DNA from: Kitasatospora sp. NBC_00374
GTDB taxonomy: Bacteria > Actinomycetota > Actinomycetes > Streptomycetales > Streptomycetaceae
Direction: 5' to 3'
Length of the DNA stretch: 64,000 nt
Assembly (NCBI RefSeq): GCF_041434935.1
Contig: NZ_CP107964.1
Location: 2,108,001 to 2,172,000 of the forward strand
Within the stretch, counting starts at the first letter, position 1; each line of letters opens with the position of its first letter. A model generated the notes under the pieces. That model made no database searches. It was not told the DNA's origin and saw only the letters and a program-made list of their open reading frames with translations. Position numbers and translations under genes: made by a program. Positions 1 to 64,000 of this stretch are shown piece after piece.

Positions 1-321
1 CCCGACCCCGGCCGTCCCGACGTCGCCACCCAACGCGCCGACGAGACCTCCCTGCTGCACCTGGTCCGCCGCCTGATCACCCTGCGCCGCGCCCAGCCCG
101 AACTCGGCGCCCACGGCAGCCTCGAAGTCCTGCACGCCGGTTACCCCCTCGCCTACCTCAGGGGCGGCCGCTTCCTGGTCGTCGTCAACCCGCGCCGCGA
201 GCCGGCCGCGCTGACCCTCCCCGACCTGACGCCGCGCCAGGCCCTCGTGGTGCGAGGCGTCCGCGTCGACGGCACCGAGATCCGGGCGGACGGGTTCTCG
301 TACGGGGTGTTCGAACTCTGA
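1..321 (+). CDS. GH13 (alpha-amylase family) glycosidase, C-terminal part
   Basis: The gene starts before the window and 106 codons are visible, ending at TGA 319-321. The segment DETSLLHLVRRLITLRR is the helix found near the end of the catalytic barrel in GH13 enzymes of the alpha-glucosidase/trehalose synthase type. It is followed by a short beta-rich C-terminal domain (FLVVVNPRREPAALTLP, then FSYGVFEL at the end), as usual for domain C of these proteins. It probably acts on alpha-glucosidic bonds. The catalytic residues are outside the window, so the substrate cannot be read. The next gene is on the same strand 69 bp downstream. Confidence 0.72.
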   Translation, partial: PDPGRPDVATQRADETSLLHLVRRLITLRRAQPELGAHGSLEVLHAGYPLAYLRGGRFLVVVNPRREPAALTLPDLTPRQALVVRGVRVDGTEIRADGFSYGVFEL

Positions 322-390
322 CCACGCCCCACCTGATACAACAGGCGGATCGCCCCCGTTCCGGCCGGGCGCGGGGACAGGGGGAGTCGA

Positions 391-864
391 ATGAAGCGGC
401 GCACCGCGCTCGCGCTCGGCGCGGGCACCCTGCTCGGCGGTGCCGGGCTCTGGGCGGCGACCGACGTCGCCGGAGGCGGCGGCCGCGAGGAGCAACACAC
501 CGGCACCGCCGTGATGGAACGGCACTTCCCAGCGCTCGGCCCACTGGTGTCCGCGCGCTGGGTGACCAGCCGCGACAACGAGCGCACCCTGCCCTCACCC
601 GACTTCGTCGTCACGGCCGTACTGCGTCTGCAACCGGGCAGGGCGGCCGCCCTGATCGCGGGCGGAGGATTCACCGACGACCACGACGGCGTCAGCCTGT
701 CGTGGTTCGAGAAGCCGCTCGCCGGTCTCCAACCGCCGGGCGCGGCCTGGGTGCGCAGCGAAGCCTTCGACGCGACGGTGACGGCCGAGTTCGAGCACGG
801 CCGCTGCTCCCTCGACCCGGCGACCGACACCGCCTTCCTCACGGCGATCAACCCGACGGCCTGA
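391..864 (+). CDS. exported protein of unknown function, probably frameshifted
   Basis: The 157-residue reading frame starts at ATG 391 behind a GGGGGAG ribosome site. The N-terminus (MKRRTALALGAGTLLGGAG) looks like a signal peptide with a twin-arginine flavour; there is no lipobox cysteine. I do not recognise the mature part. The frame stops at 862-864 right after AINPTA, but the adjacent frame continues smoothly from 855 as DGLIRFAYLLLPAG and stays open to 1007. One missing base in the run at 852-854 would join the two into a natural-looking protein of about 205 residues. It may be a broken gene, a sequencing slip, or a true short protein. Confidence 0.5.
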   Translation: MKRRTALALGAGTLLGGAGLWAATDVAGGGGREEQHTGTAVMERHFPALGPLVSARWVTSRDNERTLPSPDFVVTAVLRLQPGRAAALIAGGGFTDDHDGVSLSWFEKPLAGLQPPGAAWVRSEAFDATVTAEFEHGRCSLDPATDTAFLTAINPTA

Positions 865-1012
865 TCCGCTTCGCGTACCTGCTCCTCCCCGCCGGGCCTG
901 AGCAGGCCGTCCCCGACCGCACCCCGGCCTTCGACAACCCGTCCCGCGAACAGCCCACCGTGACGGCGACGTCGGACCACGTCGCCCGGATCGCGCCACC
1001 GTCCTGACCGTC

Positions 1013-1033
1013 GCCCGCTCCCGAGGGGCGGGC
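1013..1033. terminator. weak hairpin between convergent genes
   Basis: Arms GCCCGCTCC (1013-1021) and GGGGCGGGC (1025-1033) pair with one wobble around a 3-nt loop. It sits between the frameshifted exported protein and the convergent TetR gene. Confidence 0.35.
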
Positions 1034-1037
1034 CGTG

Positions 1038-1652
1038 TCACATCGCCGCGCGGGCGAGCCGCCGCAGGCCGTCCCGCATGCGCTGTTCGCCGAGTTCCGG
1101 GAGGAGTGCGGCGACGTGGTCGGCGGCGAGGGGGGCGAGCAGGGCGTGGGCGGTGTGGTCGGGGTCGGGGGTGGCGGTGAGCAGGATGGCCAGGTGGCGG
1201 TGCCAGAAGCGGTAGGCACCGATGCGGTAGCGGGCGCCGGGGGTGGCGGTCTCGGACATCCGGACCAGCGCGAGGTGCTCCAGCAGGTAGTCGAGGTAGG
1301 CGTCGAGGAACGCGGTGAGGCGTTCGCCGGCCGGGGCTCCGGGGCCGAGCGGGGGCGGGCCCTGCAGGACGGCTTCCTGGAGGACGCGTTCGCGGGCGTC
1401 GAGCAGCGCGGCGGCCAGGCCCGACTTGTCGCCGAAGCGGCGGAACAGGGTGCCCTTGCCGACGCCGGCGGCCGCGGCCACCTGGTCCATGGACACGGCC
1501 TCGACGCCGTGCTCGGCGAAGAGCCGGCCGGCCGCCTCCAGTACTGCGGCCCGGTTGCGGGCGGCGTCCGCGCGCTCCTTGGGCGGCGGGGTGCGCAGCA
1601 GTTCCAACGGTGTTGCCGAACCGGACTGCGGTCCGTTACTGTCGTGAGTCAC
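1038..1652 (-). CDS. TetR-family transcriptional repressor
   Basis: The product has about 204 residues when started at GTG 1652-1650 (VTHDSNGPQSG); longer in-frame starts would run over the neighbouring promoter and gene. A classic TetR N-terminal helix-turn-helix is visible (AVLEAAGRLFAEHGVEAVSM, then VAAAAGVGKGTLFRRFGDK), followed by an all-helical ligand-binding domain. It is divergent from the rhodanese gene with only 37 bp between starts. Two GGACTG-type inverted repeats lie in and next to that gap, so autorepression and control of the rhodanese gene are likely. The inducer cannot be predicted. Confidence 0.85.
   Translation of the reverse strand: MTHDSNGPQSGSATPLELLRTPPPKERADAARNRAAVLEAAGRLFAEHGVEAVSMDQVAAAAGVGKGTLFRRFGDKSGLAAALLDARERVLQEAVLQGPPPLGPGAPAGERLTAFLDAYLDYLLEHLALVRMSETATPGARYRIGAYRFWHRHLAILLTATPDPDHTAHALLAPLAADHVAALLPELGEQRMRDGLRRLARAAM
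1623..1634. promoter_or_regulatory. second TetR-type operator copy
   Basis: GGACTGCGGTCC is an imperfect inverted repeat with 10 of 12 bases matching the stronger site at 1657-1668. It lies within the first codons of the TetR gene. Confidence 0.4.
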
Positions 1653-1656
1653 AAGA

Positions 1657-1668
1657 GGACTGTAGTCC
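1657..1668. promoter_or_regulatory. TetR-type operator between tetR and rhodanese genes
   Basis: GGACTGTAGTCC is an inverted repeat with perfect GGACT/AGTCC arms around GT. It lies in the 37-bp divergent promoter region, just upstream of the rhodanese ribosome site GGAGG. Confidence 0.55.
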
Positions 1669-1689
1669 GATTCACCCGGAGGAAGCGAC

Positions 1690-2016
1690 ATGACCACACT
1701 CATCTCCCGTGACGAACTGGCAGCGGCGATCGCGGCCGACGCCGTGACCGTCCTGGACACGCTCGGCGGCGAGTACTACGCACAGCAGCACCTGCCCGGC
1801 GCCGTCGCCCTGGTCCGGGCCGACGTCGACGCGCAGGCGCCCGCCCTGCTCCCGGACCGCGACGCCGCCATCGTCACCTACTGCTCCAACCCGGCGTGCC
1901 CGAACAGCGGCCAGGTCGCCGATCGGCTCACGGCGCTCGGGTACACCGATGTCCGCAAGTACCGCGAGGGCATCCAGGACTGGGTGGAGGCCGGCCTGCC
2001 CGTCGAGACGGCCTGA
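1690..2016 (+). CDS. single-domain rhodanese-like sulfurtransferase
   Basis: This 108-residue protein is one rhodanese domain. The active-site loop is YCSNPACPNS, with the persulfide-carrying cysteine following VTY, and the final helix region RKYREGIQDWVEAGLPVE is typical of the family. The start ATG 1690 has a good GGAGG about 8 nt upstream. No signal peptide is present, so it is probably a cytoplasmic sulfur carrier or detoxification enzyme. It is divergently transcribed from the TetR gene and shares its operator region, which suggests a stress- or ligand-induced rhodanese. Confidence 0.85.
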   Translation: MTTLISRDELAAAIAADAVTVLDTLGGEYYAQQHLPGAVALVRADVDAQAPALLPDRDAAIVTYCSNPACPNSGQVADRLTALGYTDVRKYREGIQDWVEAGLPVETA

Positions 2017-2276
2017 CCCGCGGGGCGGCCGGGCCCGTCGGCGATCGCCGGGCTCGTCGCGGCGGGCCCGGCGCGGCGCCTTCGGCTCCTTTGCCATGTG
2101 CCCCGGGCAGCCGGCGGAACGTCAGGCCCGGGCGCGGTCCGCGCAAATGTGATCAAGGTGAGATCCGGCAACGGGCAATCCGTGTCGACGTGTCCGAACG
2201 GTTTCTGCGAGGCTGGTCCGGCCCCTCCAGCGCCGGCGGGCGCTCCCCGGCGCCACTCCCACCGAAAGACTCGATC

Positions 2277-4949
2277 TTGCGCATACGCCGCGCCCTCGGC
2301 CTGACGGCCGCCGGGGCCACCGTCGTTCTCACCGTCCCGGTACCCGCGCTCGCGGACACCGCGGACACGCTCTACGTCAACAACGCCGCCCCCGCCCACT
2401 GTTCGGACGACGGCCCGGGCACCCAGGCACAGCCGTTCTGCACCGTCACCGCCGCGGCGAACGTCGTCGAGCCGGGACAGACCGTCCAGGTCCGCTACAC
2501 CCAGGGGTACCTCGAGGAGGTCCACCTGACCCGCTCGGGCACCCCCGACAAGCCGATCACCTTCGTCGGCACGCCGGCCTCCACCACCGGATCGATCGGC
2601 AAGCTCCCGCTCGTCGGCAAGGGCGCCCACGCCTTCGTCGTCTCCGGGGTGCACGACGTGGTGGTCCGCCAGTTCGCCGTCCGCAGCACGCTCGACGGGG
2701 TGACCGTGACGGACTCCGCCCGGGTCACGGTCGACGCGAACACCTTCGGCTCCGACGTGCGCGGGGCGGCGGTCCGGGTCACGGGGCAGAGCGACCACGT
2801 CACGGTGAGCCGCAACCGGCTCTACCAGTCGGCCGGTGTGGTGGCCGAGGGCGGCGCGCACGGCACGGTGGTCACCACCAACGACCTCTCCCGCACGCTG
2901 AGCGGCGTCCGGGGCACCGACGCGCCCGGTCTGACGGTCGTGCACAACACCGTCGCGTTCGCCTGCGGCCCGAGCGTCACGCTGGACGGCGCCTCCACCG
3001 GCGCGGTCGTCGAGAACAACGTCCTGACGGCCCACAACGGCGAGTCGCTCTCGACCGGACCGGCCACCACCTGCGGGGCGGACACCGGCGGGCGGGGCGA
3101 GTCCGAGGTCGTGGTCGCGGCCGCCGCCACCGCCGGCACCACCGTCGACTTCAACGTCGTCCACCCGTTCGCCGACGCCTCGGCCTACACCTGGGCGGGG
3201 ACGGCCTACCGCTCCCCGCAGTCGCTGACCGCCGCCACCGGCCAGGCCGGCCACGACGCCGACCAGGACGTCAGGTTCAACCCGGGCAACCTGCCGGAGC
3301 GCAACACGCTGCTCGAGACGGCCACGGCCGCCATCGACTCGGCCGACCCGGCCGCGCCCGGAACGCTCCCCGCGGACCTCGACGGCAGGGCGGCCCTGGA
3401 CGACCCGCTGGTCGCCAACACCCCCGGGGGCACCGGCCGAGACCGCGGCGCCCACGAGCTCGAAGGCCTGCACAGCGCCTACCTCCAGACCATGGGGATC
3501 AACGGCTCCCCGGACATGGGGCCGCCGCCGCTCGACATCCGACTCACCGCCAGTGTCACCAACTCCTGGCCCACCAAGGTCACCTACACGTACGAGTTCG
3601 ACGACGGCAGCGCGCCGCTGGTGACCACGGACTCGTCCGTCGTGCACACCTACACCGCGGTCGGCGCCTACCACCCGACCGTGACCGCCACGGACGAGCT
3701 GGGCGTGCGCGTGGTCAGCCCGCAGCTCGCGTACGTCTACGTGAACCGTCCCGGCCCGCTGGTGCCGGTGCTCAACGTCAGGCCCGTGGAATCCGGGCCC
3801 GCGCTGACCTACTGGGCCGACAGCAGCTACAGCTCGGGCCCGTGGAGGATCCGCGACTTCCGGGCGGACTTCGGCGACGGGACCGTCGTCAGCTCCGGCG
3901 TCCTGCAGCACACGTACGCCCGCCCCGGCACCTACACGGTGACGCTCACCGAGACGGACGAGGGCGGCCGAACGGCCAGCGTCAGCAAGGTGGTGGACGT
4001 CGACTACACCGACGCCCAGAAGGCGCTGCGGTCCGGGGAGCGGGTCCGCGTCCTGGCCCAGACCTCGAACGACGGGCTCTCGGACGGCCAGGCGAACTAC
4101 ACCAGCGGCAGCTGGGGCCCGTTCGCCAAGATCGCCCCGGCCGACCCCGCACCGGTCTCGGTCGCCGCCGCGTACACCGCGAACGGCAACCTGCACGCCG
4201 TCCGGACCGCGTTCGACGGCATGGTCGAGGTCGCCGACTGGGACCGCACCGGCACCCTGTGGGGCAACTGGTCCGCCGTCCCGGGCAAGGTCCCGGCCGG
4301 GCTGAACCCGTCCGTCACCCAGGTGGCCGCCGCGAGCATCGGCAACAAGCTGCACGTGGTCGCGCTCGCCGAGGGCCGGATCTTCGAGGCCGTCGGCGAC
4401 TACGACAGCGGCCGCTGGAGCGGGTGGGGCGAGATCACCGCCGCCACCTGGCTGCACGCCCCGGTCGGCCGGATCGCGGTGGCCGCCATCGGCAACACCC
4501 TGCACGTCGCGGCCCTCGGCGCCGACGGGCACCTGCGGGTCGCCGACGGCGACTACACCCGCGGCACCTGGAGCAACGGCGACCTCACGGCGTACATCGG
4601 CAGCCCGAGCGGCATCACCGAACTGTCCGCCGCCGCCATCGGGTCGAAGTTCCACGTCCTCGCGCTGGCCGGCGGAAACGTCCACCAGGCCACCGGCGAC
4701 TACGCCGCAGGCACCTGGACCAGTTGGGCGAACGTGTCCGACGCCATCGGCCTCGGCGGCTCGGTCACCCGGCTGAGCGCCGCCGCCACCGGCAACACCC
4801 TCCACCTGTACGGCGTCGGCAACGGCCACCTCCACAACGCGAACGGCGACTACACCGCCGGCCGCTGGTCCGCCTGGGCCGACGTCACCGCGCCCGGCCG
4901 CAACGTCCCGGAATCCGGTATCACCGGACTGGCCGTGGCCGGTTCCTGA
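2277..4949 (+). CDS. large secreted beta-helix / PKD / propeller-repeat protein
   Basis: I place the start at TTG 2277, which gives 890 residues and a clean signal peptide (LRIRRALGLTAAGATVVL... cut after PALA near residue 26). No stronger start is nearby and the ribosome site is weak. Residues about 28-400 form short strand-turn units (YVNN, TVEP, VVRQ...) like a right-handed parallel beta-helix of the pectate-lyase-like type. Two PKD domains follow near residues 420-485 and 490-575 (DDGSAPLVTTDSSVVHTYT; DFGDGTVVSSGVLQHTYARPG). The last 300 residues hold about four 55-residue repeats with the core IGNxLHVVAL, GDYxxGxWSxW, probably a lectin-like propeller. It likely binds or processes polysaccharide outside the cell; no catalytic residues could be assigned. 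Confidence 0.75.
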   Translation: MRIRRALGLTAAGATVVLTVPVPALADTADTLYVNNAAPAHCSDDGPGTQAQPFCTVTAAANVVEPGQTVQVRYTQGYLEEVHLTRSGTPDKPITFVGTPASTTGSIGKLPLVGKGAHAFVVSGVHDVVVRQFAVRSTLDGVTVTDSARVTVDANTFGSDVRGAAVRVTGQSDHVTVSRNRLYQSAGVVAEGGAHGTVVTTNDLSRTLSGVRGTDAPGLTVVHNTVAFACGPSVTLDGASTGAVVENNVLTAHNGESLSTGPATTCGADTGGRGESEVVVAAAATAGTTVDFNVVHPFADASAYTWAGTAYRSPQSLTAATGQAGHDADQDVRFNPGNLPERNTLLETATAAIDSADPAAPGTLPADLDGRAALDDPLVANTPGGTGRDRGAHELEGLHSAYLQTMGINGSPDMGPPPLDIRLTASVTNSWPTKVTYTYEFDDGSAPLVTTDSSVVHTYTAVGAYHPTVTATDELGVRVVSPQLAYVYVNRPGPLVPVLNVRPVESGPALTYWADSSYSSGPWRIRDFRADFGDGTVVSSGVLQHTYARPGTYTVTLTETDEGGRTASVSKVVDVDYTDAQKALRSGERVRVLAQTSNDGLSDGQANYTSGSWGPFAKIAPADPAPVSVAAAYTANGNLHAVRTAFDGMVEVADWDRTGTLWGNWSAVPGKVPAGLNPSVTQVAAASIGNKLHVVALAEGRIFEAVGDYDSGRWSGWGEITAATWLHAPVGRIAVAAIGNTLHVAALGADGHLRVADGDYTRGTWSNGDLTAYIGSPSGITELSAAAIGSKFHVLALAGGNVHQATGDYAAGTWTSWANVSDAIGLGGSVTRLSAAATGNTLHLYGVGNGHLHNANGDYTAGRWSAWADVTAPGRNVPESGITGLAVAGS

Positions 4950-4964
4950 CCCCTCGGCACCACG

Positions 4965-4999
4965 GGCCCGCCGCACCGGAATCCACCGGGCGGCGGGCT
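4965..4999. terminator. terminator after beta-helix protein gene
   Basis: GGCCCGCCGC (4965-4974) pairs with GCGGCGGGCT (4990-4999) around a 15-nt loop, 15 bp after the stop codon. Confidence 0.5.
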
Positions 5000-5018
5000 C
5001 CGTCGCGTCAAAAACCGT

Positions 5019-5079
5019 GCCGGTCCTCCACCGCAGGTGGTCGTCCTGGAGCGACACCACGGCGCCGGACAGGACCGGC
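5019..5079. other. multi-branched inverted-repeat structure between convergent genes
   Basis: A perfect 9-bp stem (GCCGGTCCT 5019-5027 with AGGACCGGC 5071-5079) encloses a hairpin CCACC-GCA-GGTGG (5028-5040) and a second small hairpin (5041-5054). It lies between the convergent beta-helix and DUF1295 genes and could end transcription from the right. It is not a tRNA. Confidence 0.3.
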
Positions 5080-5095
5080 CCGATGGGCACCGTCG

Positions 5096-5908
5096 TCAGC
5101 CGGCCCGGGAACGGCCGCGGCGCGGGGGCAGCGGGAGGAAGCCGCTGGTGCGGGCCGCGTAGTCGGCCCAGCCTGGTTTGCGTTCACTCAGCTGCCGTTC
5201 CAGCAGGGGTTTTCCGCTGCCGAAGGCGAGCAGCCAGGTCATCAGGAGCACGCCGGGCAGGCAGGCCCAGCCGATCGGGGCCTGGGCCGCGAACAGGAAC
5301 AAGCCCCACCAGACGCAGGCGTCGCCGAAGTAGTTGGGGTGGCGGGTGTACCGCCACAGGCCGCGGTCCATGACCAGCCCCCGGTTGGCCGGGTCGGCCT
5401 TGAAGCGGGTCAGCTGCCGGTCGCCGACCGCCTCGAAGAACAGGCCGACCGCCCACAGGGCGGTGCCCGCGAAGGCGAGCGGTCCGAGCCGGTCCGGCAG
5501 GTACTGGGCGGCCTGGACGGGCAGCGAGACGAACCAGAGGATCCCCGTCTGCAGCAGGTACACCTTCCGCAGGGCGTACCACCCCCGGGAGCCCGCGGGC
5601 GCCCTGGCGAGCATGGCCGCGTAGCGCGGGTCCTCGTCGGCGCCGCGGGAGCGCCGGGCGATGTGGGCGGACAGCCGCGCTCCCCAGACCAGCACCAGCG
5701 CGGTGACCAGGGCGCGGCGCCCGGCGTCGCCGTGGCCGGCCGACAGGCCGTAGCCGGTCAGGGCGACCGCGGCGAAGCCCAGGCCCCAGGCGACGTCGAC
5801 GCCGCGGTGCCGGCCGGTCCGCAGGCCGACCGCGAACGCGGCGAGCATGACGGCGAGCGCCGCGGCCAGGGCGGCCGCGAGGTTGACCGCGAAGGCGCCG
5901 CCGTTCAC
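5096..5908 (-). CDS. DUF1295 membrane protein (steroid 5-alpha-reductase-like)
   Basis: About 270 residues with six or more membrane helices. The C-terminal region carries the family pattern RYTRHPNYFGDACVWWG and a final KPGWADYAARTSGFLP. GTG 5908 overlaps the upstream stop as GTGA, like every other junction in this operon; GTG 5917 is an alternative start. The family is related to steroid reductases and isoprenylcysteine methyltransferases, and membrane lipid reduction or modification is likely. Its place at the end of a CFA-synthase operon next to sigK matches Rv0446c, the DUF1295 gene of the mycobacterial sigK cluster. Confidence 0.85.
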   Translation of the reverse strand: MNGGAFAVNLAAALAAALAVMLAAFAVGLRTGRHRGVDVAWGLGFAAVALTGYGLSAGHGDAGRRALVTALVLVWGARLSAHIARRSRGADEDPRYAAMLARAPAGSRGWYALRKVYLLQTGILWFVSLPVQAAQYLPDRLGPLAFAGTALWAVGLFFEAVGDRQLTRFKADPANRGLVMDRGLWRYTRHPNYFGDACVWWGLFLFAAQAPIGWACLPGVLLMTWLLAFGSGKPLLERQLSERKPGWADYAARTSGFLPLPPRRGRSRAG

Positions 5909-6189
5909 CGGTACCACTGCGCGGGGGTGGCCGTGAGGGCTGCGGAACCGTCCGGGGCGGGGCGGACGGCGAGGATCTGGTCGACGCCCGTCCGGCGCTG
6001 CGCGAAGGCCTGCGAACTGCCCACCAGGTAGAGCCGCCAGAGCCGGAAGGCCGGAACGCCGACCAGGGCGACGAACTCCGCCCGGCGTTCCTCCAGGGTG
6101 CGTCGCCAGGCGTCGATGGTGCGGGCGTAGTGCTCGCGCAGGGCCTCGGCCTGGCGGAGTTCGAGCCGGGCCGCCGCGGCGGTGGTCAT
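5905..6189 (-). pseudogene. truncated second CFA-synthase-like methyltransferase (C-terminal remnant)
   Basis: The 94-residue frame starts at ATG 6189, overlapping the upstream stop by 4 nt. After about 15 residues (MTTAAAARLELRQAE) it goes directly into ALREHYARTIDAWRRTLEER and later FRLWRLYLVGSSQAF and VDQILAVRP. These are the last 75 residues of the cyclopropane-fatty-acid synthase family. The SAM-binding core is entirely missing, so it cannot be a methyltransferase. It looks like a second paralog reduced by an internal deletion that kept its start and its coupling to the neighbours. It could still have an accessory role; the frame itself is intact. Confidence 0.6.
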
Positions 6190-7475
6190 CGGCGGGCCCC
6201 CTCGCGGGTGAGGAGCAGCTGCTGGACGTCCAGGTAGCCGGTGCGGAAGCCGGCCTCGGAGTACGCCAGGTAGAGCTCCCACATGCGGCGGAAGACCTGG
6301 TCGAAGCCGAGGTCGGCGACCTCGTCGGCCCGCTCGGTGAAGCGTTCGCGCCACAGCCGCAGGGTCTCGGCGTAGTGCGGGCCGTAGGGCCGGCAGTACG
6401 TCAGGTGCAGGCCGGTGCAGCGGTCGGCGGTCTGGGCGATGGCCCGGACGGAGGGGATCAGGCCGCCGGGGAAGATGTACTTGAGGATCCAGGTGTACGT
6501 CTCGCTGCTGGCGAGCATCCGTTCGTGCGGCATGGTGATGGCCTGCAGGGCGGCCCGGCCGCCGGGGGCGAGCACCCGGTCGATGGTGCTGAAGTAGGCG
6601 GGCCAGAACGGCCGTCCGACCGCCTCGATCATCTCCACGCTGACCACCGCGTCGTACTCGCCGTCGGCGGCGCGGTAGTCGCACAGCCGGACCTCGGCCC
6701 GGTCGCTCCGGCCGGCGTCGGCGATCCGCCCCCGGGCCAGGGCGAGTTGCTCCTCGGACAGGGTCAGGCTGACCACCCGGGCGCCGCGGGCGGCGGCCCG
6801 CAGGGCGAGTTCGCCCCAGCCGGTGCCGATCTCCAGCACGCGGGTGCCGGGGCCGACCCGGGCGAGGTCGAGCAGTTGGTCGATCTTCTTGTGCTGGGCC
6901 GCCGGCAGGCTGCCCCAGTCGGCCTCGGGGAGGCCGTCGGCGCCGGTGGGGAAGACGGCCGAGGAGTAGGTCATGGTCGGGTCGAGGAAGAGCGCGAACA
7001 GCTCGTTGGAGAGGTCGTAGTGGCGGCTGATGTTGCGCCGGGCGTTGGCGGTCGAGGGCTGCTCGGCCTCGGGCTGGCGCTGCACGTAGAGCCGCCGCAG
7101 CCACTGGGCGCCGGTCGGCACCAGGGTCTCGGGGGCGGTGGCGAGTTCGGTGAGCAGGGCGACCAGGTCGGGTGAGTCCCAGTCGCCGGCCTGGTAGGAC
7201 TCGCCGAAGCCGATCAGTCCGGTGGCGCCGATCCGGTGGAAGAAGGCGTCCGGCCGGTTCAGGGTGAGCACGGGCGCGCCGGGGCCGGCGGGTACGAGCA
7301 CGCTCCCGCCGGGCAGTTCGACCCGCAGGCCGCGCCGGCGGGCGACCCGGCGCAGCAGGCGTTCGGCCACGGCGGCCCGCAGCGGGACCTCGGGGACGCG
7401 GGCGACGTCGGGCCAGCGCCGGGCGTCGACGGGGACCGGCCGGTGGTGGACGGGTCGGAAGGCTTGCTGGGTCAC
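6186..7475 (-). CDS. CFA-synthase family SAM-dependent fatty-acyl methyltransferase (UfaA1-like)
   Basis: The 429-residue protein starts at GTG 7475 (VTQQAFRPVHH), overlapping the DUF1365 stop as GTGA. Family marks are HYDLSNELFALFLDPTMTYSS near residue 150, the SAM loop VLEIGTGWGELALRA near 210, SVEMIEAVG, and the C-terminal FRRMWELYLAYSEAGFRTG. These enzymes methylate or cyclopropanate the double bond of an acyl chain in a phospholipid using SAM. In the sigK cluster of mycobacteria the equivalent gene is ufaA1. Together with the FAD, DUF1365 and DUF1295 genes it probably makes a modified branched or cyclic fatty acid. The exact product is not readable. Confidence 0.88.
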   Translation of the reverse strand: MTQQAFRPVHHRPVPVDARRWPDVARVPEVPLRAAVAERLLRRVARRRGLRVELPGGSVLVPAGPGAPVLTLNRPDAFFHRIGATGLIGFGESYQAGDWDSPDLVALLTELATAPETLVPTGAQWLRRLYVQRQPEAEQPSTANARRNISRHYDLSNELFALFLDPTMTYSSAVFPTGADGLPEADWGSLPAAQHKKIDQLLDLARVGPGTRVLEIGTGWGELALRAAARGARVVSLTLSEEQLALARGRIADAGRSDRAEVRLCDYRAADGEYDAVVSVEMIEAVGRPFWPAYFSTIDRVLAPGGRAALQAITMPHERMLASSETYTWILKYIFPGGLIPSVRAIAQTADRCTGLHLTYCRPYGPHYAETLRLWRERFTERADEVADLGFDQVFRRMWELYLAYSEAGFRTGYLDVQQLLLTREGARR

Positions 7476-8236
7476 GGGAGAGGTACCTCTTCCTTGGCCT
7501 GGGGCCGGGCGGGACGGGGCTGGACGGGCAGTCCGCGCAGCAGCAGCCGGATGCCCTGGTAGCGGATGTTCAGGGAGACGGCGAGGGTGGCGAAGGGGCG
7601 CCGCAGGACGGCGCGCAGCAGGGCGGCGGGGCCGGCGGGGGTACGGGTGGCGTGCACGGTGGCGGTGAACGGGCGCCCGCCCTCGCGTTCCAGCTGGATC
7701 GTCAGGTCGAGTCGCTCGCCGGGTCGGGGCAGGCGCATCCGGTAGGCGCCGTCCACCGGGAAGAACGGGGAGACGTAGAACTCCTTGGCGGCGTCGGCGT
7801 GGCCGTCGGCGTCGGGGTGCAGCAGGTAGCGGTGGTGGCCGCCGTACGTGTTGTGCACCTCGGCGACGGTGCAGGCGGGGCGTCCGTCCGGGGTGTGGCA
7901 CCAGTAGACGGTGATCGGGTTGAAGACGTGGCCGAGCGAGCGGGCCTGGGTGAGCATCAGGACCCGGCCGCCGGCCAGGTCGACGCCTTCGCCGGCCAGG
8001 TAGTGGTCGAGGTTCCGGCGCAGGGTGAGCCGGGGGTCGCCGGGGTGGTCGGCGGTCCGGAACCGCGCCAGCGGGCGCAGCAGGACGGGCAGCCGGGGCA
8101 GGGCGTCGAGGTCGACCAGCCAGAGCAGGCCGCGGTGGCGGAAGGCGTGCCGCAGGGGGGCGGTCCGTACGTGGGTGGTGGTGCTGTCGTACAGCGCCGC
8201 GCCCCACGGCCCGGGCAGTGGTGCGGCGGGGGTCAT
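7472..8236 (-). CDS. DUF1365 family protein
   Basis: 254 residues, starting at ATG 8236 with an ATGA overlap with the upstream FAD gene and a GTGA overlap with the downstream methyltransferase gene. Family features include an N-terminal ALYDSTTTHVRTAPLRHAFR segment, FNPITVYWCH and VAEVHNTYGGHHRYLL. The molecular function of DUF1365 is not established. It is nearly always found between an FAD amine-oxidase-like protein and a CFA-synthase-like enzyme, as here and in Rv0448c. Participation in acyl-chain modification is therefore inferred from context. Confidence 0.85.
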   Translation of the reverse strand: MTPAAPLPGPWGAALYDSTTTHVRTAPLRHAFRHRGLLWLVDLDALPRLPVLLRPLARFRTADHPGDPRLTLRRNLDHYLAGEGVDLAGGRVLMLTQARSLGHVFNPITVYWCHTPDGRPACTVAEVHNTYGGHHRYLLHPDADGHADAAKEFYVSPFFPVDGAYRMRLPRPGERLDLTIQLEREGGRPFTATVHATRTPAGPAALLRAVLRRPFATLAVSLNIRYQGIRLLLRGLPVQPRPARPQAKEEVPLP

Positions 8237-9576
8237 CGTCCGGTCACCCCGGCGGTCACCCCGGCGAGGGCCTCGGCGGCGGCGAGGCCGGAGCGGCAGC
8301 CGTCCTCGTGGAAGCCCCAGCCGTGGTAGGCGCCGGCGAACGCGGTCCGGCCGGTGTTGAGTTCGGGCAGGCGGCGCTGGGCGGCGAGGGCCTGTCGCGT
8401 GTAGACGGGGTGCTCGTAGACGGTGCGGGAGAGCACGTGTTCGTCGGCGATCGGCCGGGCCGGGTCCTCGTTGAGGGTGACCAGGTAGTGCTCGGCGGTG
8501 TCCAGGCCGAGCAGCCGGTTGAGGTGGTAGCTGACCTGGACCTGGTCGGCGCTGCCGGTGCAGTCCGGCATCCGGTAGTTCCAGGAGGCGCGGGCCCAGA
8601 CGGCGCGGGGCAGGTGGGAGGCGTCGCGGTGCAGCACGGTGGGGTTGCGGGAGTAGTGGATGGCGCCGAGGAGTTCGCGTTCGGCGGTGCTGGGGTTGGC
8701 GAGCAGGGCGAGGGCCTGGTCGGGGTGGGTGGCGACGACCACGGCGTCGGTCTCGGTGCGGCGGCCGTCCTCGGTGATCACCTGGGCGCCGTCGGGGTGC
8801 CGGAAGACGGCCCGGACGGGGGCGCCGCGGTGAACGGCGGTCAGCCGTTCGGCGATCTTCGCCACGTAGCTGCGGGAGCCGCCGACCACCGTGCGCCAGG
8901 TGGGCGAGCCGGTGACGCTGAGCATCCCGTGGTTGTCGAGGAAGGCGAACAGGTAGCGGGCCGGGTAGTCGCCGGCCAGGTCCGGGGCGCAGGACCAGAC
9001 GGCGGAGACCACCGGCGTCATGAAGTGGCTGACGAAGTACGGGGAGAAGCCGTTGGCGGCGAGGAACTCACGCAGGGTCGGATCGCCCGCCTCCGGGTCG
9101 GCGAGCAGCCGCCGGGCCCGGCGGTGGAAGACCGGGACCTCGGTGAGCATCCGCAGGTAGCGGCCGCGCAGCGGGGAGGTGGGCTGGGCGAGCAGCCCGG
9201 CCGGGCCGCGGGAGCCCGCGTACTCCAGGCCGCAGCCGTCGCACCGCACCGACATGCTCATCTCGCTCTCGCGGGTCTCGACCCCGAGCTCCGCGAACAG
9301 CTGCACCAGGTGGGGGTACGTGCGGCGGTTGTGCACCAGGAACCCGGTGTCCAGCGGGACGGCACGGCCGTCGGCGCCGATCGCGTCCTGGGTGTGGGCG
9401 TGGCCGCCGAGCCGGTCGTCCGCCTCGAACAGCTCGACCTCGGCGCCGGTGCGCCGCAGTCGGTACGCGGCGGTGAGCCCGGCGACGCCGCTGCCGATCA
9501 CGGCGATCCGGCGTGGCCCGCCGGCCCTGCGGCCGGCGGGGATCCTGGCTGCCCGGGCGGTCTCCGGCATGGTCAC
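8233..9576 (-). CDS. FAD-dependent (amine-oxidase-like) oxidoreductase of the sigK/CFA operon
   Basis: About 447 residues from GTG 9576, or 445 from ATG 9570. The GTG is preferred: AGGGG lies 6 nt upstream and it overlaps a small leader ORF stop as GTGA. The dinucleotide fold IAVIGSGVAGLTAAYRL and the FAD-binding ELFEADDRLGGHAHT appear near the N-terminus, and a C-terminal GAYHGWGFHEDGCRSGLAAAEAL closes the FAD domain. The protein resembles Rv0449c and the NAD(P)-binding oxidoreductases that accompany CFA synthases. It probably reduces or desaturates the acyl intermediate. It heads a five-gene coupled operon behind a SigK-type promoter at 9644-9671. Confidence 0.85.
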   Translation of the reverse strand: MTMPETARAARIPAGRRAGGPRRIAVIGSGVAGLTAAYRLRRTGAEVELFEADDRLGGHAHTQDAIGADGRAVPLDTGFLVHNRRTYPHLVQLFAELGVETRESEMSMSVRCDGCGLEYAGSRGPAGLLAQPTSPLRGRYLRMLTEVPVFHRRARRLLADPEAGDPTLREFLAANGFSPYFVSHFMTPVVSAVWSCAPDLAGDYPARYLFAFLDNHGMLSVTGSPTWRTVVGGSRSYVAKIAERLTAVHRGAPVRAVFRHPDGAQVITEDGRRTETDAVVVATHPDQALALLANPSTAERELLGAIHYSRNPTVLHRDASHLPRAVWARASWNYRMPDCTGSADQVQVSYHLNRLLGLDTAEHYLVTLNEDPARPIADEHVLSRTVYEHPVYTRQALAAQRRLPELNTGRTAFAGAYHGWGFHEDGCRSGLAAAEALAGVTAGVTGR

Positions 9577-9638
9577 GTGCAACCCCTGTCGATCCGGACC
9601 GGGCCCGATCGGGCCCGGTCCTGCCACTTGCGTTCCAC
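9573..9638 (-). CDS. possible 21-residue leader peptide ORF of the lipid operon
   Basis: GTG 9638-9636 lies 6 nt after the -10 box CCGAAT, so the transcript would begin at or next to this start. The frame runs 21 codons (VERKWQDRARSG...) and ends at TGA 9575-9573, which overlaps the GTG of the FAD gene by the same 4-nt pattern seen throughout the operon. The ORF contains a 26-nt palindrome and the AGGGG ribosome site for the next gene. A leader that couples translation or attenuates expression is plausible; there is no run of one amino acid. Confidence 0.35.
   Translation of the reverse strand: MERKWQDRARSGPVRIDRGCT
9596..9621. promoter_or_regulatory. 26-nt perfect palindrome in the FAD-operon leader
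   Basis: Arms GGACCGGGCCC (9596-9606) and GGGCCCGGTCC (9611-9621) are fully complementary around GATC. In RNA this gives an 11-bp hairpin with a tetraloop, about 20 nt before the FAD gene start and inside the leader ORF. It may act as an attenuator, an RNA-stability element or a protein-binding site. Confidence 0.55.
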
Positions 9639-9643
9639 CAGCC

Positions 9644-9671
9644 ATTCGGAGCACACGGGGGAACGGATTGG
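9644..9671 (-). promoter_or_regulatory. SigK-type promoter of the lipid-modification operon
   Basis: On the minus strand CCAATCC (9671-9665), 15 bp, CCGAAT (9649-9644). The pattern is close to the mycobacterial SigK consensus CCATCC/CCGAAT and recurs at three other places in this locus. Confidence 0.6.
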
Positions 9672-9703
9672 TGGCCTCGGTCAGGGGCTCACCCGACGGT
9701 CGG

Positions 9704-10456
9704 TCAGGTGAAGTCGAGGAGCATCATCGGGGCGCCGGTCGGATGCGCGGAGCCGCCCGCCGGTTCGACCGTCACACCGATGCCCGCCGCGCCGTGGATG
9801 CCGCCGGCGAGCAGCAGCGAGCCGTCCGGGCCGGGCAGCAGTCCGGCCGGGCGCATGGTGCCCTCGTCGTTGAACCAGACCTCGTACGCCTTGTCGGCCG
9901 GCAGGGCCGGCAGCCCGGAGGCGAGGAACCCGGCCTGACCGAGGCTCTGCGACCAGACCACCGTGCCGACGCCGCCGGCGGCCGTGGCGGTGCTGGTGCG
10001 GGCGTCGGGTGCGGTGAGCAGGGTGCTGAAGCGGGCCTGCTGCTGCTGGAGGACGGCGGCCTCGGCCTTGGCCTGCTCGGCCTGGTCGTGCTGCTGGTAC
10101 GCGAGGCCGCCCAGCGCGGCCGCGACGGCCACGGAGGCGGCCAGCGCGAGCTTGGGCCACTGGCGGGCCAGGCGGCCGGGGCGGCGGCCGGCGCCGTCCT
10201 GGTCCGGCTCCGAGGAGGCCGGGGCGAGCTGGCGGACGGTACCGATCCCGGCCAGCACCCGGGCCTTCAGCTCGGCGGGCGGCACGACGGCCTCGGCCGA
10301 GCCCAGCCGGGCCAGCGTGGCGGTGAACTCGCGGACCTCCTGCGCGCAGGCCGGGCACTGCGCCAGGTGCTCTTCGAAGGCGTGGCGTTCGGCCTCGCCG
10401 AGGGCGTGGGCCGCGTAGGCGCCGGTGAGTGTGTGCAGATCGGCGGTGGTCGTCAT
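9704..10456 (-). CDS. rskA: anti-sigma-K factor RskA-like
   Basis: 250 residues, with ATG 10456 overlapping the sigK stop (ATGA). The N-terminal anti-sigma domain has the zinc-type motif HLAQCPACAQEV near residue 30. One membrane helix (LALAASVAVAAALGGLAY) near residue 105-125 is followed by an extracellular RskA C-terminal domain (AYEVWFNDEGTMRPAGLL). Such proteins hold the sigma factor at the membrane until regulated proteolysis releases it. Overlap with sigK fits the usual partner arrangement. Confidence 0.9.
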   Translation of the reverse strand: MTTTADLHTLTGAYAAHALGEAERHAFEEHLAQCPACAQEVREFTATLARLGSAEAVVPPAELKARVLAGIGTVRQLAPASSEPDQDGAGRRPGRLARQWPKLALAASVAVAAALGGLAYQQHDQAEQAKAEAAVLQQQQARFSTLLTAPDARTSTATAAGGVGTVVWSQSLGQAGFLASGLPALPADKAYEVWFNDEGTMRPAGLLPGPDGSLLLAGGIHGAAGIGVTVEPAGGSAHPTGAPMMLLDFT

Positions 10457-11037
10457 GATCCCACCCCCAGGCAGTCGCGCAGCCGGATCAGGGCGTCGCG
10501 CATACGGGTCTTGACGGTGCCCAGCGGCGATCCGAGCATGTCGGCGACCTCCCGGTAGGAGTAGCCCCGGTAGTACGCCATGGTGACCGACTCCCGCTGG
10601 AGCTCGGTCAGGCCCTGCAGACAGCGCCGGACCTGCTCGCGTTCGAGCCGGCCCTCGACCTGTTCGGCGACCTCGTCGAAGGCGGGGGCGTGCGACCGGG
10701 CGGCGGCCCGCTGGTCGCGGTCGGCGGCCGCCTGGGCGGCCCGGACCCGGTCGACGGCGCGGCGGTGCGCCATGGTCAGCACCCAGGGCATCACCTCGCC
10801 GCGCTCCGGCCGGTACCGGGAGGCGGTGCGCCAGACCTCCAGCAGCACCTCCTGGGCGACCTCCTCGGACTGGGCGGGGTCGCGCAGCACGCGGCGGATC
10901 AGCCCGAGCACCGGGCCGGCCACCGCGTCGTACAGGCGGCTGAACGCGTCCTGGTCCCCGAACGCGACCCTGGCGACGAGTTCCTGCAGGTCGGGTCCGC
11001 GCCGGTGCGGCCCGGAGAGGTGGACGACGGTGTTCAC
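10453..11037 (-). CDS. sigK: ECF sigma factor SigK-like
   Basis: The 194-residue form starts at GTG 11037 (VNTVVHLSG) behind GGAGG. Region 2 is visible (DAFSRLYDAVAGPVLGLIRR, then SEEVAQEVLLEVWRTASRYRPERG) and region 4 ends with YSYREVADMLGSPLGTVKTRMRDAL. Gene order with rskA, FAD, DUF1365, CFA, DUF1295 and the nearby fasciclin lipoprotein matches the SigK system of mycobacteria. A second in-frame GTG at 11184 falls 6 nt after the -10 box of its own promoter and would add a Pro-rich extension of 49 residues. The promoter upstream has the same pattern as its presumed targets, so autoregulation is likely. Confidence 0.9.
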   Translation of the reverse strand: MNTVVHLSGPHRRGPDLQELVARVAFGDQDAFSRLYDAVAGPVLGLIRRVLRDPAQSEEVAQEVLLEVWRTASRYRPERGEVMPWVLTMAHRRAVDRVRAAQAAADRDQRAAARSHAPAFDEVAEQVEGRLEREQVRRCLQGLTELQRESVTMAYYRGYSYREVADMLGSPLGTVKTRMRDALIRLRDCLGVGS

Positions 11038-11189
11038 CAGGCCACCTCCGGGCAACGGACGGCGGCCCGGGCCACCGGTCGCGGCGGACGGGCCCGGAGC
11101 GGGTCCATCGGGTGGGCGGCTGGCATCAGGGACCTCCGGGAGGACGGCGGGGCGCGGCCGGCTGCTCCGCGGAGCACCCGGCACCGGTT

Positions 11190-11217
11190 GTTCGGAGCGG
11201 GATCCGGGACGGATTGG
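11190..11217 (-). promoter_or_regulatory. SigK-type promoter of sigK (autoregulatory)
   Basis: Minus strand CCAATCC (11217-11211), 15 bp, CCGAAC (11195-11190). A 12-nt palindrome GCTCCGCGGAGC (11164-11175) lies just inside the predicted transcript. Confidence 0.6.
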
Positions 11218-11281
11218 TGCCGTGGCCCGGATATTTCGTCCGATCATGGACCCGGTGGGCCGCGTCTGCCCCGAAATCCCA

Positions 11282-11309
11282 CCAATCACCTGCCTGCCGG
11301 GCGACGAAT
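11282..11309 (+). promoter_or_regulatory. SigK-type promoter upstream of SDR-DUF2867 gene
   Basis: CCAATCA (11282-11288), 15 bp, ACGAAT (11304-11309), with the same spacing as the other three sites. It points towards the SDR gene, leaving a 5' leader of about 250 nt in which I found no further ORF with a good start. A direct repeat TCACCCGCGTT occurs at 11519 and 11535 just before the ribosome site. Confidence 0.45.
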
Positions 11310-11566
11310 CAGGTATCTGGACGTCCGGGCCTCCACCGTGCCCGACCGGCTGGCCGCCGCGGCGGACTTCCAGGAGGCTGGGGTACGAGGTGCCCTTCCA
11401 TCTGTCCCCGGTTCATGCTCACCCGCGACCAGGAACCGCACCACGTCAACCTGGGCCGGCACCCGAGAGCTGGTCGAACGGCACGCGCCGTGACTGCGGA
11501 GTCGGTACGCGTTCCAGCTCACCCGCGTTCCACTTCACCCGCGTTACCAGTGCATCGGGAGACGAG

Positions 11567-13060
11567 ATGACCGACGAACCCACCGGCGGCAGGCTCTGCC
11601 TGGTCACCGGCGCGACCGGTTACATCGGCGGGCGGCTCGTCCCCGAGCTGCTGGCCGCCGGCCACCGGGTCCGCTGCCTGGTCCGCGACCCCGGACGGAT
11701 CCGCGACTACCCGTGGCGGGCGGAGGTGGACACCGCGAGGGCGGACGTCACCCGCCCCGAGACGCTGGCCGGCGTGTTCGACGGCGTCCAGGTCGCCTAC
11801 TACCTGGTGCACTCGCTCGGCACCGGCCCGACCTTCGAGGAGCGCGACCGCGCCGCCGCCCGGGCCTTCGGGGACGCCGCCGCCCGGGCCGGCGTGCGCC
11901 GGATCGTCTACCTCGGCGGGCTGGTGCCGCCCGGTGTCCCGCCCGACTCGCTCTCCCCGCATCTGCGCTCGCGCGCGGAGGTGGGCCGGCTGCTGCGGGA
12001 GAGCGGCGTCCCGACGGCCGAACTGCGTGCCGCCGTGATCATCGGCTCCGGCTCGGCCTCGTTCGAGATGCTCCGCCACCTCACCGAGCGACTGCCCGTG
12101 ATGGTCACGCCGAACTGGGTGGACACCCGGATCCAGCCGATCGCCGTCCGGGACGTGCTGCGCTACCTGGTCGGGGCCGCCGCACTGCCGCCCGAGGTCA
12201 ACCGGCCGTTCGACATCGGCGGGCCGGACGTGCTGACGTACCGCGAGATGATGCTCCGCTACGCCCGGATCGCCGACCTGCCGAAGCGCCTGATCCTCCC
12301 GGTGCCCGTCCTCACCCCGCGGCTGTCCAGCCACTGGGTCGGCCTGGTCACCCCGGTCCCCCACTCGATCGCCCGGCCGCTGGTGGAGTCGCTGCGGCAC
12401 GAGGTGGTCTGCCGGGAGCACGACCTCGCCGCGTACGTCCCCGACCCGCCCGGCGGGCTGGTCGGCTTCGAGCAGTCCGTCCGGCTGGCCCTCAAGCGGA
12501 TCCAGGACGCCGAGGTGACCACCCGTTGGTCCTCCGCCTCGCTGGCCGGCGCGCCCAGCGACCCGCTGCCGACCGACCCCGACTGGGCCGGCGGCAGCCT
12601 GTACGAGGACGTCAAGGAACGCGAGGTCTCGGCCGCCCCCGAGTCGGTCTGGCGGGTGGTCGAGAGCATCGGCGGCGAGAACGGCTGGTACTCCTTCCCG
12701 CTTGCCTGGGCCGTGCGCGGTTGGCTCGACCGGCTGGTCGGCGGGGTCGGCCTGCGCCGCGGCCGGCGCGACCCGGAGCGGCTGCGGGTCGGCGACTCGC
12801 TGGACTTCTGGCGGGTGGAGGAGATCGAACCGGTCGGTCTGCTGCGGCTGCGCGCCGAGATGCGGCTGCCCGGGCTGGCCTGGCTGGAACTGCGGGTCGA
12901 CGACGACGGGTACGGCGGCACCATCTACCGGCAGCGGGCCCTGTTCCATCCGCACGGGCTGGCCGGGCACGCGTACTGGTGGTCCGTCGCCCCGTTCCAC
13001 TCCTTCGTGTTCGGCGGCATGGCGCGCAACATCACCGAACGGGCCCGGCTGCTTCCGTGA
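11567..13060 (+). CDS. SDR-type NAD(P)-binding protein with C-terminal DUF2867 domain
   Basis: 497 residues from ATG 11567, with GGGAGACGAG just upstream. The N-terminal half is an extended SDR/NmrA-like Rossmann domain (LVTGATGYIGGRLVPELLAAGH). The C-terminal part from about residue 345 is DUF2867, a helix-grip-like domain (REVSAAPESVWRVVESIGG, then FWRVEEIEPVGLLRLRAEM). The two-domain form is common in actinobacteria, but its reaction is not established. It lies divergent from sigK with a SigK-type promoter, so it is probably a regulon member involved in redox or lipid chemistry. Confidence 0.82.
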   Translation: MTDEPTGGRLCLVTGATGYIGGRLVPELLAAGHRVRCLVRDPGRIRDYPWRAEVDTARADVTRPETLAGVFDGVQVAYYLVHSLGTGPTFEERDRAAARAFGDAAARAGVRRIVYLGGLVPPGVPPDSLSPHLRSRAEVGRLLRESGVPTAELRAAVIIGSGSASFEMLRHLTERLPVMVTPNWVDTRIQPIAVRDVLRYLVGAAALPPEVNRPFDIGGPDVLTYREMMLRYARIADLPKRLILPVPVLTPRLSSHWVGLVTPVPHSIARPLVESLRHEVVCREHDLAAYVPDPPGGLVGFEQSVRLALKRIQDAEVTTRWSSASLAGAPSDPLPTDPDWAGGSLYEDVKEREVSAAPESVWRVVESIGGENGWYSFPLAWAVRGWLDRLVGGVGLRRGRRDPERLRVGDSLDFWRVEEIEPVGLLRLRAEMRLPGLAWLELRVDDDGYGGTIYRQRALFHPHGLAGHAYWWSVAPFHSFVFGGMARNITERARLLP

Positions 13061-13169
13061 GCCCGTGTCCGTGAACTTCGTTCGGGGCGCTCCGACTTCC
13101 CGCCGCAGGCCGTCAACCAGGCACGATACGAGGCGCGTTCACTCGCCCGAGTGAGAGTGGAAATCCGCA

Positions 13170-13197
13170 CCCATCCGCTCGCCCCACCGCACCGAAT
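13170..13197 (+). promoter_or_regulatory. SigK-type promoter of the molybdopterin oxidoreductase gene
   Basis: CCCATCC (13170-13176), 15 bp, CCGAAT (13192-13197). This is the closest match to the mycobacterial SigK consensus. It ends 7 bp before GTG 13205, so the mRNA should be leaderless. A small hairpin CACTCG-CC-CGAGTG (13140-13153) lies just upstream. Confidence 0.65.
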
Positions 13198-13204
13198 GCA
13201 GGAC

Positions 13205-14800
13205 GTGAGCACCCAGACGTCCACCCCGAACCCGGCACCCGCCGCCGTTCCCCGCAGCCGCCGCAGCCGGCCGGCACGCGCGGCCGCCGCCGCGGGAACG
13301 GGACTGGCGGCAGCCGCCGCGGCCGTCGGGGCGGGCGAGCTCGTCGCCGCCTTCACCGGCCCGGACAGCGCGCCGGTGATCGCCGTCGGCTCCGCCGCCA
13401 TCGACCTGACGCCGACCCCGCTCAAGGAGTACGCCGTCCGGACGTTCGGCACCAACGACAAACCGGTGCTGCTCGGCGGGATCTACCTGACCATGACGGC
13501 GCTGGCCGCCCTGGCCGGCGTGGTGGCCGCCCGGCGTCCCGCGTTCGGTGCGGCGGTGTTCGCGGCGTTCGGCGCACTCGGCGCCTTGGCGGCACTGTCA
13601 CGGCCCACCGCCATCCCGGTCGACGCGCTGCCCTCGGTGGTGGCGGGGCTGGTGGGCGCGGGCGCGATGGTGCTGCTGGCCCGGCTGCTGCGCACGGCGA
13701 CCACCGTGCCCGCACCCGAGCCGGCCGGTCCGAGCCGGCGCGCCGTCCTGGCCGCCACCGGTGGCACGGTCGCCTTCGCGGCGCTGTCCGGCTTCGGCGG
13801 CCGCTCGTACTCCGACAGCCGCACCGACGTGAGCGCCGCCCGGGACGCCGTCCGACTGCCCGCCCCCGCCACCCGGTCGGCGCCGCCGCCGGCCGCGGCC
13901 CACCCCGGGGTGCCCGGCCTGACCTCCTTCCAGACCCCCAACCCGGACTTCTACCGGGTCGACACCGCCCTCACCCTCCCGAAGATCGATCCCCGCCACT
14001 GGACCCTGCGGCTGCACGGCCTCGTCGACCACCCTGTGGTGATCAGCTTCGACGAGCTGCTGAAGCGGCCGCTCCAGGAACTGGACTACACCCTCACCTG
14101 CGTCTCCAACGAGGTCGGCGGCCCGTACGCGTCCACCGCCCGGTGGCTCGGCGTCTCCCTGCCCGACCTGCTCCGGCAGGCCGGAGTCCGGTCCGGCGCC
14201 GACCAGTTGGTGGGCCGTTCCAAGGACGGCATGACCATCGGCACGCCGCTGGACGCGCTGCTCGACGGCCGGGACGCCCTGCTCGCCGTCGCGATGAACG
14301 GCGAGGTGCTGCCGGTCGCGCACGGCTTCCCCTGCCGCACCCTGGTGCCCGGCCTGTACGGGTACACCTCCGCCACCAAGTGGCTGGTCGACCTGGAGGT
14401 GACCACCTTCGCCGGGTACGACGCCTACTGGGTCGAGCGCGGCTGGGACCGTACCGGCACCGTCCGCACCGCTTCCCGGATCGAGGTCCCGGCGGCCTTC
14501 GCCAAGGTGCCCGCCGGGGACGTGACGGTCGCCGGCACCGCCTGGGCCACCCATCGCGGCATCGCGGCGGTGGAGGTCCGGGTGGACGGCGGGCCGTGGG
14601 CCGAGGCACGGCTGGCCGCCGACGCCGGGCCCGACCTCTGGCGGCAGTGGAGCCACGACTGGACGGGGGCCCGGCCCGGCACCCACCGGATCGAGGTCCG
14701 CGCCACCGACGCCGGCGGAGCCGTCCAGCCCGAGGCCAGAGCGGCCCCCTTCCCCGCCGGAGCCACCGGCTGGCACTCGACGGTGGTCACCGTCACCTGA
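13205..14800 (+). CDS. membrane-anchored molybdopterin-dependent oxidoreductase (sulfite-oxidase fold)
   Basis: GTG 13205 is chosen because the SigK-type -10 box ends 8 bp upstream; ATG 13196 would overlap that box. The 531-residue product has several membrane helices in the first 160 residues. It is followed by a sulfite-oxidase-type Moco domain with the molybdenum-ligand cysteine in LTCVSNEVGG (Cys299) and PCRTLVPGLYGYTSATKWL. A C-terminal Mo-co dimerisation (Ig-like) domain has VRVDGGPWAEARL. It is likely an extracytoplasmic oxidoreductase; the substrate is unknown. The fasciclin gene follows 84 bp downstream. Confidence 0.87.
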   Translation: MSTQTSTPNPAPAAVPRSRRSRPARAAAAAGTGLAAAAAAVGAGELVAAFTGPDSAPVIAVGSAAIDLTPTPLKEYAVRTFGTNDKPVLLGGIYLTMTALAALAGVVAARRPAFGAAVFAAFGALGALAALSRPTAIPVDALPSVVAGLVGAGAMVLLARLLRTATTVPAPEPAGPSRRAVLAATGGTVAFAALSGFGGRSYSDSRTDVSAARDAVRLPAPATRSAPPPAAAHPGVPGLTSFQTPNPDFYRVDTALTLPKIDPRHWTLRLHGLVDHPVVISFDELLKRPLQELDYTLTCVSNEVGGPYASTARWLGVSLPDLLRQAGVRSGADQLVGRSKDGMTIGTPLDALLDGRDALLAVAMNGEVLPVAHGFPCRTLVPGLYGYTSATKWLVDLEVTTFAGYDAYWVERGWDRTGTVRTASRIEVPAAFAKVPAGDVTVAGTAWATHRGIAAVEVRVDGGPWAEARLAADAGPDLWRQWSHDWTGARPGTHRIEVRATDAGGAVQPEARAAPFPAGATGWHSTVVTVT

Positions 14801-14884
14801 CTCCTCTCCCCGTCCCACGTCCGCGCGACGGCACCGCCATGCCCGGACGAACCGTCAGTAACCGCTATCCAAGGAGCACACGCC

Positions 14885-15544
14885 ATGTCCGTCACCCGCA
14901 CCCGGTCCGTCGCCGCCCTGCTCGCCGCCGGCGCGCTCGCCTTCGGCCTCACCGCCTGCAGCAGCGGCAGCGACACCTCGTCCAACTACGCCTCGTCCGG
15001 CGTGGCTTCCTCGGCCCCCTCCGCCGCCGCGGCCGCGGCCGCGCCGAAGACCGCCCCCGCCGCCGCGGTGGACGCGCCGTTCGGCACCGCCTGTGCGGCC
15101 GTGCCGAAGGACGGCTCGGGCAGCTTCGCCGGGATGGCCCAGGACCCGGTCGCCACCGCCGCCTCCCACAACCCGCTGCTGTCCACCCTGGTCAGCGCGG
15201 TCACCGCGGCCGGGCTGGGCGACACCCTCAACTCCGCGCAGAACATCACCGTGTTCGCGCCGACCAACGACGCGTTCGCCAAGGTCCCCGCCGACCAGCT
15301 GAAGGCGCTGCTGGCCGACAAGGACAAGCTGACCAAGGTGCTGACCTACCACGTGGTGCCCGACCGCCTCGCCCCCGCCTCGCTGGCCGGCTCCCACAAG
15401 ACGCTGGAGGGCGCCGACGTGAAGGTGGCCGGCTCCGGCGCGGCCTACACCGTCAACAACAACTCCAAGGTGCTGTGCGGCAACGTCCAGACCGCCAACG
15501 CCACCGTGTACATCGTCGACACCGTGCTGATGCCGGCCTCCTGA
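14885..15544 (+). CDS. fasciclin-domain lipoprotein (MPT70/MPT83-like)
   Basis: 219 residues from ATG 14885 behind AAGGAG. A lipoprotein signal ends in LTAC near residue 25, followed by a Ser/Ala-rich linker. One FAS1 domain is clear (NITVFAPTNDAFAKVPADQL, TYHVVPDRL and NATVYIVDTVLMP at the end). MPT70 and MPT83 are the best-known SigK targets in the tuberculosis complex, so its position three genes from sigK is significant. No SigK-type box is seen directly upstream, so it is probably read from the molybdopterin gene promoter. It is likely a surface adhesion or matrix protein. Confidence 0.9.
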   Translation: MSVTRTRSVAALLAAGALAFGLTACSSGSDTSSNYASSGVASSAPSAAAAAAAPKTAPAAAVDAPFGTACAAVPKDGSGSFAGMAQDPVATAASHNPLLSTLVSAVTAAGLGDTLNSAQNITVFAPTNDAFAKVPADQLKALLADKDKLTKVLTYHVVPDRLAPASLAGSHKTLEGADVKVAGSGAAYTVNNNSKVLCGNVQTANATVYIVDTVLMPAS

Positions 15545-15576
15545 CCCGCCCGCGCCGCCACCCGCGGCGCCACCAC

Positions 15577-15618
15577 CCGCGGCTCGGCCCGGGCCCTCAG
15601 GCCAGGGCCGAGCCGCGG
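15577..15618. terminator. bidirectional terminator, fasciclin / UbiA
   Basis: CCGCGGCTCGGCCC (15577-15590) pairs perfectly with GGGCCGAGCCGCGG (15605-15618). The right arm lies inside the last codons of the UbiA-like gene. Confidence 0.7.
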
Positions 15619-16439
15619 GCCAGCAGCAGCGTGACGTCGAGCGCCGCCACCCCCAGCGCCGCCAGGAACGGCAGGCGGCTGCGCGGCAGCAGCAGTGCCG
15701 GCAGCACCAGCAGCGCGGTCGCCGCCAGCGCACCACACCCCGCCGCACCGACCGGGCCCGGCGGGGCCACCACCAGCACGGCCGACGCCGCCGCCAGCAG
15801 CAGCGCCGCCACCGCACCGGCCCGGGCCCGGCCGAGCCGCTGCGGCAGCCCCCGGACACCGGCGGCGAGGTCGTCGTCCAGATCCGGCAGCACGTTCGCG
15901 AAGTGCGCACCGACACCCAGCAGCCCGGCCGCGAGCATCACCCACGGGTAGGGCCACGGCGCACCGGGCAGACCCAGCGTCACAAAGGCCGGCAGCAGCC
16001 CGAAGGCCAGCGCGTACGGCGCCCAGGACAGCACCGTCCGCTTCAGCCCCAGGTTGTACGCCCACGCGGCGGCCACCCCGGCAAGGTGCGCCGCCCCGGC
16101 CGCCGGACCGCTCGCCAGCGACAGCGGTACGCACACGGACAGTGCCACGACCGCGGCCGTCCGAACCGTGCCCGCGTCCAACTCGCCGGTGGCGAGCGGT
16201 TTGTCCCGCCGCCCCGCCGCCCGGTCCCGGCGCCGGTCGACCAGATCGTTGCTCCACCCAACCGACAACTGCCCCGCCGCGACGGCCGCCCCCACCGATC
16301 CGGACCCGAGCGCCCCGCGCCCGCAGGCCACGGCCAGCGCCGTCGCGAACAGCGCCACCGCCGCCGCCGGAGCCGGATGACAGGCCCGCAGCAGCACACC
16401 CGGACGCAGGACCGCGGCTACCGCGCTCTCGTTCGACAT
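15597..16439 (-). CDS. UbiA-family prenyltransferase
   Basis: 280 residues with about eight or nine membrane helices. The first aspartate motif is SNDLVDRRRDRAAGRRDKP (NDxxDxxxD) near residue 63, and the second is LPDLDDDLAAG near residue 185; both bind the prenyl diphosphate through magnesium. The family attaches prenyl chains to aromatic or other acceptors in the membrane. It is divergent from the type III PKS operon, suggesting that a phenolic lipid or quinone from that operon is the acceptor, although this is inference. The predicted promoter ends 7 bp before ATG 16439, suggesting a leaderless mRNA. Confidence 0.85.
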   Translation of the reverse strand: MSNESAVAAVLRPGVLLRACHPAPAAAVALFATALAVACGRGALGSGSVGAAVAAGQLSVGWSNDLVDRRRDRAAGRRDKPLATGELDAGTVRTAAVVALSVCVPLSLASGPAAGAAHLAGVAAAWAYNLGLKRTVLSWAPYALAFGLLPAFVTLGLPGAPWPYPWVMLAAGLLGVGAHFANVLPDLDDDLAAGVRGLPQRLGRARAGAVAALLLAAASAVLVVAPPGPVGAAGCGALAATALLVLPALLLPRSRLPFLAALGVAALDVTLLLARGSALA

Positions 16440-16445
16440 CCCTCG

Positions 16446-16473
16446 ATGGTAGGACGGGACGCGCCCGGTTCAA
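16446..16473 (-). promoter_or_regulatory. vegetative-type promoter of the UbiA-like gene
   Basis: Minus strand TTGAAC (16473-16468), 16 bp, TACCAT (16451-16446). The -10 box ends 7 bp before the ATG. Confidence 0.5.
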
Positions 16474-16504
16474 CCGATTGATGAGGGTATGTCAGCAACA
16501 TCCC

Positions 16505-16510
16505 TATGCT
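16505..16510 (+). promoter_or_regulatory. -10 box of the type III PKS operon
   Basis: TATGCT ends 7 bp before GTG 16517, consistent with leaderless transcription. No convincing -35 is at normal spacing; TTGATG at 16478 is 21 bp away. Confidence 0.4.
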
Positions 16511-16516
16511 GGGCCG

Positions 16517-17620
16517 GTGACCCGAATCGTGGCAGTGACGGGCGTCGTTCCGCCGCACCGGTACCGGCAGCGGGAGCTGGCGGAAACGTTCGCGACCGCC
16601 CTGCGGTTACCGACCGGCAGCGGCCGGGCGGTACTCGACCGCGTGCACGCCTCGGCCGGTGTCGACACCCGCCACCTGGCGCTCCCGCTCGCGCAGTACG
16701 CGGAGTTGAGCGGCTTCGGCCGGGCCAACGACGCGTTCATCACCGCCGCGCTGGAGCTCGGCGAACAGGCCGTGACCGGCGCGCTGGCACAGTGCGGGCT
16801 GACCGCCGACGCGATCGACCTGGTGATCTCCACCTCCGTCACCGGCATCGCCGCCCCCTCCCTGGAGGCCCGGCTGGCCGGGCGCCTGGGCCTGCGGCCG
16901 GACGTCCGGCGACTCCCCGTCTTCGGCCTGGGCTGCGCGGCCGGCGCCGCCGGAGTCGCCCGACTGCACGACTTCCTGGCCGGACACCCGGACGGCGTCG
17001 CACTGCTGCTGTCCACCGAACTGTGCTCGCTCACCCTGCAGCGCTCCGACGGCTCCCCCGCCAACCTGGTGGCCGGCGCCCTGTTCGGCGACGGCGCCGG
17101 CGCCCTGCTCGCGGTCGGTTCCGGGCACCCGGCCCACGCGGCTCACTCAACTCACCCGGCCCACCCGGCCCACGCGGCCGCCGCCGGACCGACCGTGGTG
17201 GCCGCCCGCAGTCGGCTCTACCCCGGCACCGAGCACCAGCTGGGCTGGGACATCGTCGACACCGGGTTCCGGATCGTCCTCGGCGCCGAACTCCCCGCCC
17301 TGGTAAGGCTTCACGTCGGCGAGGAGATCGAGGGCTTCCTCGCCGCGCACGACCTCAAGCCCGGCGACATCGCGGCCTGGATCTGCCACCCGGGCGGCCC
17401 CAGGGTGCTGGACGCACTCGCCGAGTCGCTCGGACTGCCCGACTCCGCACTGGAGTTGAGCAGACGCTCACTGGCCGCGGTCGGCAACCTGTCGTCCTCC
17501 TCGGTCCTGCACATCCTGCGCGACACCCTCGCCCTGCGCCCGCCATCACCCGGCGCGTACGGGCTGATGCTCGCGCTCGGCCCGGGCTTCGCCTCCGAAC
17601 TCGTCCTCCTGCGCTGGTAG
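16517..17620 (+). CDS. type III polyketide synthase (SrsA/alkylresorcinol-synthase-like)
   Basis: 367 residues from GTG 16517. The chalcone-synthase-type triad is visible: Cys140 in FGLGCAAGAAG, His291 in ICHPGGP and Asn324 in AVGNLSSSS. The protein probably extends a fatty acyl-CoA starter with malonyl-CoA to give an alkylresorcinol or alkylpyrone. Residues about 204-222 are an unusual His/Ala/Pro-rich repeat (HPAHAAHSTHPAHPAHA) encoded by 9-bp-like units, probably an inserted surface loop. Leu31 is encoded by TTA (16607-16609), the only TTA I noticed in the window, suggesting bldA-dependent expression. It is followed by methyltransferase and hydroxylase genes as in the srsABC operon. Confidence 0.9.
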   Translation: MTRIVAVTGVVPPHRYRQRELAETFATALRLPTGSGRAVLDRVHASAGVDTRHLALPLAQYAELSGFGRANDAFITAALELGEQAVTGALAQCGLTADAIDLVISTSVTGIAAPSLEARLAGRLGLRPDVRRLPVFGLGCAAGAAGVARLHDFLAGHPDGVALLLSTELCSLTLQRSDGSPANLVAGALFGDGAGALLAVGSGHPAHAAHSTHPAHPAHAAAAGPTVVAARSRLYPGTEHQLGWDIVDTGFRIVLGAELPALVRLHVGEEIEGFLAAHDLKPGDIAAWICHPGGPRVLDALAESLGLPDSALELSRRSLAAVGNLSSSSVLHILRDTLALRPPSPGAYGLMLALGPGFASELVLLRW

Positions 17621-17626
17621 CTGCCG

Positions 17627-18208
17627 ATGACCGCCTACACCGTCCTGATCCTGCTGGTCGCCCTCGAACGGCTGGCCGAGCTGATCGTCGCCCGCCGCAA
17701 CGCGGCCCGGAGCCTGGCCCTCGGCGGCACCGAGCACGGACGCGGCCACTACCCGCCGATGGTGCTGCTGCACTCCGTCCTGCTGATCGGCTGCCTCCTC
17801 GAACCCGCCCTCGCCGACCGGCCGTTCCTGCCCGCCCTGGGCTGGCCGATGCTGGCCCTGGCCCTCGCGGCGCAGGGTCTGCGCTGGTGGTGCATCGGCA
17901 CCCTCGGCACCCGGTGGAACACCCGGGTGATCGTGATTCCCGGGCTGCCCCTGGTGTCCGCGGGGCCGTACCGGTGGCTGAACCACCCCAACTACGTGGC
18001 GGTGGTGGTCGAGGGCTTCGCCCTGCCGCTGGTCCACACCGCCTGGCTCACCGCGCTCTGCTTCACCCTGCTCGACCTCGCGCTGCTCCGGGTCCGGATC
18101 CGCTGCGAGGAACAGGCCCTGAACGGAGGCCCGGTGGCGCCGGCGCCGGGAGCGCCGGGAGCGCCGGGAGCGCCGGGAGCGCCGGGAGCGCCGGGAGCGC
18201 CCGCGTGA
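17627..18208 (+). CDS. ICMT-family membrane methyltransferase (SrsB-like)
   Basis: 193 residues starting at ATG 17627, 6 bp after the PKS stop. It has about four or five membrane helices and the isoprenylcysteine carboxyl methyltransferase signature (TLGTRWNTRV, then PYRWLNHPNYVAVVVEG and a final RIRCEEQAL). In the srs pathway the homolog O-methylates the resorcinol ring. The C-terminus after residue 170 is a pure (GAP)n tail encoded by six perfect copies of GCGCCGGGA (18143-18196), immediately before the stop. The stop overlaps the start of the next gene as GTGA. Confidence 0.87.
   Translation: MTAYTVLILLVALERLAELIVARRNAARSLALGGTEHGRGHYPPMVLLHSVLLIGCLLEPALADRPFLPALGWPMLALALAAQGLRWWCIGTLGTRWNTRVIVIPGLPLVSAGPYRWLNHPNYVAVVVEGFALPLVHTAWLTALCFTLLDLALLRVRIRCEEQALNGGPVAPAPGAPGAPGAPGAPGAPGAPA
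18143..18196 (+). repeat. 9-bp microsatellite, six perfect copies
   Basis: GCGCCGGGA is repeated six times in frame at the 3' end of the ICMT gene, coding for GAP repeats. Copy number is probably variable between strains. Confidence 0.85.
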
Positions 18209-19233
18209 TCGACCTGCTGGTGGTGGGCGGCGGCCCGGCCGGGCTGGCAACCGCGATCGGGGCCGCCCGGGCCGGCTTGGAGGCGGTGGTGGCCGAACCC
18301 CGGCCGTCCCCGGTCGACAAGGCGTGCGGCGAAGGCCTGATGCCGTCCGCCGTCCGTGCCCTCGAACAGCTCGGGGTGAGCGTGCCCGGCCGACCGATCC
18401 ACGGCATCCGCTACCTGGACGCGACCACCGGACGGGGCGCCGAGGCGGAGTTCCGCACCGGGCCCGGCCTGGGCGTACGCCGCACCGCACTGCACGCGGC
18501 GCTCGCCCGGCGTGCCGACGACCTCGGGGTGCGGGTCCTGCCCGTCCCCGTCCGGGAGTTCCGCCAGGGCGCGTTCTCCGTACGGGCGGCCGGGCTGACC
18601 TGCCGGCACCTGGTGGCGGCCGACGGCCTGCACTCGCCCACCCGGCGCGCCCTGGGCCTGCACCAGCCGGCCGATCCGGCCGCCCCGCCCCGGTACGGGC
18701 TGCGCCGCCACTACGCGGTGGCACCGTGGAGCGAGCTGGTCGAGGTGCACTGGTCGGCGCGCGCGGAGGCGTACGTGACGCCGCTCGCACCGGACCTGGT
18801 CGGCGTCGCGGTGCTCACCAGCGACCGGGCGCCGTTCGAGGAGCAGCTTTCGCGGTTTCCCGTGCTGGCCGCCCGGCTGGCGGGCGCCCCCGCCCGCACT
18901 CCCGTACGCGGCGCCGGGCCGCTGCACCAGCAGGTCCGGGCCCGGGTGCGGGGGCGGGTCCTGCTGGTCGGGGACGCGGCCGGGTACCTGGACGCGCTGA
19001 CCGGCGAGGGGCTGTCGGTCGCGCTCGCCTCGGCGGAGGCGCTGGTGCGGTGTGTGGCGGCGGGGCGCCCGCAGGAGTACGAACGGGCCTGGCGCCGCGC
19101 CTCGCGCAGCTACCGGTGGCTGACGGGTGCGCTGCTGTGGACGCGTCAGCAACCGCTGCTGGCCGACCGGATCGTCCCGGCGGCGGCCTGCCTGCCGGGG
19201 GTGTTCCGGGCGGGCGTCAACCTGCTCGCGTGA
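18205..19233 (+). CDS. FAD-dependent aromatic hydroxylase / geranylgeranyl-reductase-like (SrsC-like)
   Basis: 342 residues from GTG 18205, overlapping the upstream stop. The FAD fold begins at the N-terminus (LLVVGGGPAGLATAIGAARAG), followed by KACGEGLMPSAVRALEQLG and the second FAD motif VLLVGDAAGYLDALTGEGLS near residue 260. The sequence is of the group that includes FAD monooxygenases and geranylgeranyl reductases. In a PKS-ICMT-FAD operon it most likely hydroxylates or oxidises the phenolic lipid to a quinone, like SrsC. An action on the prenyl chain is an alternative given the UbiA neighbour. Confidence 0.85.
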   Translation: MIDLLVVGGGPAGLATAIGAARAGLEAVVAEPRPSPVDKACGEGLMPSAVRALEQLGVSVPGRPIHGIRYLDATTGRGAEAEFRTGPGLGVRRTALHAALARRADDLGVRVLPVPVREFRQGAFSVRAAGLTCRHLVAADGLHSPTRRALGLHQPADPAAPPRYGLRRHYAVAPWSELVEVHWSARAEAYVTPLAPDLVGVAVLTSDRAPFEEQLSRFPVLAARLAGAPARTPVRGAGPLHQQVRARVRGRVLLVGDAAGYLDALTGEGLSVALASAEALVRCVAAGRPQEYERAWRRASRSYRWLTGALLWTRQQPLLADRIVPAAACLPGVFRAGVNLLA

Positions 19234-19264
19234 GCGGGCCTCGCGGGTCGGGGTTCGCGGTGGA

Positions 19265-19534
19265 GTGAACGTTCGCCACGTCGCGGATGGTTGCGCTCTC
19301 ACGAATGCCGGCGCCCTCGTGAATACTCGCGCTGTCGTGAATGCTCGCGCCATCGTGAATGAGCGCGCCGCAGCCACCGTTCGCGATGGCGTGACCGTTC
19401 ACGACAGCGCGACCGTTCGCAATGGCGCAAGCATTCACGGCCCGGCAAGCGTTCCGGCTCCCGCAAGCGTTCTCACCACCGCGAACGCTCACGCGAGCGC
19501 AACCGTTCACGCCACCGCGGAGGTTCACCTCACC
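19265..19534. repeat. 18-bp-period palindromic repeat array A (15 units)
   Basis: The intergenic region between two convergent genes (296 bp) is filled by 15 degenerate 18-bp units in exact register, starting at 19265. The consensus is GYGAACGTTCRC plus 6 bp; examples are gtgaccgttcacgacagc (19391) and gcaaccgttcacgccacc (19499). Column 1 is G in 14 of 15 units, column 4 is A in 13 and column 12 is C in 14. The 12-bp core is a palindrome (GTGAACGTTCAC). The last unit runs over the P450 stop codon (19532-19530). Both strands are open in phase with the repeat and would give hexapeptide repeats. It is not CRISPR: there are no identical repeats or unique spacers. Confidence 0.75.
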
Positions 19535-20753
19535 AGCTGACCGGCAGCGCCCGCAGGCCGTTGACCAGCGACTCCTCGCGGACCTCCACCTCCTCGAACG
19601 GCACCGCCAGCCGGAGTCCGGGCAGCCGCCGAAGCAGCGTCCCCAGCGCGATCTGGAGCTCGGCCCGGGCCAGCGGCTGACCGAGGCACTGGTGGATCCC
19701 GAAGCCGAAGGCCAGGTGGCGCCGGGCATCCCGGGTCACGTCCAGCCGGTCGCCGTCCTCGAACAGCTCCGCATCCCGGTTCGCGGTGGACACCATGCAC
19801 AGCACGCCCTCACCGGCCCGCACCAGGGTGCCGTCCAGATCCACGTCCTCCAGTGCGACCCGGGGGATGCCCAGGTGGACGATGGTCAGGTAGCGCAGCA
19901 GCTCCTCGACCGCCCCCTTCATCAACTCGGGCTGCGCCCGCAGCCGTTCCGCCTGCTCGGGGTGGCGCAGCAGGGCGAGGGTGCCGAGCGCCGTCATGTT
20001 GGCGGTGGTCTCGTGGCCGGCGACGAGCAGCAGCAGTCCCATGGCCGCCGCCTCCGCCCGGCTGAGCTCGTCGCGGGCGACGAGCCGGCTGAGCACACTG
20101 TCGTCCGGCTCGCGGCGCTTGCGGTCGGCGAGGTCGCTCAGATAGTCCGTCAGGGCCTGCTGGGCGGCGTCGACCTGCTCGATGTCGACCCTGATGTCCA
20201 GCAGCGTGCGGCTGTGCCGCTGGAAGAACTCGTGGTCGGCGTAGGGCACTCCGAGCAGCAGGCAGATCACCAGGGACGGCACCGGCAGGGCGAACTCCTG
20301 CACCAGGTCGGCGGGCCCGCCCTTGGCGATCATCGCGTCGAGTGCCTCGTCCACGATCTGCTGGATCTGCGGACGCAGTGCCTCCACCCGCTTGATGATG
20401 AAGTCGCCGGTCAGCATGCGCCGTTGCCGGGCGTGCTCGGGGTCGTCGAGGCGCAGGAAGGTGGGGGTGGTGCGGGTGATCAGTTCGCGCCGTCCGGGCA
20501 CGAGGAACGGGAAGCCGGGGACGCGGGCGTCGGCGCTGAACCGGTGGTCGCCGAGGACGGCGCGGGAGTGGCGGTAACCGGTCAGCAGCCAGCAGGGCGC
20601 ACCGTCCCAGAGGGACACCTTGGTGATCGGGCCCGCCCGGTGGGCTTCCCGGTAGGCGGGCGGCGGGTCGAAGGGGCAGCCCCCGTGGGCTGCCGGCACG
20701 GCGAGGGCGTCGGCGGTGCCGTCCGGCCGGGCGGTCGGGGTGTCGGTGGTCAT
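19530..20753 (-). CDS. cytochrome P450
   Basis: 407 residues from ATG 20753. The heme loop is FGFGIHQCLGQPLAR with Cys356 as thiolate ligand, the I-helix oxygen-binding motif is VAGHETTAN, and the K-helix shows EELLRYL. The sequence is of the class of bacterial soluble P450s like CYP105/CYP107. It follows a ferredoxin gene by 45 bp and is surely cotranscribed. There is no adjacent reductase, though a ferredoxin reductase lies at 45266-46480. The substrate is unknown; the nearby phenolic-lipid cluster could supply one but it is on the other strand. Confidence 0.92.
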   Translation of the reverse strand: MTTDTPTARPDGTADALAVPAAHGGCPFDPPPAYREAHRAGPITKVSLWDGAPCWLLTGYRHSRAVLGDHRFSADARVPGFPFLVPGRRELITRTTPTFLRLDDPEHARQRRMLTGDFIIKRVEALRPQIQQIVDEALDAMIAKGGPADLVQEFALPVPSLVICLLLGVPYADHEFFQRHSRTLLDIRVDIEQVDAAQQALTDYLSDLADRKRREPDDSVLSRLVARDELSRAEAAAMGLLLLVAGHETTANMTALGTLALLRHPEQAERLRAQPELMKGAVEELLRYLTIVHLGIPRVALEDVDLDGTLVRAGEGVLCMVSTANRDAELFEDGDRLDVTRDARRHLAFGFGIHQCLGQPLARAELQIALGTLLRRLPGLRLAVPFEEVEVREESLVNGLRALPVSW

Positions 20754-20798
20754 GCGGCTGTGCTCCTTCCAACTGGGTGGAGTCCGGCCGGTCCGGGA

Positions 20799-21002
20799 TC
20801 AGCCGGGGTCGCCGTGCACGGTGATGACGTTGCCCGGGCAGAGCGCGGCCGCAAGCCTGACGTCGGCGGCGAGTTCAGGCCCGGGGCTCTCCTGGAGCAG
20901 CCGGACGAGTCCGTCCTCCTCACCCTGGTCGAAGACGGCGGGCACGGTGAGTACGCACTGGCCTGAGCCGCAGCAGCGGTCCTGATCGATGATCACCTGC
21001 AT
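20799..21002 (-). CDS. 3Fe-4S ferredoxin partner of the P450
   Basis: 67 residues from ATG 21002. The cluster ligands are in DRCCGSGQCVLTVP and AALCPGNVITV, the pattern of the single-cluster ferredoxins that feed actinobacterial P450s (a CxxxxxC stretch and a distal CP). The start is set by the short GAGGTG site upstream. It is the first gene of the ferredoxin-P450 operon. Confidence 0.9.
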   Translation of the reverse strand: MQVIIDQDRCCGSGQCVLTVPAVFDQGEEDGLVRLLQESPGPELAADVRLAAALCPGNVITVHGDPG

Positions 21003-21024
21003 GGTGGGCACCTCGGTCCGTGGG

Positions 21025-21055
21025 GTGAATCGGTTTCGCTTGGCAACCATTTCAC
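21025..21055. promoter_or_regulatory. imperfect inverted repeat upstream of the ferredoxin-P450 operon
   Basis: GTGAATCGGTT (21025-21035) and AACCATTTCAC (21045-21055) match in 9 of 11 positions. It lies 23 bp before the ferredoxin start and is a candidate operator. The rest of the 359-bp gap (21003-21361) holds a terminator, three CTTGCGGCT-type repeats and a MarR remnant. Confidence 0.4.
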
Positions 21056-21185
21056 GGTAACCCAATCCGGTCCGCACACGAAGGTCCAGTACGCGAACGA
21101 CACGAGTTGGCCGGAAACCGGCGTTGCGGAGGCGGCAGCGAAAGCACGGGCCGGGGAAGGCCGGTGACGGTTCGCCGGTCTCGGA

Positions 21186-21216
21186 GTCCCGTCCCCGGGC
21201 AGGTGCCCGCAGGGAC
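21186..21216 (-). terminator. nested hairpin downstream of the two-component operon
   Basis: GTCCC (21186-21190) pairs with GGGAC (21212-21216), enclosing GGGCA-GG-TGCCC (21197-21208). Confidence 0.4.
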
Positions 21217-21242
21217 GCTTGCGGCTCTTGCGGCTCTTGCGG

Positions 21243-21376
21243 CTACGGGGACTGCGGAGGTTCGGCCGGTTCCTCCGCGAGGAGTTCCAGCACCGGGAGG
21301 GCGGCGAGCAGCGCGTCCCGCTGCTCCTCGGCGAGCTGTCCGACCCGGTCGGCGAGGCCGGTCAGCTCGGGTCCAC
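21243..21376 (-). pseudogene. C-terminal remnant of a MarR-type regulator
   Basis: Between the response regulator stop and the ferredoxin promoter, the minus strand codes for LADRVGQLAEEQRDALLAAL and a short tail ending at TAG 21245. This resembles the last helices of MarR-family repressors. No start codon or DNA-binding domain precedes it; the frame runs into the response regulator gene, so only a fragment is present. The family call rests on a 40-residue stretch and is tentative. Confidence 0.4.
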
Positions 21377-22060
21377 CCGACGGCGGTAGCAGAGCTCGGG
21401 GCGGCCGACCTGCCCGTACTGCGGTTCGCGGACGGCCACGCCGGTCTCGACCAGGTACTCCAGGTACCGGCGGGCGGTGATCCGGGAGACCCCGGCGGCC
21501 GCACCGGCGGCCGCGGCCGAGATACCGGCGGACGCCTCGCGAAGGACGGCCTCGACGGTCTCCAGGGTCGGGGCGCTGAGCCCCTTGGGGAGGGCCGCGC
21601 GCTCGGGGGTGCGCAGCAGGGCGAGCGCCTGGTCGACCTCCTCCTGGCCGGTCGCCTCGCCGCTGCGGCCGAGCGTCCGGCGGTAACGGGCGTAGCTGTC
21701 GAGCCGGTCGGTGAGCGCGGCCGCGCCGAACGGCTTGAGCAGGTACTGCACGACCCCGACCGACACCGCCTGCCGGACCATCGTCAGGTCGCGCGCCGAG
21801 GTGACGGCGATGACGTCCGCGGCGTGGCCGGCCGCGCGAAGCGTGCGGAAGAGCCGCAGGCCGTGGCCGTCCGGGAGGTAGAGGTCGAGCAGGACGAGGT
21901 CGACGGGGGCGCCGTCGGCCCGGGCGCGGTCGAGCGTGCGCAGGGCGTCGGCGCAGGTGTGGACGGTGGCCTCGACCCGGAAGCCGGGGGTGCGCTGGAC
22001 GTAGAGCGAGTGGGCGGCGGCCGCCACCGGGTCGTCCTCGACCACCAGCACGGAGATCAT
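21362..22060 (-). CDS. response regulator of the CitB/DcuR family
   Basis: 232 residues from ATG 22060, overlapping the kinase stop by ATGA. The receiver domain shows the acidic pair VVEDDP, the phosphorylated aspartate in LVLLDLYLPDGHG, and the KPF motif. The C-terminal part contains a helix-turn-helix (AAAGAAAGVSRITARRYLEYL). It should control the divergent dctA gene in response to a C4-dicarboxylate or citrate-like acid. Confidence 0.9.
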   Translation of the reverse strand: MISVLVVEDDPVAAAAHSLYVQRTPGFRVEATVHTCADALRTLDRARADGAPVDLVLLDLYLPDGHGLRLFRTLRAAGHAADVIAVTSARDLTMVRQAVSVGVVQYLLKPFGAAALTDRLDSYARYRRTLGRSGEATGQEEVDQALALLRTPERAALPKGLSAPTLETVEAVLREASAGISAAAAGAAAGVSRITARRYLEYLVETGVAVREPQYGQVGRPELCYRRRVDPS

Positions 22061-23748
22061 CGGAGCGCCACCCGCGCCGCGCGGTCCGGCCCGGGCGCCC
22101 CCTGCGCCGCCTCCGTGCCCGGGCCGACCCGCACCGTGGGCCGCCGCAGCGGCAGCCGTACGGTGAGCACGGCGCCGCGCTCGCGGCCGAGTTCGACGGT
22201 GCCGCCGTTGCGCCGGGCGGTCTGGGCGACCAGCGCGAGGCCCAGCCCACGGCCGTGCTGCTTGGTGGTCCAGCCGCGCCGGAACACCTCCTCGGCCGCC
22301 TGCGGGTCGATGCCCGCGCCGGTGTCGGCGACCCGGAGCAGCAGTTCGGCACCGTCCGCCCGCGCGGTGACGGTGACGGTGACCTCGGGCGGCCCGGGGT
22401 GGTGCGCGGCGTTCTCGATGGCGGCGTCCACGGCGTTGTCGACCAGGTTGCCGAGCAGGGTGACCAGGTCGCGCGGGGCCAGCTCGGCCGGGAGTACCCC
22501 GTCGTCGATCCGGCTGTCCTGGGTGAGGACCAGCTCCACGCCGCGTTCGGCGGCCTGGGCGGCCTTTCCGAGCAGCAGGGCGGCCAGCACCGGTTCGCTG
22601 ACGGCCGCGACCACCCGGTCGGTGAGCTGCTGGGCGAGGGCGAGTTCGGCGGTGGCGAACTCCACCGCCTCGCGGTGGCGGCCGAGTTCGATCAGCGAGA
22701 CCACGGCGTGCAGCCGGTTGGCGGCCTCGTGCGCCTGCGCGCCGAGCGCCTCGGCGAAGCCGCGTACCGAGTCCAACTCTCCGGTGAGACCCTGGAGTTC
22801 GGTGTGGTCGCGAAGGGTCACCACGGTGCCGAGGCCCGGCCCGATGGCGGAGGTGTTGAGCAGCACGACCCGTTCGGCGGTCAGGTGCACCTCGTCGCGC
22901 ACCGGGGAGGGCGACAGCAGCGCCCCGACGAGGGAGTCCGGCAGGCCCAGCCCGTCCACCGCAACATCAGTCAACTCGCCGCACAGACCCAGCAGTTCAC
23001 GGGCCGCGTCGTTGCAGAGCAGCACCCGGTGCCGGCCGTCCAGCAGGACCAGGCCCTCGCGCACCGAGTGCAGGGTGGCCTGGTGGTAGTCGTAGAGGTG
23101 GCTGAGCTCGGCGGCGCCCATGCCGTGGGTGTGCCGGCGCAGCCGGGCGCCGACGAGGTAGGTGCCCAGGCCGCCGAGCGCCAGCGCCGCGACGGCGACT
23201 CCCGCCAGCGCGATGATCGGCCCGCGGAGTTGGTCGCTGATCGCCTCGACCGTGATGCCCGCACTGACCAGCGCCACCACCCGCCGGTGCTCGTCGAAGA
23301 CCGGCGCGACCACCCGGACGGACGGGCCGAGCGTGCCGGTGTACGTCTCCGGGAAGATCTCCCCGGCCAGGGCGCGGTCGATGTGACCGAGGAACGGCCG
23401 GCCGATCTGCGCGGCATCGCGGTGGGTCCAGCGGATGCCGTCGGTGTCCATCACGGTGACGAAGTCCACCCCGGTGTCCTGGCGGACCTGCTCGGCGTAC
23501 GGCTGGAGGACGGCCGAGGGGTCCGGGGCGGCGGCGGCCTCGCGGACGGTCGGGGAGTCGGCGACCGCGACGGCCGCGGCGCGGACCTGTCGCAGCGCGG
23601 CGCCCTCGGCCCGGTCGGCCGTGAACAGGTACGCGAGCACGGCCCCGCCCGCGACCACGGCGGCCACGATGACGATCTGCACCGCGAACAGCCGGCCCGC
23701 CAGGCTGTGCAGCCAGCGGCGCGGCGGAGGGTTCGGGTGCGGGGTCAT
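22057..23748 (-). CDS. sensor histidine kinase of the CitA/DcuS family
   Basis: 563 residues from ATG 23748 (MTPHPNPPPRRW). Two membrane helices (VQIVIVAAVVAGGAVLAYLF and IIALAGVAVAALALGGLG) flank an extracytoplasmic sensor domain of about 140 residues (TGVDFVTVMDTDGIRWTHRD), typical of carboxylate sensors. A PAS domain follows. The catalytic region has the H-box AQAHEAANRLHAVVSLIELG and N-box LGNLVDNAVDAAIENA with GLGLALV. It overlaps the response regulator and is divergent from the transporter gene. Confidence 0.9.
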   Translation of the reverse strand: MTPHPNPPPRRWLHSLAGRLFAVQIVIVAAVVAGGAVLAYLFTADRAEGAALRQVRAAAVAVADSPTVREAAAAPDPSAVLQPYAEQVRQDTGVDFVTVMDTDGIRWTHRDAAQIGRPFLGHIDRALAGEIFPETYTGTLGPSVRVVAPVFDEHRRVVALVSAGITVEAISDQLRGPIIALAGVAVAALALGGLGTYLVGARLRRHTHGMGAAELSHLYDYHQATLHSVREGLVLLDGRHRVLLCNDAARELLGLCGELTDVAVDGLGLPDSLVGALLSPSPVRDEVHLTAERVVLLNTSAIGPGLGTVVTLRDHTELQGLTGELDSVRGFAEALGAQAHEAANRLHAVVSLIELGRHREAVEFATAELALAQQLTDRVVAAVSEPVLAALLLGKAAQAAERGVELVLTQDSRIDDGVLPAELAPRDLVTLLGNLVDNAVDAAIENAAHHPGPPEVTVTVTARADGAELLLRVADTGAGIDPQAAEEVFRRGWTTKQHGRGLGLALVAQTARRNGGTVELGRERGAVLTVRLPLRRPTVRVGPGTEAAQGAPGPDRAARVALR

Positions 23749-23817
23749 GCCGGACAGTCTGCCCTGCTCGGCGGCGCGGGCAAGGGGTCCGGCCGCGTGA
23801 ACTCTATGAACGCAAAC

Positions 23818-23831
23818 GTGACGGTCGTCAC
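23818..23831. promoter_or_regulatory. inverted repeat in the kinase/dctA divergent region
   Basis: GTGAC-GGTC-GTCAC is a perfect 5-bp inverted repeat between the kinase start (23748) and the dctA start (23901). It is a candidate site for the response regulator. Confidence 0.35.
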
Positions 23832-23900
23832 CTCGGCGCCCATAGTTCGGATCGGCCCACCACCCGGGCCGCAGGGACATCGGGGCAAAGGAGCCGCAGG

Positions 23901-25313
23901 ATGACGACGACCACGGGAGCAGTCCGGACCAGACGATCCGATCGCACCCACTACCTCTACCTGGCGGTGATCGCGGCCGTCCTCGGCGGCATCACGGTCG
24001 GGCTCCTCGCACCGGGCTTCGCGGTGGAGCTGAAGCCGGTCGGCACGGGCTTCGTCAACCTGATCAAGATGATGATCAGCCCGGTGATCTTCTGCACCAT
24101 CGTGCTCGGCGTCGGCTCGGTCACCAAGGCCGCCAAGGTCGGCCGGGTGGGCGGGCTCGCGCTCGGCTACTTCCTGCTGATGTCGACCGCGGCGCTCGGC
24201 ATCGGCCTGGTCGTCGGCAACCTGCTCGACCCGGGCTCCGGCCTGCACCTCACCGCCGCCCTCGCCAAGTCCGGTCACGCACAGGCGGCGACCGGCGGCG
24301 CCACCAGCACCGCGGACTTCCTCCTCGGCGTCATCCCGACCACCATGTTCTCGGCCCTTACCGAGGGCAAGGTGCTGCAGACCCTGCTGGTCGCCCTGCT
24401 CGCCGGCTTCGCGCTCCAGGCGATGGGCCCGGTCGGGGCTCCCGTCCTGCGCGGGGTCGAGCACCTGCAGCGGCTGGTGTTCCGCATCATGTCGATGATC
24501 ATGTGGCTGGCGCCGGTCGGCGCGTTCGGCGCGATGGCCGCGGTGGTGGGGGCGACCGGCACGGCCGCGCTCAAGAGCCTCGCCATGATCATGATCGGGT
24601 TCTACACCACCTGCGCGATCTTCGTGGTCGTGGTGCTCGGCCTGCTGCTGCGCCTGGTCGCCGGGGTCAACATCTTCGCCCTGCTGCGCTACCTGGGCCG
24701 CGAGTTCCTGCTGATCCTCTCCACCTCGTCCTCCGAGAGCGCCCTGCCGCGACTGATCGCCAAGATGGAGCACATCGGCGTCAGCCGCCCGGTGGTCGGC
24801 ATCACCGTCCCGACCGGCTACAGCTTCAACCTCGACGGCACCGCGATCTACCTCACCATGGCGTCGATCTTCATCTCGGAGGCCCTGGACAAGCCGATGT
24901 CGCTCGGACAGCAGTTCTCCCTGCTGATCTTCATGGTGATCGCCAGCAAGGGTGCGGCCGGCGTCACCGGCGCGGGCCTGGCCACCCTGGCCGGCGGCCT
25001 CCAGTCGCACCGGCCGGAGCTGGTCGACGGCGTCGGGCTGATCGTCGGTATCGACCGCTTCATGTCGGAGGCCCGCGCGCTCACCAACTTCGCGGGCAAC
25101 GCGGTGGCCACCGTGCTGATCGGGCACTGGACGCGGGAGCTCGACCACGAGCGGCTGCGCGAGGTCCTGGCCGGCCGCATCCCGTTCGACGAGGCCACCC
25201 TGATCGACACCGGCCACACCGGCCACACCGGCCACATCGACGCCGGCCACGACCACGGCCAGGACGCCCCCGACCGGTCCGGCACGCCCGCCCCGGAGAA
25301 GGCCTCCGCCTGA
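23901..25313 (+). CDS. dctA: C4-dicarboxylate:cation symporter DctA
   Basis: 470 residues from ATG 23901, preceded by AAGGAG. It is a DAACS-family carrier with the conserved [33 protein letters not shown] (serine-rich re-entrant loop), [20 protein letters not shown] and the C-terminal [16 protein letters not shown]. It imports succinate, fumarate or malate with protons or sodium. The C-terminus has a small His-rich repeat ([17 protein letters not shown]) that could bind metal. The divergent CitA/CitB-type system is its probable regulator. Confidence 0.93.
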
Positions 25314-25344
25314 ACCCTCCCGGTCCGGCCCCACGGGGCCCGAC

Positions 25345-25385
25345 GCGGCCCGGAGCCCCGCCCCCCAGCGCGGACTCCGGGCCGC
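25345..25385 (+). terminator. terminator after dctA
   Basis: GCGGCCCGGAG (25345-25355) pairs perfectly with CTCCGGGCCGC (25375-25385). Confidence 0.7.
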
Positions 25386-25570
25386 AGGCGTACCCAACTC
25401 CCTTGAGACGGACGCCACCTGTGCCGGATGTCACAGCGGCGGCGGCCGGGCGGGCCACCACCCCCGCCCACCAGCGAATTTGGGCAGGTATGCGACCCAG
25501 TTGATCTCGCCGCGGCCGCGAACCGGGCTTGCGCTGCCACCGTCGCGTCCCGCAGAGTCCACGACTGAAC

Positions 25571-25636
25571 GGACCACCTCCTTCCCAACGGAACGTGGTC
25601 CGGGCCTGTCCGAGGGGGGAAACGAAAGGCTCCCCC
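25571..25636 (+). promoter_or_regulatory. two consecutive hairpins in the GH16 gene leader
   Basis: GGACCAC (25571-25577) pairs with GTGGTCC (25595-25601), and GGGGGA (25615-25620) pairs with TCCCCC (25631-25636), only 5 nt before ATG 25642. The AAAGG in the second loop is the only ribosome-site-like sequence. A riboregulatory leader is possible. The rest of the 328-bp gap holds the dctA terminator. Confidence 0.35.
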
Positions 25637-25641
25637 ACAGC

Positions 25642-27084
25642 ATGCCCAGACACTCCAAGCACCGCCGCCCCACGCCGGTGACCCGCCGACGGCTGGTCGC
25701 CCTCGGCCTCGCAGTCGCCGCGGTCGGCGCCGGCAGCGCCGCGTGGGCTGCCCCGGCCCGCAACGCGGAGCCGGTGGTCGTCGACTCGCTCACCATCACG
25801 CCGGCCGCACCGGGCAGCACCGCCCAGGTCACCGCCACCGCCAAGCTGCACTCCGCGAAGAGCATCCCGGTCCAGTCGCTGACCATCGCCGTCCGGGACG
25901 CCAAGGGCGCCAACTACGACTTCCGCGGCGCCATCGCGACCACCCTCACGGGCACGCAGCAGACCTTCCAGCCCGAGGCGCGCACCTTCCCGGCCGGGAC
26001 CTACCAGTACTTCGTGGCGTACAAGGCCAACAACGCGTGGCACAACCTCACGCCCACCGCCACCTTCACGTCCACCGGCGCGGCGGTCACCCCGACGCCC
26101 ACGCCCACCCCGACGCCGACCGCGACGCCCACCACCGCGCCGAAGCCGACCGCGGCCCCCAGCCCGTCGCCGACGAGCGCGCCGACCACCAGCGCGCCGA
26201 CGACCAGCACGCCGACCGCGACCCCGACGGTGAAGCCGACGCCGACGCCGACCCCCACCCCGTCGCCCAGCGTGACCTCGAGCCCGTTCGCGACCCCGAC
26301 CCCCACGCCGACGGTGAAGCCGACGCCGACCCCCACCCCGTCGCCGACCGCCTCCCCGACCCTCTCCCCGACCCCGACCGCCTCCCCCAGCACCTCGGGC
26401 GGGCCGGCCGGCATCCCGGGCAGCTGGCGCTCGGTGTTCGCGGACGAGTTCAACGGCTCGGCCGTGGACTCCAACAAGTGGACCTCCAACTGGCTCGGCT
26501 GCCCGACCTGCACCACGCCCCCGGTGAACAGCTCCGAGGCGGCCGCGTACGCGCCGTCCCAGGCCACCGTGAGCGGCGGCAACCTGCACCTGGCGGCCGT
26601 CGCCCAGCCCACCACCGTGAACGGGAAGACCTACCCGTACCGCTCGGGCATGGTGCAGAGCAACGGCAAGGCGGAGTTCACCTACGGCGCCTTCGAGTCC
26701 CGGATCTACCTGCCGGCCTCCGGCACGCAGATCGCCAACTGGCCGGCGTTCTGGACGGACGGTCAGAACTGGCCCACCGACGGTGAGATGGACGTCATGG
26801 AGGGCCTCGGCGGCAAGGCCTGCTACCACTTCCACTCGCCCTCCGGCGGCCCGGGCTCCTGCGCCCCCGGCTCCTTCACCGGCTGGCACACCTACGGCGC
26901 CGAGTGGGCCCCGGGCTCCGTCACGTACTACTACGACGGTGTGAAGGTCGGCCAGATCACCACCGGCATCACCTCCACCCCGCAGTACCTGATCCTGAAC
27001 AACGCGGTCGAGAGCAGCAGCGCGAGCAACACCCTCGCCCCCGCCGACATGCAGGTCGACTACGTGCGGGTCTGGCAGCACTGA
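25642..27084 (+). CDS. secreted GH16 family glycoside hydrolase
   Basis: 480 residues from ATG 25642. A signal peptide ([20 protein letters not shown], cut after AWA) is followed by an Ig-like or carbohydrate-binding domain to about residue 155. A long Thr/Pro/Ser linker (TPTPTPTPT repeats) follows to about 250, then a GH16 catalytic domain. The active-site signature [10 protein letters not shown] contains the nucleophile and acid/base glutamates (ExDxxE). The end, [11 protein letters not shown], is typical. Such enzymes cut beta-1,3 or mixed-linkage glucans or agar-like polymers outside the cell. Confidence 0.92.
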
Positions 27085-27110
27085 CCCTGGCAGCAACCCG
27101 CCGTCCCACC

Positions 27111-27157
27111 GGGCCGGTCCACAGCTCCGTCACCTCGACGGGGCGGCGGACCGGCCC
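27111..27157 (+). terminator. terminator after the GH16 gene
   Basis: GGGCCGGTCC (27111-27120) pairs perfectly with GGACCGGCCC (27148-27157) with a long loop. Confidence 0.5.
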
Positions 27158-27291
27158 TCGGCGTTCCGCACGGGCAGGGGCCGGACGGGCGGGGGTCGGA
27201 CGGGCGGGGAGGGGCGGGGAGGGGAGGGAGAGCCGCGAACGGCGAACGGCGAGCGGCGGCGGCGATGGCAGAAAAGGTGGGAAGGACGACC

Positions 27292-27321
27292 TTGCTGCCG
27301 TCTCGTCCACGCTGCCAGGCT
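27292..27321 (+). promoter_or_regulatory. possible leaderless promoter of the glxA-like gene
   Basis: TTGCTG (27292-27297), 18 bp, CAGGCT (27316-27321). The -10 ends 6 bp before ATG 27328 and no ribosome site is present. Confidence 0.35.
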
Positions 27322-27327
27322 TGCGCC

Positions 27328-28314
27328 ATGCCCAACCGGAACGTCCTCATCGTCCTCTTCGACGAGGTCCAGAGCCTCGACGTCAGCGGCCCGCTCGAAG
27401 TGCTCAGCGCCGCGGAGACCAGGGGCGGGATCCCCGCCGCCTACCGGATCCGCACCGCAAGCCCGGGCGGCCGGCCCGTCCGCACCTCCAGCGGGCTCAC
27501 CCTGGTACCCGACGAGGACCTGGACCTGGCCGTGCCCCCGCACACCCTGCTGGTGCCGGGCGGACGCGGCACCCGGGGCCCGGCCGCGCCGGAGCTGGTC
27601 GGGCGGATCGCCGAACTGGCGTCCGGCGCCGAGCGCGTGGTGTCGGTCTGCACCGGGGCCTTCCTGCTGGCCGAGGCGGGACTGCTCGACGGGCGCCGCG
27701 CCACCACGCACTGGGCCTACTGCGACACGTTCGCACGCCGCTTTCCCGACGTCCGGCTCGATCCGGAACCGATCTTCGTCCGGGACGGCCGGATCTCCAC
27801 CTCGGCCGGCGTCACCGCGGGGATCGACCTCGCGCTCGCCCTGGTCGAGGAGGACTTCGGCCGCGGTACGGCACTCGCCATCGCCCGTCACCTGGTGATG
27901 TACCTGCGAAGGCCGGGCGGGCAGGCCCAGTTCAGCATGCAGCTGGCCGGGCAGATCGCCGAACGGGACGCCCTGCGCGAGGTCCAGCGGTGGGTGACCG
28001 AGAACCCGGGCGACGACCTCTCGGTCGCGGCGCTGGCCGAACGCGCCTCGCTGTCACCCCGGCAGTTCGCCCGCACCTTCACGGCGGAGGTCGGGGTGAC
28101 ACCGGGACGGTACGTGGACGGCGTGCGACTGGAGACGGCCCGGCGGCTGCTGGAGGAGACCGGGTACGGCGTCGAGGAGATCGGGCGGGCCGCCGGCTAC
28201 GGCTCCACCGAAGCGATGCGGCGCGCCTTCGTCCGCGGGCTGGGCATCCCGCCGTCCGAGTACCGCCGGCGCTTCCGACCTCCGACGGCTGCGGCGCTGA
28301 CCATGGCCGGCTGA
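27328..28314 (+). CDS. GlxA-type AraC-family transcriptional regulator with DJ-1/PfpI domain
   Basis: 328 residues from ATG 27328. Residues 1-180 form a DJ-1/PfpI-like domain (NVLIVLFDEVQSLDVSGPLE, VVSVCTGAFLLAEAGLLDGR). The C-terminal 100 residues are an AraC DNA-binding domain with two helix-turn-helix units (LAERASLSPRQFARTFTAEVG and EIGRAAGYGSTEAMRRAFVRG). The next gene codes for a stand-alone protein homologous to its N-terminal domain, a pairing that usually means the regulator controls it. Confidence 0.92.
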   Translation: MPNRNVLIVLFDEVQSLDVSGPLEVLSAAETRGGIPAAYRIRTASPGGRPVRTSSGLTLVPDEDLDLAVPPHTLLVPGGRGTRGPAAPELVGRIAELASGAERVVSVCTGAFLLAEAGLLDGRRATTHWAYCDTFARRFPDVRLDPEPIFVRDGRISTSAGVTAGIDLALALVEEDFGRGTALAIARHLVMYLRRPGGQAQFSMQLAGQIAERDALREVQRWVTENPGDDLSVAALAERASLSPRQFARTFTAEVGVTPGRYVDGVRLETARRLLEETGYGVEEIGRAAGYGSTEAMRRAFVRGLGIPPSEYRRRFRPPTAAALTMAG

Positions 28315-28338
28315 GGCGCCGGAGGCGGCCACCGGGGC

Positions 28339-28518
28339 GTGAATGTTAACGGCGGCGTGAATATTCGCAGGTCAGCAGCCATAGACCAGCGGTGGACCGT
28401 TCACCAGGCGCCGACTATTCACGCAAGGCGAACCATTCCCCCATCGCTGATCATTCACGCTTCAGTGAACAATCACGGCAACGTCACCATCTACTACTTC
28501 ATGAACGGTTGCGCTCAT
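28339..28518. repeat. 18-bp-period palindromic repeat array B (10 units)
   Basis: The whole gap between the GlxA-like gene and the DJ-1 gene is made of ten 18-bp units in register from 28339. They have the same consensus as array A: examples are gtgaatgttaacggcggc (28339), ctgatcattcacgcttca (28447) and gtgaacaatcacggcaac (28465). The last unit runs into the ATG of the DJ-1 gene (28517). There are no classical -35/-10 boxes in it. Units are more degenerate than in array A, but the GTGAAYRTTCAC core and spacing agree. Confidence 0.65.
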
Positions 28519-29155
28519 GCAAATAGCAATCCTCCTCTACGACCGGTTCACCGCTCTCGACGCGGTCGGGCCGTACGAGATCCTCGCCGGGCTGCCCGAC
28601 GCCGAGGTGGTCTTCACGGCCGCCCGCACCGGACCGGTCCGCGCCGACACCGGCTTCCTCTCCCTGGTCGCCGACGCCTCGCTCGCCGAGGTCACCTCGC
28701 CGGACATCCTGCTCGTCCCGGGCGGCCCGGGGCAGCCCACCGTCATGAGCGACGAAGCCCTGCTCGACTGGATCCGCAGGGTGGACGCCACCACCACCTG
28801 GACCACCTCCGTCTGCAGCGGCTCCCTGATCCTCGCCGGCGCCGGACTGCTCAAGGGCCGACGGGCCACCTCGCACTGGCTCGCCCTGGACCGGCTACCG
28901 GAGCACGGCGCCGTCCCGTCCACCGACCGGACGGTCATCGACGGCAAGTACGCCACCGCCGCCGGCGTCTCGGCCGGCATCGACCTCGCCCTCCTGCTGG
29001 CCGGCCGGATCGCCGGGGACCAGGTCGCCCAGGCGATCCAGCTGATGACCGAGTACGCCCCCGAGCCCCCGTACGGCGCAGGCAGCCCGGCGACGGCACC
29101 CGCCCATCTGGTCGCGGCCATGCGCGCCCGCTCGGCCGAGTTCCTCGGCGCCTGA
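28517..29155 (+). CDS. DJ-1/PfpI family protein, isonitrile-hydratase-like
   Basis: 212 residues from ATG 28517, which lies at the end of repeat array B; no clear ribosome site is visible. The nucleophile elbow is TSVCSGSLILAGAGLLKGRRAT, with the cysteine after SV, and an upstream DILLVPGGPG loop. These match the isocyanide (isonitrile) hydratase branch of the DJ-1 superfamily, which converts isonitriles to N-formamides. The GlxA-type regulator just upstream may control it. Function is inferred from motif; chaperone or amidase roles are alternatives. Confidence 0.8.
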   Translation: MQIAILLYDRFTALDAVGPYEILAGLPDAEVVFTAARTGPVRADTGFLSLVADASLAEVTSPDILLVPGGPGQPTVMSDEALLDWIRRVDATTTWTTSVCSGSLILAGAGLLKGRRATSHWLALDRLPEHGAVPSTDRTVIDGKYATAAGVSAGIDLALLLAGRIAGDQVAQAIQLMTEYAPEPPYGAGSPATAPAHLVAAMRARSAEFLGA

Positions 29156-29457
29156 ACGAACCGCCGGGCCGGTCCCACTCGATCCCACGACCCCGCAACC
29201 CCGCAGCCCAGCCCCGCGACCCCGTGCCCCGCCCGGCGACCCGGCCCGGTCACCCGGAAGGCCCAGCGCCCGCCCCTCCCGACACCCCGCCCCGGCCCGG
29301 CCGGGCCCGACCAACCCCGACCCGCCCGAACAGGCCCGAACAGCCCGCGCGGACCCACCGCCCGCCGCCCCGGACCACCCCACCCCCGAGCGGCCCACCC
29401 CCACCGCCGGCCGACGCGTTCCGCACGGTCCCGTTCGGGCTGAGTGACACTGGATGC
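29156..29457. other. C-rich intergenic region, no gene seen
   Basis: This gap is strongly C-rich on the plus strand, with many CCCC runs between 29175 and 29410, so the minus strand is G-rich and could fold into quadruplexes. I see no believable ORF or RNA gene. The weak box GACACT (29446-29451) may serve the next gene, whose ATG is 7 bp downstream. Confidence 0.4.
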
Positions 29458-29871
29458 ATGGGCGAGACACAGGGCAGCAGCAGCGGGGACATCTTCACCC
29501 CGCCGGTCGTGGTGCGCCCGCCCACCCGGGGCCCCCGGCCGTACCGGCGGGTCGAGATCTACGGGCGGGCGGTCGGCAAGGCCTTCGATGCCGCCGACGT
29601 GGCGGAGTTCATCCGCCGGGCCGGCGTCGAGGAACCCAACCTGAGCGACCCCGACCTGGTCGGCTGGCGCGGTGGTGACCAGACGGTGTGGTCCGCCGAG
29701 GAGTCCGCTGCCGAGCACGGCGAGATGCCCGGCGACGGGGAGCCTGCGGAGCCCGAGGACCCCCAGGCACCCCAGGCGCCCCACGCACCCCAGGCCCCCC
29801 AGACACCCGACGCACCCGAGGCACCCCAGGCACCCCAGGCGCCCGAGGACGAGAGCGCCGCCGCGAGCTGA
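29458..29871 (+). CDS. small conserved-looking protein with Pro/Ala/Gln repeat tail
   Basis: 137 residues from ATG 29458, without a ribosome site and probably leaderless. Residues 20-75 (RPYRRVEIYGRAVGKAFDAA, then VEFIRR-like and DPDLVGWRGGDQTVW) look like a folded domain. I do not recognise the family. The C-terminal 45 residues are acidic and repetitive (PQAPQAPHAPQAPQTPDAPE), encoded by 9-bp units. No signal peptide or membrane segment. The function is unknown. Confidence 0.65.
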   Translation: MGETQGSSSGDIFTPPVVVRPPTRGPRPYRRVEIYGRAVGKAFDAADVAEFIRRAGVEEPNLSDPDLVGWRGGDQTVWSAEESAAEHGEMPGDGEPAEPEDPQAPQAPHAPQAPQTPDAPEAPQAPQAPEDESAAAS

Positions 29872-30173
29872 GCAGCGCGCCGGGCGCCGGGCGCCCCGTC
29901 GCACGCCGATCGCCCCCCAGGGGGGCCACCAGGTCCGAGCCCGCCCACAGTCGCGACTCGGCACACCCACCACCCGGCACACCCACCACCCGGCAACGCC
30001 CGCGCCCCGAGCGCACCGCCCGCCGGGGCGGCCCTCGCCGCGGTCCGCCGATCAACCATCCAGGGCAATTCGTTCCCCCCAGGCGCTGACGCTGCCTCGC
30101 CTGCGGTGGCCGGGAAGCTGAACCCGGGCGGTAGTGGAGGAAAGCGCCACCACCCCCGCCCGAGGAGCAGCGC
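29872..30173. other. intergenic region with short repeats, no gene seen
   Basis: It contains a perfect GCCCCCC-A-GGGGGGC inverted repeat (29912-29926) that may end transcription of the previous gene. It also has a 16-bp tandem duplication CGGCACACCCACCACC (29960-29991). The end carries the AGGAG ribosome site of the next gene. Confidence 0.4.
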
Positions 30174-30929
30174 ATGCGCCGGACCCGCCAGGCAGCCACG
30201 TTCACGTCCGCCGCGCTGCTCGTCGTCACGGTGGGCAGCTGCGCGACCGAATGGCGTCCGCTACCCCCGGCGGCACCGACACCCACGGTGACCGCCACAG
30301 TGACCGCCACGGCCACGGCACTGGTCGCCCCCGCGGCCGTACCGGCCCTGGCCGCCGTCGCTCCGGCCGCCACCGCCGGGCCCTCCGGTGCCGCCACCGC
30401 CCCGGCCGCCCCGGGCTCTCCGAGCCCCGGCGCCTCGGGCGCCGCCACCGCGCCCGCGTCGCCCGCAGTCTCGGCCTCGCCCACACCCGCGGCTCCCGCG
30501 GCTCCCGCGGCCGGTGCGGCCGGTGCGGTGGCCGAGCCCGGTGCGGCCGTCGCCGTCGCGAGCAGCAATCGGCTCGGCCCGGTCCTGGTCGACGCCCAGG
30601 GCCGCACGCTCTACGTCTTCGAGGGCGACAGCACCACCATGTCCACCTGCTACGACGACTGCGCCAGCGCACTGCCGCCGCTGACCACGAAGGGATTCCC
30701 GGTGGCCGGTCCCGGCGCCGACGACGGCCTGCTGGGCACCAGCCTCCGCGCGGACGGGACCTTCCAGGTGCTCTACAACGGTCGCCCGCTGTACCTGTGC
30801 GCCGAGGACACCAGCGCCGGCGAGGTGTCCGGCCAGGAGCTCAACCGGTTCGGCTCGATCTGGTACGCCGCGGACGCCTCCGGGCACTCCGTCAAGGCTC
30901 CGGCGCCCGCCGAGGACAGCACCGGCTGA
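30174..30929 (+). CDS. secreted lipoprotein with COG4315 repeats
   Basis: 251 residues from ATG 30174 behind AGGAG. The signal ends in a lipobox VTVGSC near residue 23. A long Ala/Pro/Thr-rich low-complexity stretch reaches about residue 125. The mature domain shows the COG4315-type pattern (LVDAQGRTLYVFEGD, CYDDCASALPPL, YNGRPLYLCAED), two copies of a small strand-rich unit. The role of this family is unknown; it is common in actinobacteria. A second member is at 58887-59450. Confidence 0.8.
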   Translation: MRRTRQAATFTSAALLVVTVGSCATEWRPLPPAAPTPTVTATVTATATALVAPAAVPALAAVAPAATAGPSGAATAPAAPGSPSPGASGAATAPASPAVSASPTPAAPAAPAAGAAGAVAEPGAAVAVASSNRLGPVLVDAQGRTLYVFEGDSTTMSTCYDDCASALPPLTTKGFPVAGPGADDGLLGTSLRADGTFQVLYNGRPLYLCAEDTSAGEVSGQELNRFGSIWYAADASGHSVKAPAPAEDSTG

Positions 30930-30936
30930 CGTTCTC

Positions 30937-30973
30937 GCCGCCCGGATCCCTTCGATTCACCGGATCCGCGGCA
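30937..30973 (+). terminator. hairpin after the lipoprotein gene
   Basis: GCCG-CC-CGGATCC pairs with GGATCCG-CGGC around a 12-nt loop. Confidence 0.4.
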
Positions 30974-31138
30974 GATCATGCACCACATCAACCATCGATC
31001 AAATCATGTATAAATCCTTGCGGGCAGGGCCGGATTCTCGGGCCGCAACCCCTCATGACTATGCATTGACCGGCGAACCGATACCGCGATGCGAGAATTC
31101 TCAAATGTTCCTCAAATTTCTACAGCATCCGGCCTGAC

Positions 31139-31173
31139 CTGCAGATATGTACCGACAGGCGCCATATGTGCAG
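31139..31173. promoter_or_regulatory. inverted repeat in the AT-rich region upstream of the APC transporter
   Basis: CTGCAGATATG (31139-31149) and CATATGTGCAG (31163-31173) match in 10 of 11 positions with a 13-bp spacer. It lies 50 bp above the predicted -35 box. The 371-bp gap 30930-31300 is otherwise unusually A+T-rich and has no ORF I would accept. Confidence 0.45.
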
Positions 31174-31221
31174 CACCGGTGAAGCCCACCCCGTGAATGT
31201 AACTATTCGGCTTCGCGTCTG

Positions 31222-31249
31222 TTGTGCGACCGCACCCTCGACCTAGCCT
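31222..31249 (+). promoter_or_regulatory. promoter of the APC transporter gene
   Basis: TTGTGC (31222-31227), 16 bp, TAGCCT (31244-31249), leaving a leader of about 45 nt with GAGAGG before ATG 31301. Confidence 0.4.
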
Positions 31250-31300
31250 TGGGCAACTCTCAACCTCCACCTGCCATTCACCGAGAGGCTGCCTACCCCC

Positions 31301-32959
31301 ATGGCTTCTGTCGACCAGCTCGCCCCCTCAGCCGCCCCACCGACCGGTTCGCCGGGTCGCAGCCGTTCGCTGCGACGTGAGGTCGGGCTGATCGGCCTGC
31401 TCTGGGCCTCCGTGGGCTCGATCATCGGCTCCGGCTGGCTGTACGGCGCGAAGAACGCCGTCATGGTCGCCGGCCCCGCCGCGCTCATCTCCTGGGGCAT
31501 CGGGGCGGTCGCGATCGTCCTGCTGGCCTTCGTGCACGCCGAGCTGGGCGGCATGTTCCCGGTGGCCGGCGGCACCGCGCGCTACCCGCACTACGCCTTC
31601 GGCGGCCTGGCCGGCATGTCCTTCGGCTGGTTCTCCTGGCTGCAGGCCGCGACGGTCGCGCCGATCGAGGTCGAGGCCATGATCGGCTACGCCGGTCACT
31701 GGGAGTTCGCGAAGGGCTTCCTGAACGACAACGGCACCCTGACGGTCAGCGGATTCATCGTCGCCGTCTTCCTCATGGGTGTCTTCGTCGCGGTCAACTT
31801 CCTCGGCGTCCGGGTGCTGTCGCACACCAACAGCGCCGCCACCTGGCTGAAGATCTTCGTGCCGCTGCTCGCGATCTTCGTGCTCGCCGTGTCCAACTTC
31901 CACGGCGGCAACTTCACCTCGCACGGCTTCGCGCCGTTCGGCACCAAGGGCATCCTCGCCGCGATCAGCACCAGCGGCATCATCTTCGCCCTGCTCGGCT
32001 TCGAGCAGGCCATCCAGCTCGCCGGTGAGAGCAAGAACCCGAAGCGCGACATCCCGCGCGCGGTGCTCGGCTCGGTCGCCATCGGCACGATGATCTACGT
32101 CCTGCTGCAGGTCGTCTTCATCGCCGCGCTGCCCGCCACCTCCTTCGCCAGCGGCTGGGAGAACCTCGACTTCCCCGGCATCAGCGGCCCGTTCGCCGGC
32201 CTCGCCACCACCGTCGGCCTCGGCTGGCTGGCCTGGGTGCTGTACTTCGACGCCATCGTGTCGCCCGGCGGCACCGGCCTGATCTACACCACCTCCACCT
32301 CCCGGATCTCCTACGGCCTCAGCAAGAACGGCTACGCCCCGCAGCTGTTCGAGCGGGTCGACCGCCGTGGCGTGCCGTGGTTCGGCCTCACCATCTCGTT
32401 CCTGACCGGCGTGATCTGCTTCCTGCCGTTCCCGAGCTGGCAGGAGCTGGTCGGCTTCATCACCTCCGCCTCGGTGCTGATGTACGCGGGTGCCCCGCTC
32501 GCCTTCGGTGCGCTGCGCCGTCGTCTGCCGAACCGTGAGCGCTCGTACCGCCTGCCCGGCGGCGCGATCATCGCCCCGCTGTCCTTCGTGGTCGCCAGCC
32601 TGATCATCTACTGGACCGGCTGGCACACCCTGGCGCGCCTCGGCATCGCCATCGTGCTGGGCTACGTGCTGCTCGGCAGCTACGCCGCCTACGCCACCAA
32701 GAAGGGCCTGCCGAACGCGCCCAAGCTGGACTGGCGCGCCGCCCAGTGGCTGCCCGCCTACCTGCTCGGCCTCGGCGTGATCTCCTGGCAGGGCAGCTTC
32801 GGCGACGGCCAGGGTCACCTGCCGATGTGGTGGGACATGGGCGTGGTCGCGGTCTTCGCGATGGCGATCTACTCCTGGGCCACCCGGGTCGCACTGCCCG
32901 CGCACCTGATCGAGCAGATGATCGAGGACGTCGAGGTGGTCGACGAGGGCGGTCACTGA
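31301..32959 (+). CDS. APC-family amino acid permease
   Basis: 552 residues from ATG 31301 with about 12 membrane helices. The first helix carries the substrate-binding glycine motif GSIIGSGWLYGA, and FALLGFEQAIQLAGESKNPKRDIP is the typical helix 6-7 region of amino acid/polyamine permeases. It is a single-gene unit closed by a very strong terminator. The substrate cannot be predicted. The gene sits below an AT-rich regulatory region with an inverted repeat. Confidence 0.9.
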   Translation: MASVDQLAPSAAPPTGSPGRSRSLRREVGLIGLLWASVGSIIGSGWLYGAKNAVMVAGPAALISWGIGAVAIVLLAFVHAELGGMFPVAGGTARYPHYAFGGLAGMSFGWFSWLQAATVAPIEVEAMIGYAGHWEFAKGFLNDNGTLTVSGFIVAVFLMGVFVAVNFLGVRVLSHTNSAATWLKIFVPLLAIFVLAVSNFHGGNFTSHGFAPFGTKGILAAISTSGIIFALLGFEQAIQLAGESKNPKRDIPRAVLGSVAIGTMIYVLLQVVFIAALPATSFASGWENLDFPGISGPFAGLATTVGLGWLAWVLYFDAIVSPGGTGLIYTTSTSRISYGLSKNGYAPQLFERVDRRGVPWFGLTISFLTGVICFLPFPSWQELVGFITSASVLMYAGAPLAFGALRRRLPNRERSYRLPGGAIIAPLSFVVASLIIYWTGWHTLARLGIAIVLGYVLLGSYAAYATKKGLPNAPKLDWRAAQWLPAYLLGLGVISWQGSFGDGQGHLPMWWDMGVVAVFAMAIYSWATRVALPAHLIEQMIEDVEVVDEGGH

Positions 32960-32974
32960 TCCCTCCCGACGAAT

Positions 32975-33014
32975 CCGCGGAGCCCGGCCGGTACCCACCG
33001 GCCGGGCTCCGCGG
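32975..33014 (+). terminator. strong terminator after the APC permease
   Basis: An 18-bp perfect stem (32975-32992 with 32997-33014, starting CCGCGGAGCCCGG) closes a 4-nt loop ACCC. Confidence 0.85.
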
Positions 33015-33115
33015 TTGTGGGACCAGACGGTCGGTGATTGTGTCGAGAGCGGCCGCAGCGGAGCGCCCGCTGCCCCCGCAGGTACGCCGCCGTACCGCTA
33101 GGAGGCCCCGCCACC

Positions 33116-34573
33116 ATGTCCGGAGCAAATGTCCCGCATACCACCAACAACGCCGGTGTCCCGGTCGAGAGCGACTCGGACTCGCTGACCGCCGGCCCGG
33201 TCGGCCCGATCCTGCTGCACGACCACTACCTGATCGAGAAGATGGCCCAGTTCAACCGGGAACGCGTCCCGGAGCGAGTGGTGCACGCCAAGGGCGGCGG
33301 CGCCTACGGCTTCTTCCACGTCACCCAGGACGTCAGCCAGTTCACCACGGCCGACCTGTTCCAGCCGGGCAAGCGGACCGAGATGCTGGCCCGGTTCTCG
33401 ACGGTCGCCGGGGAGCTCGGTACCCCTGACACCTGGCGCGACCCCCGTGGTTTCGCGCTCAAGTTCTACACCGAGCAGGGCAATTACGACCTGGTCGGCA
33501 ACAACACCCCGATCTTCTTCGTCCGGGACCCGATCAAGTTCCAAGACTTCATCCGCTCGCAGAAGCGCCGGCCCGACACCCACCTGCGCGACAACGACAT
33601 GCAGTGGGACTTCTGGACGCTGTCCCCCGAGTCCGCGCACATGGTCACCTGGCTGATGGGCGACCGCGGCATCCCGAAGTCCTGGCGCCACATGAACGGT
33701 TACGGCTCGCACACCTACCAGTGGGTCAACGCCGGCGGCGAGCGGTTCTGGGTGAAGTACCACTTCAAGACCGACCAGGGCGTCGACTTCCTCCCCCAGG
33801 CGGACGCCGACCTGATGGCCGGCGAGGACCCGGACGCGCACCTGCGCGACCTGTACGACTCGATCAGGAACGGTGACCACCCGTCCTGGACGCTGTACGT
33901 CCAGGTGATGCCGTTCGACGAGGCCTGGGACTACCGGTTCAACCCGTTCGACCTGACCAAGGTGTGGCCGCACGGCGACCACCCGCTGCACGAGGTCGGC
34001 CGGATGACCCTGAACCGCAACCCCGACAACTACTTCGTCCACATCGAGCAGGCCGCCTTCGAGCCGTCCAACCTGGTGCCCGGCATCGGGGTGTCGCCCG
34101 ACAAGATGCTGCTCGGCCGGATCTTCTCCTACCCCGACACCCACCGCTACCGGATCGGCCCCAACTACGCGCAGCTGCCGCCGAACCGGGCCCACGTGCC
34201 GGTGCACTCGTACGCCAAGGACGGGCCGATGCGCTTCGACGCCTCGCGGGCCGAGACCCCGTACGCGCCCAACTCCTACGGCGGGCCTGACGCGCGGCCG
34301 GAGCTGTGGGGCGCGCCGCTGGGCTGGGAGGTGGAGGGGAGGATGGTCCGCGAGGCGTATCCGCTGCACCGCGAGGACGACGACTGGGGCCAGGCCGGCA
34401 CCATGGTCCGGCAGGTGCTCGACGACGCGGCGCGGGCGCGGCTGGTCTCGAACGTCAGCGGCCATCTGCAGAGGGGGGTCTCCGGGCCGGTCCTGGAGCG
34501 GGCCCTGCAGTACTGGCGCACCATCGACAAGGACCTCGGCGACCGGATCGCCGCCGACCTCGGCCGCAGGTAG
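33116..34573 (+). CDS. katA: monofunctional heme catalase
   Basis: 485 residues from ATG 33116 behind AGGAGG. The distal histidine is His57 ([13 protein letters not shown]) and the proximal heme tyrosine is Tyr339 ([14 protein letters not shown]). The length and sequence fit small-subunit clade 3 catalases that destroy hydrogen peroxide in the cytoplasm. An inverted repeat GGTACG-CCGC-CGTACC (33081-33096) overlaps the region before the ribosome site and could bind a peroxide regulator. No catR or furA is adjacent. The symbol is by family similarity. Confidence 0.95.
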
Positions 34574-34586
34574 CCGAAAGCAGCGC

Positions 34587-34622
34587 GCGGCCGCCCCGGG
34601 CCCGAGGGACCGGGGCGGCCGC
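34587..34622 (+). terminator. terminator after the catalase gene
   Basis: GCGGCCGCCCCGG (34587-34599) pairs perfectly with CCGGGGCGGCCGC (34610-34622). Confidence 0.8.
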
Positions 34623-34646
34623 GATGGCCTCGACGGGTCCCGACCG

Positions 34647-34690
34647 TTGACAAGGGCGACACCTCGCAGGGATTCTAAGCAAGCGCTTAG
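34647..34690 (+). promoter_or_regulatory. promoter with TetR operator, acyl-CoA catabolic operon
   Basis: TTGACA (34647-34652), 18 bp, GATTCT (34671-34676). The inverted repeat CTAAGC-AAGC-GCTTAG (34675-34690) overlaps the -10 box and start point. The same promoter-operator layout occurs at 42002-42044. Confidence 0.65.
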
Positions 34691-34729
34691 TCATGCCCGT
34701 CCCATCCGTGCCACCCAGGCGAGGAGCCC

Positions 34730-35809
34730 ATGAGCGACGCCCCGGACGCCCCGGACACACCGGATACACCGGACTCACCGGACGCCCCCGCAGCCCTTCC
34801 CGGACTCGACCTCGCGCGGCTGCGCGAGCGGATCGACCAGGACCTGCCCGGCCTACTGGACGGGCCGCTGCGGGCCCGGCTGTTCGAGGGCGGCAAGTCC
34901 AACCTGACCTACCTGCTGGAGGACGGCACCGGCCGCTGGGTGCTGCGCCGGCCGCCGCTCGGCCACGTCCTGGCCACCGCGCACGACATGGCCCGCGAGT
35001 TCCGGGTGCTCGGCGCCCTGCATCCGACGGCGGTGCCCGTCCCCGAGCCGCTGCTGCTGATCGAGGACGCGGAGGTGACCGGGGCGCCGTGCTACCTGAT
35101 GCAGTACGCCCCCGGCACCGTCTACCGGGACGAGGAGCAGTTCGCGGGCCTCGGCCCCGAGCGGGTGCACGGGCTCGGGCTGCACCTGGTGGACACCCTG
35201 GTCGCGCTGCACGCGCTGGATCCGCAGGCCGTCGGGCTCGGCGGCTTCGGACGCCCCGAGGGCTTCCTGGAGCGGCAGTTGGGGCGCTGGGGCAAGCAGC
35301 TCGCGGCCTCGCGCAGCCGCGAGGTCGCCGGGATCGACGAACTCCAGGCGCACCTGGCCGCCGCCCTGCCGCAGTCCCCCGCGCCCGCCCTGGTGCACGG
35401 CGACTACCGGCTGGACAACGTGCTGGTCGACGGGGACGACCGGATCACCGCCGTCCTGGACTGGGAGATGTCCACCGTCGGTGATCCGCTGACCGACCTC
35501 GGACTGCTGGTGATGTACGTCGAGCTGGCCCGCCGCTTCGACGGGGTCCTGCCCGGCGCCGTGCTCGCCCCGGGCTTCCCCGCCACCGACGAGCTGGTCG
35601 CCCGCTACGCCGCGGGCTCCGGACGGGACGTGTCCGCGCTCGGCTGGTACGTCGGCTTCGCCTCGTTCAAGCTCGCCGTCGTCCTGGAGGGCATCCACTA
35701 CCGCTGGACCAAGGGCGGCACGGTCGGCCCCGGTTTCGACCGGGTCGGTGAACTCGTGCCCGCCTTCGTGCAGTTCGGTCTCGCCGCACTGAAGCTGAAG
35801 GAGCACTGA
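34730..35809 (+). CDS. ACAD10/11-like aminoglycoside-phosphotransferase-fold kinase
   Basis: 359 residues from ATG 34730. A repetitive acidic start (DAPDAPDTPDTPDSPDAP) is encoded by 9-bp units. The APH kinase fold follows (LFEGGKSNLTYLLEDGTGRWVLRRPP), with catalytic loop LVHGDYRLDNVLVDG and metal-binding LDWEMSTVGDP. Homologs are fused to or neighbour acyl-CoA dehydrogenases of the ACAD10/11 type, where they phosphorylate 4-hydroxyacyl-CoAs before elimination. The next gene, 2 bp downstream, is such a dehydrogenase. It is the first gene of a four-gene operon. Confidence 0.88.
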   Translation: MSDAPDAPDTPDTPDSPDAPAALPGLDLARLRERIDQDLPGLLDGPLRARLFEGGKSNLTYLLEDGTGRWVLRRPPLGHVLATAHDMAREFRVLGALHPTAVPVPEPLLLIEDAEVTGAPCYLMQYAPGTVYRDEEQFAGLGPERVHGLGLHLVDTLVALHALDPQAVGLGGFGRPEGFLERQLGRWGKQLAASRSREVAGIDELQAHLAAALPQSPAPALVHGDYRLDNVLVDGDDRITAVLDWEMSTVGDPLTDLGLLVMYVELARRFDGVLPGAVLAPGFPATDELVARYAAGSGRDVSALGWYVGFASFKLAVVLEGIHYRWTKGGTVGPGFDRVGELVPAFVQFGLAALKLKEH

Positions 35810-35811
35810 CC

Positions 35812-37044
35812 GTGGACTTCGCCTACGACGCCCGCACCGAGGAGCTGCGCGGGCAGCTGCTCGCCTTCATGGACGAGCTGGTGCACCCGGCCGAGCCGGT
35901 GCTGGCCGCCCAACTCGCCGACCCGGCCCGGGAGGCGTGGACCGTCCCGCCGGTCGTCGCCGAGCTCCAGGCCGCGGCCAGGGCGCGCGGCCTGTGGAAC
36001 CTCTTCTTCGTGGACCAGCACGGCGGGCCCGGCGCGGGCCTCACCAACCTCCAGTACGCACCGCTGGCCGAGATCACCGGCCGTTCGCTGCTGCTGGCCC
36101 CCGCCGCGCTCAACTGCGCGGCCCCCGACACCGGGAACATGGAACTGCTGGCCGAGTTCGGCGACGAGGCGCAGCGCAAGCAGTGGCTGGAGCCGCTGCT
36201 GGCCGGCGAGATCCGGTCCGCGTTCGCGATGACCGAGCCGGAGGTGGCCTCCTCGGACGCCACCAACATCACCACCCGGATCGAGCGGGACGGCGACGAG
36301 TACGTCGTCAACGGCCGCAAGTTCTACATCACCGGCGCGATGAACCCGAACTGCCGGATCTTCATCGTGATGGGCAAGACCGACCCGGGCGCCGACCCGC
36401 GCCGCCAGCAGAGCATGATCCTGGTCCCGCGGGACACCCCGGGTGTGACGGTGAAGCGCGGGATGACCGTCTTCGGATACCGCGACGAGGACCATGGCGG
36501 GCACGCCGAGGTGCTGTTCGAGAACGTCCGGGTCCCCGCCGGGAACCTGATCGGCACCGAGGGTTCGGGCTTCGCGATCGCCCAGGCACGGCTCGGCCCC
36601 GGCCGGATCCACCACTGCATGCGGGCGATCGGGGTCGCCGAGCGGGCCCTGGAGCTGATGTGCGACCGGGTGAGCGAGCGGGTCGCGTTCGGCAAGCCGC
36701 TGGCCGAGCAGGGGGTGGTGCAGGACTGGATCGCGGAGGCCCGGGTCCGGATCGAGCAGGCCAGGCTGCTGGTGCTGAAGACCGCCTGGCTGATGGACAC
36801 CGTCGGCAACCGGGGCGCGCACACCGAGATCCAGGCCATCAAGATCGCCGTCCCGGCGACGGTCGAGTGGATCCTCGACAAGGCCGTGCAGGCGCACGGC
36901 GCGGCCGGGGTCGGCCAGGACACCCCGCTCGCCCAACTCTGGGCGGCCAACCGGACGCTGCGGCTCGCCGACGGCCCGGACGAGGTCCACAAGCGGTCGC
37001 TGGCCCGGCGCGAGCTGGGGCGCCGGCGGACCGGGAGGAGCTGA
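35812..37044 (+). CDS. acyl-CoA dehydrogenase (ACAD10/11-like)
   Basis: 410 residues from GTG 35812. The acyl-CoA dehydrogenase fold is clear: the N-terminal helical domain, AFAMTEPEVASSDATNI, the middle beta domain (YVVNGRKFYITGAMNPN), and the C-terminal helices with FGKPLAEQGVVQDWIAEAR, VQAHGAAGVGQDTPLAQLW and LADGPDEVHKRSLARRE. It uses FAD to desaturate an acyl-CoA. Paired with the kinase gene upstream, it probably handles hydroxylated acyl chains. Confidence 0.9.
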   Translation: MDFAYDARTEELRGQLLAFMDELVHPAEPVLAAQLADPAREAWTVPPVVAELQAAARARGLWNLFFVDQHGGPGAGLTNLQYAPLAEITGRSLLLAPAALNCAAPDTGNMELLAEFGDEAQRKQWLEPLLAGEIRSAFAMTEPEVASSDATNITTRIERDGDEYVVNGRKFYITGAMNPNCRIFIVMGKTDPGADPRRQQSMILVPRDTPGVTVKRGMTVFGYRDEDHGGHAEVLFENVRVPAGNLIGTEGSGFAIAQARLGPGRIHHCMRAIGVAERALELMCDRVSERVAFGKPLAEQGVVQDWIAEARVRIEQARLLVLKTAWLMDTVGNRGAHTEIQAIKIAVPATVEWILDKAVQAHGAAGVGQDTPLAQLWAANRTLRLADGPDEVHKRSLARRELGRRRTGRS

Positions 37045-37045
37045 C

Positions 37046-38221
37046 GTGGAGGCCGAACTGCGCGAGCGGGTACGGCGGTTGCTCGCCGACCACGACCCCG
37101 CCGGCACCGACCGGCTGGACTTCCTGCGGGCCCGGTTCGACGCCGGGCTGGCCTGGGTGCACTTCCCGCCCGGACTCGGCGGCCTCGGCGCACCGCGCGC
37201 CCTGCAGGCCCTGGTGGACGCCGAGTTGGAGGCCGCGGGGGCACCCGACAACGACCCGCGCCGGATCGGCATCGGGCTGGGCATGGCCGCGCCGACCCTC
37301 CTGCGCTACGGCACCGAGGAGCAGAAGCAGCGCTTCCTGCGGCCGCTGTGGACCGGCGAGGAGGTGTGGTGCCAGCTGTTCAGCGAGCCCGGCGCCGGCT
37401 CCGACCTGGCCGCGCTGGCGACCAGGGCCGTGCCCGAGGGCGACGGCTGGCGGGTCGACGGCCAGAAGGTGTGGACCTCGACCGCGCACACCGCCCGCTG
37501 GGCCATCCTGATCGCCCGCACCGACCCCGATCTGCCCAAGCACCGGGGCATCACCTACTTCGTCTGCGACATGACCGACCCCGGGGTGGAGGTCCGCCCG
37601 CTGCGGCAGCTCACCGGCGAGGCCGAGTTCAACGAGGTGTTCCTGACCGGCGTCCGGATCCCGGACACCCACCGCCTCGGCGGTGTCGGGGAGGGCTGGC
37701 AGGTCGCCCAGACCACGCTCAACAACGAGCGGGTAGCGATCGGCGGCCAGGCCATGCCGCGCGAGGGCGGCATGGTCGGCGTGGTCGCCGCCACCTGGCG
37801 CGAGCGGCCCGAGCTGCGCACCCACGAGCTGCACCAGCGGCTGCTGAAGGCCTGGGTGGACGCCGAGGTGGCCCGGCTGGCGGGCGAACGGCTGCGCCAG
37901 CAGCTGGCCGTCGGCCAGCCCGGCCCGGAGGGCGCCGCGATGAAGCTGGCGTTCGCCCGGCTCGCCCAGGAGTTGAGCGGCCTGGAGGTCGAACTACTGG
38001 GCGAGGAGGGCCTGGCGTACGACGACTGGACGATGCGGCGGCCCGAGACCGTCGACTTCAACGGCCGCCAGGCCGGGTACCGCTACCTGCGGGCCAAGGG
38101 CAACTCGATCGAGGGCGGCACCTCGGAGATCCTTCGCAACATCATCGCCGAGCGGGTGCTCGGTCTGCCGGCCGAACCCCGGACCGACAAGGACATGCCC
38201 TGGAAGGAGCTGCCGCGATGA
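37046..38221 (+). CDS. acyl-CoA dehydrogenase
   Basis: 391 residues from GTG 37046, 1 bp after the previous stop. Family marks include CQLFSEPGAGSDLAALATRA, WRVDGQKVWTSTAHTARWAI and a C-terminal SIEGGTSEILRNIIAERVLGL. With the next gene it probably forms the two-subunit type of actinobacterial acyl-CoA dehydrogenase, as in steroid side-chain FadE pairs. Its own C-terminal pattern is complete. Confidence 0.9.
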   Translation: MEAELRERVRRLLADHDPAGTDRLDFLRARFDAGLAWVHFPPGLGGLGAPRALQALVDAELEAAGAPDNDPRRIGIGLGMAAPTLLRYGTEEQKQRFLRPLWTGEEVWCQLFSEPGAGSDLAALATRAVPEGDGWRVDGQKVWTSTAHTARWAILIARTDPDLPKHRGITYFVCDMTDPGVEVRPLRQLTGEAEFNEVFLTGVRIPDTHRLGGVGEGWQVAQTTLNNERVAIGGQAMPREGGMVGVVAATWRERPELRTHELHQRLLKAWVDAEVARLAGERLRQQLAVGQPGPEGAAMKLAFARLAQELSGLEVELLGEEGLAYDDWTMRRPETVDFNGRQAGYRYLRAKGNSIEGGTSEILRNIIAERVLGLPAEPRTDKDMPWKELPR

Positions 38222-39339
38222 GCGCGCCCGACCTGCTCTACTCCGAGATCGAGGAGGAACTGCGCGCCAGCGTGCGGGACCTGCTCACCGACCGCTGCCC
38301 GCCCTCGGCCGTCCTGGCGCGCTGCGAGGGCCCGTCCCCGTACGACCCGGCGCTGTGGCGCGGCCTGGCGGTGGAGCTCGGGGTCGCCGGACTGCACGTC
38401 CCGGAGGAGTACGGCGGCGCGGGCGCGAGCCTGCGGGAGACCGCCGTGGTGCTGGAGGAGCTCGGGCGGCGGGTGGCTCCGGTGCCGTTCCTGGGCAGCG
38501 CCGTCCTGGCGACCGGGCTGCTGCTGGCGGCCTGCCCGCAGGACCCGCTGCTCGCGGAGGTGGCGGCCGGCGCCCGGACCGTCACGCTCGCCGTACCGCT
38601 GTCCACCGCGCCCGGGGCCGGCTTCCCCGGGACCGTCCGGGCGGCGGCGGGCGGCCGGCTGAGCGGCCGGGTCACCTCGGTCGCCGACGCGCTGACCGCG
38701 GAGCTGCTGCTCGTCCCCGCCGAGGGGCCGGACGGTCCCGCGCTGTACGCGGTGGAGGCGAGCGCGGCCGGGCTGGGCGTGGCGCGGCGGACCTCGCTGG
38801 ACCTGACCCGGCCGCTCGCGGACGTGACGCTGAACGAGGTGCCCGGGCGCCGGCTCGCCGAGGGCGGGCCGGCCGTGCGGGCGCTGCGGCAGGCGCTGAC
38901 CACCGGCGCCGGGCTGCTGGCCTCGGAGCAGCTCGGCGTGGCCGAGTGGTGCCTGTCGACGACGGTCGAGTACCTGAAGGAGCGCCGGCAGTTCGCCCGC
39001 CGGCTGGGCTCGTTCCAGGCCCTCAAGCACCGGCTGGCCGATCTGTGGCTGGAGACGGTCGGGGCCCGGGCCGCGGCGCGGTACGCGGCCGACACCCTGG
39101 CGGCCGGCGGGCCCGACGCGGAGGTCGCGGTGGCCCTCGCCCAGGCGCACTGCGGCGCGCTCGCGGTACGGGCGGCGGAGGAGTGCGTCCAACTGCACGG
39201 TGGGATCGGGATGACCTGGGAGCACCCGGCGCACCTGTACCTCAAGCGGGCCAAGGCGGACCAGCTGGCGCTCGGCACACCCGGCCACCACCGCGCCGCG
39301 CTGGCGGGGCTGGTGGATCTGCCGGGGCCGGTGGGCTGA
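38218..39339 (+). CDS. acyl-CoA dehydrogenase
   Basis: 373 residues from ATG 38218, overlapping the upstream stop by ATGA. The N-terminal part (VPEEYGGAGASLRETAVVLE) and C-terminal part (LKERRQFARRLGSFQALKHR, VQLHGGIGMTWEHPAHLYLK) fit the family, while the middle domain is more divergent. It is the last gene of the operon and likely a partner subunit of the previous dehydrogenase. Confidence 0.88.
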   Translation: MSAPDLLYSEIEEELRASVRDLLTDRCPPSAVLARCEGPSPYDPALWRGLAVELGVAGLHVPEEYGGAGASLRETAVVLEELGRRVAPVPFLGSAVLATGLLLAACPQDPLLAEVAAGARTVTLAVPLSTAPGAGFPGTVRAAAGGRLSGRVTSVADALTAELLLVPAEGPDGPALYAVEASAAGLGVARRTSLDLTRPLADVTLNEVPGRRLAEGGPAVRALRQALTTGAGLLASEQLGVAEWCLSTTVEYLKERRQFARRLGSFQALKHRLADLWLETVGARAAARYAADTLAAGGPDAEVAVALAQAHCGALAVRAAEECVQLHGGIGMTWEHPAHLYLKRAKADQLALGTPGHHRAALAGLVDLPGPVG

Positions 39340-39409
39340 CGGCGGCGGGTACGGGGCGCCCGGCCGGCGGGTGGCCGGGCGCTTGCGCACCTGCGACGGC
39401 ACGGACAGG

Positions 39410-39445
39410 CCGAAGGGGCCGCGCCATACGGCGCGGCCCCTTCGG
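39410..39445. terminator. bidirectional terminator between convergent operons
   Basis: A perfect 16-bp stem (39410-39425 with 39430-39445, starting CCGAAGGGGCCGCG) encloses ATAC. It lies between acyl-CoA dehydrogenase and quinone oxidoreductase genes. Confidence 0.85.
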
Positions 39446-39451
39446 CGCGGG

Positions 39452-40441
39452 CTACGGCAGGACGGCGATCCGGCCGGTGCTGGCGCCGGCGGCGACCGTC
39501 TGCACGGCCTCGGCGGCACGGGCCAGCGGCAGGCGCTCGCTGACCAGCGGGCGGACCACGCCCTTGGCGGCGAGCTCGGTGAGCTCCCGGTGCGCCTGCC
39601 GGACGGCCTGCGGGTCGTGGGTGTTGTAGAGGCCCCAGTGCAGGCCGAGCACGGCGTAGTTCTTGACCAGGGCGTGGTTGAGGCCCGGGGCGGGGACGGT
39701 GCCGCTGGCGAAGCCGACCACCACGATCCGGCCCTCGAAGGCGATGCACTTGGTGGAGGCGGTGTACGCGTCTCCACCGACCGGGTCGAAGACCACGTCC
39801 GCGCCGCGACCGCCGGTGGCCTCCTTGACCGCGGCGACGATGTTCTCGGCGCGACGGTCGATCACCAGGTCGGCGCCGAGGTCCCGGGCCGCCTCGGCCT
39901 TCTCGGGGCCGCCGACCACCCCGATCACGGTGGCCCCGGCGGCCTTGCCGAGCTGGACGGCCGCGCTGCCGACGCCGCCCGCAGCCGCGTGCACCAGCAG
40001 GGTCTCGCCGGCCGCCAGCCGGGCCCGGCGGTGCAGCCCGAACCAGGCGGTCTGGTAGCCGATGTGCAGGGCGGCGGCCTCGGCGTCGTCCAGGGCGTCG
40101 GGCGCGGGGAAGGTCGCGGCGGCGTCCATCAGCGCGTACTCGGCGAAGGCGCCGGCGGGCAGCAGCGGGGTGCCGATCACCCGGCCGCCGCCACCGCCGT
40201 CGCCGCCGACCACCTCGCCGCACAGCTCCACACCGGGGGTGAACGGCAGCGGTGGGCGGATCTGGTAGTGGCCCCGGCACATCAGCGCGTCCGGGAAGTT
40301 GACGGCGGCGGCCAGGACGCGGACCAGGACCTGACCCTCATCCGGTATCGGCCGGGGCACGTCGTCCCGAAGCCTCATCACCTCGACGGGCTCGCCGAGC
40401 GCGCCGACCTGCCATGCCCTCATCGCGTTCACCGCGTTCAT
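39452..40441 (-). CDS. zinc-free NADPH:quinone oxidoreductase (MDR superfamily)
   Basis: 329 residues from ATG 40441, overlapping the upstream SDR stop by ATGA. The MDR fold shows AAAVNFPDALMCRGHYQI, FTPGVELCGEVV, the nucleotide loop LVHAAAGGVGSAAVQLGKAAGA and YNTHDPQAVRQAHREL. The zinc-ligand cysteines of alcohol dehydrogenases are missing, as in quinone oxidoreductases and enoyl reductases. It ends a three-gene catabolic operon. Confidence 0.88.
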   Translation of the reverse strand: MNAVNAMRAWQVGALGEPVEVMRLRDDVPRPIPDEGQVLVRVLAAAVNFPDALMCRGHYQIRPPLPFTPGVELCGEVVGGDGGGGGRVIGTPLLPAGAFAEYALMDAAATFPAPDALDDAEAAALHIGYQTAWFGLHRRARLAAGETLLVHAAAGGVGSAAVQLGKAAGATVIGVVGGPEKAEAARDLGADLVIDRRAENIVAAVKEATGGRGADVVFDPVGGDAYTASTKCIAFEGRIVVVGFASGTVPAPGLNHALVKNYAVLGLHWGLYNTHDPQAVRQAHRELTELAAKGVVRPLVSERLPLARAAEAVQTVAAGASTGRIAVLP

Positions 40442-41226
40442 CGGTGGCCCTCCTCGGCCGCTGCGGACAGTTCCAGGCCGCGCTGCAGCCGGTTCATCCC
40501 GGCCAGCCAGCGGTCCGGGGTGGTCGCCCGGGCCGCGTAGTAGTCGGCCACCTCGGTGTGCGGGAGGATCAGGAACTCCTCGGCCGCGATGGCCCGCAGC
40601 ACCTCGTCGGCGACGGCGGACGGCTCGATCGCGGTCGGTTCGAGCAGGGCCTGCCCGACGTCTCCGGTCGAGGCGAGCATCGCGGTGCGCACGCCCTGCG
40701 GGCAGAGCGCGTGGACCTTCAGGCCGCGGTGCCGGTAGGTGGCGGAGAGCCATTCGGCGAAGGCGAGCGCGCCGTGCTTGCTGACCGCGTACGGGGCCGA
40801 GCCGAGCATGGTGAGCAGGCCGGCCGCCGAGACGGTGGCGAGGAAGCGGCCCTCGCCGCGCTCCAGCCACTCGGGGAGCAGCTGTTCGGCCGCCCGGACG
40901 TGGGCCATCACGTTCACCTCCCAGGCCTGGGCCCAGGCCTCGGGGCCGGCGTCCGCGCCGCCGGTCGGGGCGACGCCGGCGTTGGCGCAGTAGACGTCCA
41001 CGGCGCCCAGCTCGCGGCGGGTGGCGGCGAGCAGCGCGGCGATGCCCTCGGCGGAGGCGGCGTCGCCCGGGACGGCGAGGCCGCCGATCCGGGTGGCGAC
41101 CGCCTCGGCGCAGGCGGCGTCGAGGTCGTTGACCACCACCCGGTCGCCGCGGGCGGCGAAGGCGGTGGCGAGCGCCGCGCCGATGCCCCGGCCGGCGCCG
41201 GTGACGACGACGACCTGCCCGGTCAC
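40438..41226 (-). CDS. short-chain dehydrogenase/reductase
   Basis: 262 residues from GTG 41226 (VTGQVVVVTGAGRGIGAALA), overlapping the upstream stop as GTGA. The cofactor motif TGAGRGIG, the NAG motif (YCANAGVAP) and the catalytic Ser/Tyr/Lys (TVSAAGLL... PYAVSKHG) are present. It is a probable 3-hydroxyacyl or alcohol dehydrogenase in the acyl-CoA catabolic regulon. Confidence 0.88.
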   Translation of the reverse strand: MTGQVVVVTGAGRGIGAALATAFAARGDRVVVNDLDAACAEAVATRIGGLAVPGDAASAEGIAALLAATRRELGAVDVYCANAGVAPTGGADAGPEAWAQAWEVNVMAHVRAAEQLLPEWLERGEGRFLATVSAAGLLTMLGSAPYAVSKHGALAFAEWLSATYRHRGLKVHALCPQGVRTAMLASTGDVGQALLEPTAIEPSAVADEVLRAIAAEEFLILPHTEVADYYAARATTPDRWLAGMNRLQRGLELSAAAEEGHR

Positions 41227-41978
41227 AGCCCGCCGCCGAGGGTCACTCCGCCGTCGACCACCAGGGTCTGGCCGGTGATCCAGCCGGCGTCCGCGGAGAG
41301 CAGGAAGGCGACCGCGCCGGCGACGTCCTCGGGGACGCCGAGGCGGCCGAGCGGGTAGGAGCGGATGACCTTCTCCTCCCGGCCCTCGTACAGCGCCTCG
41401 GCGAACTTGGTCTTGACGATGGCGGGGGCGACCGCGTTGACGCGGATGTCCGGGCCGAGTTCGGCGGCGAGTTCGACGGTGAGCCGCATCAGGGCGGCCT
41501 TGCTGACGCCGTACATGCCGATGCCCCGGGAGGCGCGGATGCCCGCGATGGAGGCGAGGTTGACGACGGCGCCGCCGTGCTCCCCCATCCAGGCGGCGTG
41601 GGCGAGGCGGGTCCAGGCCAGCGGCGCCAGCACGTTGACCGCGAAGATCTTGGCGGCGGCGACCGGGTCGGTGTCCAGGGTCGGGCCGTAGACCGGGTTG
41701 ATGCCGGTGTTGTTGACCAGCATGTCGAGTCGGCCGAACGTCTCCATGGTGCGGGCGACGGCCTCCTCCTGGTGGGCGGGGTCGTCGGACTTGCCGGCCA
41801 CCGCGATCGCGTGGTCGGCGCCGCCGAGGTCGCGGACGGCGTCGTCGAGGGGCTCGGCGTTGCGGGCGGTGATGCACACCTTGGCGCCGCGCTGGACGAG
41901 TTCGCGGGCGATGCCGAGGCCGATGCCCCGGCTGGCTCCGGTGACCACGGCCACCTGGCCCTTGAGGGAGGAGGTCAT
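41223..41978 (-). CDS. short-chain dehydrogenase/reductase (FabG-like)
   Basis: 251 residues from ATG 41978. TGASRGIGLGIA binds NAD(P), VNNTGINP is the NNAG-type motif, and ASIAGIRASRGIGMYGVSKAAL holds the catalytic Ser, Tyr and Lys. The C-terminus WITGQTLVVDGGVTLGGG is typical of 3-oxoacyl reductases. It is the first gene of the minus-strand operon and is controlled by a promoter that carries a copy of the TetR operator. Confidence 0.9.
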   Translation of the reverse strand: MTSSLKGQVAVVTGASRGIGLGIARELVQRGAKVCITARNAEPLDDAVRDLGGADHAIAVAGKSDDPAHQEEAVARTMETFGRLDMLVNNTGINPVYGPTLDTDPVAAAKIFAVNVLAPLAWTRLAHAAWMGEHGGAVVNLASIAGIRASRGIGMYGVSKAALMRLTVELAAELGPDIRVNAVAPAIVKTKFAEALYEGREEKVIRSYPLGRLGVPEDVAGAVAFLLSADAGWITGQTLVVDGGVTLGGGL

Positions 41979-42001
41979 CGCCGTACCTTTCGAGAGGGTG
42001 A

Positions 42002-42044
42002 CTAAGCGCTTGCTCAGCATCTTGATGACGGGCCACACTGTCAA
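42002..42044 (-). promoter_or_regulatory. promoter with TetR operator, SDR/quinone reductase operon
   Basis: Minus strand TTGACA (42044-42039), 17 bp, GATGCT (42021-42016). The operator CTAAGC-GCTT-GCTCAG on the plus strand (42002-42017) overlaps the -10 box and has one mismatch from the site at 34675-34690. Confidence 0.65.
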
Positions 42045-42089
42045 CAGGCCGAGCCGTCCGGCATTGATCCATCTGCGAGGATTAGTCCT

Positions 42090-42701
42090 ATGAATGACCC
42101 AGCGACCGCCGACCTCTGGCCCGGCGAAGGCACCGAGGCCCCCCGGCGGCTGCTGCTCGCGGCCGTGGACTCGTTCGCCCGGCGCGGCTACCACGCCACC
42201 ACCACCCGGGACATCGCCACCGCCGCCGGGATGAGCCCCGCCGCGCTCTACATCCACTACCCGTCCAAGGCCGCCCTGCTCGCCGAGATCAGCCGCACCG
42301 GCCACCAGGCCACCTTCGACCTGGTCGAACGCGCCGAGGCCGCGAGCACCGATCCGGTGCGGCAGATGCGACGCCTGGTCGAGGACTTCACCGTCTGGCA
42401 CGCCCGCGGCCACACGGTGGGCCGGATCGTCAACAACGAGCTGCACGCCCTCCCCGAGGACACCTTCGCCGCCGTGGCGGAGCTGCGGATCCGGATCGAG
42501 GAAACGGTTCGCCGGATCATCGAACACGGCGTCGCGGCGGGCCTCTTCGAGGTGTCCGACCCGCGGACCGCCGCCCGGGCCGTCACCTCGCTCGGCGTCG
42601 ACGTCTCCCGCTGGTACACCGAGCGCAGCAGCGAGCCACCCGAGGAACTGGGCCGCCGCTACGCCGAACTGGTGCTGCGGATGCTGGGCGCGACGGCCTG
42701 A
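42090..42701 (+). CDS. TetR-family repressor of the acyl-CoA catabolic regulon
   Basis: 203 residues from ATG 42090. The helix-turn-helix is ATTTRDIATAAGMSPAALYIHYPSK, a standard TetR domain, followed by a ligand-binding domain. It is divergent from the SDR operon, 111 bp apart, and the shared region has the operator CTAAGC-N4-GCTYAG. The identical element lies before the kinase/acyl-CoA dehydrogenase operon 7 kb away. An acyl-CoA is a likely inducer, as for KstR and FadR-type regulators; that is inference. Confidence 0.87.
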   Translation: MNDPATADLWPGEGTEAPRRLLLAAVDSFARRGYHATTTRDIATAAGMSPAALYIHYPSKAALLAEISRTGHQATFDLVERAEAASTDPVRQMRRLVEDFTVWHARGHTVGRIVNNELHALPEDTFAAVAELRIRIEETVRRIIEHGVAAGLFEVSDPRTAARAVTSLGVDVSRWYTERSSEPPEELGRRYAELVLRMLGATA

Positions 42702-42747
42702 CGCCGACCCCTCCCGCACCACCCGCGAGCCGGAGTACGGTGACCCG

Positions 42748-43305
42748 ATGATCACTCGATCCGTCGCCGTCACCTCCGACGTCCTGCTGCGCCCGGTCGC
42801 CGAGGACGACGCCGCCGCCCTGCTGCGCGCGTACCTGCGCAACCGCGAGCACCTGCGCCGCTGGGACCCGCGCCGGGACGAGGACTTCTTCACGCCGGCC
42901 GGCCAGGAGGCCAGGCTGCGCGAGCAGGTGGAGCAGCGCGAGGCCGGGCGGACGGCGCCGTTCGTACTGGCGCACGGCGACGAGATCGTCGGCGCCGTGA
43001 CGCTGTCCAACGTGGTGCGCGGCCCGCTGCAGAGCGCCAACCTCGGGTACTGGATCGATCTCGGGCACGTCGGCCGTGGCCTGGCGAGCGCGGCGGTGAC
43101 GCTGGTCTGCCGGGCCGCCGACCAGCAGCTCGGGCTGCACCGGCTGGAGGCCGGCGCGGCGACCGACAACCCCGGTTCGCAGCGGGTGCTCGCCAAGAGC
43201 GGCTTCGAACGCATCGGTACGGCGCCCAGGCTCCTCCTGATCGACGGCGAGTGGCGGGACCACGTGCTCTTCCAGAAGATCCTCAACGACCGCCGGCCGG
43301 CCTGA
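42748..43305 (+). CDS. GNAT-family N-acetyltransferase (RimJ-like)
   Basis: 185 residues from ATG 42748. The pattern LRPVAEDDAAALLRAYLRN, LGYWIDLGHVGRGLASAAV and HRLEAGAATDNPGSQRVLAKSGF is that of RimJ/RimL-type acetyltransferases that modify protein N-termini or small amines with acetyl-CoA. It is 46 bp after the TetR stop on the same strand and may be cotranscribed. Confidence 0.88.
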   Translation: MITRSVAVTSDVLLRPVAEDDAAALLRAYLRNREHLRRWDPRRDEDFFTPAGQEARLREQVEQREAGRTAPFVLAHGDEIVGAVTLSNVVRGPLQSANLGYWIDLGHVGRGLASAAVTLVCRAADQQLGLHRLEAGAATDNPGSQRVLAKSGFERIGTAPRLLLIDGEWRDHVLFQKILNDRRPA

Positions 43306-43385
43306 GCCGCGCCCGCCCGGCGACGTCGGCGACACTGCGACGCTCCGGACCCGGTCGGCGGTGCCACCTTCCCCACCCCATCACC

Positions 43386-43404
43386 TTAGGTTAGGCTCAC
43401 CTAA
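43386..43404. promoter_or_regulatory. iron box (DmdR/IdeR operator)
   Basis: TTAGGTTAGGCTCACCTAA differs at one position from the palindromic consensus TTAGGTTAGGCTAACCTAA. It lies 16 bp before the DUF2470 start, so this gene should be repressed by iron-loaded DmdR. Confidence 0.88.
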
Positions 43405-43420
43405 GAAACGAGGAGGACGG

Positions 43421-44242
43421 ATGCCCCACGCCGAGAACCAGCCGACCCGCGTCGCCGACCGGCCCACCACCCGCCGCACCGCGCCGACGGCCGCCGAACG
43501 CGCCCGCACCATCCTGCAGTTCGCCTCCTCCGTGGTGGTCGACGTGCCGGGCATCGACCTGGTCAACCGGCCGGGCATCCCCCCGCTGGCGACCTGCGCG
43601 GGCCTGCCCGACGGCGCCCTCGCCGTGCTGGTGGAGACCTCCTCGCCGCTCTACCGGGTGGTGGCACTCGCCCGCGAGGAGGAGGTCCCGGCCGAGCTGG
43701 AGGCCGTGGACGTGGCGCCCGTCGCCGTCCCGCAGCGGATCCGGGCGCGGGCCCACGCCCACGGCCGGCTGACCCTGCTGCCGGCCGCGGGCGCCGAGCT
43801 GATCCAGCAGCTCTTCCCGCGCCGGACGGCCGCCGGCCACGCCCTGCTCCGCCTCGACCTGGACCACCTCGCGGTCGAGGACCTCTGGGGCTCGGACTGC
43901 TGCATCGACCTGGGCGCCTTCGCGGTCGCCGCCGCCGACCCGGTCGCGGGCGACGAGGCGACGCTGCTCCAGCACCTCGCCGCCGCCCACCCGGACCAGC
44001 TGGAGCTGCTCGGCAGCCGGGCACTCGACCGGCCGTCCGGCCGGCACGCCTGGCGCGGCCCGGCCGGCGCCCCGCGCCGCGTGGTCCCCGTCGTACTGGA
44101 CCGGTTCGGCCTCCGGGTCCGGCTGATCGGCGAGAGCGACACCCAACTCCTGGACGCCCGCTTCGAGTTCCACCGCCCGGTCACCGTGCCGGACGAACTG
44201 CCGGAGGCCATGCACCGCCTGTTCGCGGGCCTGCGGCACTGA
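43421..44242 (+). CDS. DUF2470 protein, iron-regulated
   Basis: 273 residues from ATG 43421 behind GAGGAGG. The N-terminal part resembles the split-barrel FMN/heme-binding fold (TCAGLPDGALAVLVETSSPL), and the C-terminal part is a DUF2470 domain (LLQHLAAAHPDQLELLGSR, then PVVLDRFGLRVRLIG). DUF2470 often occurs in heme-utilisation proteins of the HugZ type. The iron box supports a role in iron or heme acquisition. No siderophore genes are adjacent. Confidence 0.82.
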   Translation: MPHAENQPTRVADRPTTRRTAPTAAERARTILQFASSVVVDVPGIDLVNRPGIPPLATCAGLPDGALAVLVETSSPLYRVVALAREEEVPAELEAVDVAPVAVPQRIRARAHAHGRLTLLPAAGAELIQQLFPRRTAAGHALLRLDLDHLAVEDLWGSDCCIDLGAFAVAAADPVAGDEATLLQHLAAAHPDQLELLGSRALDRPSGRHAWRGPAGAPRRVVPVVLDRFGLRVRLIGESDTQLLDARFEFHRPVTVPDELPEAMHRLFAGLRH

Positions 44243-44258
44243 GGCCCCGCGGCACCCA

Positions 44259-44289
44259 CCGGCCCGCCGCACCCGACCGGACGGGCCGG
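44259..44289. terminator. terminator between convergent DUF2470 and VOC genes
   Basis: CCGGCCCG (44259-44266) pairs with CGGGCCGG (44282-44289). Confidence 0.45.
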
Positions 44290-44297
44290 CCACCACC

Positions 44298-45098
44298 TCA
44301 GCCGAGCGGGCTGATCACCGAGAACAGCCCGCCCTCCGGATCGCTCAGCCGGGCCACCCGCCCGTACGGGGTGTCGACCGCCTCGCCCACCACCTTGCCG
44401 CCGAGCTCGACCGCCTGCCGGAGCGCGGCCCCGGTGTCGGCGACCGAGAAGAACACCTCCCAGTGCGGGCCGAGCCCGGCCTCCGCGCCGCGCAGCGCGG
44501 CGATGCTGCGGCCCTCGACCCGCAGCACCACCCGCTCGTGTTCGTAGCGCACCTCGAAGTGCGCCGGGTCCCGGCCGTCCCAGCGGAACACCTCGCCGTA
44601 GAACAGCGCCGCCGCGAACGGGTCGGGGGTCCGCAGCTCGATCCAGGACGGGGTGCCGGGCGCGCCCATCCAGACCTCCTCGGCCGGCTCGCCCTCCCAG
44701 ATGCCGAAGGCCGCCCCGGCGGAGTCCGAGGCGAGGATGATCCGGCCGGCGTCGAACGCCAGCGGGCCGACGCCCACCGTGCCGCCGCGCTCGCGGACGC
44801 CGTCGGCGGACTGGTCGGCGCTCTCGGTGCCGAAGATGGTCGTCCAGGCGACCGGGACCTCCCAGTCGCCGCCGATGATGCCCAGCCCGGCGACCTCCAC
44901 ACCGTCCACCACGGCCCGCAGGTACGGTCCCCAGCGGTCCGGCCCCGGCTCGAAGGTCCAGCCGAGCAGCGGTCCGTAGAACGCCTGCGCAAGGTCGAGG
45001 TCCCTGGCCGTGAGACTGACCCAGCACGGCGCACCCGGCACGCAGCGCACCCTGACCGTCTTCTCGTCGACCGTCTTCTCGCCCATCGGATCACCCAT
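44298..45098 (-). CDS. two-domain VOC (glyoxalase/bleomycin-resistance fold) protein
   Basis: 266 residues from ATG 45098, 8 nt after AGGAGC. It has two VOC modules: the first from CWVSLTARDLDLAQAFYGPLLGWTF and the second from PSWIELRTPDPFAAALFYGEVFRWD. The pattern is that of the actinobacterial glyoxalase-like proteins often annotated as hydroxylase or resistance proteins. Metal ligands cannot be assigned with certainty and the substrate is unknown. It is a single gene. Confidence 0.85.
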   Translation of the reverse strand: MGDPMGEKTVDEKTVRVRCVPGAPCWVSLTARDLDLAQAFYGPLLGWTFEPGPDRWGPYLRAVVDGVEVAGLGIIGGDWEVPVAWTTIFGTESADQSADGVRERGGTVGVGPLAFDAGRIILASDSAGAAFGIWEGEPAEEVWMGAPGTPSWIELRTPDPFAAALFYGEVFRWDGRDPAHFEVRYEHERVVLRVEGRSIAALRGAEAGLGPHWEVFFSVADTGAALRQAVELGGKVVGEAVDTPYGRVARLSDPEGGLFSVISPLG

Positions 45099-45265
45099 TC
45101 GGAGCTGCTCCTTCCGGTCCTGCCGAGCTCAGCCTAGGTGCTGCCGGCCCGGCCGGGCCGGATTGGACCGTGCGGCCCGGCCGGGTGACTCCGGCGTGGC
45201 CTGCGCCCGGCCGGATCGGCACTCAGGTGTGATGGGCGCTCGGAACACGGGGTAAGGAGCGGGGT

Positions 45266-46480
45266 ATGGACACCTCATACGTCATCCTGGGCGCGAGCCT
45301 GGCCGGGGCGAAGGCGGCCGAGTCGCTGCGCGAGGAGGGATTCGACGGCCCGATCGTGCTGGTCGGCGACGAGCCCGAGCGCCCCTACGAGCGGCCTCCG
45401 CTCTCCAAGGGCTACCTGCAGGGCGGCACCGAACGGGAGAAGATCTTCGTCCATCCGGCCGAGTGGTACGCCGAGCACCGGGTCGACCTACGCCTGGGCA
45501 CCACCGCCACCGCGATCGACCCGGACGCCCGCACGGTGACGCTGTCCGACGGCAGCCGGCTCGGCTGGACGAAGCTGCTGCTGGCCACCGGCTCGACCCC
45601 GCGCCGGATCCCGGTGCCCGGCGGGGACCGGCCGGAGGCGCTGTACCTGCGCCGGGTCGGGGACAGCGAGCGGCTGCGGGCCGCGTTCCGGCCCGGCGCG
45701 CGGATCGTGGTCGTCGGGGCGGGCTGGATCGGTCTGGAGGCGGCCGCGGCGGCCCGGGCGGCCGGCGCCGAGGTCACCGTGCTGGAGGCGATGGAACTCC
45801 CGCTGCTGCGGGTGCTCGGACGGGAGGTGGCGCAGGTCTTCGCCGACCTGCACGCGGCGCACGGTGTGGACCTGCGCTTCGGTGTCCGGATCGCCGAACT
45901 CGCCGCCGAGGGCGTCCGCCTGGACGACGGCACCCTCGTCCCGGCGGACGCCGTGGTGGTCGGCGTCGGGATCAGCCCGAACACCGGGCTCGCCGAGGCG
46001 GCCGGGCTGGAGGTCTCCGACGGCGTCCGCACCGACCAGCACCTGCGGACCTCGCACCCCGACATCTTCGCGGCCGGTGACGTGGCCAGCGCGTTCCACC
46101 CGCTGTACGGCAAGCCGATCCGGGTCGAGCACTGGGCCAACGCCCTCAACCAGCCGAAGGTGGCGGCGGCCTCGATGCTGGGCCGGGACGCCGTCTACGA
46201 CCGGGTGCCGTACTTCTTCACCGACCAGTACGACCTGGGTATGGAGTACACCGGGTACGCCGAGCCCGGCGGCTACGACCGGGTGGTGTTCCGGGGGGAC
46301 GTCGCCGCCCGTGAGTTCATCGCGTTCTGGCTGGCCGACGGCCGCGTCGTGGCCGGGATGAACGTCAACGTCTGGGACGTCACCGACCCGATCCGCGATC
46401 TGGTCCGCTCGGGCCGGCAGGTCGACGTGGACGCCCTGACCAGCCCTCGGGTGCCGCTGGAGGAACTGGCGAAGCCCTGA
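45266..46480 (+). CDS. FAD-dependent ferredoxin reductase (rhodocoxin-reductase-like)
   Basis: 404 residues from ATG 45266 (AAGGAG upstream). FAD motif YVILGASLAGAKAAESLR, NAD motif IVVVGAGWIGLEAAAAAR near residue 150, and the family mark DIFAAGDVASAFHPLYGK followed by RVEHWANALNQ. It should pass electrons from NAD(P)H to a small ferredoxin. The P450/ferredoxin pair at 19.5-21.0 kb lacks a reductase and this gene could serve it. It stands alone. Confidence 0.9.
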   Translation: MDTSYVILGASLAGAKAAESLREEGFDGPIVLVGDEPERPYERPPLSKGYLQGGTEREKIFVHPAEWYAEHRVDLRLGTTATAIDPDARTVTLSDGSRLGWTKLLLATGSTPRRIPVPGGDRPEALYLRRVGDSERLRAAFRPGARIVVVGAGWIGLEAAAAARAAGAEVTVLEAMELPLLRVLGREVAQVFADLHAAHGVDLRFGVRIAELAAEGVRLDDGTLVPADAVVVGVGISPNTGLAEAAGLEVSDGVRTDQHLRTSHPDIFAAGDVASAFHPLYGKPIRVEHWANALNQPKVAAASMLGRDAVYDRVPYFFTDQYDLGMEYTGYAEPGGYDRVVFRGDVAAREFIAFWLADGRVVAGMNVNVWDVTDPIRDLVRSGRQVDVDALTSPRVPLEELAKP

Positions 46481-46502
46481 CCCGGACGGCCGGGCGCGGC
46501 GC

Positions 46503-47492
46503 TCAGCCCTCGGACGCCGCGTCCGGCCGGACCGCGATGTGGTCGGCGGCGAGATCGACCGCCACCCGGTGCTCCATGCCGAGCGCCTCCAGGAACTTCG
46601 CCGGGAGCTGGACCCGGCCGGTGCGGTCGAGCATCACGTACTCCCGCTCGCTGACCGACTCCGTCCCGTGCTCGTCGGTGACGGTGCGCCGGAGCACCTC
46701 ACTGCTGGTCCGGCCGTCCCGGACCGCCACCGTCCGGCGTACCTCGCCGGCCACCAGCGGGTCGTGGGTGACGATGACGACCGTGGCGCCGAGTTCGCGG
46801 TTGACGGTGCGGAAGGCCTCGAAGATCCCGGCTCCGGTCTCCGAGTCCAGCTCGCCGGTGGGCTCGTCGGCGAGCACCACCGCCGGGTCGTTGGCCAGGG
46901 CCACCGCGATCGCCACCCGCTGCTGCTGGCCGCCGGAGAGCCGGTCCGGCCGGCGGTCGGCGAGGTCGCCGACGTCCAGGGCGTCCAGGAGTTCCGCGAC
47001 CCGGGCCGCCTGCCGCTTCGCCGCCCCGCGCGAGCGTCCGCCGCCCCGCAACTGCATCGGCAGGGCCACGTTCTGGGCCGCGGTCAGGAACGGCTGGAGG
47101 TTGCGCGCGGTCTGCTGCCAGACGAAGCCGACCACCTCGCGGCGGTAGCGCAGGCGTTCCCGGGCGGACATGCCCAGCAGGTCGCAGCCGGCCACGGTCG
47201 CCCGGCCCGCCGTCGGAACGTCCAGGCCGGCGAGGATGTTGAGCAGCGTCGACTTCCCGCTGCCGGAGGCACCGACCAGGGCGACCAGGTCACCCTGGTC
47301 GACCAGCAGGTCGAGCCCCTGGAGGGCCTGCACCTCGATCCGGTCCGCGCTGAAGATCCGCACCAGCCGGTCGCAGGCGATCGCCGCGCCGGCCCCGTAC
47401 GCCCGGGGCTCGGCGGCGGCCAGCGCCCGGTGCTGAAGATCCCGCAGGGTCGGCGACCCGTCCGCGGCCAGGTCCTGGGACGCGCTGCTCAA
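46503..47492 (-). CDS. ABC transporter ATPase with C-terminal AbrB/SpoVT-like domain
   Basis: 329 residues from TTG 47492, which overlaps the upstream permease stop as TTGA; no better start is near. The ATPase has Walker A GASGSGKST, signature LSGGQQQRVAIA and Walker B VVLADEPTGELDS, as in MacB/LolD-type FtsX exporters. After the ATPase (about residue 280) a 45-residue extension reads YVMLDRTGRVQLPAKFLEAL, then a short strand end. It matches the swapped-hairpin AbrB fold, normally a DNA-binding dimerisation unit. Such a fusion is unusual and could link transport and dimerisation or gene control. Confidence 0.85.
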   Translation of the reverse strand: MSSASQDLAADGSPTLRDLQHRALAAAEPRAYGAGAAIACDRLVRIFSADRIEVQALQGLDLLVDQGDLVALVGASGSGKSTLLNILAGLDVPTAGRATVAGCDLLGMSARERLRYRREVVGFVWQQTARNLQPFLTAAQNVALPMQLRGGGRSRGAAKRQAARVAELLDALDVGDLADRRPDRLSGGQQQRVAIAVALANDPAVVLADEPTGELDSETGAGIFEAFRTVNRELGATVVIVTHDPLVAGEVRRTVAVRDGRTSSEVLRRTVTDEHGTESVSEREYVMLDRTGRVQLPAKFLEALGMEHRVAVDLAADHIAVRPDAASEG

Positions 47493-50266
47493 CGGCTGTC
47501 TCCCGCTCTCAACTCGGTGGTGATCTGTCGACGGCCCCGGACCGCGGCCTCGGCCAGTACGCCCACGGTGGTGAGCGCGGCGACGGCCAGGGCCTGGACC
47601 AGGACGGGCAGTACGGCGGGCCGCAGCCCGGTGGGCACCGGGGTGCCGACCATCGACGACAGGTCGACGGCCGGCCCGAGCAGCGCCACCGCGGCCACCG
47701 CCGTCACAGCGCCGCCCACCGTCGCGACCAGCGCCTGCGGCAGGGCCTCGGCCAGCAGCAGCGCCACCGCCTGTCGCGGCCGCAGGCCCATCGTCCGCAG
47801 CCGCGCGAGCAGGGCCGCCCGTTCGGGTGCCGCCCGGACCAGGCCCAGCAGCACGGACAGCAGCGCGAACCCGGCCGCCCCGGCCACCGTCGCCCGGAAC
47901 AGCCGGTCCGCCGTCCGTTGCAGGGAGTCGGCGCTCAGCTCCGCGACCTTCGCGGCACTGGTGTGCACCTGGTTCACCGACCGCTCGGGGTCTTCGGCGC
48001 TCACCCCGGCCTCGTGGGCCAGCCGCCGCAGCCCGGCGTCGTCGATCGCCCCGAGGCCGAACCACCCGTTGGGGTGGGCCAGTTGCGCCAGGCGGGTGGC
48101 GGCCGGGCCGACCGGGAGCAGCACCGTGGCCCCGCTCCCGCCGGGAAGGGCGGGCGTACCGTCGACCACTCCGGCGAAGACGACGGGGAGGTCGGCTCGC
48201 CCGGGCAGGCGCAGGCTGTGCGCCCCGGCCGCCTGCCGGTTCGCCAGGTCCCGGGTGACCAGCGCGGGCACCGGGTCCGACGGTCCGCCGGCGGCGGCGA
48301 GCAGCGCCGGGTCGAACCGGCCCACCCCCACCGTCCGGGCCAGCTCCGCGTACGACACCGGGTCGACCACGACCAACGTCGCCCGCACCGGGACGCCGTC
48401 GGCGCCGACCATGGTCACCCCGTCGTCGGTCCGGACCGCGGTGGCGGTCCGGACACCGGGCAGCGCCGCCGCGGCCGTCAGGAACGCCTCCGGGAGGTCG
48501 GTGCCCGGCGCGGCGGTCACCTCGGCGTCGCCGCCCACGGCGACACGGGCCGCCTGGAGCCGGGCCGTGTCCACCGACGCCAGCACGGTGGCTCCGAAGC
48601 CCGCCGTGGTGACCGCGAGCACCAGCGCGAGCTGGGGCAGCAGCGACGGGCGCCGCCGGCCGTCTCCGCCCCGAGCCGCGCGGGCCAGGCCGAGGAAGCC
48701 GACCGCCCCTGGGCGCCGCCCGGCGGCCCGCGCCAGGGCCCCGATCAGCAGCGGCTGGAGCCGGGCCAGCAGCAGCGCCCCGGTGAGGGCCAGCAGCAGC
48801 GGGGCGGCGACCAGCAGCGGGTCCGGGCCCTCACCGGCCGGCGCCACGCCGCGGCGGCGGACCTCGGACACGGCGGCCGCCGTGACGGCGAGCACCAGCG
48901 CCTCCGCGGCCACCCGCCGCCAGCCGGCGGGCCGGCTCCGGTCGCCGAGCAGGCCGACGGCCCGGGCGGGGAACGCCAGCAGGGCGAGCACGGTCGTGGC
49001 GAGCGCGGCCGCCAGGGCGGCCGTCCAGCGCGGGGTCGGCAGCAGCAGGAGCGCGAGCCCGGTCGCCGCCGCGGCGGCCGGCAGCACCGTCACCGCCCCC
49101 TCGCCGAGCAGGCGGCGCAGGATCCCGGCGCGGGAGCCGCCGCGGGCCCGCAGCAGCCGCAGCTCCTGTGCCCGGCGGTCGGTGGTGAGCACGGCGGCCA
49201 GGCACAGCACCACGGCGGCGACCCCGGCCGCCCCGGCCGGGCCGGAGGCGGTGAGCGGGGCGGTGGCGGACTGCCGGGCCTGCGCCCGTTCGAGGAGGTC
49301 GGGCAGCACGGAGGTGATCCGCAGGTCCGACCGGGCGGTGACGCGGGTCAGCTCGGTGGCCGTCGGACCGGCGACGAACGCCCGGATCTCCCGTGCGGTC
49401 CCCGCGAGCCGGTCGGCGCGCAGCGCACCGGTGTCGACCGGCAGCCGCCAGAAGTCCTCGGACTGGACGCCCCAGGGCCGGAGCGCGGGCAGGGACTCGG
49501 GGCCGACCAGCGCGGCGGTCTGCCAGAAGGTCCGGGGCGGGATGTCGTCGTCGGTGTTGAGGCAGGCTCGGAGCAGGCAGGGCAGGCCGGTCCAGACCTC
49601 GTCCGCCGGATCGGCGGCGTACAGGCCGACCACCTGGACCAGCTGGCGGCCGTCCATGTTCGTCCCACCGTCGAGGACCGCGCCGAGCCCGGCGCCGATC
49701 GCCTTGGCGGCGGCTGTGGCGAGTGCGACCGGGACCGCGCCGTCCGGGCCGGGCCGGCCGCTCGGCCAGCGTCCCTCGACCAGCCGCACGTGCGAGGGCG
49801 CCTCGGCCACGTACGCCAGGGTGAGGGTGGGCGGCAGGCCGTCGGGGCGTGCCAGCTCCGGGTTCGTCAGCCTGCGGGGTTTCAGCGCCCGCGCGCCGTG
49901 GACGGGGCCGCTCGGATCGAGGCGGAAATCGTGGCCGGTGCGCGCGGTGAGGCGTCCGAGCACCACGTCGAGGTCCTGGGCGCTGCCGCCGGAGGCCGAG
50001 GCCGCGGTCGCCAGCAGGCTGGTCCCGGCCGGACCACTGCGGGCCAGGTAGCTGTGCAGTGCCCCGTCGGCGCCGCGGTCGAGCGCCCGGGGCAGGGCGG
50101 TGGCCAGCAGGACGACGGTGAAGGCGAGGACCGCGCTCAGCACCGCGGCGAGCGGCGTGGCGCGCAGCCGGGTGAGCACCCAGGGGGCGGGCCGCAGTGG
50201 CGGGCGGCCCGCGCCGCCCGGGGCCTGCGGGGCCGGCGGCCGGGCCGGGGTCACGGGCGCGCTCAC
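47489..50266 (-). CDS. FtsX/MacB-type ABC permease
   Basis: 925 residues from GTG 50266, overlapping the neighbouring permease stop as GTGA. Membrane segments occur near the N-terminus (LAAVLSAVLAFTVVLLATAL), in the middle (several, around residues 350-530) and near the C-terminus (FALLSVLLGLVRAAPERAAL). Large soluble extracytoplasmic domains lie between them. The layout is two FtsX units in one chain. It works with the ATPases at 46.5 and 53.7 kb, probably exporting a peptide, lipid or antibiotic or acting as a mechanotransmitter. Confidence 0.85.
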   Translation of the reverse strand: MSAPVTPARPPAPQAPGGAGRPPLRPAPWVLTRLRATPLAAVLSAVLAFTVVLLATALPRALDRGADGALHSYLARSGPAGTSLLATAASASGGSAQDLDVVLGRLTARTGHDFRLDPSGPVHGARALKPRRLTNPELARPDGLPPTLTLAYVAEAPSHVRLVEGRWPSGRPGPDGAVPVALATAAAKAIGAGLGAVLDGGTNMDGRQLVQVVGLYAADPADEVWTGLPCLLRACLNTDDDIPPRTFWQTAALVGPESLPALRPWGVQSEDFWRLPVDTGALRADRLAGTAREIRAFVAGPTATELTRVTARSDLRITSVLPDLLERAQARQSATAPLTASGPAGAAGVAAVVLCLAAVLTTDRRAQELRLLRARGGSRAGILRRLLGEGAVTVLPAAAAATGLALLLLPTPRWTAALAAALATTVLALLAFPARAVGLLGDRSRPAGWRRVAAEALVLAVTAAAVSEVRRRGVAPAGEGPDPLLVAAPLLLALTGALLLARLQPLLIGALARAAGRRPGAVGFLGLARAARGGDGRRRPSLLPQLALVLAVTTAGFGATVLASVDTARLQAARVAVGGDAEVTAAPGTDLPEAFLTAAAALPGVRTATAVRTDDGVTMVGADGVPVRATLVVVDPVSYAELARTVGVGRFDPALLAAAGGPSDPVPALVTRDLANRQAAGAHSLRLPGRADLPVVFAGVVDGTPALPGGSGATVLLPVGPAATRLAQLAHPNGWFGLGAIDDAGLRRLAHEAGVSAEDPERSVNQVHTSAAKVAELSADSLQRTADRLFRATVAGAAGFALLSVLLGLVRAAPERAALLARLRTMGLRPRQAVALLLAEALPQALVATVGGAVTAVAAVALLGPAVDLSSMVGTPVPTGLRPAVLPVLVQALAVAALTTVGVLAEAAVRGRRQITTELRAGDSR

Positions 50267-53200
50267 GTCTCCTCCACGAACCGCAGGCGGGCGGCCAGGT
50301 CTCGGTGCCGTCGTCCGCCGAGGAAGGCCGACAGCAGGGGCCCGGCGGCGATGGCCGCCGCCAGCAGGGCGGTGGGCCCGGCCGGCAGGTCGACCAGGAC
50401 CTCGGGGACCGGACGCCCGGCGGCGGGGGTGAGCACCACCAGGGGGACCACCAGATGGGCGATCAGGGTGCCGAGGCCGAGCCCCAGCGCCGTGCCGAGG
50501 CCCACCAGGACGGCCTGTTCGGCGACGGCTGTGCGGGCGAGTCGTCGCCGTGGCGCACCGAGGGCCAGCAGCACGGCGGACTCCCGCGCCCGTTCGGCCG
50601 CTCCGGCGGCCGCCGCCGCGGTGAAGCCGATCGCGGCCAGTACGGCGGCGGCGACGGCCAGCGCGGCCAGCGCGCTCTGGGGCGCCGCGCCGAGCGGGTC
50701 GGCGAGCAGCCTGGCCGCGGCCTCCTCGCGCAGGTCGAGGCTCTCGGCGCCGGCCGAGGAACGCAGGACCGCGGCGGCCCGCACCGGGGTGTCGTCGTGC
50801 GGGCCCGCGGCGGGCAGCCACCACTCGGACGGGACGGGGCGGTCCGCCCCGGCCGCGGCCAGCAGCCGCCCGGCGGCGGCCAGGTCGACGAGGACCGCCG
50901 TGTCGCCGACGGCGGGGAGCGAGCCGACGACAGCGGTGATCCGCAGCGGCACGACGGCCGCGCCGCCCACCGGGACGCGGACCAGGTCGCCGACCGAGGC
51001 GCCGACCGCCTCCAGGTAGCCGCGGGTGGCCAGGGCCGGCAGTTCCTTCGGGCCGGCCTGCGGCTGCCCGCCGGAGGCCGGGGTGAGGATGGCCCGGGCG
51101 TTCGCCCCCGCCGACGGTCCGGCCCGGTAGCCGAGGACGAGGAGGGCCGGCCGGTTCGGGGGGCCGGCACCCGGTGTCCAGCTCCCGTCGGAGGCGGCGG
51201 CGTCGGCCGGGGTGGTGACCGACCAGGTGAGCGCGGCGGGGGCGGCGACCTCCGTGGCGGGCCCCTGGGGGCTGTCGGCGACCGTGAGCCGGCGCACCGT
51301 CAGCTCGCCGATGACCTTCTCCCTCGGCTGGGCGCCGCCGGAGACCACGAACCCGGTCAGGGTCAGCGGCGCGGCGGCGGATCCGAGCGGGGCGCCGGCG
51401 GCCGTGGCCAGGTCGACCGAGGTGGTCGCCTCGCCTTCGGCGGGCAGCGCGGGCACCGGGACCCGGTGGGTCAGCCCGAGGCGGTCCGTCAGCAGCAGCC
51501 ACAGGTCGAGACGGCTGGGGCCGGTCGCGGGCGGGCCTGCCGAGCCGTCGGGCGTCCAGACCGATCGCGCCAGCACCCGGACGCCCAGCTCCAGGTCGAT
51601 CCGGGTGGGGTGGCCGGGAAGACGGAGGCCGGCCTCGTCGACGGGGCCCGGGGTGAGCGGGCCGAACAGGTCCCGCACGCTGCGGCCGTCGAGCAGGTCG
51701 GGCCGGACCGGCAGGTGGTCGGCGGCCTTGGCGGCGTCGAGCGCGATGAGCTGCCCGGTGCGGCCGCCCGGCAGCGGCTGCTCCGAGCGGAGCAGCGGTA
51801 TCAGGCGGTCGGCGCCGGGCAGGGAGCCGTAGCGGCCGACCTGGCCGATCGGGGCGACCGAGGAGGCGGTGATCCGCAGGCCGCCGGCGGTCGCGTAGTC
51901 CGCCTGGTCGCGTTGCGAGGCCGACCAGGCGGTGTGCTGTCCCAGCGCCAGCACGCCGCTGGACACCGCGAGTGTCAGCAGCAGTACGGGCCCGGTGGAG
52001 CGGGCGGGCCGGCGGGCCAGCTGCCAGCTGACCAGCGCGGTCGCCAGGCCGCGTCCCCGGGCCGCCAGCGTGCCGCCCAGCCGGGCCGCGTACGGGAGCA
52101 CCCGCAGGAGCAGCAGGCTGCCCGCGCACAGGGCGAGGGTGGGTGCCGCGATCAGCACGGGGTCGACGCCGCGTCGGCCCGTCCGGTCCGGGGCGGGTCC
52201 GCCGTGGCCGTGCCGGGCGAGCTGCTGGTAGGCCAGGGCGGCGAGGGCGAGCAGCGCCAGGTCCGCGCCGGATCGGGCCGCTCCGGCGACCAGGTTCTGC
52301 CGGCGGCCGGCCCGCCGCAGGGTGACGGCGCCGACCCGGCGGAGCAGTGCGGGGGCTGCGGTGAGCGCGACGCACGCCAGCGCGCAGCCGGCCGCGACGG
52401 GCCACAGGGTCCACCGGAGGCCGGTGTCCAGCGGGACCCGGGCGAGTGGCCCGAACCCGCCCAGGGCGCGCAGCAGCAGCGGGGTGAGCAGGGGTGCGAG
52501 CGCGGCGGCGGGCAGTGCGAGCAGCAGTGCCTCGACCGCGGCCAGTGCGGCCAGTTGCCGGCGGGCGGCGCCGCGGGCGGCGAGCAGGCTGTTCTCGTTC
52601 TCCTGACGGGCTGCCATGAGCGCGACGACCAGCAGCAGGGCCGCCGCGGCGAGCACGGCGAGTTGGAGGGCGCCGACCAGCAGGGTCGATCGGGAGACCA
52701 GCACGCTGGTCTTCAACTCGGCTATCAGCTCGGGAAGTTCGGTACGGACCTGGAGCCCGCTGGAACGCTGGAAGGCGAGCTGGAGCGGCTCGGCCCGGGC
52801 GCGCAGGGCGTCGACCTCGGCGGGCCGGGCGTCGCCGAACCCGGCCGTGACGAGCCAGTTCCGCCCGTCCTGCCGGATGCGGCCGGTGCCGAACACGGCC
52901 TCGTCGACCAGCATCGGGCCGTAGGTGGTGAAGCCGACCACCTGGATCTCCCGGCCGCCGAGCGGGTCCAGCCGCCAGTACGGCGCGGCGCGGTCCACCG
53001 CCCGGTACACACCGGTGAGCCGCAGGGTGAGGGGTGCGCCGCCGAACCGGTCGTCGAGGACCACCTGGGCGGGCAGCGCGTCGGGGGTCAGGCCGAGGCG
53101 GGTGAGCGCGGCCTGCGGTACGGCGGCCTCGACGGGGTCGCCGGGCCCGCCGGGCGGCGCCGGGAGCCGTCCGGCCGCCAGCTCCACCCGGCCGTGGTCG

Positions 53201-53586
53201 AGCGCGGCGAGCACGGTGAGGTCCGGGTCCTTGCCGCCGGAGTCCCCGGCGGGCCGGGGGGTGGCGGCTGCGGCGGGCAGCCCGTACGAGCGGCTGCGCG
53301 GGACGCTCTCGACCGTGGTGGGCAGCCGGCCGAACAGGTCGTCGGCGAAGGCCCGGACCGCCGCCTCGTCCTGGGCCCGCGCGCCGGCGTCACGGGTGCT
53401 GCCGACGAGGACGGTCGTCCTGGTCCGGTCCGGCCCCTGGAGTGCCTGGCGCAGGCCGGCCTCGCCGACGGTCCGGTCGAAGGCCACGAGCGTGGTGAGC
53501 ACGGTCGTGGTGATCAGTACCGTCAGCAGTACGGCCGCGGCGAGGGCTGGTCGCCCGCGCAGGCGGCGGACGACAAGGCCGAGCAT
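50263..53586 (-). CDS. FtsX/MacB-type ABC permease
   Basis: 1107 residues from ATG 53586. An N-terminal membrane helix (ALAAAVLLTVLITTTVLTTL) is followed by a big extracellular region, central FtsX helices (LLVGALQLAVLAAAALLLVV, then VEALLLALPAAALAPLLTPL), a second soluble region and a final FtsX module (ARESAVLLALGAPRRRLART). It is the first gene of a three-gene minus-strand operon and is divergent from a second ATPase gene. Both permeases share this duplicated topology. Confidence 0.87.
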   Translation of the reverse strand: MLGLVVRRLRGRPALAAAVLLTVLITTTVLTTLVAFDRTVGEAGLRQALQGPDRTRTTVLVGSTRDAGARAQDEAAVRAFADDLFGRLPTTVESVPRSRSYGLPAAAATPRPAGDSGGKDPDLTVLAALDHGRVELAAGRLPAPPGGPGDPVEAAVPQAALTRLGLTPDALPAQVVLDDRFGGAPLTLRLTGVYRAVDRAAPYWRLDPLGGREIQVVGFTTYGPMLVDEAVFGTGRIRQDGRNWLVTAGFGDARPAEVDALRARAEPLQLAFQRSSGLQVRTELPELIAELKTSVLVSRSTLLVGALQLAVLAAAALLLVVALMAARQENENSLLAARGAARRQLAALAAVEALLLALPAAALAPLLTPLLLRALGGFGPLARVPLDTGLRWTLWPVAAGCALACVALTAAPALLRRVGAVTLRRAGRRQNLVAGAARSGADLALLALAALAYQQLARHGHGGPAPDRTGRRGVDPVLIAAPTLALCAGSLLLLRVLPYAARLGGTLAARGRGLATALVSWQLARRPARSTGPVLLLTLAVSSGVLALGQHTAWSASQRDQADYATAGGLRITASSVAPIGQVGRYGSLPGADRLIPLLRSEQPLPGGRTGQLIALDAAKAADHLPVRPDLLDGRSVRDLFGPLTPGPVDEAGLRLPGHPTRIDLELGVRVLARSVWTPDGSAGPPATGPSRLDLWLLLTDRLGLTHRVPVPALPAEGEATTSVDLATAAGAPLGSAAAPLTLTGFVVSGGAQPREKVIGELTVRRLTVADSPQGPATEVAAPAALTWSVTTPADAAASDGSWTPGAGPPNRPALLVLGYRAGPSAGANARAILTPASGGQPQAGPKELPALATRGYLEAVGASVGDLVRVPVGGAAVVPLRITAVVGSLPAVGDTAVLVDLAAAGRLLAAAGADRPVPSEWWLPAAGPHDDTPVRAAAVLRSSAGAESLDLREEAAARLLADPLGAAPQSALAALAVAAAVLAAIGFTAAAAAGAAERARESAVLLALGAPRRRLARTAVAEQAVLVGLGTALGLGLGTLIAHLVVPLVVLTPAAGRPVPEVLVDLPAGPTALLAAAIAAGPLLSAFLGGRRHRDLAARLRFVEET

Positions 53587-53699
53587 CCGTTCCTCCCCAG
53601 TTCCGGCCGAGGAGCACCGGATAGCGGACGATGCTGTCAGATTTGGTCACTGTACGGAAGAGACTTGCGTTTCTTATGTGCTCAATGAGCAAATTCGAA

Positions 53700-53713
53700 C
53701 ATCGGCACCGATG
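53700..53713. promoter_or_regulatory. palindrome in the divergent ABC promoter region
   Basis: CATCGG-CA-CCGATG (53700-53713) lies in the 149-bp gap between the permease and ATPase starts, just before the GGGGGAG ribosome site of the ATPase. Confidence 0.4.
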
Positions 53714-53735
53714 ATCCGCCCAGGGGGAGAGCACC

Positions 53736-54452
53736 ATGACGCAGCATCGGGACCCGGCCACCGCACCGCCGCCCATGGTGGTGGTCGAGGACCTCCGCCG
53801 GAGCTTCGGCACCGGACCACAGGCCGTGCACGCCCTGCGCGGGGTCTCCTTCTCCGCCGGCCGCGGTGAACTCACCGCGCTCAAGGGCCGATCCGGATCC
53901 GGCAAGACCACCCTGCTGAACCTGGTGGGCGGCCTGGACAGGCCCACCGCCGGCAGCGTCCGACTGGACGGCACCGACCTCGCCGGCCTCACCGAGGACG
54001 GCAGGCTCGCCCTGCGCCGGGACCGGATCGGCTTCGTGTTCCAGTCCTTCGGCCTGATCCCGGTGCTGACCGCCGCCGAGAACGTCGGCGTCCCGATGCG
54101 CCTGCGCAGGGTGCCCGCCGCCCGCCGCGAGGAGCGGGCCCGCACCCTGCTCGCCATGGTCGGGCTGGCCGACCACGCCCGGCAGCGGCCCGGCGAACTC
54201 TCCGGCGGGCAGCAGCAACGCGTCGCCATCGCACGGGCGCTGGCCAACGAGCCCGCCCTGATCATCGCGGACGAGCCGACCGGCCAGCTCGACTTCGAGA
54301 CCGGGCGCTCGGTGATGCAGCTGCTGCGCGCCGTGGTGCGCAGCGAGGGGGTCACCGCCCTGGTCGCCACCCACGACCCCGCACTGATGGAGCTGGCCGA
54401 CCGGGTGGTGGAGCTGCGCGACGGCCGGATCGTCGAGGAGGTCCGCGCCTGA
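53736..54452 (+). CDS. ABC transporter ATPase (MacB/LolD type)
   Basis: 238 residues from ATG 53736. Walker A GRSGSGKTT, LSGGQQQRVAIA signature and LIIADEPTGQLD Walker B are present. The protein is a plain LolD/MacB-type ATPase without an extra domain. It is divergent from the permease operon that carries the AbrB-fused ATPase, so the system has two ATPases and two large permeases. Confidence 0.9.
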   Translation: MTQHRDPATAPPPMVVVEDLRRSFGTGPQAVHALRGVSFSAGRGELTALKGRSGSGKTTLLNLVGGLDRPTAGSVRLDGTDLAGLTEDGRLALRRDRIGFVFQSFGLIPVLTAAENVGVPMRLRRVPAARREERARTLLAMVGLADHARQRPGELSGGQQQRVAIARALANEPALIIADEPTGQLDFETGRSVMQLLRAVVRSEGVTALVATHDPALMELADRVVELRDGRIVEEVRA

Positions 54453-54482
54453 GACCGGCGGGGGAGCGCTCTCCCGCCGGTC
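54453..54482 (+). terminator. terminator after the ABC ATPase
   Basis: GACCGGCGGG (54453-54462) pairs perfectly with CCCGCCGGTC (54473-54482); the inner bases extend the stem. It starts right after the stop codon. Confidence 0.7.
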
Positions 54483-54700
54483 GGCCGCCACACAGCTCAC
54501 CAAAGCGCTGGGCGACGGCGCCTTCCAGGTCTGCTCGGCGCCGCACGTCACCCCGGTGGTCGGACTGACGGCCATGGCGCCGCGATGCGGCCGGCCGTGC
54601 GGCGGGCCGGGCGGTCCCGGGCCGACGCCCTCGGCCGGCCGGTCGCGGGCACGGCGGCCGAGGACGGTCCGGGGGTGTCACCGCGGCAGGAGGCGGCGCG

Positions 54701-54970
54701 TCACATCAGCGGGTAGTCGGGGGCCTTCGCGTTCGACTTGAGCTCGTCGTGGGCCTTGGTCAGCAGTTGCATGGCGAGGTCGTTGAGGGCCCGGGCCCCG
54801 GCGACCTCCTCGCCGACCCGGAGCTGCGGGGCGTCCGCCCGGTGCCGGGTGCTGTAGCCGTGCGAACGGACCTCCGTGCCGTCCGCCAGGCGGACCAGCG
54901 CGGCCGCCTTGGTGCGGTCGCCCTCCTCCTGGAACTCCATCTCGATGTGCCATCCGACCAGGGTTCTCAT
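54701..54970 (-). CDS. DUF1876 small protein (dsRBD-like fold)
   Basis: 89 residues from ATG 54970, with GGAGG 8 nt upstream. The sequence WHIEMEFQEEGDRTKAAALV, then RSHGYSTRHRADAPQLRVGE and LTKAHDELKSN fits DUF1876, a small actinobacterial family with a double-stranded-RNA-binding-like fold whose function is not known. It appears to be a single gene. A 218-bp stretch before it (54483-54700) has no gene I can support. Confidence 0.85.
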   Translation of the reverse strand: MRTLVGWHIEMEFQEEGDRTKAAALVRLADGTEVRSHGYSTRHRADAPQLRVGEEVAGARALNDLAMQLLTKAHDELKSNAKAPDYPLM

Positions 54971-55025
54971 CACTGCCACCTCCTGGGTGCGTTGGTGCGC
55001 TCCGACCCGGGCGCGTGCCGCCCGC

Positions 55026-55172
55026 TCAGCCCGGCGACCGTCCGCCGTCGGCCGGATCGCACTCCTCCCGGCCGGTGTCGGCGTGGACCACCTTGGCGGC
55101 CCGCTCGGGCCCCCCGGGGACGACCCGCTGAGGCCGGCCGCAGCGGGGGCAGATCAACGGGTCTTTCGGCAT
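55026..55172 (-). CDS. 48-residue zinc-ribbon-like protein
   Basis: ATG 55172 opens a 48-codon frame: MPKDPLICPRCGRPQRVV begins with a CPRCG knuckle and a third cysteine occurs near residue 37 (GREEC). It looks like a half zinc ribbon and uses normal high-GC codons. It lies between DUF1876 and the YndJ operon and there is no clear ribosome site. The function is unknown. Confidence 0.5.
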   Translation of the reverse strand: MPKDPLICPRCGRPQRVVPGGPERAAKVVHADTGREECDPADGGRSPG

Positions 55173-55265
55173 GACACCCGCCCGCGTGCGGACGGCCGAG
55201 GACGGACGGGCACGCGAGCCCTCCTTCTCTCTCAGTGTGCGCCGCCGACTGCGCCGAGGGCGATG

Positions 55266-55294
55266 TTGAACGCGTTCAGTTCTGTGCGTAGAGT
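55266..55294 (+). promoter_or_regulatory. promoter of the YndJ-like operon
   Basis: TTGAAC (55266-55271), 17 bp, TAGAGT (55289-55294). The -35 lies inside the first of two identical palindromic operators. Confidence 0.5.
55267..55278. promoter_or_regulatory. operator copy 1, TGAACGCGTTCA
   Basis: A perfect 12-bp palindrome overlapping the -35 box. The identical sequence recurs 44 bp downstream. Confidence 0.6.
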
Positions 55295-55310
55295 CTGCGG
55301 CAGCAGAGTT

Positions 55311-55322
55311 TGAACGCGTTCA
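55311..55322. promoter_or_regulatory. operator copy 2, TGAACGCGTTCA
   Basis: The second perfect copy, here extended to TTGAACGCGTTCAA, lies just before the ribosome site of the YndJ-like gene. Spacing of 44 bp puts both copies on nearly the same face of the helix. Confidence 0.6.
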
Positions 55323-55335
55323 AGAGGGGGCTTCC

Positions 55336-56154
55336 GTGACCGTCCTGGTCAACCTGATCGTGCTGCTCGGCATGGTCGCCGTCCTCCCGCTGGGTCTGCG
55401 GCTGACCTACGGCCGGGGCTCGCGGACCGCCCGCTGGTGGCCCGTCGCCGCCCTCCCGGGCGCCGTCGCGCTCTGGCTGCCGCGCGGCCCCACCGCCGCC
55501 GCGGCCGCCGGGGTCTACGCGCTCGCCACCCTGGCGCTCGCGGCCCGGGCCCCGCTCCGGCTCGCCCGCACCCGCTCCCTCGCCCCGGCCGAGGCCGCCG
55601 TCCTGACCGCGCTCACCGCCCCCTCGGTCGCCGGACTCGCCCTGGTCGCCGAGCGCGCCGGGTACCGGCTGTTCGGCTTCGACCTCGACATCCTGGCCCT
55701 GACCGTCCCGCACTTCCACTTCGCGGGCTTCGCCGCCGCACTCGTCGCCGGGCTGGTCTGCCGCACCGCACCCGCCCGGCCCGCCGCCCGGCTCGCCGCG
55801 CTCAGCGTGCCCGCCGGCACCCTGCTGGTCCTCGCCGGCTACTTCGTCGACGACTGGGCCGAACTGCTCGGCGCCCTGGTGCTCACCGCCGGCATGTGGC
55901 TGGTCGGGCTGGTCACCTGGCAGGACCTGCGGCACCGCACCGCCGACCGGGTCACCGGACGCCTGCTGGGCACCTCCGCCGCCGTCCTCGCCGCGACCAT
56001 GCTGCTCGCCCTCTGGTGGGCGCTCGGCGAGGCGTCCGGCATCCCCCACCCGACCCTGACCTGGATGGCCGCCACCCACGGCCTGGGCAACGCGCTCGGC
56101 TTCGCCCTGTGCGGCCTGCTCGCCTGGCACCGACTCGAGGAGCAGCACCGATGA
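55336..56154 (+). CDS. YndJ-like integral membrane protein
   Basis: 272 residues from GTG 55336 with AGAGGGGG upstream. About eight or nine membrane helices are visible and the pattern LTVPHFHFAGFAAALVAGL resembles the YndJ family of uncharacterised membrane proteins. It overlaps the DUF1990 gene by ATGA. Two identical operators upstream show that the pair is tightly regulated, but the regulator is not adjacent. Confidence 0.72.
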   Translation: MTVLVNLIVLLGMVAVLPLGLRLTYGRGSRTARWWPVAALPGAVALWLPRGPTAAAAAGVYALATLALAARAPLRLARTRSLAPAEAAVLTALTAPSVAGLALVAERAGYRLFGFDLDILALTVPHFHFAGFAAALVAGLVCRTAPARPAARLAALSVPAGTLLVLAGYFVDDWAELLGALVLTAGMWLVGLVTWQDLRHRTADRVTGRLLGTSAAVLAATMLLALWWALGEASGIPHPTLTWMAATHGLGNALGFALCGLLAWHRLEEQHR

Positions 56155-56669
56155 CCGCCACACCGTTCAGCTACCGCGAGGTCGGCGCGACCACCCGGCC
56201 GGGGCCGCTGCCCGACGGGTACCACCACCTGCACCACCGCGTCCTGATCGGCCACGGCCGCGACGTCCTGGAGGCCGCCGGGGCCGCCGTCACGACCTGG
56301 CGGATGCACCGCGAGGCGGGCGTCCGGGTCCACTCCCCCGCCGGGCGCGCCGAGGCCGGCGTCCGGGTGGACTGCGCGGTCGGCGCCGGGCCGCTGCGGA
56401 TCGTCGCACCCTGCCGGGTGGTGTGGGCGGCCCGGGAGCCGGACCGGATCGGCTTCTCCTACGGGACCCTCGGCGGGCACCCCGAACGCGGCGAGGAGGC
56501 CTTCGTCGTCGAGCTGGACGCGGCACTGGCGGTCTGGTTCACGGTGACCGCCTTCAGCCGCCCGGCCCGCTGGTACACCCGCCTGGCGGGGCCCGCCGTA
56601 CCCGTCCTGCAGAAGCTGTACGCGCGCCGCTGCGGCCGGGTCCTGCGCCGGATCGCCGCGGACCGATGA
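56151..56669 (+). CDS. DUF1990 family protein
   Basis: 172 residues from ATG 56151. The segments FSYREVGATTRPGPLPDGYH, IVAPCRVVWAAREPDRIGFS and GTLGGHPERGEEAFVVELD agree with DUF1990, a soluble family with unknown role and a lipid-binding-like fold. It is translationally coupled to the YndJ-like protein, suggesting a shared membrane or lipid role. Confidence 0.82.
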   Translation: MTATPFSYREVGATTRPGPLPDGYHHLHHRVLIGHGRDVLEAAGAAVTTWRMHREAGVRVHSPAGRAEAGVRVDCAVGAGPLRIVAPCRVVWAAREPDRIGFSYGTLGGHPERGEEAFVVELDAALAVWFTVTAFSRPARWYTRLAGPAVPVLQKLYARRCGRVLRRIAADR

Positions 56670-56761
56670 CCCTCCCGCTCCCGGCTCCGGTCCGGGCCTG
56701 GCGCTCACCTCGGCGGCGAGCCCCGGGAGTGCCAGACTGGAGGGGAGCTCCGGAGGTTGTC

Positions 56762-57379
56762 ATGGGCTTCTACGCCGAGCAGGTCGTGCCGCGGATCGTG
56801 AACGTCGCGTGCGCCATGGGGGAAGCCGGGGAGCTGCGCGAGCGGGTCTGCGCGGGCCTCGCGGGCGAGGTGCTGGAGATCGGTTTCGGCTCGGGGCTCA
56901 ACGTGCCGCACTACCCGGCGGCGGTGACCCGGGTCGACGCCGTCGAACCGTCCGAGGTGGGCTGGCGGCTGGCCGGCAAGCGGCTCGCGGCGTCGCGGGT
57001 GCCGGTCCGGCGGGCGGGGCTGGACGGGCAGGTGCTGCCGTTCCCGGACGACAGCTACGACGCCGCGCTGTCGACCTGGACGCTGTGCACCATCCCGGAC
57101 GTCGCCGCCGCACTGCGCGAGGTCCGACGGGTTCTGCGGCCCGGCGGGACGCTGCACTTCGTGGAACACGGGCTGGCCCCCGACGAGAACGTCCGGCGCT
57201 GGCAGCACCGGTTCGACCCGCTGGAGCAGCGCCTCTTCGCGGGCTGCCACCTGGACCGGCCGATCGTCGGACTGCTCACCGACGCGGGATTCACCATCGC
57301 CGAACTCGACGTCTTCTACGAGAAGGGCGCCCCGAAGCCCATGGGCGCCGACTCCCTGGGCGTGGCCGTGGCCGCCTGA
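56762..57379 (+). CDS. class I SAM-dependent methyltransferase
   Basis: 205 residues from ATG 56762 behind GGAGG. The SAM loop is VLEIGFGSGLNVPHYP, followed by VDAVEPSE (acidic ribose-binding position), LPFPDDSYDAALSTWTLC and VLRPGGTLHFVEHGLAP. The protein resembles the phospholipid/UbiE-like methyltransferases. It is 92 bp below DUF1990 and may belong to the same transcript; the substrate is unknown. Confidence 0.88.
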   Translation: MGFYAEQVVPRIVNVACAMGEAGELRERVCAGLAGEVLEIGFGSGLNVPHYPAAVTRVDAVEPSEVGWRLAGKRLAASRVPVRRAGLDGQVLPFPDDSYDAALSTWTLCTIPDVAAALREVRRVLRPGGTLHFVEHGLAPDENVRRWQHRFDPLEQRLFAGCHLDRPIVGLLTDAGFTIAELDVFYEKGAPKPMGADSLGVAVAA

Positions 57380-57405
57380 CGCCGGCCGGGAGCCGACGGA
57401 CGACC

Positions 57406-57436
57406 GGGTGCACCGCCGGCGTTCGGCGGTGCACCC
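57406..57436. terminator. terminator between methyltransferase and anti-sigma genes
   Basis: GGGTGCACCGCCG (57406-57418) pairs perfectly with CGGCGGTGCACCC (57424-57436). Two copies of CGGGGTCAGACCTGG (57444 and 57461) follow, duplicating the anti-sigma stop region. Confidence 0.8.
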
Positions 57437-57465
57437 GGTGGGCCGGGGTCAGACCTGGGTCGGGG

Positions 57466-58137
57466 TCAGACCTGGAGCGGGACGGACACCAGCAGCTGCT
57501 TGCCGTCCAGGGTGCGGACCTCGAAGTGGTCGATCTCGGACGGCTGCAGGGCCGCCCCGCCGGAGGTCTGCAGGGCCGCGTCGGCGCCGTAGCCGGTCGG
57601 CGGGACGGACCAGCTGGTGACGGTCTGCCGCTCGCCGGCCCGCGAGACGGCGATCAGGTCGCACTGCTTCGGGCCCTGGACGTTGGAGAGGGCCAGGCTG
57701 ACCTGGCTGCCCCACTTCTTCTGGGTGACCCCGACGGTGGCGGAGACCCCGGTGGTGGGGTCGGTGGCACTGAACTGCTGGGCGGCCACGGCGGCGGGCT
57801 TGTCCTCGTGGGTCACGGCCAGCGTCACGGCCGGGCCGCCGATCACCAGCACGGCCGCGGCGGCGACCAGGAACAGCCGGCGGGTACGGGTGCGCCGGCG
57901 GGCCGCGGAGACCTCGTCCACGAGCCGGCCGAGCAGGTGGTCGCTCGGCTGCTCCAGGACCGGTCCGGCCTCGACGAGTTCGGCGAGCAGCGGTTCCAGG
58001 CCGCCGAGTTCGTCCATCTCGGCGCTGCAGCGCGGGCAGCCGGCCAGGTGCGCCTCGAACCGCAGCCGGTCGGCGGGGTCGAGCACGCCGAGGACGTACG
58101 CGCCGACGTCGAGGTGCTCGTCCTGATGCGACGTCAC
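57466..58137 (-). CDS. zinc-type anti-sigma factor of the ECF pair
   Basis: 223 residues from GTG 58137, overlapping the sigma gene stop as GTGA. The N-terminal ZAS motif HLAGCPRCSAEMDEL near residue 30 contacts the sigma factor, one membrane helix (RLFLVAAAAVLVIGGPAVTL) lies near residue 95, and an extracellular domain with WGSQVSLALSNVQGPKQCD follows. It is of the RslA/RskA type. Confidence 0.88.
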   Translation of the reverse strand: MTSHQDEHLDVGAYVLGVLDPADRLRFEAHLAGCPRCSAEMDELGGLEPLLAELVEAGPVLEQPSDHLLGRLVDEVSAARRRTRTRRLFLVAAAAVLVIGGPAVTLAVTHEDKPAAVAAQQFSATDPTTGVSATVGVTQKKWGSQVSLALSNVQGPKQCDLIAVSRAGERQTVTSWSVPPTGYGADAALQTSGGAALQPSEIDHFEVRTLDGKQLLVSVPLQV

Positions 58138-58718
58138 GGTGTCACTCCTCGCTCCTCCAGCGCGATCTTCAGCGCACGCAGGGCGTAGAAGATCCTGGAC
58201 CGGACTGTGCCTGCTGGGATGCCGAGCTCGGCTGCCGCCTCATTGACCGTACAGCCTTTCAGGTAGGTGGCGACGATGACCTCACGGTGGGCATGGCTGA
58301 GGTCGTCGAGCGCGTCGGAGATGGTCATCAGTCGTAGCGCCTTTTCGAGTTCGTCCTCGGCGGGCAGCAGTTCGAGCGGTGACGGGTCGACCTCGCGCGG
58401 GCGGGCCAGACTGCTGCGGTGACCGTCGATGACGATCCGCCGGGCGACCGTCACCAGCCAGGGGCGGACCGAACCGTGGTCGACGTCCAGGCGGTGGATG
58501 TTGCGCCAGGCCCTGACCAGGGTCTCCTGCACGACGTCCTCCGCCCGCTGCCGATCGCCCGCGACCAGTCGCAGGACGAAGCCGAACAGCGGGCCGGCGT
58601 GGTCGCGGTAGAGCGTCCGCATCAGCTCCTCGTCCGGCCCCGGGCCTGTCGGCGGCCCGCCGTCGGACAACCGTCCGGCGGCGCGGGGAAGGTCGGTCAC
58701 GGTGCCATCCTTGCGCAC
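58134..58718 (-). CDS. ECF sigma factor (SigL-like)
   Basis: 194 residues from GTG 58718, 6 nt after AGGAGG. Region 2 contains DHAGPLFGFVLRLVAGDRQR and VVQETLVRAWRNIHRLD; SVRPWLVTVARRIVIDGHR is typical of the mycobacterial SigL branch. Region 4 is LKGCTVNEAAAELGIPAGTVRSRI. With the overlapping anti-sigma factor it forms a second membrane-signalling pair in this window besides SigK/RskA. Confidence 0.9.
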   Translation of the reverse strand: MRKDGTVTDLPRAAGRLSDGGPPTGPGPDEELMRTLYRDHAGPLFGFVLRLVAGDRQRAEDVVQETLVRAWRNIHRLDVDHGSVRPWLVTVARRIVIDGHRSSLARPREVDPSPLELLPAEDELEKALRLMTISDALDDLSHAHREVIVATYLKGCTVNEAAAELGIPAGTVRSRIFYALRALKIALEERGVTP

Positions 58719-58823
58719 CCGTTGCCTCCTGGTCGAGACGGGGTCGCCCTTGGCGGACGAATTCCGTCGGTCGCTACGGGCGGCCGCCTCAAGTCGGCGG
58801 CCGCATCTGTCGATATCCCCAAC

Positions 58824-58853
58824 GGGTGCGGCGCGGGCGCCCGCGCCGCACCC
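58824..58853 (-). terminator. 30-nt perfect palindrome downstream of the COG4315 gene
   Basis: The arms (starting GGGTGCGGCGCGGGC, 58824-58838, and its complement 58839-58853) pair without loop bases. It lies 33 bp after the lipoprotein stop and before the sigma gene. Confidence 0.7.
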
Positions 58854-58886
58854 GCCCCGGTCGGCTCCCGGCTGTCGACTGGCGGC

Positions 58887-59450
58887 TCAGTAGCCGTAGC
58901 CGCTGTCGCTCGGGCTCGGGCTGGCGGCGGTGGCGCCGGCCTTCGTGCCGGTGGGCGTGGAGGCGAACCAGGTCCCGCCGACGCCCTGGCCCTTGGTGTC
59001 GCCGGGCTTGGTGTCCTGGGCGTAGCGGTACAGCGGCCAGCCGTTCAGGGTGAGCTGCTTGCTGCCGTCGGCCCGGGTCACGGTGCCGACCAGCTTGCTG
59101 TCGATGCCCTTGAGCTGGGGGTTGTCGGTGGCGGTGGCCGGCGGCCAGGTGGTCGCGCAGGCGCCGTTGCAGTTGGAGGCGGACGGCTTGGCGGTGTCCT
59201 TGTCGAAGCGGTACAGGGTGTAGCCGGTGGCGTCGGTGACGATCGTGCCGAGGGTGCCGGAGGTGGCCGTCTGGAGCGCGGCCTTGCCGCCGCCGTCGGC
59301 GGGGGCCGGGGTCTGCGCGGCGCCCGAGGAGGCGGCCGGGGCCGGGGCTGCGGAACCGGCCGGGTCGCCGTCGGGGTCACAGGCCGTGACGAGCGCGAGG
59401 ACGGCGACGGTGGCGGCGGCGAAGACGGCGGCGCGGCTGTACTTGGGCAT
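58887..59450 (-). CDS. secreted lipoprotein with COG4315 repeats
   Basis: 187 residues from ATG 59450 (MPKYSRAAVFAAATVAVLAL, lipobox VTAC). The mature part carries two COG4315 units (TDATGYTLYRFDKD... CNGACATTWPP; LTLNGWPLYRYAQDTKPGD). It is similar to the protein at 30174-30929. It lies immediately upstream of the ECF sigma/anti-sigma pair and has an ECF-like promoter, so it may be a target of that sigma factor. Confidence 0.85.
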   Translation of the reverse strand: MPKYSRAAVFAAATVAVLALVTACDPDGDPAGSAAPAPAASSGAAQTPAPADGGGKAALQTATSGTLGTIVTDATGYTLYRFDKDTAKPSASNCNGACATTWPPATATDNPQLKGIDSKLVGTVTRADGSKQLTLNGWPLYRYAQDTKPGDTKGQGVGGTWFASTPTGTKAGATAASPSPSDSGYGY

Positions 59451-59538
59451 GGCGATTCCCCCACAAGGCGTGTGTCGGTTGGTAGTTCGGGCGGCTGTGG
59501 TGCCCCCGCGGGCGCCGTCCGGCACCCGCTCATCCAGG

Positions 59539-59566
59539 GATACGCACGCCTCGGCGGCAGCGTTCA
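59539..59566 (-). promoter_or_regulatory. ECF-type promoter of the COG4315 lipoprotein
   Basis: Minus strand TGAACG (59566-59561), 16 bp, CGTATC (59544-59539). This is near the SigL-type pattern TGAACC/CGT and fits the neighbouring sigma factor. Confidence 0.45.
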
Positions 59567-59586
59567 ACGTCACGGAAAGTTTTTTC

Positions 59587-59612
59587 GGAATAGACCGGGC
59601 GCCGCGCCGGTT
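59587..59612 (+). promoter_or_regulatory. SigR-type promoter of trxA
   Basis: GGAAT (59587-59591), 18 bp, GTT (59610-59612), an exact match to the Streptomyces SigR consensus, 38 bp before the thioredoxin ATG. Confidence 0.72.
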
Positions 59613-59650
59613 GACGGGACCGAGTCACTACGAAGGGCAGGGAGAACCCG

Positions 59651-60037
59651 ATGAGCACGGTCGAACTGACCAAGGACAACTTCGACGAACTGGTCCAGGC
59701 CGAGGGCAAGGAGTTCGTCCTCATCGACTTCTGGGCGGGCTGGTGCGGCCCCTGCCGGATGTTCGCGCCGGTGTACGAGCGGGCGGCGGAGCGGCACTCC
59801 GACCTGACCTTCGCGAAGGTGGACACGGAGGCGCAGCAGGAGCTGGCGGCCGCCTTCGACATCCAGTCGATCCCGACGCTGGCGATCATCCGTGAGGGTG
59901 TCCTGGTGTTCGCCCAGGCGGGGGCTCTGCCGGAGCCGGCCCTGGAGAACCTGATCGAGCAGGCCCGCAAGCTGGACATGGCCGAGGTGCACGCCAACGT
60001 GGCGGAGCAGAAGGCGAAGGCCGAGGCGCAGGGCTGA
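59651..60037 (+). CDS. trxA: thioredoxin
   Basis: 128 residues from ATG 59651. The redox centre is WCGPC at residues 31-35, with cis-proline in SIPTLAIIREG. The C-terminus has an extra charged helix (AEQKAKAEAQG) beyond the normal 105-110 residue fold. It reduces protein disulfides with thioredoxin reductase. The SigR-type promoter shows control by disulfide stress. Confidence 0.95.
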   Translation: MSTVELTKDNFDELVQAEGKEFVLIDFWAGWCGPCRMFAPVYERAAERHSDLTFAKVDTEAQQELAAAFDIQSIPTLAIIREGVLVFAQAGALPEPALENLIEQARKLDMAEVHANVAEQKAKAEAQG

Positions 60038-60069
60038 GGCGCAGGCGCAGGGCTGCGCGCTCCACGAGC

Positions 60070-60099
60070 GGTGGGGGCCGGGACGAGCCGGCCCCCACC
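60070..60099. terminator. bidirectional terminator between trxA and TetR genes
   Basis: GGTGGGGGCCGG (60070-60081) pairs perfectly with CCGGCCCCCACC (60088-60099) around GACGAG. Confidence 0.8.
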
Positions 60100-60152
60100 G
60101 GCCTGTCCGGGGCCGGCCCGGTGGGCCGGTGCGCCGGTGGTGCCGCGCGGGT

Positions 60153-60782
60153 TCAGGAAGCGCGGGCCGCGAGGCCGTCCAGCAGGAGCCGCAGAGCCAG
60201 TTCGAATCCGCGATCGTCCAGCCCCGGGCCGCGTTCGGCGGAGGCTTCGAGGGCGCCGGCCAGCGCGGGGTGGTGCGGGCGGTAGGAGCCGGCGTCGCGG
60301 GTGAACCCGGCGCTGAAGGTCTCCAGGGCCGAGCCGAGGACCAGGTAGTCCAGGGCGGCGGCGGCCTCGGCTGCGTCGGCGGGGGCGAGGCCGGCCCGGC
60401 CGAGGGCGGCGAGCAGGGTGTCGTAGGTGAGCAGCTGCCGGCCGGCCTCGACCCGGCGGCGGGCGAGCAGCGCGATGGTGTTGGGGTGGCGCAGGAAGAC
60501 GGCTCGGTAACCGCGGGCGTACGCGGCGAGGTCCTGGCGCCAGTCGGTGGTGGCCGTGCGCCGCAGCGGGGTGAGGTCGATCTCCTCGTTGACCAGTTCG
60601 GCGAGCGCGTCGAGCAGCTCGTCCTTGCTGGCGACGTGGTTGTAGAGCGAGGCGGCCTTGACGCCGAGGCGGTCGGCCAGGGCGCGCATGGTGAGGCCGT
60701 CGGCGCCGCTCGCGTCGATCACGTCGAGTGCCGCCCTGGCGATGACGTCCCTGCTCAGCAGTGCCCTGCTCGGTCGCCCCAC
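60153..60782 (-). CDS. TetR-family repressor with TetR-type C-terminal domain
   Basis: 209 residues from ATG 60782. The DNA-binding part is MRALADRLGVKAASLYNHVASK, and the C-terminal half (DLAAYARGYRAVFLRHPNTI, then RAGLAPADAAEAAAALDYLV) is of the TetR/TetC class. It is divergent from the APC transporter gene with the operator ACTAAC-AAA-GTTAGT in the gap. It probably represses both genes until a transported amine or amino acid binds. Confidence 0.9.
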   Translation of the reverse strand: MGRPSRALLSRDVIARAALDVIDASGADGLTMRALADRLGVKAASLYNHVASKDELLDALAELVNEEIDLTPLRRTATTDWRQDLAAYARGYRAVFLRHPNTIALLARRRVEAGRQLLTYDTLLAALGRAGLAPADAAEAAAALDYLVLGSALETFSAGFTRDAGSYRPHHPALAGALEASAERGPGLDDRGFELALRLLLDGLAARAS

Positions 60783-60876
60783 GCTCCCCCGCCCTTCACA
60801 TGTGCTGTCGACGCGGTCACGTTACATCCTGGTGTCGACCCCTTCCGCTCCCCGGTGTCACCGGCTACCGTCCCCG

Positions 60877-60891
60877 ACTAACAAAGTTAGT
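60877..60891. promoter_or_regulatory. TetR operator between tetR and APC genes
   Basis: ACTAAC-AAA-GTTAGT is a perfect 6-bp inverted repeat, 28 bp before the APC start and 95 bp from the TetR start. Confidence 0.62.
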
Positions 60892-60918
60892 TTTTGTCGA
60901 CGGCAAGGTGGCCCGGAC

Positions 60919-62439
60919 ATGACCGAGAACCCTCCCAGAGCACACGCCCCCGCCCCGGCGGCCGACGGCGACCAGCTCGCGGCCCTCGGCTACCGGCAGG
61001 AGCTGCGCCGCAGTCTCGGCGTGCTGGGCAACATCTCGATGGGCTTCGCCGTCGTCTCCCCCGTGGTCGGGCTGTACGCGGTGGCCCAGGTCGGGATGGG
61101 CGTGTTCGGCGGCGCCTGGGTGTGGGCGCTGCCGATCTGCCTGCTCGGCCAGCTGCTGGTGGTCTGCGTCTACTCCGAACTGGCCTCGCAGTGGCCGCTG
61201 GCCGGCGGCGCCTACCAGTGGAGCCGCCGGCTGGCCGCACCCTCCTTCGCCTGGATGACCGGCTGGATGTGGCAGTTCGCGGTGATGTTCGCCAACACCA
61301 CCGTCGCCTACCTCGCCGCACCCTGGTTCTTCGCGCTGTTCGGCGCCGCCCCGACCCCGGCCCGGCTGGTGCTGGCGGCCGCCGCCTTCATGCTGGTCTG
61401 CACCCTGGTCAACGCCTACGGCATCAACCTGCTGCGCCGCATCGTCTCGCTCGGCATCGCCGCCGAGGCCGTCGCCTCGGTCCTGGTCGGCCTCGCCCTG
61501 CTGCTGTTCTACCGCGAGCACGGGATCTCCCTGCTCGCCGACACCCTGGACGCCCCCGCCACCACCGGCACCGGCGGCCTGATGTCCTTCCTCGCCGTGG
61601 TCGCCGTCGGCGGCTGGGCCTTCATCGGCTTCGACGCCTGCGTCTCCACCGCCGAGGAGACCAAGGACGCCGCCCGCCAGGTGCCGCGCGCCATGCGGTG
61701 GGCGCTGCTCAGCGTCGGCGCCGTGGTGATCCTGAACGCGGTCTCGGTGGTGCTCGCCCACCCCGACCCGGCCGCCGTGGTCTCCGGCGCCGACCTCGAC
61801 CCGGTGACCACCGCCGTCACCACCGGCTTCGGCGACTGGTCGGCCAAGCCGTTCGTGGTGGTCGTGCTGATCAGCTTCACCGCCTGCCTGATGGCCTCGC
61901 AGGGCGGCGCCGCGCGCGGCCTCTACTCGCTCGCCCGGGACGGCGTCTTCCCGTTCGCCGACCGGGTCCGCAAGGTCAACCGCCACCAGGCCCCGGTCGG
62001 CGGCCTGGTCGCCGCCACCCTGATCAGCGCCGCCGCGCTGCCGCTCGGCCTGGAGTCCACCGCGATCGGCAGCCTGATCACCTTCGGCACCGCCGCCACC
62101 TTCCTGCCGTTCTTCCTGCTCAGCCTGGCCGCGCTGATCGCCCGGCTGCGCGGCACCTGGCGCCCGGCCGGAGCGGTCTCGTACGGCAGGTGGGGCACCC
62201 CGCTGAACGTGCTGGCCGTGCTGTGGACCGGGCTGGAGGTGCTCAACATCTGCTGGCCGCGCGCCGTCCTGGCCCCGCCCGGCGCGCCCTGGTACCAGGT
62301 CTGGGCCGCGCTGCTCGGCACCGGCGTGGTCACCCTGGTCGGCCTCGGCTACCTGCTGGTCCGCCGCCCGCAGCGGCTGATGACCGGCCCCGTCCCGGAG
62401 CGCCCGGACACCGGTGAGCTCGCCCCCGCCCTGCTCTGA
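60919..62439 (+). CDS. APC-family amino acid/polyamine permease
   Basis: 506 residues from ATG 60919 with 12 predicted membrane helices. NISMGFAVVSPVVGLYAVAQVG and FIGFDACVSTAEETKDAARQVP are typical of the amino acid/choline/GABA permease branch. The TetR gene and its operator lie immediately upstream on the other strand. Substrate unknown; GABA or polyamine are possible by subfamily look. Confidence 0.9.
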   Translation: MTENPPRAHAPAPAADGDQLAALGYRQELRRSLGVLGNISMGFAVVSPVVGLYAVAQVGMGVFGGAWVWALPICLLGQLLVVCVYSELASQWPLAGGAYQWSRRLAAPSFAWMTGWMWQFAVMFANTTVAYLAAPWFFALFGAAPTPARLVLAAAAFMLVCTLVNAYGINLLRRIVSLGIAAEAVASVLVGLALLLFYREHGISLLADTLDAPATTGTGGLMSFLAVVAVGGWAFIGFDACVSTAEETKDAARQVPRAMRWALLSVGAVVILNAVSVVLAHPDPAAVVSGADLDPVTTAVTTGFGDWSAKPFVVVVLISFTACLMASQGGAARGLYSLARDGVFPFADRVRKVNRHQAPVGGLVAATLISAAALPLGLESTAIGSLITFGTAATFLPFFLLSLAALIARLRGTWRPAGAVSYGRWGTPLNVLAVLWTGLEVLNICWPRAVLAPPGAPWYQVWAALLGTGVVTLVGLGYLLVRRPQRLMTGPVPERPDTGELAPALL

Positions 62440-62553
62440 GCACGCACCGGATCTGTTCCCCCGGCGACACACCGGCTCCCGGCGCTGGCCACGGCACCGC
62501 CCCCCGGCAGAGGATGGGGCCGGTGCCACAGCGTCCGACGTCGAGGGAGAGCC

Positions 62554-63972
62554 ATGTCCGAACAGGCCGATGAGTACGACGTGGTGGTCCTCGGCGGCGG
62601 CCCGACCGGCGAGAACCTCGCCGACCGGACGGCCGCGGCCGGGCTGCGCACGGCGCTGGTCGAGAGCGAACTGGTCGGCGGCGAGTGCTCGTACTGGGCC
62701 TGCATGCCGAGCAAGGCACTGCTGCGCCCGGGTTCGGCGCTCTCCCACGCCCGCGCGCTGCCCGGCGTACCGGCGGAGGGCCGGCTGGACCCGGCGGCCG
62801 TCCTGCGCCGGCGCGACGAGTTCACCTCGCACTGGAAGGACGACGGCCAGGTCGACTGGCTGCGCGGCGTGGGCATCGAGCTGGTGCGCGGCCACGGCCG
62901 GCTGGCCGGCGAGCGGAAGGTGCGGGTCGGCGACCGGGTCCTGACGGCACGTCACGCCGTCGCGGTCTGCACCGGCACCCGGGCCGCCCTGCCCCCGGTG
63001 CCCGGCCTGGCCGACGCCCGGCCGTGGACCAGCCGGGACGCCACCAGCGCCCAGCGGGTGCCCGGGCGCCTCGCGGTGGTCGGCGGCGGGGTGGTCGCGG
63101 TCGAGATGGCCACCGCCTGGCGCTCGCTGGGCTCCGAGGTGGTGCTGCTGGTGCGCGGCGGCGGCCTGCTGGACCGGATGGAGCCCTTCGCCGGGGAACT
63201 GGTCGCCGACGGGCTGCGCGCGGCGGGCGTGGACATCCGGCTGAACACCGAGGTGGCCGAGGTCCGCCGGGACGGCGACGGGCCGGTCGAACTGCGGCTG
63301 TCCGGCGGCGGTTCCCTCACCGCGGACGAGGTGCTGTACGCCGTCGGGCGGACCCCGAACACCGGGGACATCGGCCTGGCCACGGTCGGCCTGAAGGACG
63401 GCGGCTGGCTCCCGGTCGACGACAGCTGCCAGGTCACGGACGTCCCCGGCGGCTGGCTGTACGCGGCCGGGGACGTCAACCACCGCGCCCTGATGACCCA
63501 CCAGGGCAAGTACCAGGCCCGGATCGGCGGCGCCGCGATCGTCGCCCGCGCACGCGGCGAGCGGACCGACACCGGCCGCTGGGGCGCGCACGCCGCGACC
63601 GCCGACACGGCCGGCCCGCCGCAGGTGGTGTTCACCGAGCCGGAGGCCGCCTCGGTCGGCCTGACGGCCGCACAGGCCGCGCAGCGCGGCCTGAACGTGC
63701 GCGCCGTCGACCACGACCTCGGACAGGTGTCCGGTGCCTCCCTCTACGCCGACGGGTACACCGGCCGGGCCCGGGTGGTGTTCGACCAGGACCGGTCCGT
63801 GGTGGTCGGCGCGACCTTCGTCGGGCCGGCGGTCGCGGAGCTGCTGCACTCCGCGACCGTGGCCGTGGTCGGCGAGGTGCCGATCGACCGCCTCTGGCAC
63901 GCCGTCCCGTCGTACCCCACCATCAGCGAGGTCTGGCTGCGCCTGCTGGAGGGCTGCCGGGACGGCCGGTAG
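62554..63972 (+). CDS. pyridine nucleotide-disulfide oxidoreductase (Lpd/MerA-like)
   Basis: 472 residues from ATG 62554. FAD motif VVVLGGGPTGENLADRTAAAG and NAD motif LAVVGGGVVAVEMATAWRSLG are present. The redox-active pair is C45-SYWA-C50 within GGECSYWACMPSK, which differs from the usual GTCLNVGC loop but keeps CxxxxC. The C-terminal dimer domain ends with AVPSYPTISEVWLRLLEG and has the active-site His-x-x-Pro region in HAVPSYP, without the usual Glu partner pattern. It is likely a disulfide or quinone reductase, not a true lipoamide dehydrogenase, as no complex genes are near. Confidence 0.87.
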   Translation: MSEQADEYDVVVLGGGPTGENLADRTAAAGLRTALVESELVGGECSYWACMPSKALLRPGSALSHARALPGVPAEGRLDPAAVLRRRDEFTSHWKDDGQVDWLRGVGIELVRGHGRLAGERKVRVGDRVLTARHAVAVCTGTRAALPPVPGLADARPWTSRDATSAQRVPGRLAVVGGGVVAVEMATAWRSLGSEVVLLVRGGGLLDRMEPFAGELVADGLRAAGVDIRLNTEVAEVRRDGDGPVELRLSGGGSLTADEVLYAVGRTPNTGDIGLATVGLKDGGWLPVDDSCQVTDVPGGWLYAAGDVNHRALMTHQGKYQARIGGAAIVARARGERTDTGRWGAHAATADTAGPPQVVFTEPEAASVGLTAAQAAQRGLNVRAVDHDLGQVSGASLYADGYTGRARVVFDQDRSVVVGATFVGPAVAELLHSATVAVVGEVPIDRLWHAVPSYPTISEVWLRLLEGCRDGR

Positions 63973-64000
63973 CCGGTCCGGCCGGCCTCAGCCGACGGTG

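Follow-up and report, generated by a model that had tools for sequence, protein, structure and literature searches.

Sequence evidence for an autoregulated SigK-RskA regulon with a sulfite-oxidase-type molybdoenzyme gene as a supported member

Gene content of the sigK locus

The 64 kb window (the whole stretch of DNA analysed here) carries a sigK gene (10453-11037, minus strand) for an ECF sigma factor of 194 aa, which scores 289.9 bits against the NF007228 model (cut-off 226). Its nearest solved structure is 4nqw_A (E 8.7e-50), followed by 2q1z (E 9.8e-20); we take 4nqw to be M. tuberculosis SigK, which fits its citation in PMC7509140. Cys139 and Cys189 are the equivalents of the M. tuberculosis SigK redox pair, Cys133 and Cys183. 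The adjoining rskA (9704-10456, minus strand), whose frame overlaps that of sigK, encodes an anti-sigma factor of 250 aa with RskA_C (PF10099, 85.8 bits, cut-off 29.4) and RskA_N (PF22618, 27.6 bits, cut-off 27) domains; a zinc-type motif, HxxxCxxC, can be read from its sequence.

Four further genes follow on the minus strand, identified by domain searches: a FAD amine-oxidase-type protein (8233-9576), a DUF1365 protein (7472-8236), a CFA/CMAS methyltransferase of 429 aa (6186-7475) and a DUF1295 membrane protein (5096-5908). A broken CFA gene was considered and rejected, as the 429-aa frame contains a complete CMAS domain. UfaO carries DUF1365 (PMC7380195), and the FAD protein may be UfaD-like by domain and gene order. 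FAD, DUF1365 and CFA-type domains, the types of UfaD, UfaO and UfaM in the furan fatty acid operon, stand together in one operon here. On the plus strand lie an SDR-DUF2867 gene (11567-13060; 497 aa, NAD-binding and DUF2867 domains), a gene for an Oxidored_molyb protein (13205-14800), here called sulfite-oxidase type from its nearest models, SoxC and SorA, which score below cut-off, and a fasciclin-domain gene (14885-15544). These searches agree with an earlier note on this DNA, which had listed SigK, RskA, FAD, DUF1365, CFA, DUF1295 and fasciclin.

A bipartite element in the window and the genome

The same note described four identical elements of the form CCMATCC-N15-MCGAAY. Three of them are indeed exact and are the only exact matches in the window: P1 (9644-9671, minus strand; CCAATCCG...GTGCTCCGAAT) precedes the FAD-DUF1365-CFA-DUF1295 operon, P2 (11190-11217, minus strand) precedes sigK-rskA, an arrangement that would give autoregulation, and P4 (13170-13197, plus strand) precedes the molybdopterin oxidoreductase gene. 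The fourth, P3 (11282-11309, plus strand; CCAATCA...ACGAAT), has one mismatch. No exact match arose in 100 shuffles. By 60 Markov-1 resamples, 64 kb should contain about 0.5 matches with at most one mismatch, so P3 taken by itself does not exceed chance; allowing as many as two mismatches gives 9 matches in the window against 8.02 expected. The genome-wide scan that the note had called for returned 8 exact matches in 9.2 Mb, versus 0 for a reversed control. Three of the 8 fall within 3.6 kb at the sigK locus, and one sequence, present twice, accounts for two of the remaining five.

The GTG start of the molybdopterin gene lies 7 nt past P4, and a leaderless transcript is predicted. Window search found no exact element of its own before the fasciclin gene, which is probably co-transcribed with the molybdopterin gene.

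P3 lies 257 bp upstream of the SDR-DUF2867 start and directly before a decayed gene of the SPL family (PF20903; SPL is spore photoproduct lyase). This remnant (11311-11514, plus strand) consists of three short matches, spread over two frames, that align with residues 248-271, 302-334 and 371-387 of a 387-aa relative. The SPL gene beside sigK and SDR is intact in three relatives and split in two; the window genome has no SPL match at E <= 1e-60. Because P3 stands directly before the remnant of a gene that is intact there in three relatives, it is probably the relic promoter of the lost SPL-family gene. The proposal that P3 is an ordinary SDR promoter has to be abandoned, since the DNA that follows it is the SPL remnant and the element precedes SDR-DUF2867 orthologues in just 2 of 11 cases in the genus and 2 of 7 others.

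Spacing and consensus across actinobacteria

For comparison, 220 other sigK loci were assembled from the same family, from 21 further families and from 80 titled mycobacterial-type records. Across them, CMATCC-N16-CGAA has its peak at a single spacing (s = 16). The 45 loci of the genus have 98 sites at this spacing versus 0-6 at any other, 20 loci of a second genus have 21 versus 0-1, and 60 loci of the 21 other families have 71 versus 0-11, with at least one site in 19 of the 21 families, in several of which the evidence is one site each. The mycobacterial-type loci (75 of 80 named Mycobacterium or Mycolicibacterium; M. tuberculosis itself is absent) have 72 sites at s = 16 versus 1-8 elsewhere; in this set, a control with the -35 reversed also gave 10 at s = 16 and 15 at s = 19. 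Mycobacteriaceae within the class set show a weak peak, 8 sites at s = 16 against 10 summed over 13 other spacings. The bipartite element is genuine, and the earlier suggestions that it is like the mycobacterial SigK consensus (exactly so in P1, P2 and P4) and that the promoter code is common to distant actinobacteria are both supported.

Three positions that the search did not fix are conserved as well, namely G8 (73-92%), G20 (82-99%) and C21 (76-87%), in three sets of distinct sites (107, 92 and 70). The refined consensus, CCMATCCG-N11-GCTCCGAAT, is new here. P3 lacks G8 and retains G20, C21 and CGAAT. In 30 of 73 near-start cases an offset of exactly 7 nt separates the element from the start codon, as called by a codon-based gene caller whose start positions may be wrong; this exact offset suggests leaderless transcripts.

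Among genus-locus genes (those with less than 150 bp of upstream DNA left out), the element precedes FAD in 24/25, MoCo, the molybdopterin gene, in 15/18 and sigK in 39/59 cases, leaving 20 of the 59 annotated sigK genes without a copy, and it was found before none of the RskA (0/49), DUF1365 (0/24), CFA (0/36) or DUF1295 (0/24) genes. Some fasciclin genes at other sigK loci are also preceded by it. Only 2 of the 72 sites in the mycobacterial set precede sigK.

The element also tracks SigK, a genome being counted as SigK-positive when it has a match above the 226-bit cut-off. Exact sites average 3.30 per genome in 37 SigK-positive and 1.21 in 24 SigK-negative genomes; in the class, 116 of 129 positive and 41 of 117 negative genomes have a site. 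These counts treat related genomes and families unweighted, and the genomes are not independent. The SigK-negative class genomes look smaller by eye; within four families that hold both states, the site means still point the same way.

The MoCo gene is present in 28 of 37 SigK-positive and 2 of 24 SigK-negative genomes, and the element precedes it in 25 of the 28 and in neither of the two. Here one copy per genome was tested, second copies in three genomes being left out, and the upstream window was shifted, twelve matches having begun 133-173 residues inside the protein. Among the three misses, one genome (G026) shows the element 7 nt before a MoCo gene in another locus (L274). The molybdopterin gene is therefore supported as a regulon member, as first suggested from the window alone.

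A probable SigK-RskA regulon and its possible role

The fixed spacing, the position before genes, the co-occurrence with SigK and the same code in mycobacterial records support the view that the element acts as a SigK promoter, and we consider it very probable that the locus forms an autoregulated SigK-RskA regulon, a confidence that covers the regulon and not its job. From the genes, the element, its spacing, its co-occurrence and the start-codon offset, all read directly in the sequences, we infer that the element is read by SigK itself, under the control of RskA. RskA would keep SigK at the membrane until a signal removes or alters RskA, upon which SigK would steer RNA polymerase to CCMATCCG-N11-GCTCCGAAT promoters. 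Within the window, such promoters would serve sigK-rskA, the FAD-DUF1365-CFA-DUF1295 lipid operon and the molybdoenzyme gene, the last as a leaderless transcript that possibly includes fasciclin; the fourth site would be the leftover promoter of the lost SPL-family gene upstream of SDR-DUF2867. That SigK sites are conserved across actinobacteria is at its core a published idea (Veyrier 2008, cited via PMC7509140). This analysis adds the molybdoenzyme and light-repair members, the zinc-type motif of RskA and the likeness to the Rhodobacter singlet-oxygen regulon.

The signal activating SigK was described as still unknown in 2020 (PMC7509140). The likeliest job, which we put forward tentatively and at somewhat less than an even chance, may be to protect membrane lipids, envelope proteins and DNA from photo-oxidative damage by light, UV or singlet oxygen. 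The class-wide promoter code yields a regulon list, now with a sulfite-oxidase-type molybdoenzyme, and this list points to photo-oxidative stress as a testable candidate for the missing signal. Genes for photolyase or SPL carry the element in some genomes. In M. kansasii, light raises mpk83 and mpk70, both with putative SigK sites, although the photolyase locus responds far more strongly and dipZ shows no response (PMC9861118). Among the literature matches listed, drawn from a collection covering few subscription journals, PMC7074977 alone joins SigK and singlet oxygen.

The link to light is uneven, because the element precedes photolyase genes in 7 of 23 SigK-positive and also in 3 of 7 SigK-negative genomes (the best 30 of 51 genomes with a match), and the whole-genome scan found no exact element at the window genome's own photolyase. 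One of the three SigK-negative genomes, G008, has a SigK-like match of 222 bits, just below the 226-bit cut-off. It is nearly as probable that the main task is instead homeostasis of the envelope or redox state in general (metal, disulfide or sulfur oxidation). The redox-active molybdoenzyme, TatA and ferritin-like members suit general envelope oxidation no less than light; CopD, DUF4331, CHRD and fasciclin genes also follow the element, and M. tuberculosis SigK-RskA is redox sensitive (PMC7509140). In this survey, sites outside sigK loci were 51 hand-picked among the matches listed, plus L002, and those in SigK-negative genomes 11 hand-picked likewise; gene identities outside sigK loci come from Pfam for ten proteins (two without a match) and otherwise from likeness by eye. 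Against the homeostasis reading, the UfaO-family, CMAS, photolyase, SPL, SDR and fasciclin genes jointly match the R. sphaeroides singlet-oxygen regulon, and light or UV acts on the system in two actinobacteria (PMC9861118, PMC8965627).

Other readings of the element

That another or an additional ECF factor reads the promoter, for example a second SigK-like subfamily in many relatives, is unlikely. Such a group (about 209-240 bits) does occur in the genus, often near photolyase genes (at least 14 of 57 photolyases lie within 6.4 kb of a SigK-like gene, hand-picked among the matches listed and without a formal null), and a similar element stands before three photolyase genes whose genomes lack an above-cut-off SigK. 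However, only one SigK-family match at E <= 1e-55 turns up in the window genome, the presence of the element tracks above-cut-off SigK, and the element precedes sigK itself. A conserved spaced element would by itself equally fit a site for a transcription factor co-evolved with the locus, but its directionality, its ECF -35/-10 layout and the 7-nt start-codon offset, as leaderless -10 elements predict, make this very improbable. Chance matches in a GC-rich window, which could account for the fourth site by itself, are a negligible explanation and are rejected for P1, P2 and P4 in view of the shuffles and the spacing peak in relatives.

Comparison with known systems

The locus shares both its sigma and its anti-sigma family with the mycobacterial SigK-RskA system (sigK, rskA, Rv0446c-Rv0449c, mpt70/mpt83). 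The neighbouring lipid genes and fasciclin targets of that system are found here too, the same -35/-10 sequences and spacing recur in the 80 titled loci, and the SigK Cys pair is conserved. In contrast, sigK here has its own element, whereas in mycobacteria SigK does not regulate sigKp, and sigK autoregulation runs via the Rv0449c promoter (PMC7509140). The molybdoenzyme, SPL and photolyase targets are additions. HxxxCxxC is present in 50 of 50 RskA proteins of the genus and in none of 7 from Mycobacteriaceae (calls of at most 150 aa left out; 7 of 10 Mycobacteriaceae loci gave one), and a zinc-type motif in 108 of 110 other RskA proteins. The best-studied, mycobacterial, system may therefore be a derived form. 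M. tuberculosis SigK is placed in ECF18 by PMC7509140, at odds with PMC8965627, which gives ECF19. In the actinobacterium Nesterenkonia sp. Act20, RskA drops under UV-B and then recovers, and the authors suggest from proteome data that SigK coordinates the response (PMC8965627).

The RpoE-ChrR (ECF11) regulon of R. sphaeroides is alike in DUF1365/UfaO, UfaD, CFA-type methylase, SDR, photolyase and fasciclin (PMC7074977, PMC7380195); its singlet-oxygen genes include CfaS, photolyase, RSP_1090/1091, SDR and fasciclin (PMC7074977). The present locus is not a member of that system, as its sigma factor scores far better as SigK (172 bits with 4nqw versus 74 bits with RpoE, 2q1z) and its anti-sigma factor has RskA_C, but it may work like it. 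The RpoE-ChrR pair of R. capsulatus, an alphaproteobacterium without homologues of RSP_1087-1091, reportedly resembles M. tuberculosis SigK (34%) and RskA (25%) more than it does the R. sphaeroides pair, and is induced by singlet oxygen (PMC7074977). Slightly more tentatively than the role proposed above, SigK-RskA may be, across Actinomycetes, the counterpart of Rhodobacter RpoE-ChrR, a response to light, UV and singlet oxygen that combines protective, possibly furan-type membrane lipids, repair of UV lesions and protection of envelope proteins with sensing via a zinc-type RskA; mycobacteria would have kept the promoter code and the lipid operon and lost the zinc motif.

The SigK locus and its promoter element

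In a Pfam and NCBIfam search, the SigK protein of this Kitasatospora genome matched NF007228 at 289.9 bits (cut-off 226). Domains were also called for RskA, its anti-sigma factor, and for an amine-oxidase-type FAD protein, DUF1365, CMAS, DUF1295, an NAD-binding+DUF2867 protein (SDR), a sulfite-oxidase-type molybdopterin protein (MoCo) and a fasciclin protein. The closest solved structure to SigK is 4nqw, a SigK that we take to be from M. tuberculosis, and both redox cysteines, C139 and C189, are kept. Directly after the CFA gene, which is nevertheless complete, a 94-aa frame (5905-6189, minus strand) duplicates the last 70 CMAS profile positions (204-273), possibly by partial tandem duplication. 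A frame pair at 57466-58718 (minus strand) resembles, by eye, a second ECF sigma/anti-sigma pair.

An earlier note had proposed four SigK promoters of the form CCMATCC-N15-MCGAAY. Three of them match exactly: P1 before the lipid operon (9644-9671, minus strand), P2 before sigK-rskA (11190-11217, minus strand) and P4 before the MoCo gene (13170-13197, plus strand). These are the only exact matches in the 64-kb window, and 100 shuffles gave none. The fourth, P3 (11282-11309, plus strand), has one mismatch; when one mismatch is allowed, chance alone would give about 0.5 sites per 64 kb. Genome-wide scanning gave 8 exact sites in 9.2 Mb and 0 for the reversed control. Three of the 8 lie in the window, and two are one sequence in two copies. 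The same exact-match sequence, within a gene, occurs in opposite orientation near the two ends of contig C1 (loci L001 and L008), which suggests a terminal inverted repeat.

Conservation of spacing and consensus

A total of 220 sigK loci were fetched. The same genus supplied 60, a second genus in its family 20, and 21 further families of the class another 60; the remaining 80 were titled loci retrieved with a mycobacterial SigK as query, of which 75 carry the name Mycobacterium or Mycolicibacterium, 2 are Mycobacteriaceae and 3 are "Actinomycetes" MAGs. CMATCC-Ns-CGAA was counted for each spacing from s=10 to 23, and s=16 was the peak in every set. The 45 genus loci with a high-scoring SigK gave 98 sites at s=16 versus 0-6 at other spacings, and the 15 lower-scoring ones 11 versus 0-3. 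The corresponding counts were 21 versus 0-1 in the second genus, 71 versus 0-11 outside the family (11 being s=17) and 72 versus 1-8 in the titled set. At least one s=16 site was found in 19 of the 21 other families. With the -35 reversed as a control, each spacing had 0-6 sites in the genus and class sets, s=16 having 1 and 3, respectively; this control was less clean in the titled set, with 10 at s=16 and a maximum of 15 at s=19. Three positions left free in the search, G at 8, G at 20 and C at 21, are yet conserved in all three of the distinct-site sets, so the consensus may be refined to CCMATCCG-N11-GCTCCGAAT. The proposed conservation of the promoter code between distant actinobacteria is supported and is known in kind, since SigK sites are already described as highly conserved in Actinobacteria and present even in Yersinia (PMC7509140).

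Genes behind the element and co-occurrence with SigK

In genus loci, with the element scored within 300 bp of a gene, it accompanies FAD (24/25), MoCo (15/18), sigK (39/59), fasciclin (3/20), SDR-DUF2867 (2/11) and unassigned genes (14/630). No element was found within 300 bp of rskA (0/49), DUF1365 (0/24), CFA (0/36) or DUF1295 (0/24), all operon-internal in the window. Behind 92 sites from the second genus and other families are sigK (28), fasciclin (14), MoCo (11), FAD (7), DUF1365 (2), SDR (2), photolyase (1), rskA (1), no gene (9) and 17 others, including DUF4331, CHRD, SRPBCC-type and CopD proteins. Seven loci have the element followed by a large DUF4331 protein, identified by Pfam in three and by sequence likeness in the rest. 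The 72 sites of the titled set precede DUF1365 (41), FAD (27), sigK (2), MoCo (1) and fasciclin (1).

Genomes with a match above the 226-bit cut-off were taken as SigK+. Within the genus, the mean number of exact sites per genome is 3.30 in 37 SigK+ versus 1.21 in 24 SigK- genomes (p about 1e-6), and genomes lacking any number 0 versus 9. Across the class, 116/129 SigK+ versus 41/117 SigK- genomes have a site; SigK- genomes appear smaller, and the direction is the same in four families holding both states. Among the matches listed, hand-picked sites outside sigK loci lie upstream of a gene in 37/51 (SigK+) versus 2/11 (SigK-). Pfam confirmed one each of MoCo, fasciclin, photolyase, spore-photoproduct-lyase (SPL), TatA, MMPL and ferritin-like genes behind them. 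A TatA-like gene follows the element outside the sigK locus in three loci (Pfam-confirmed in one), which is of interest because several regulon proteins are probably exported.

The molybdopterin gene and the start-codon offset

The earlier note had counted the MoCo gene as a regulon member, and this is the new member with the firmest support from sequence comparison. Its orthologues occur in 28/37 SigK+ versus 2/24 SigK- genomes (p 1.5e-7), and the element stands upstream in 25/28 of the former, one copy per genome, versus 0/2 of the latter. P4 ends at 13197 and a GTG lies at 13205. At 30 of 73 near-start sites an in-frame start codon (ATG or GTG) lies exactly 7 nt past the element, against 5 for the runner-up offset, and 17 of the 30 are MoCo genes. 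The simplest reading would be a leaderless transcript, which favours a promoter over an activator site.

P3 and a lost SPL gene

P3 had been assigned to the SDR gene, which starts 257 bp away. The element-like site is present; directly behind it, from 11311, are SPL leftovers, three short fragments in two frames. In five relatives an SPL-family gene (PF20903) sits between sigK and SDR-DUF2867, near full length in a single frame in three and in split frames in two. In a sixth it adjoins sigK, with no SDR call. P3 is therefore read as the putative decayed promoter of a lost SPL-family gene. The Kitasatospora genome itself has no SPL match at E <= 1e-60. Such matches occur in 10/37 SigK+ versus 0/24 SigK- genomes (p 0.004), and the core element lies upstream of 5 of the 10 genes (11 rows, one gene being in two pieces). 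With the gene beside sigK split or decayed in three genomes, its loss may be recurrent.

RskA motif and SigK cysteines

The zinc-type motif HxxxCxxC near the RskA N-terminus is present in 50/50 genus, 20/20 second-genus and 38/40 other-family proteins. It was found in 0/7 Mycobacteriaceae RskA versus 108/110 other RskA examined. The SigK cysteine pair is found in 45/45 high-scoring and 4/15 lower-scoring genus loci, 43/60 loci of other families and 80/80 of the titled set.

Possible role and comparison with known systems

Around the observed architecture, element, spacing, SigK association and start-codon offset, a mechanism may be drawn: RskA would restrain SigK, released SigK would read the element, and sigK-rskA would amplify itself through P2. 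The activating signal is stated as unknown (PMC7509140). A response to photo-oxidative stress is a tentative proposal for the regulon's job, at somewhat below an even chance. In M. kansasii, mpk83 and mpk70, with putative SigK sites, are increased by light, and dipZ between them showed no light response (PMC9861118); in Nesterenkonia, RskA decreased under UV-B (PMC8965627). Among the genus matches listed, 14/57 photolyase matches have a SigK-like gene no more than 6.4 kb away. In genomes of the genus, a second subfamily of SigK-like genes with lower scores (about 209-240 bits) is often near a photolyase gene, with gaps down to 215 bp. Photolyase promoters are uneven (7/23 SigK+ and 3/7 SigK- in the best 30 of 51 genomes with a match), which counts against a photo-oxidative job. 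Also against it, general envelope redox stress would account for most members equally well.

Relative to the literature surveyed, consulted in part, membership of MoCo, SPL and photolyase appears to be new, as do the leaderless geometry and the RskA zinc-type motif contrast. Among known systems that lend weight to the photo-oxidative proposal, UfaO of furan fatty acid synthesis has the DUF1365 domain (PMC7380195). In R. sphaeroides, the RpoE regulon for singlet oxygen includes CfaS, photolyase, RSP_1090/1091, an SDR and a fasciclin; RpoE/ChrR of R. capsulatus resembles SigK/RskA (PMC7074977).
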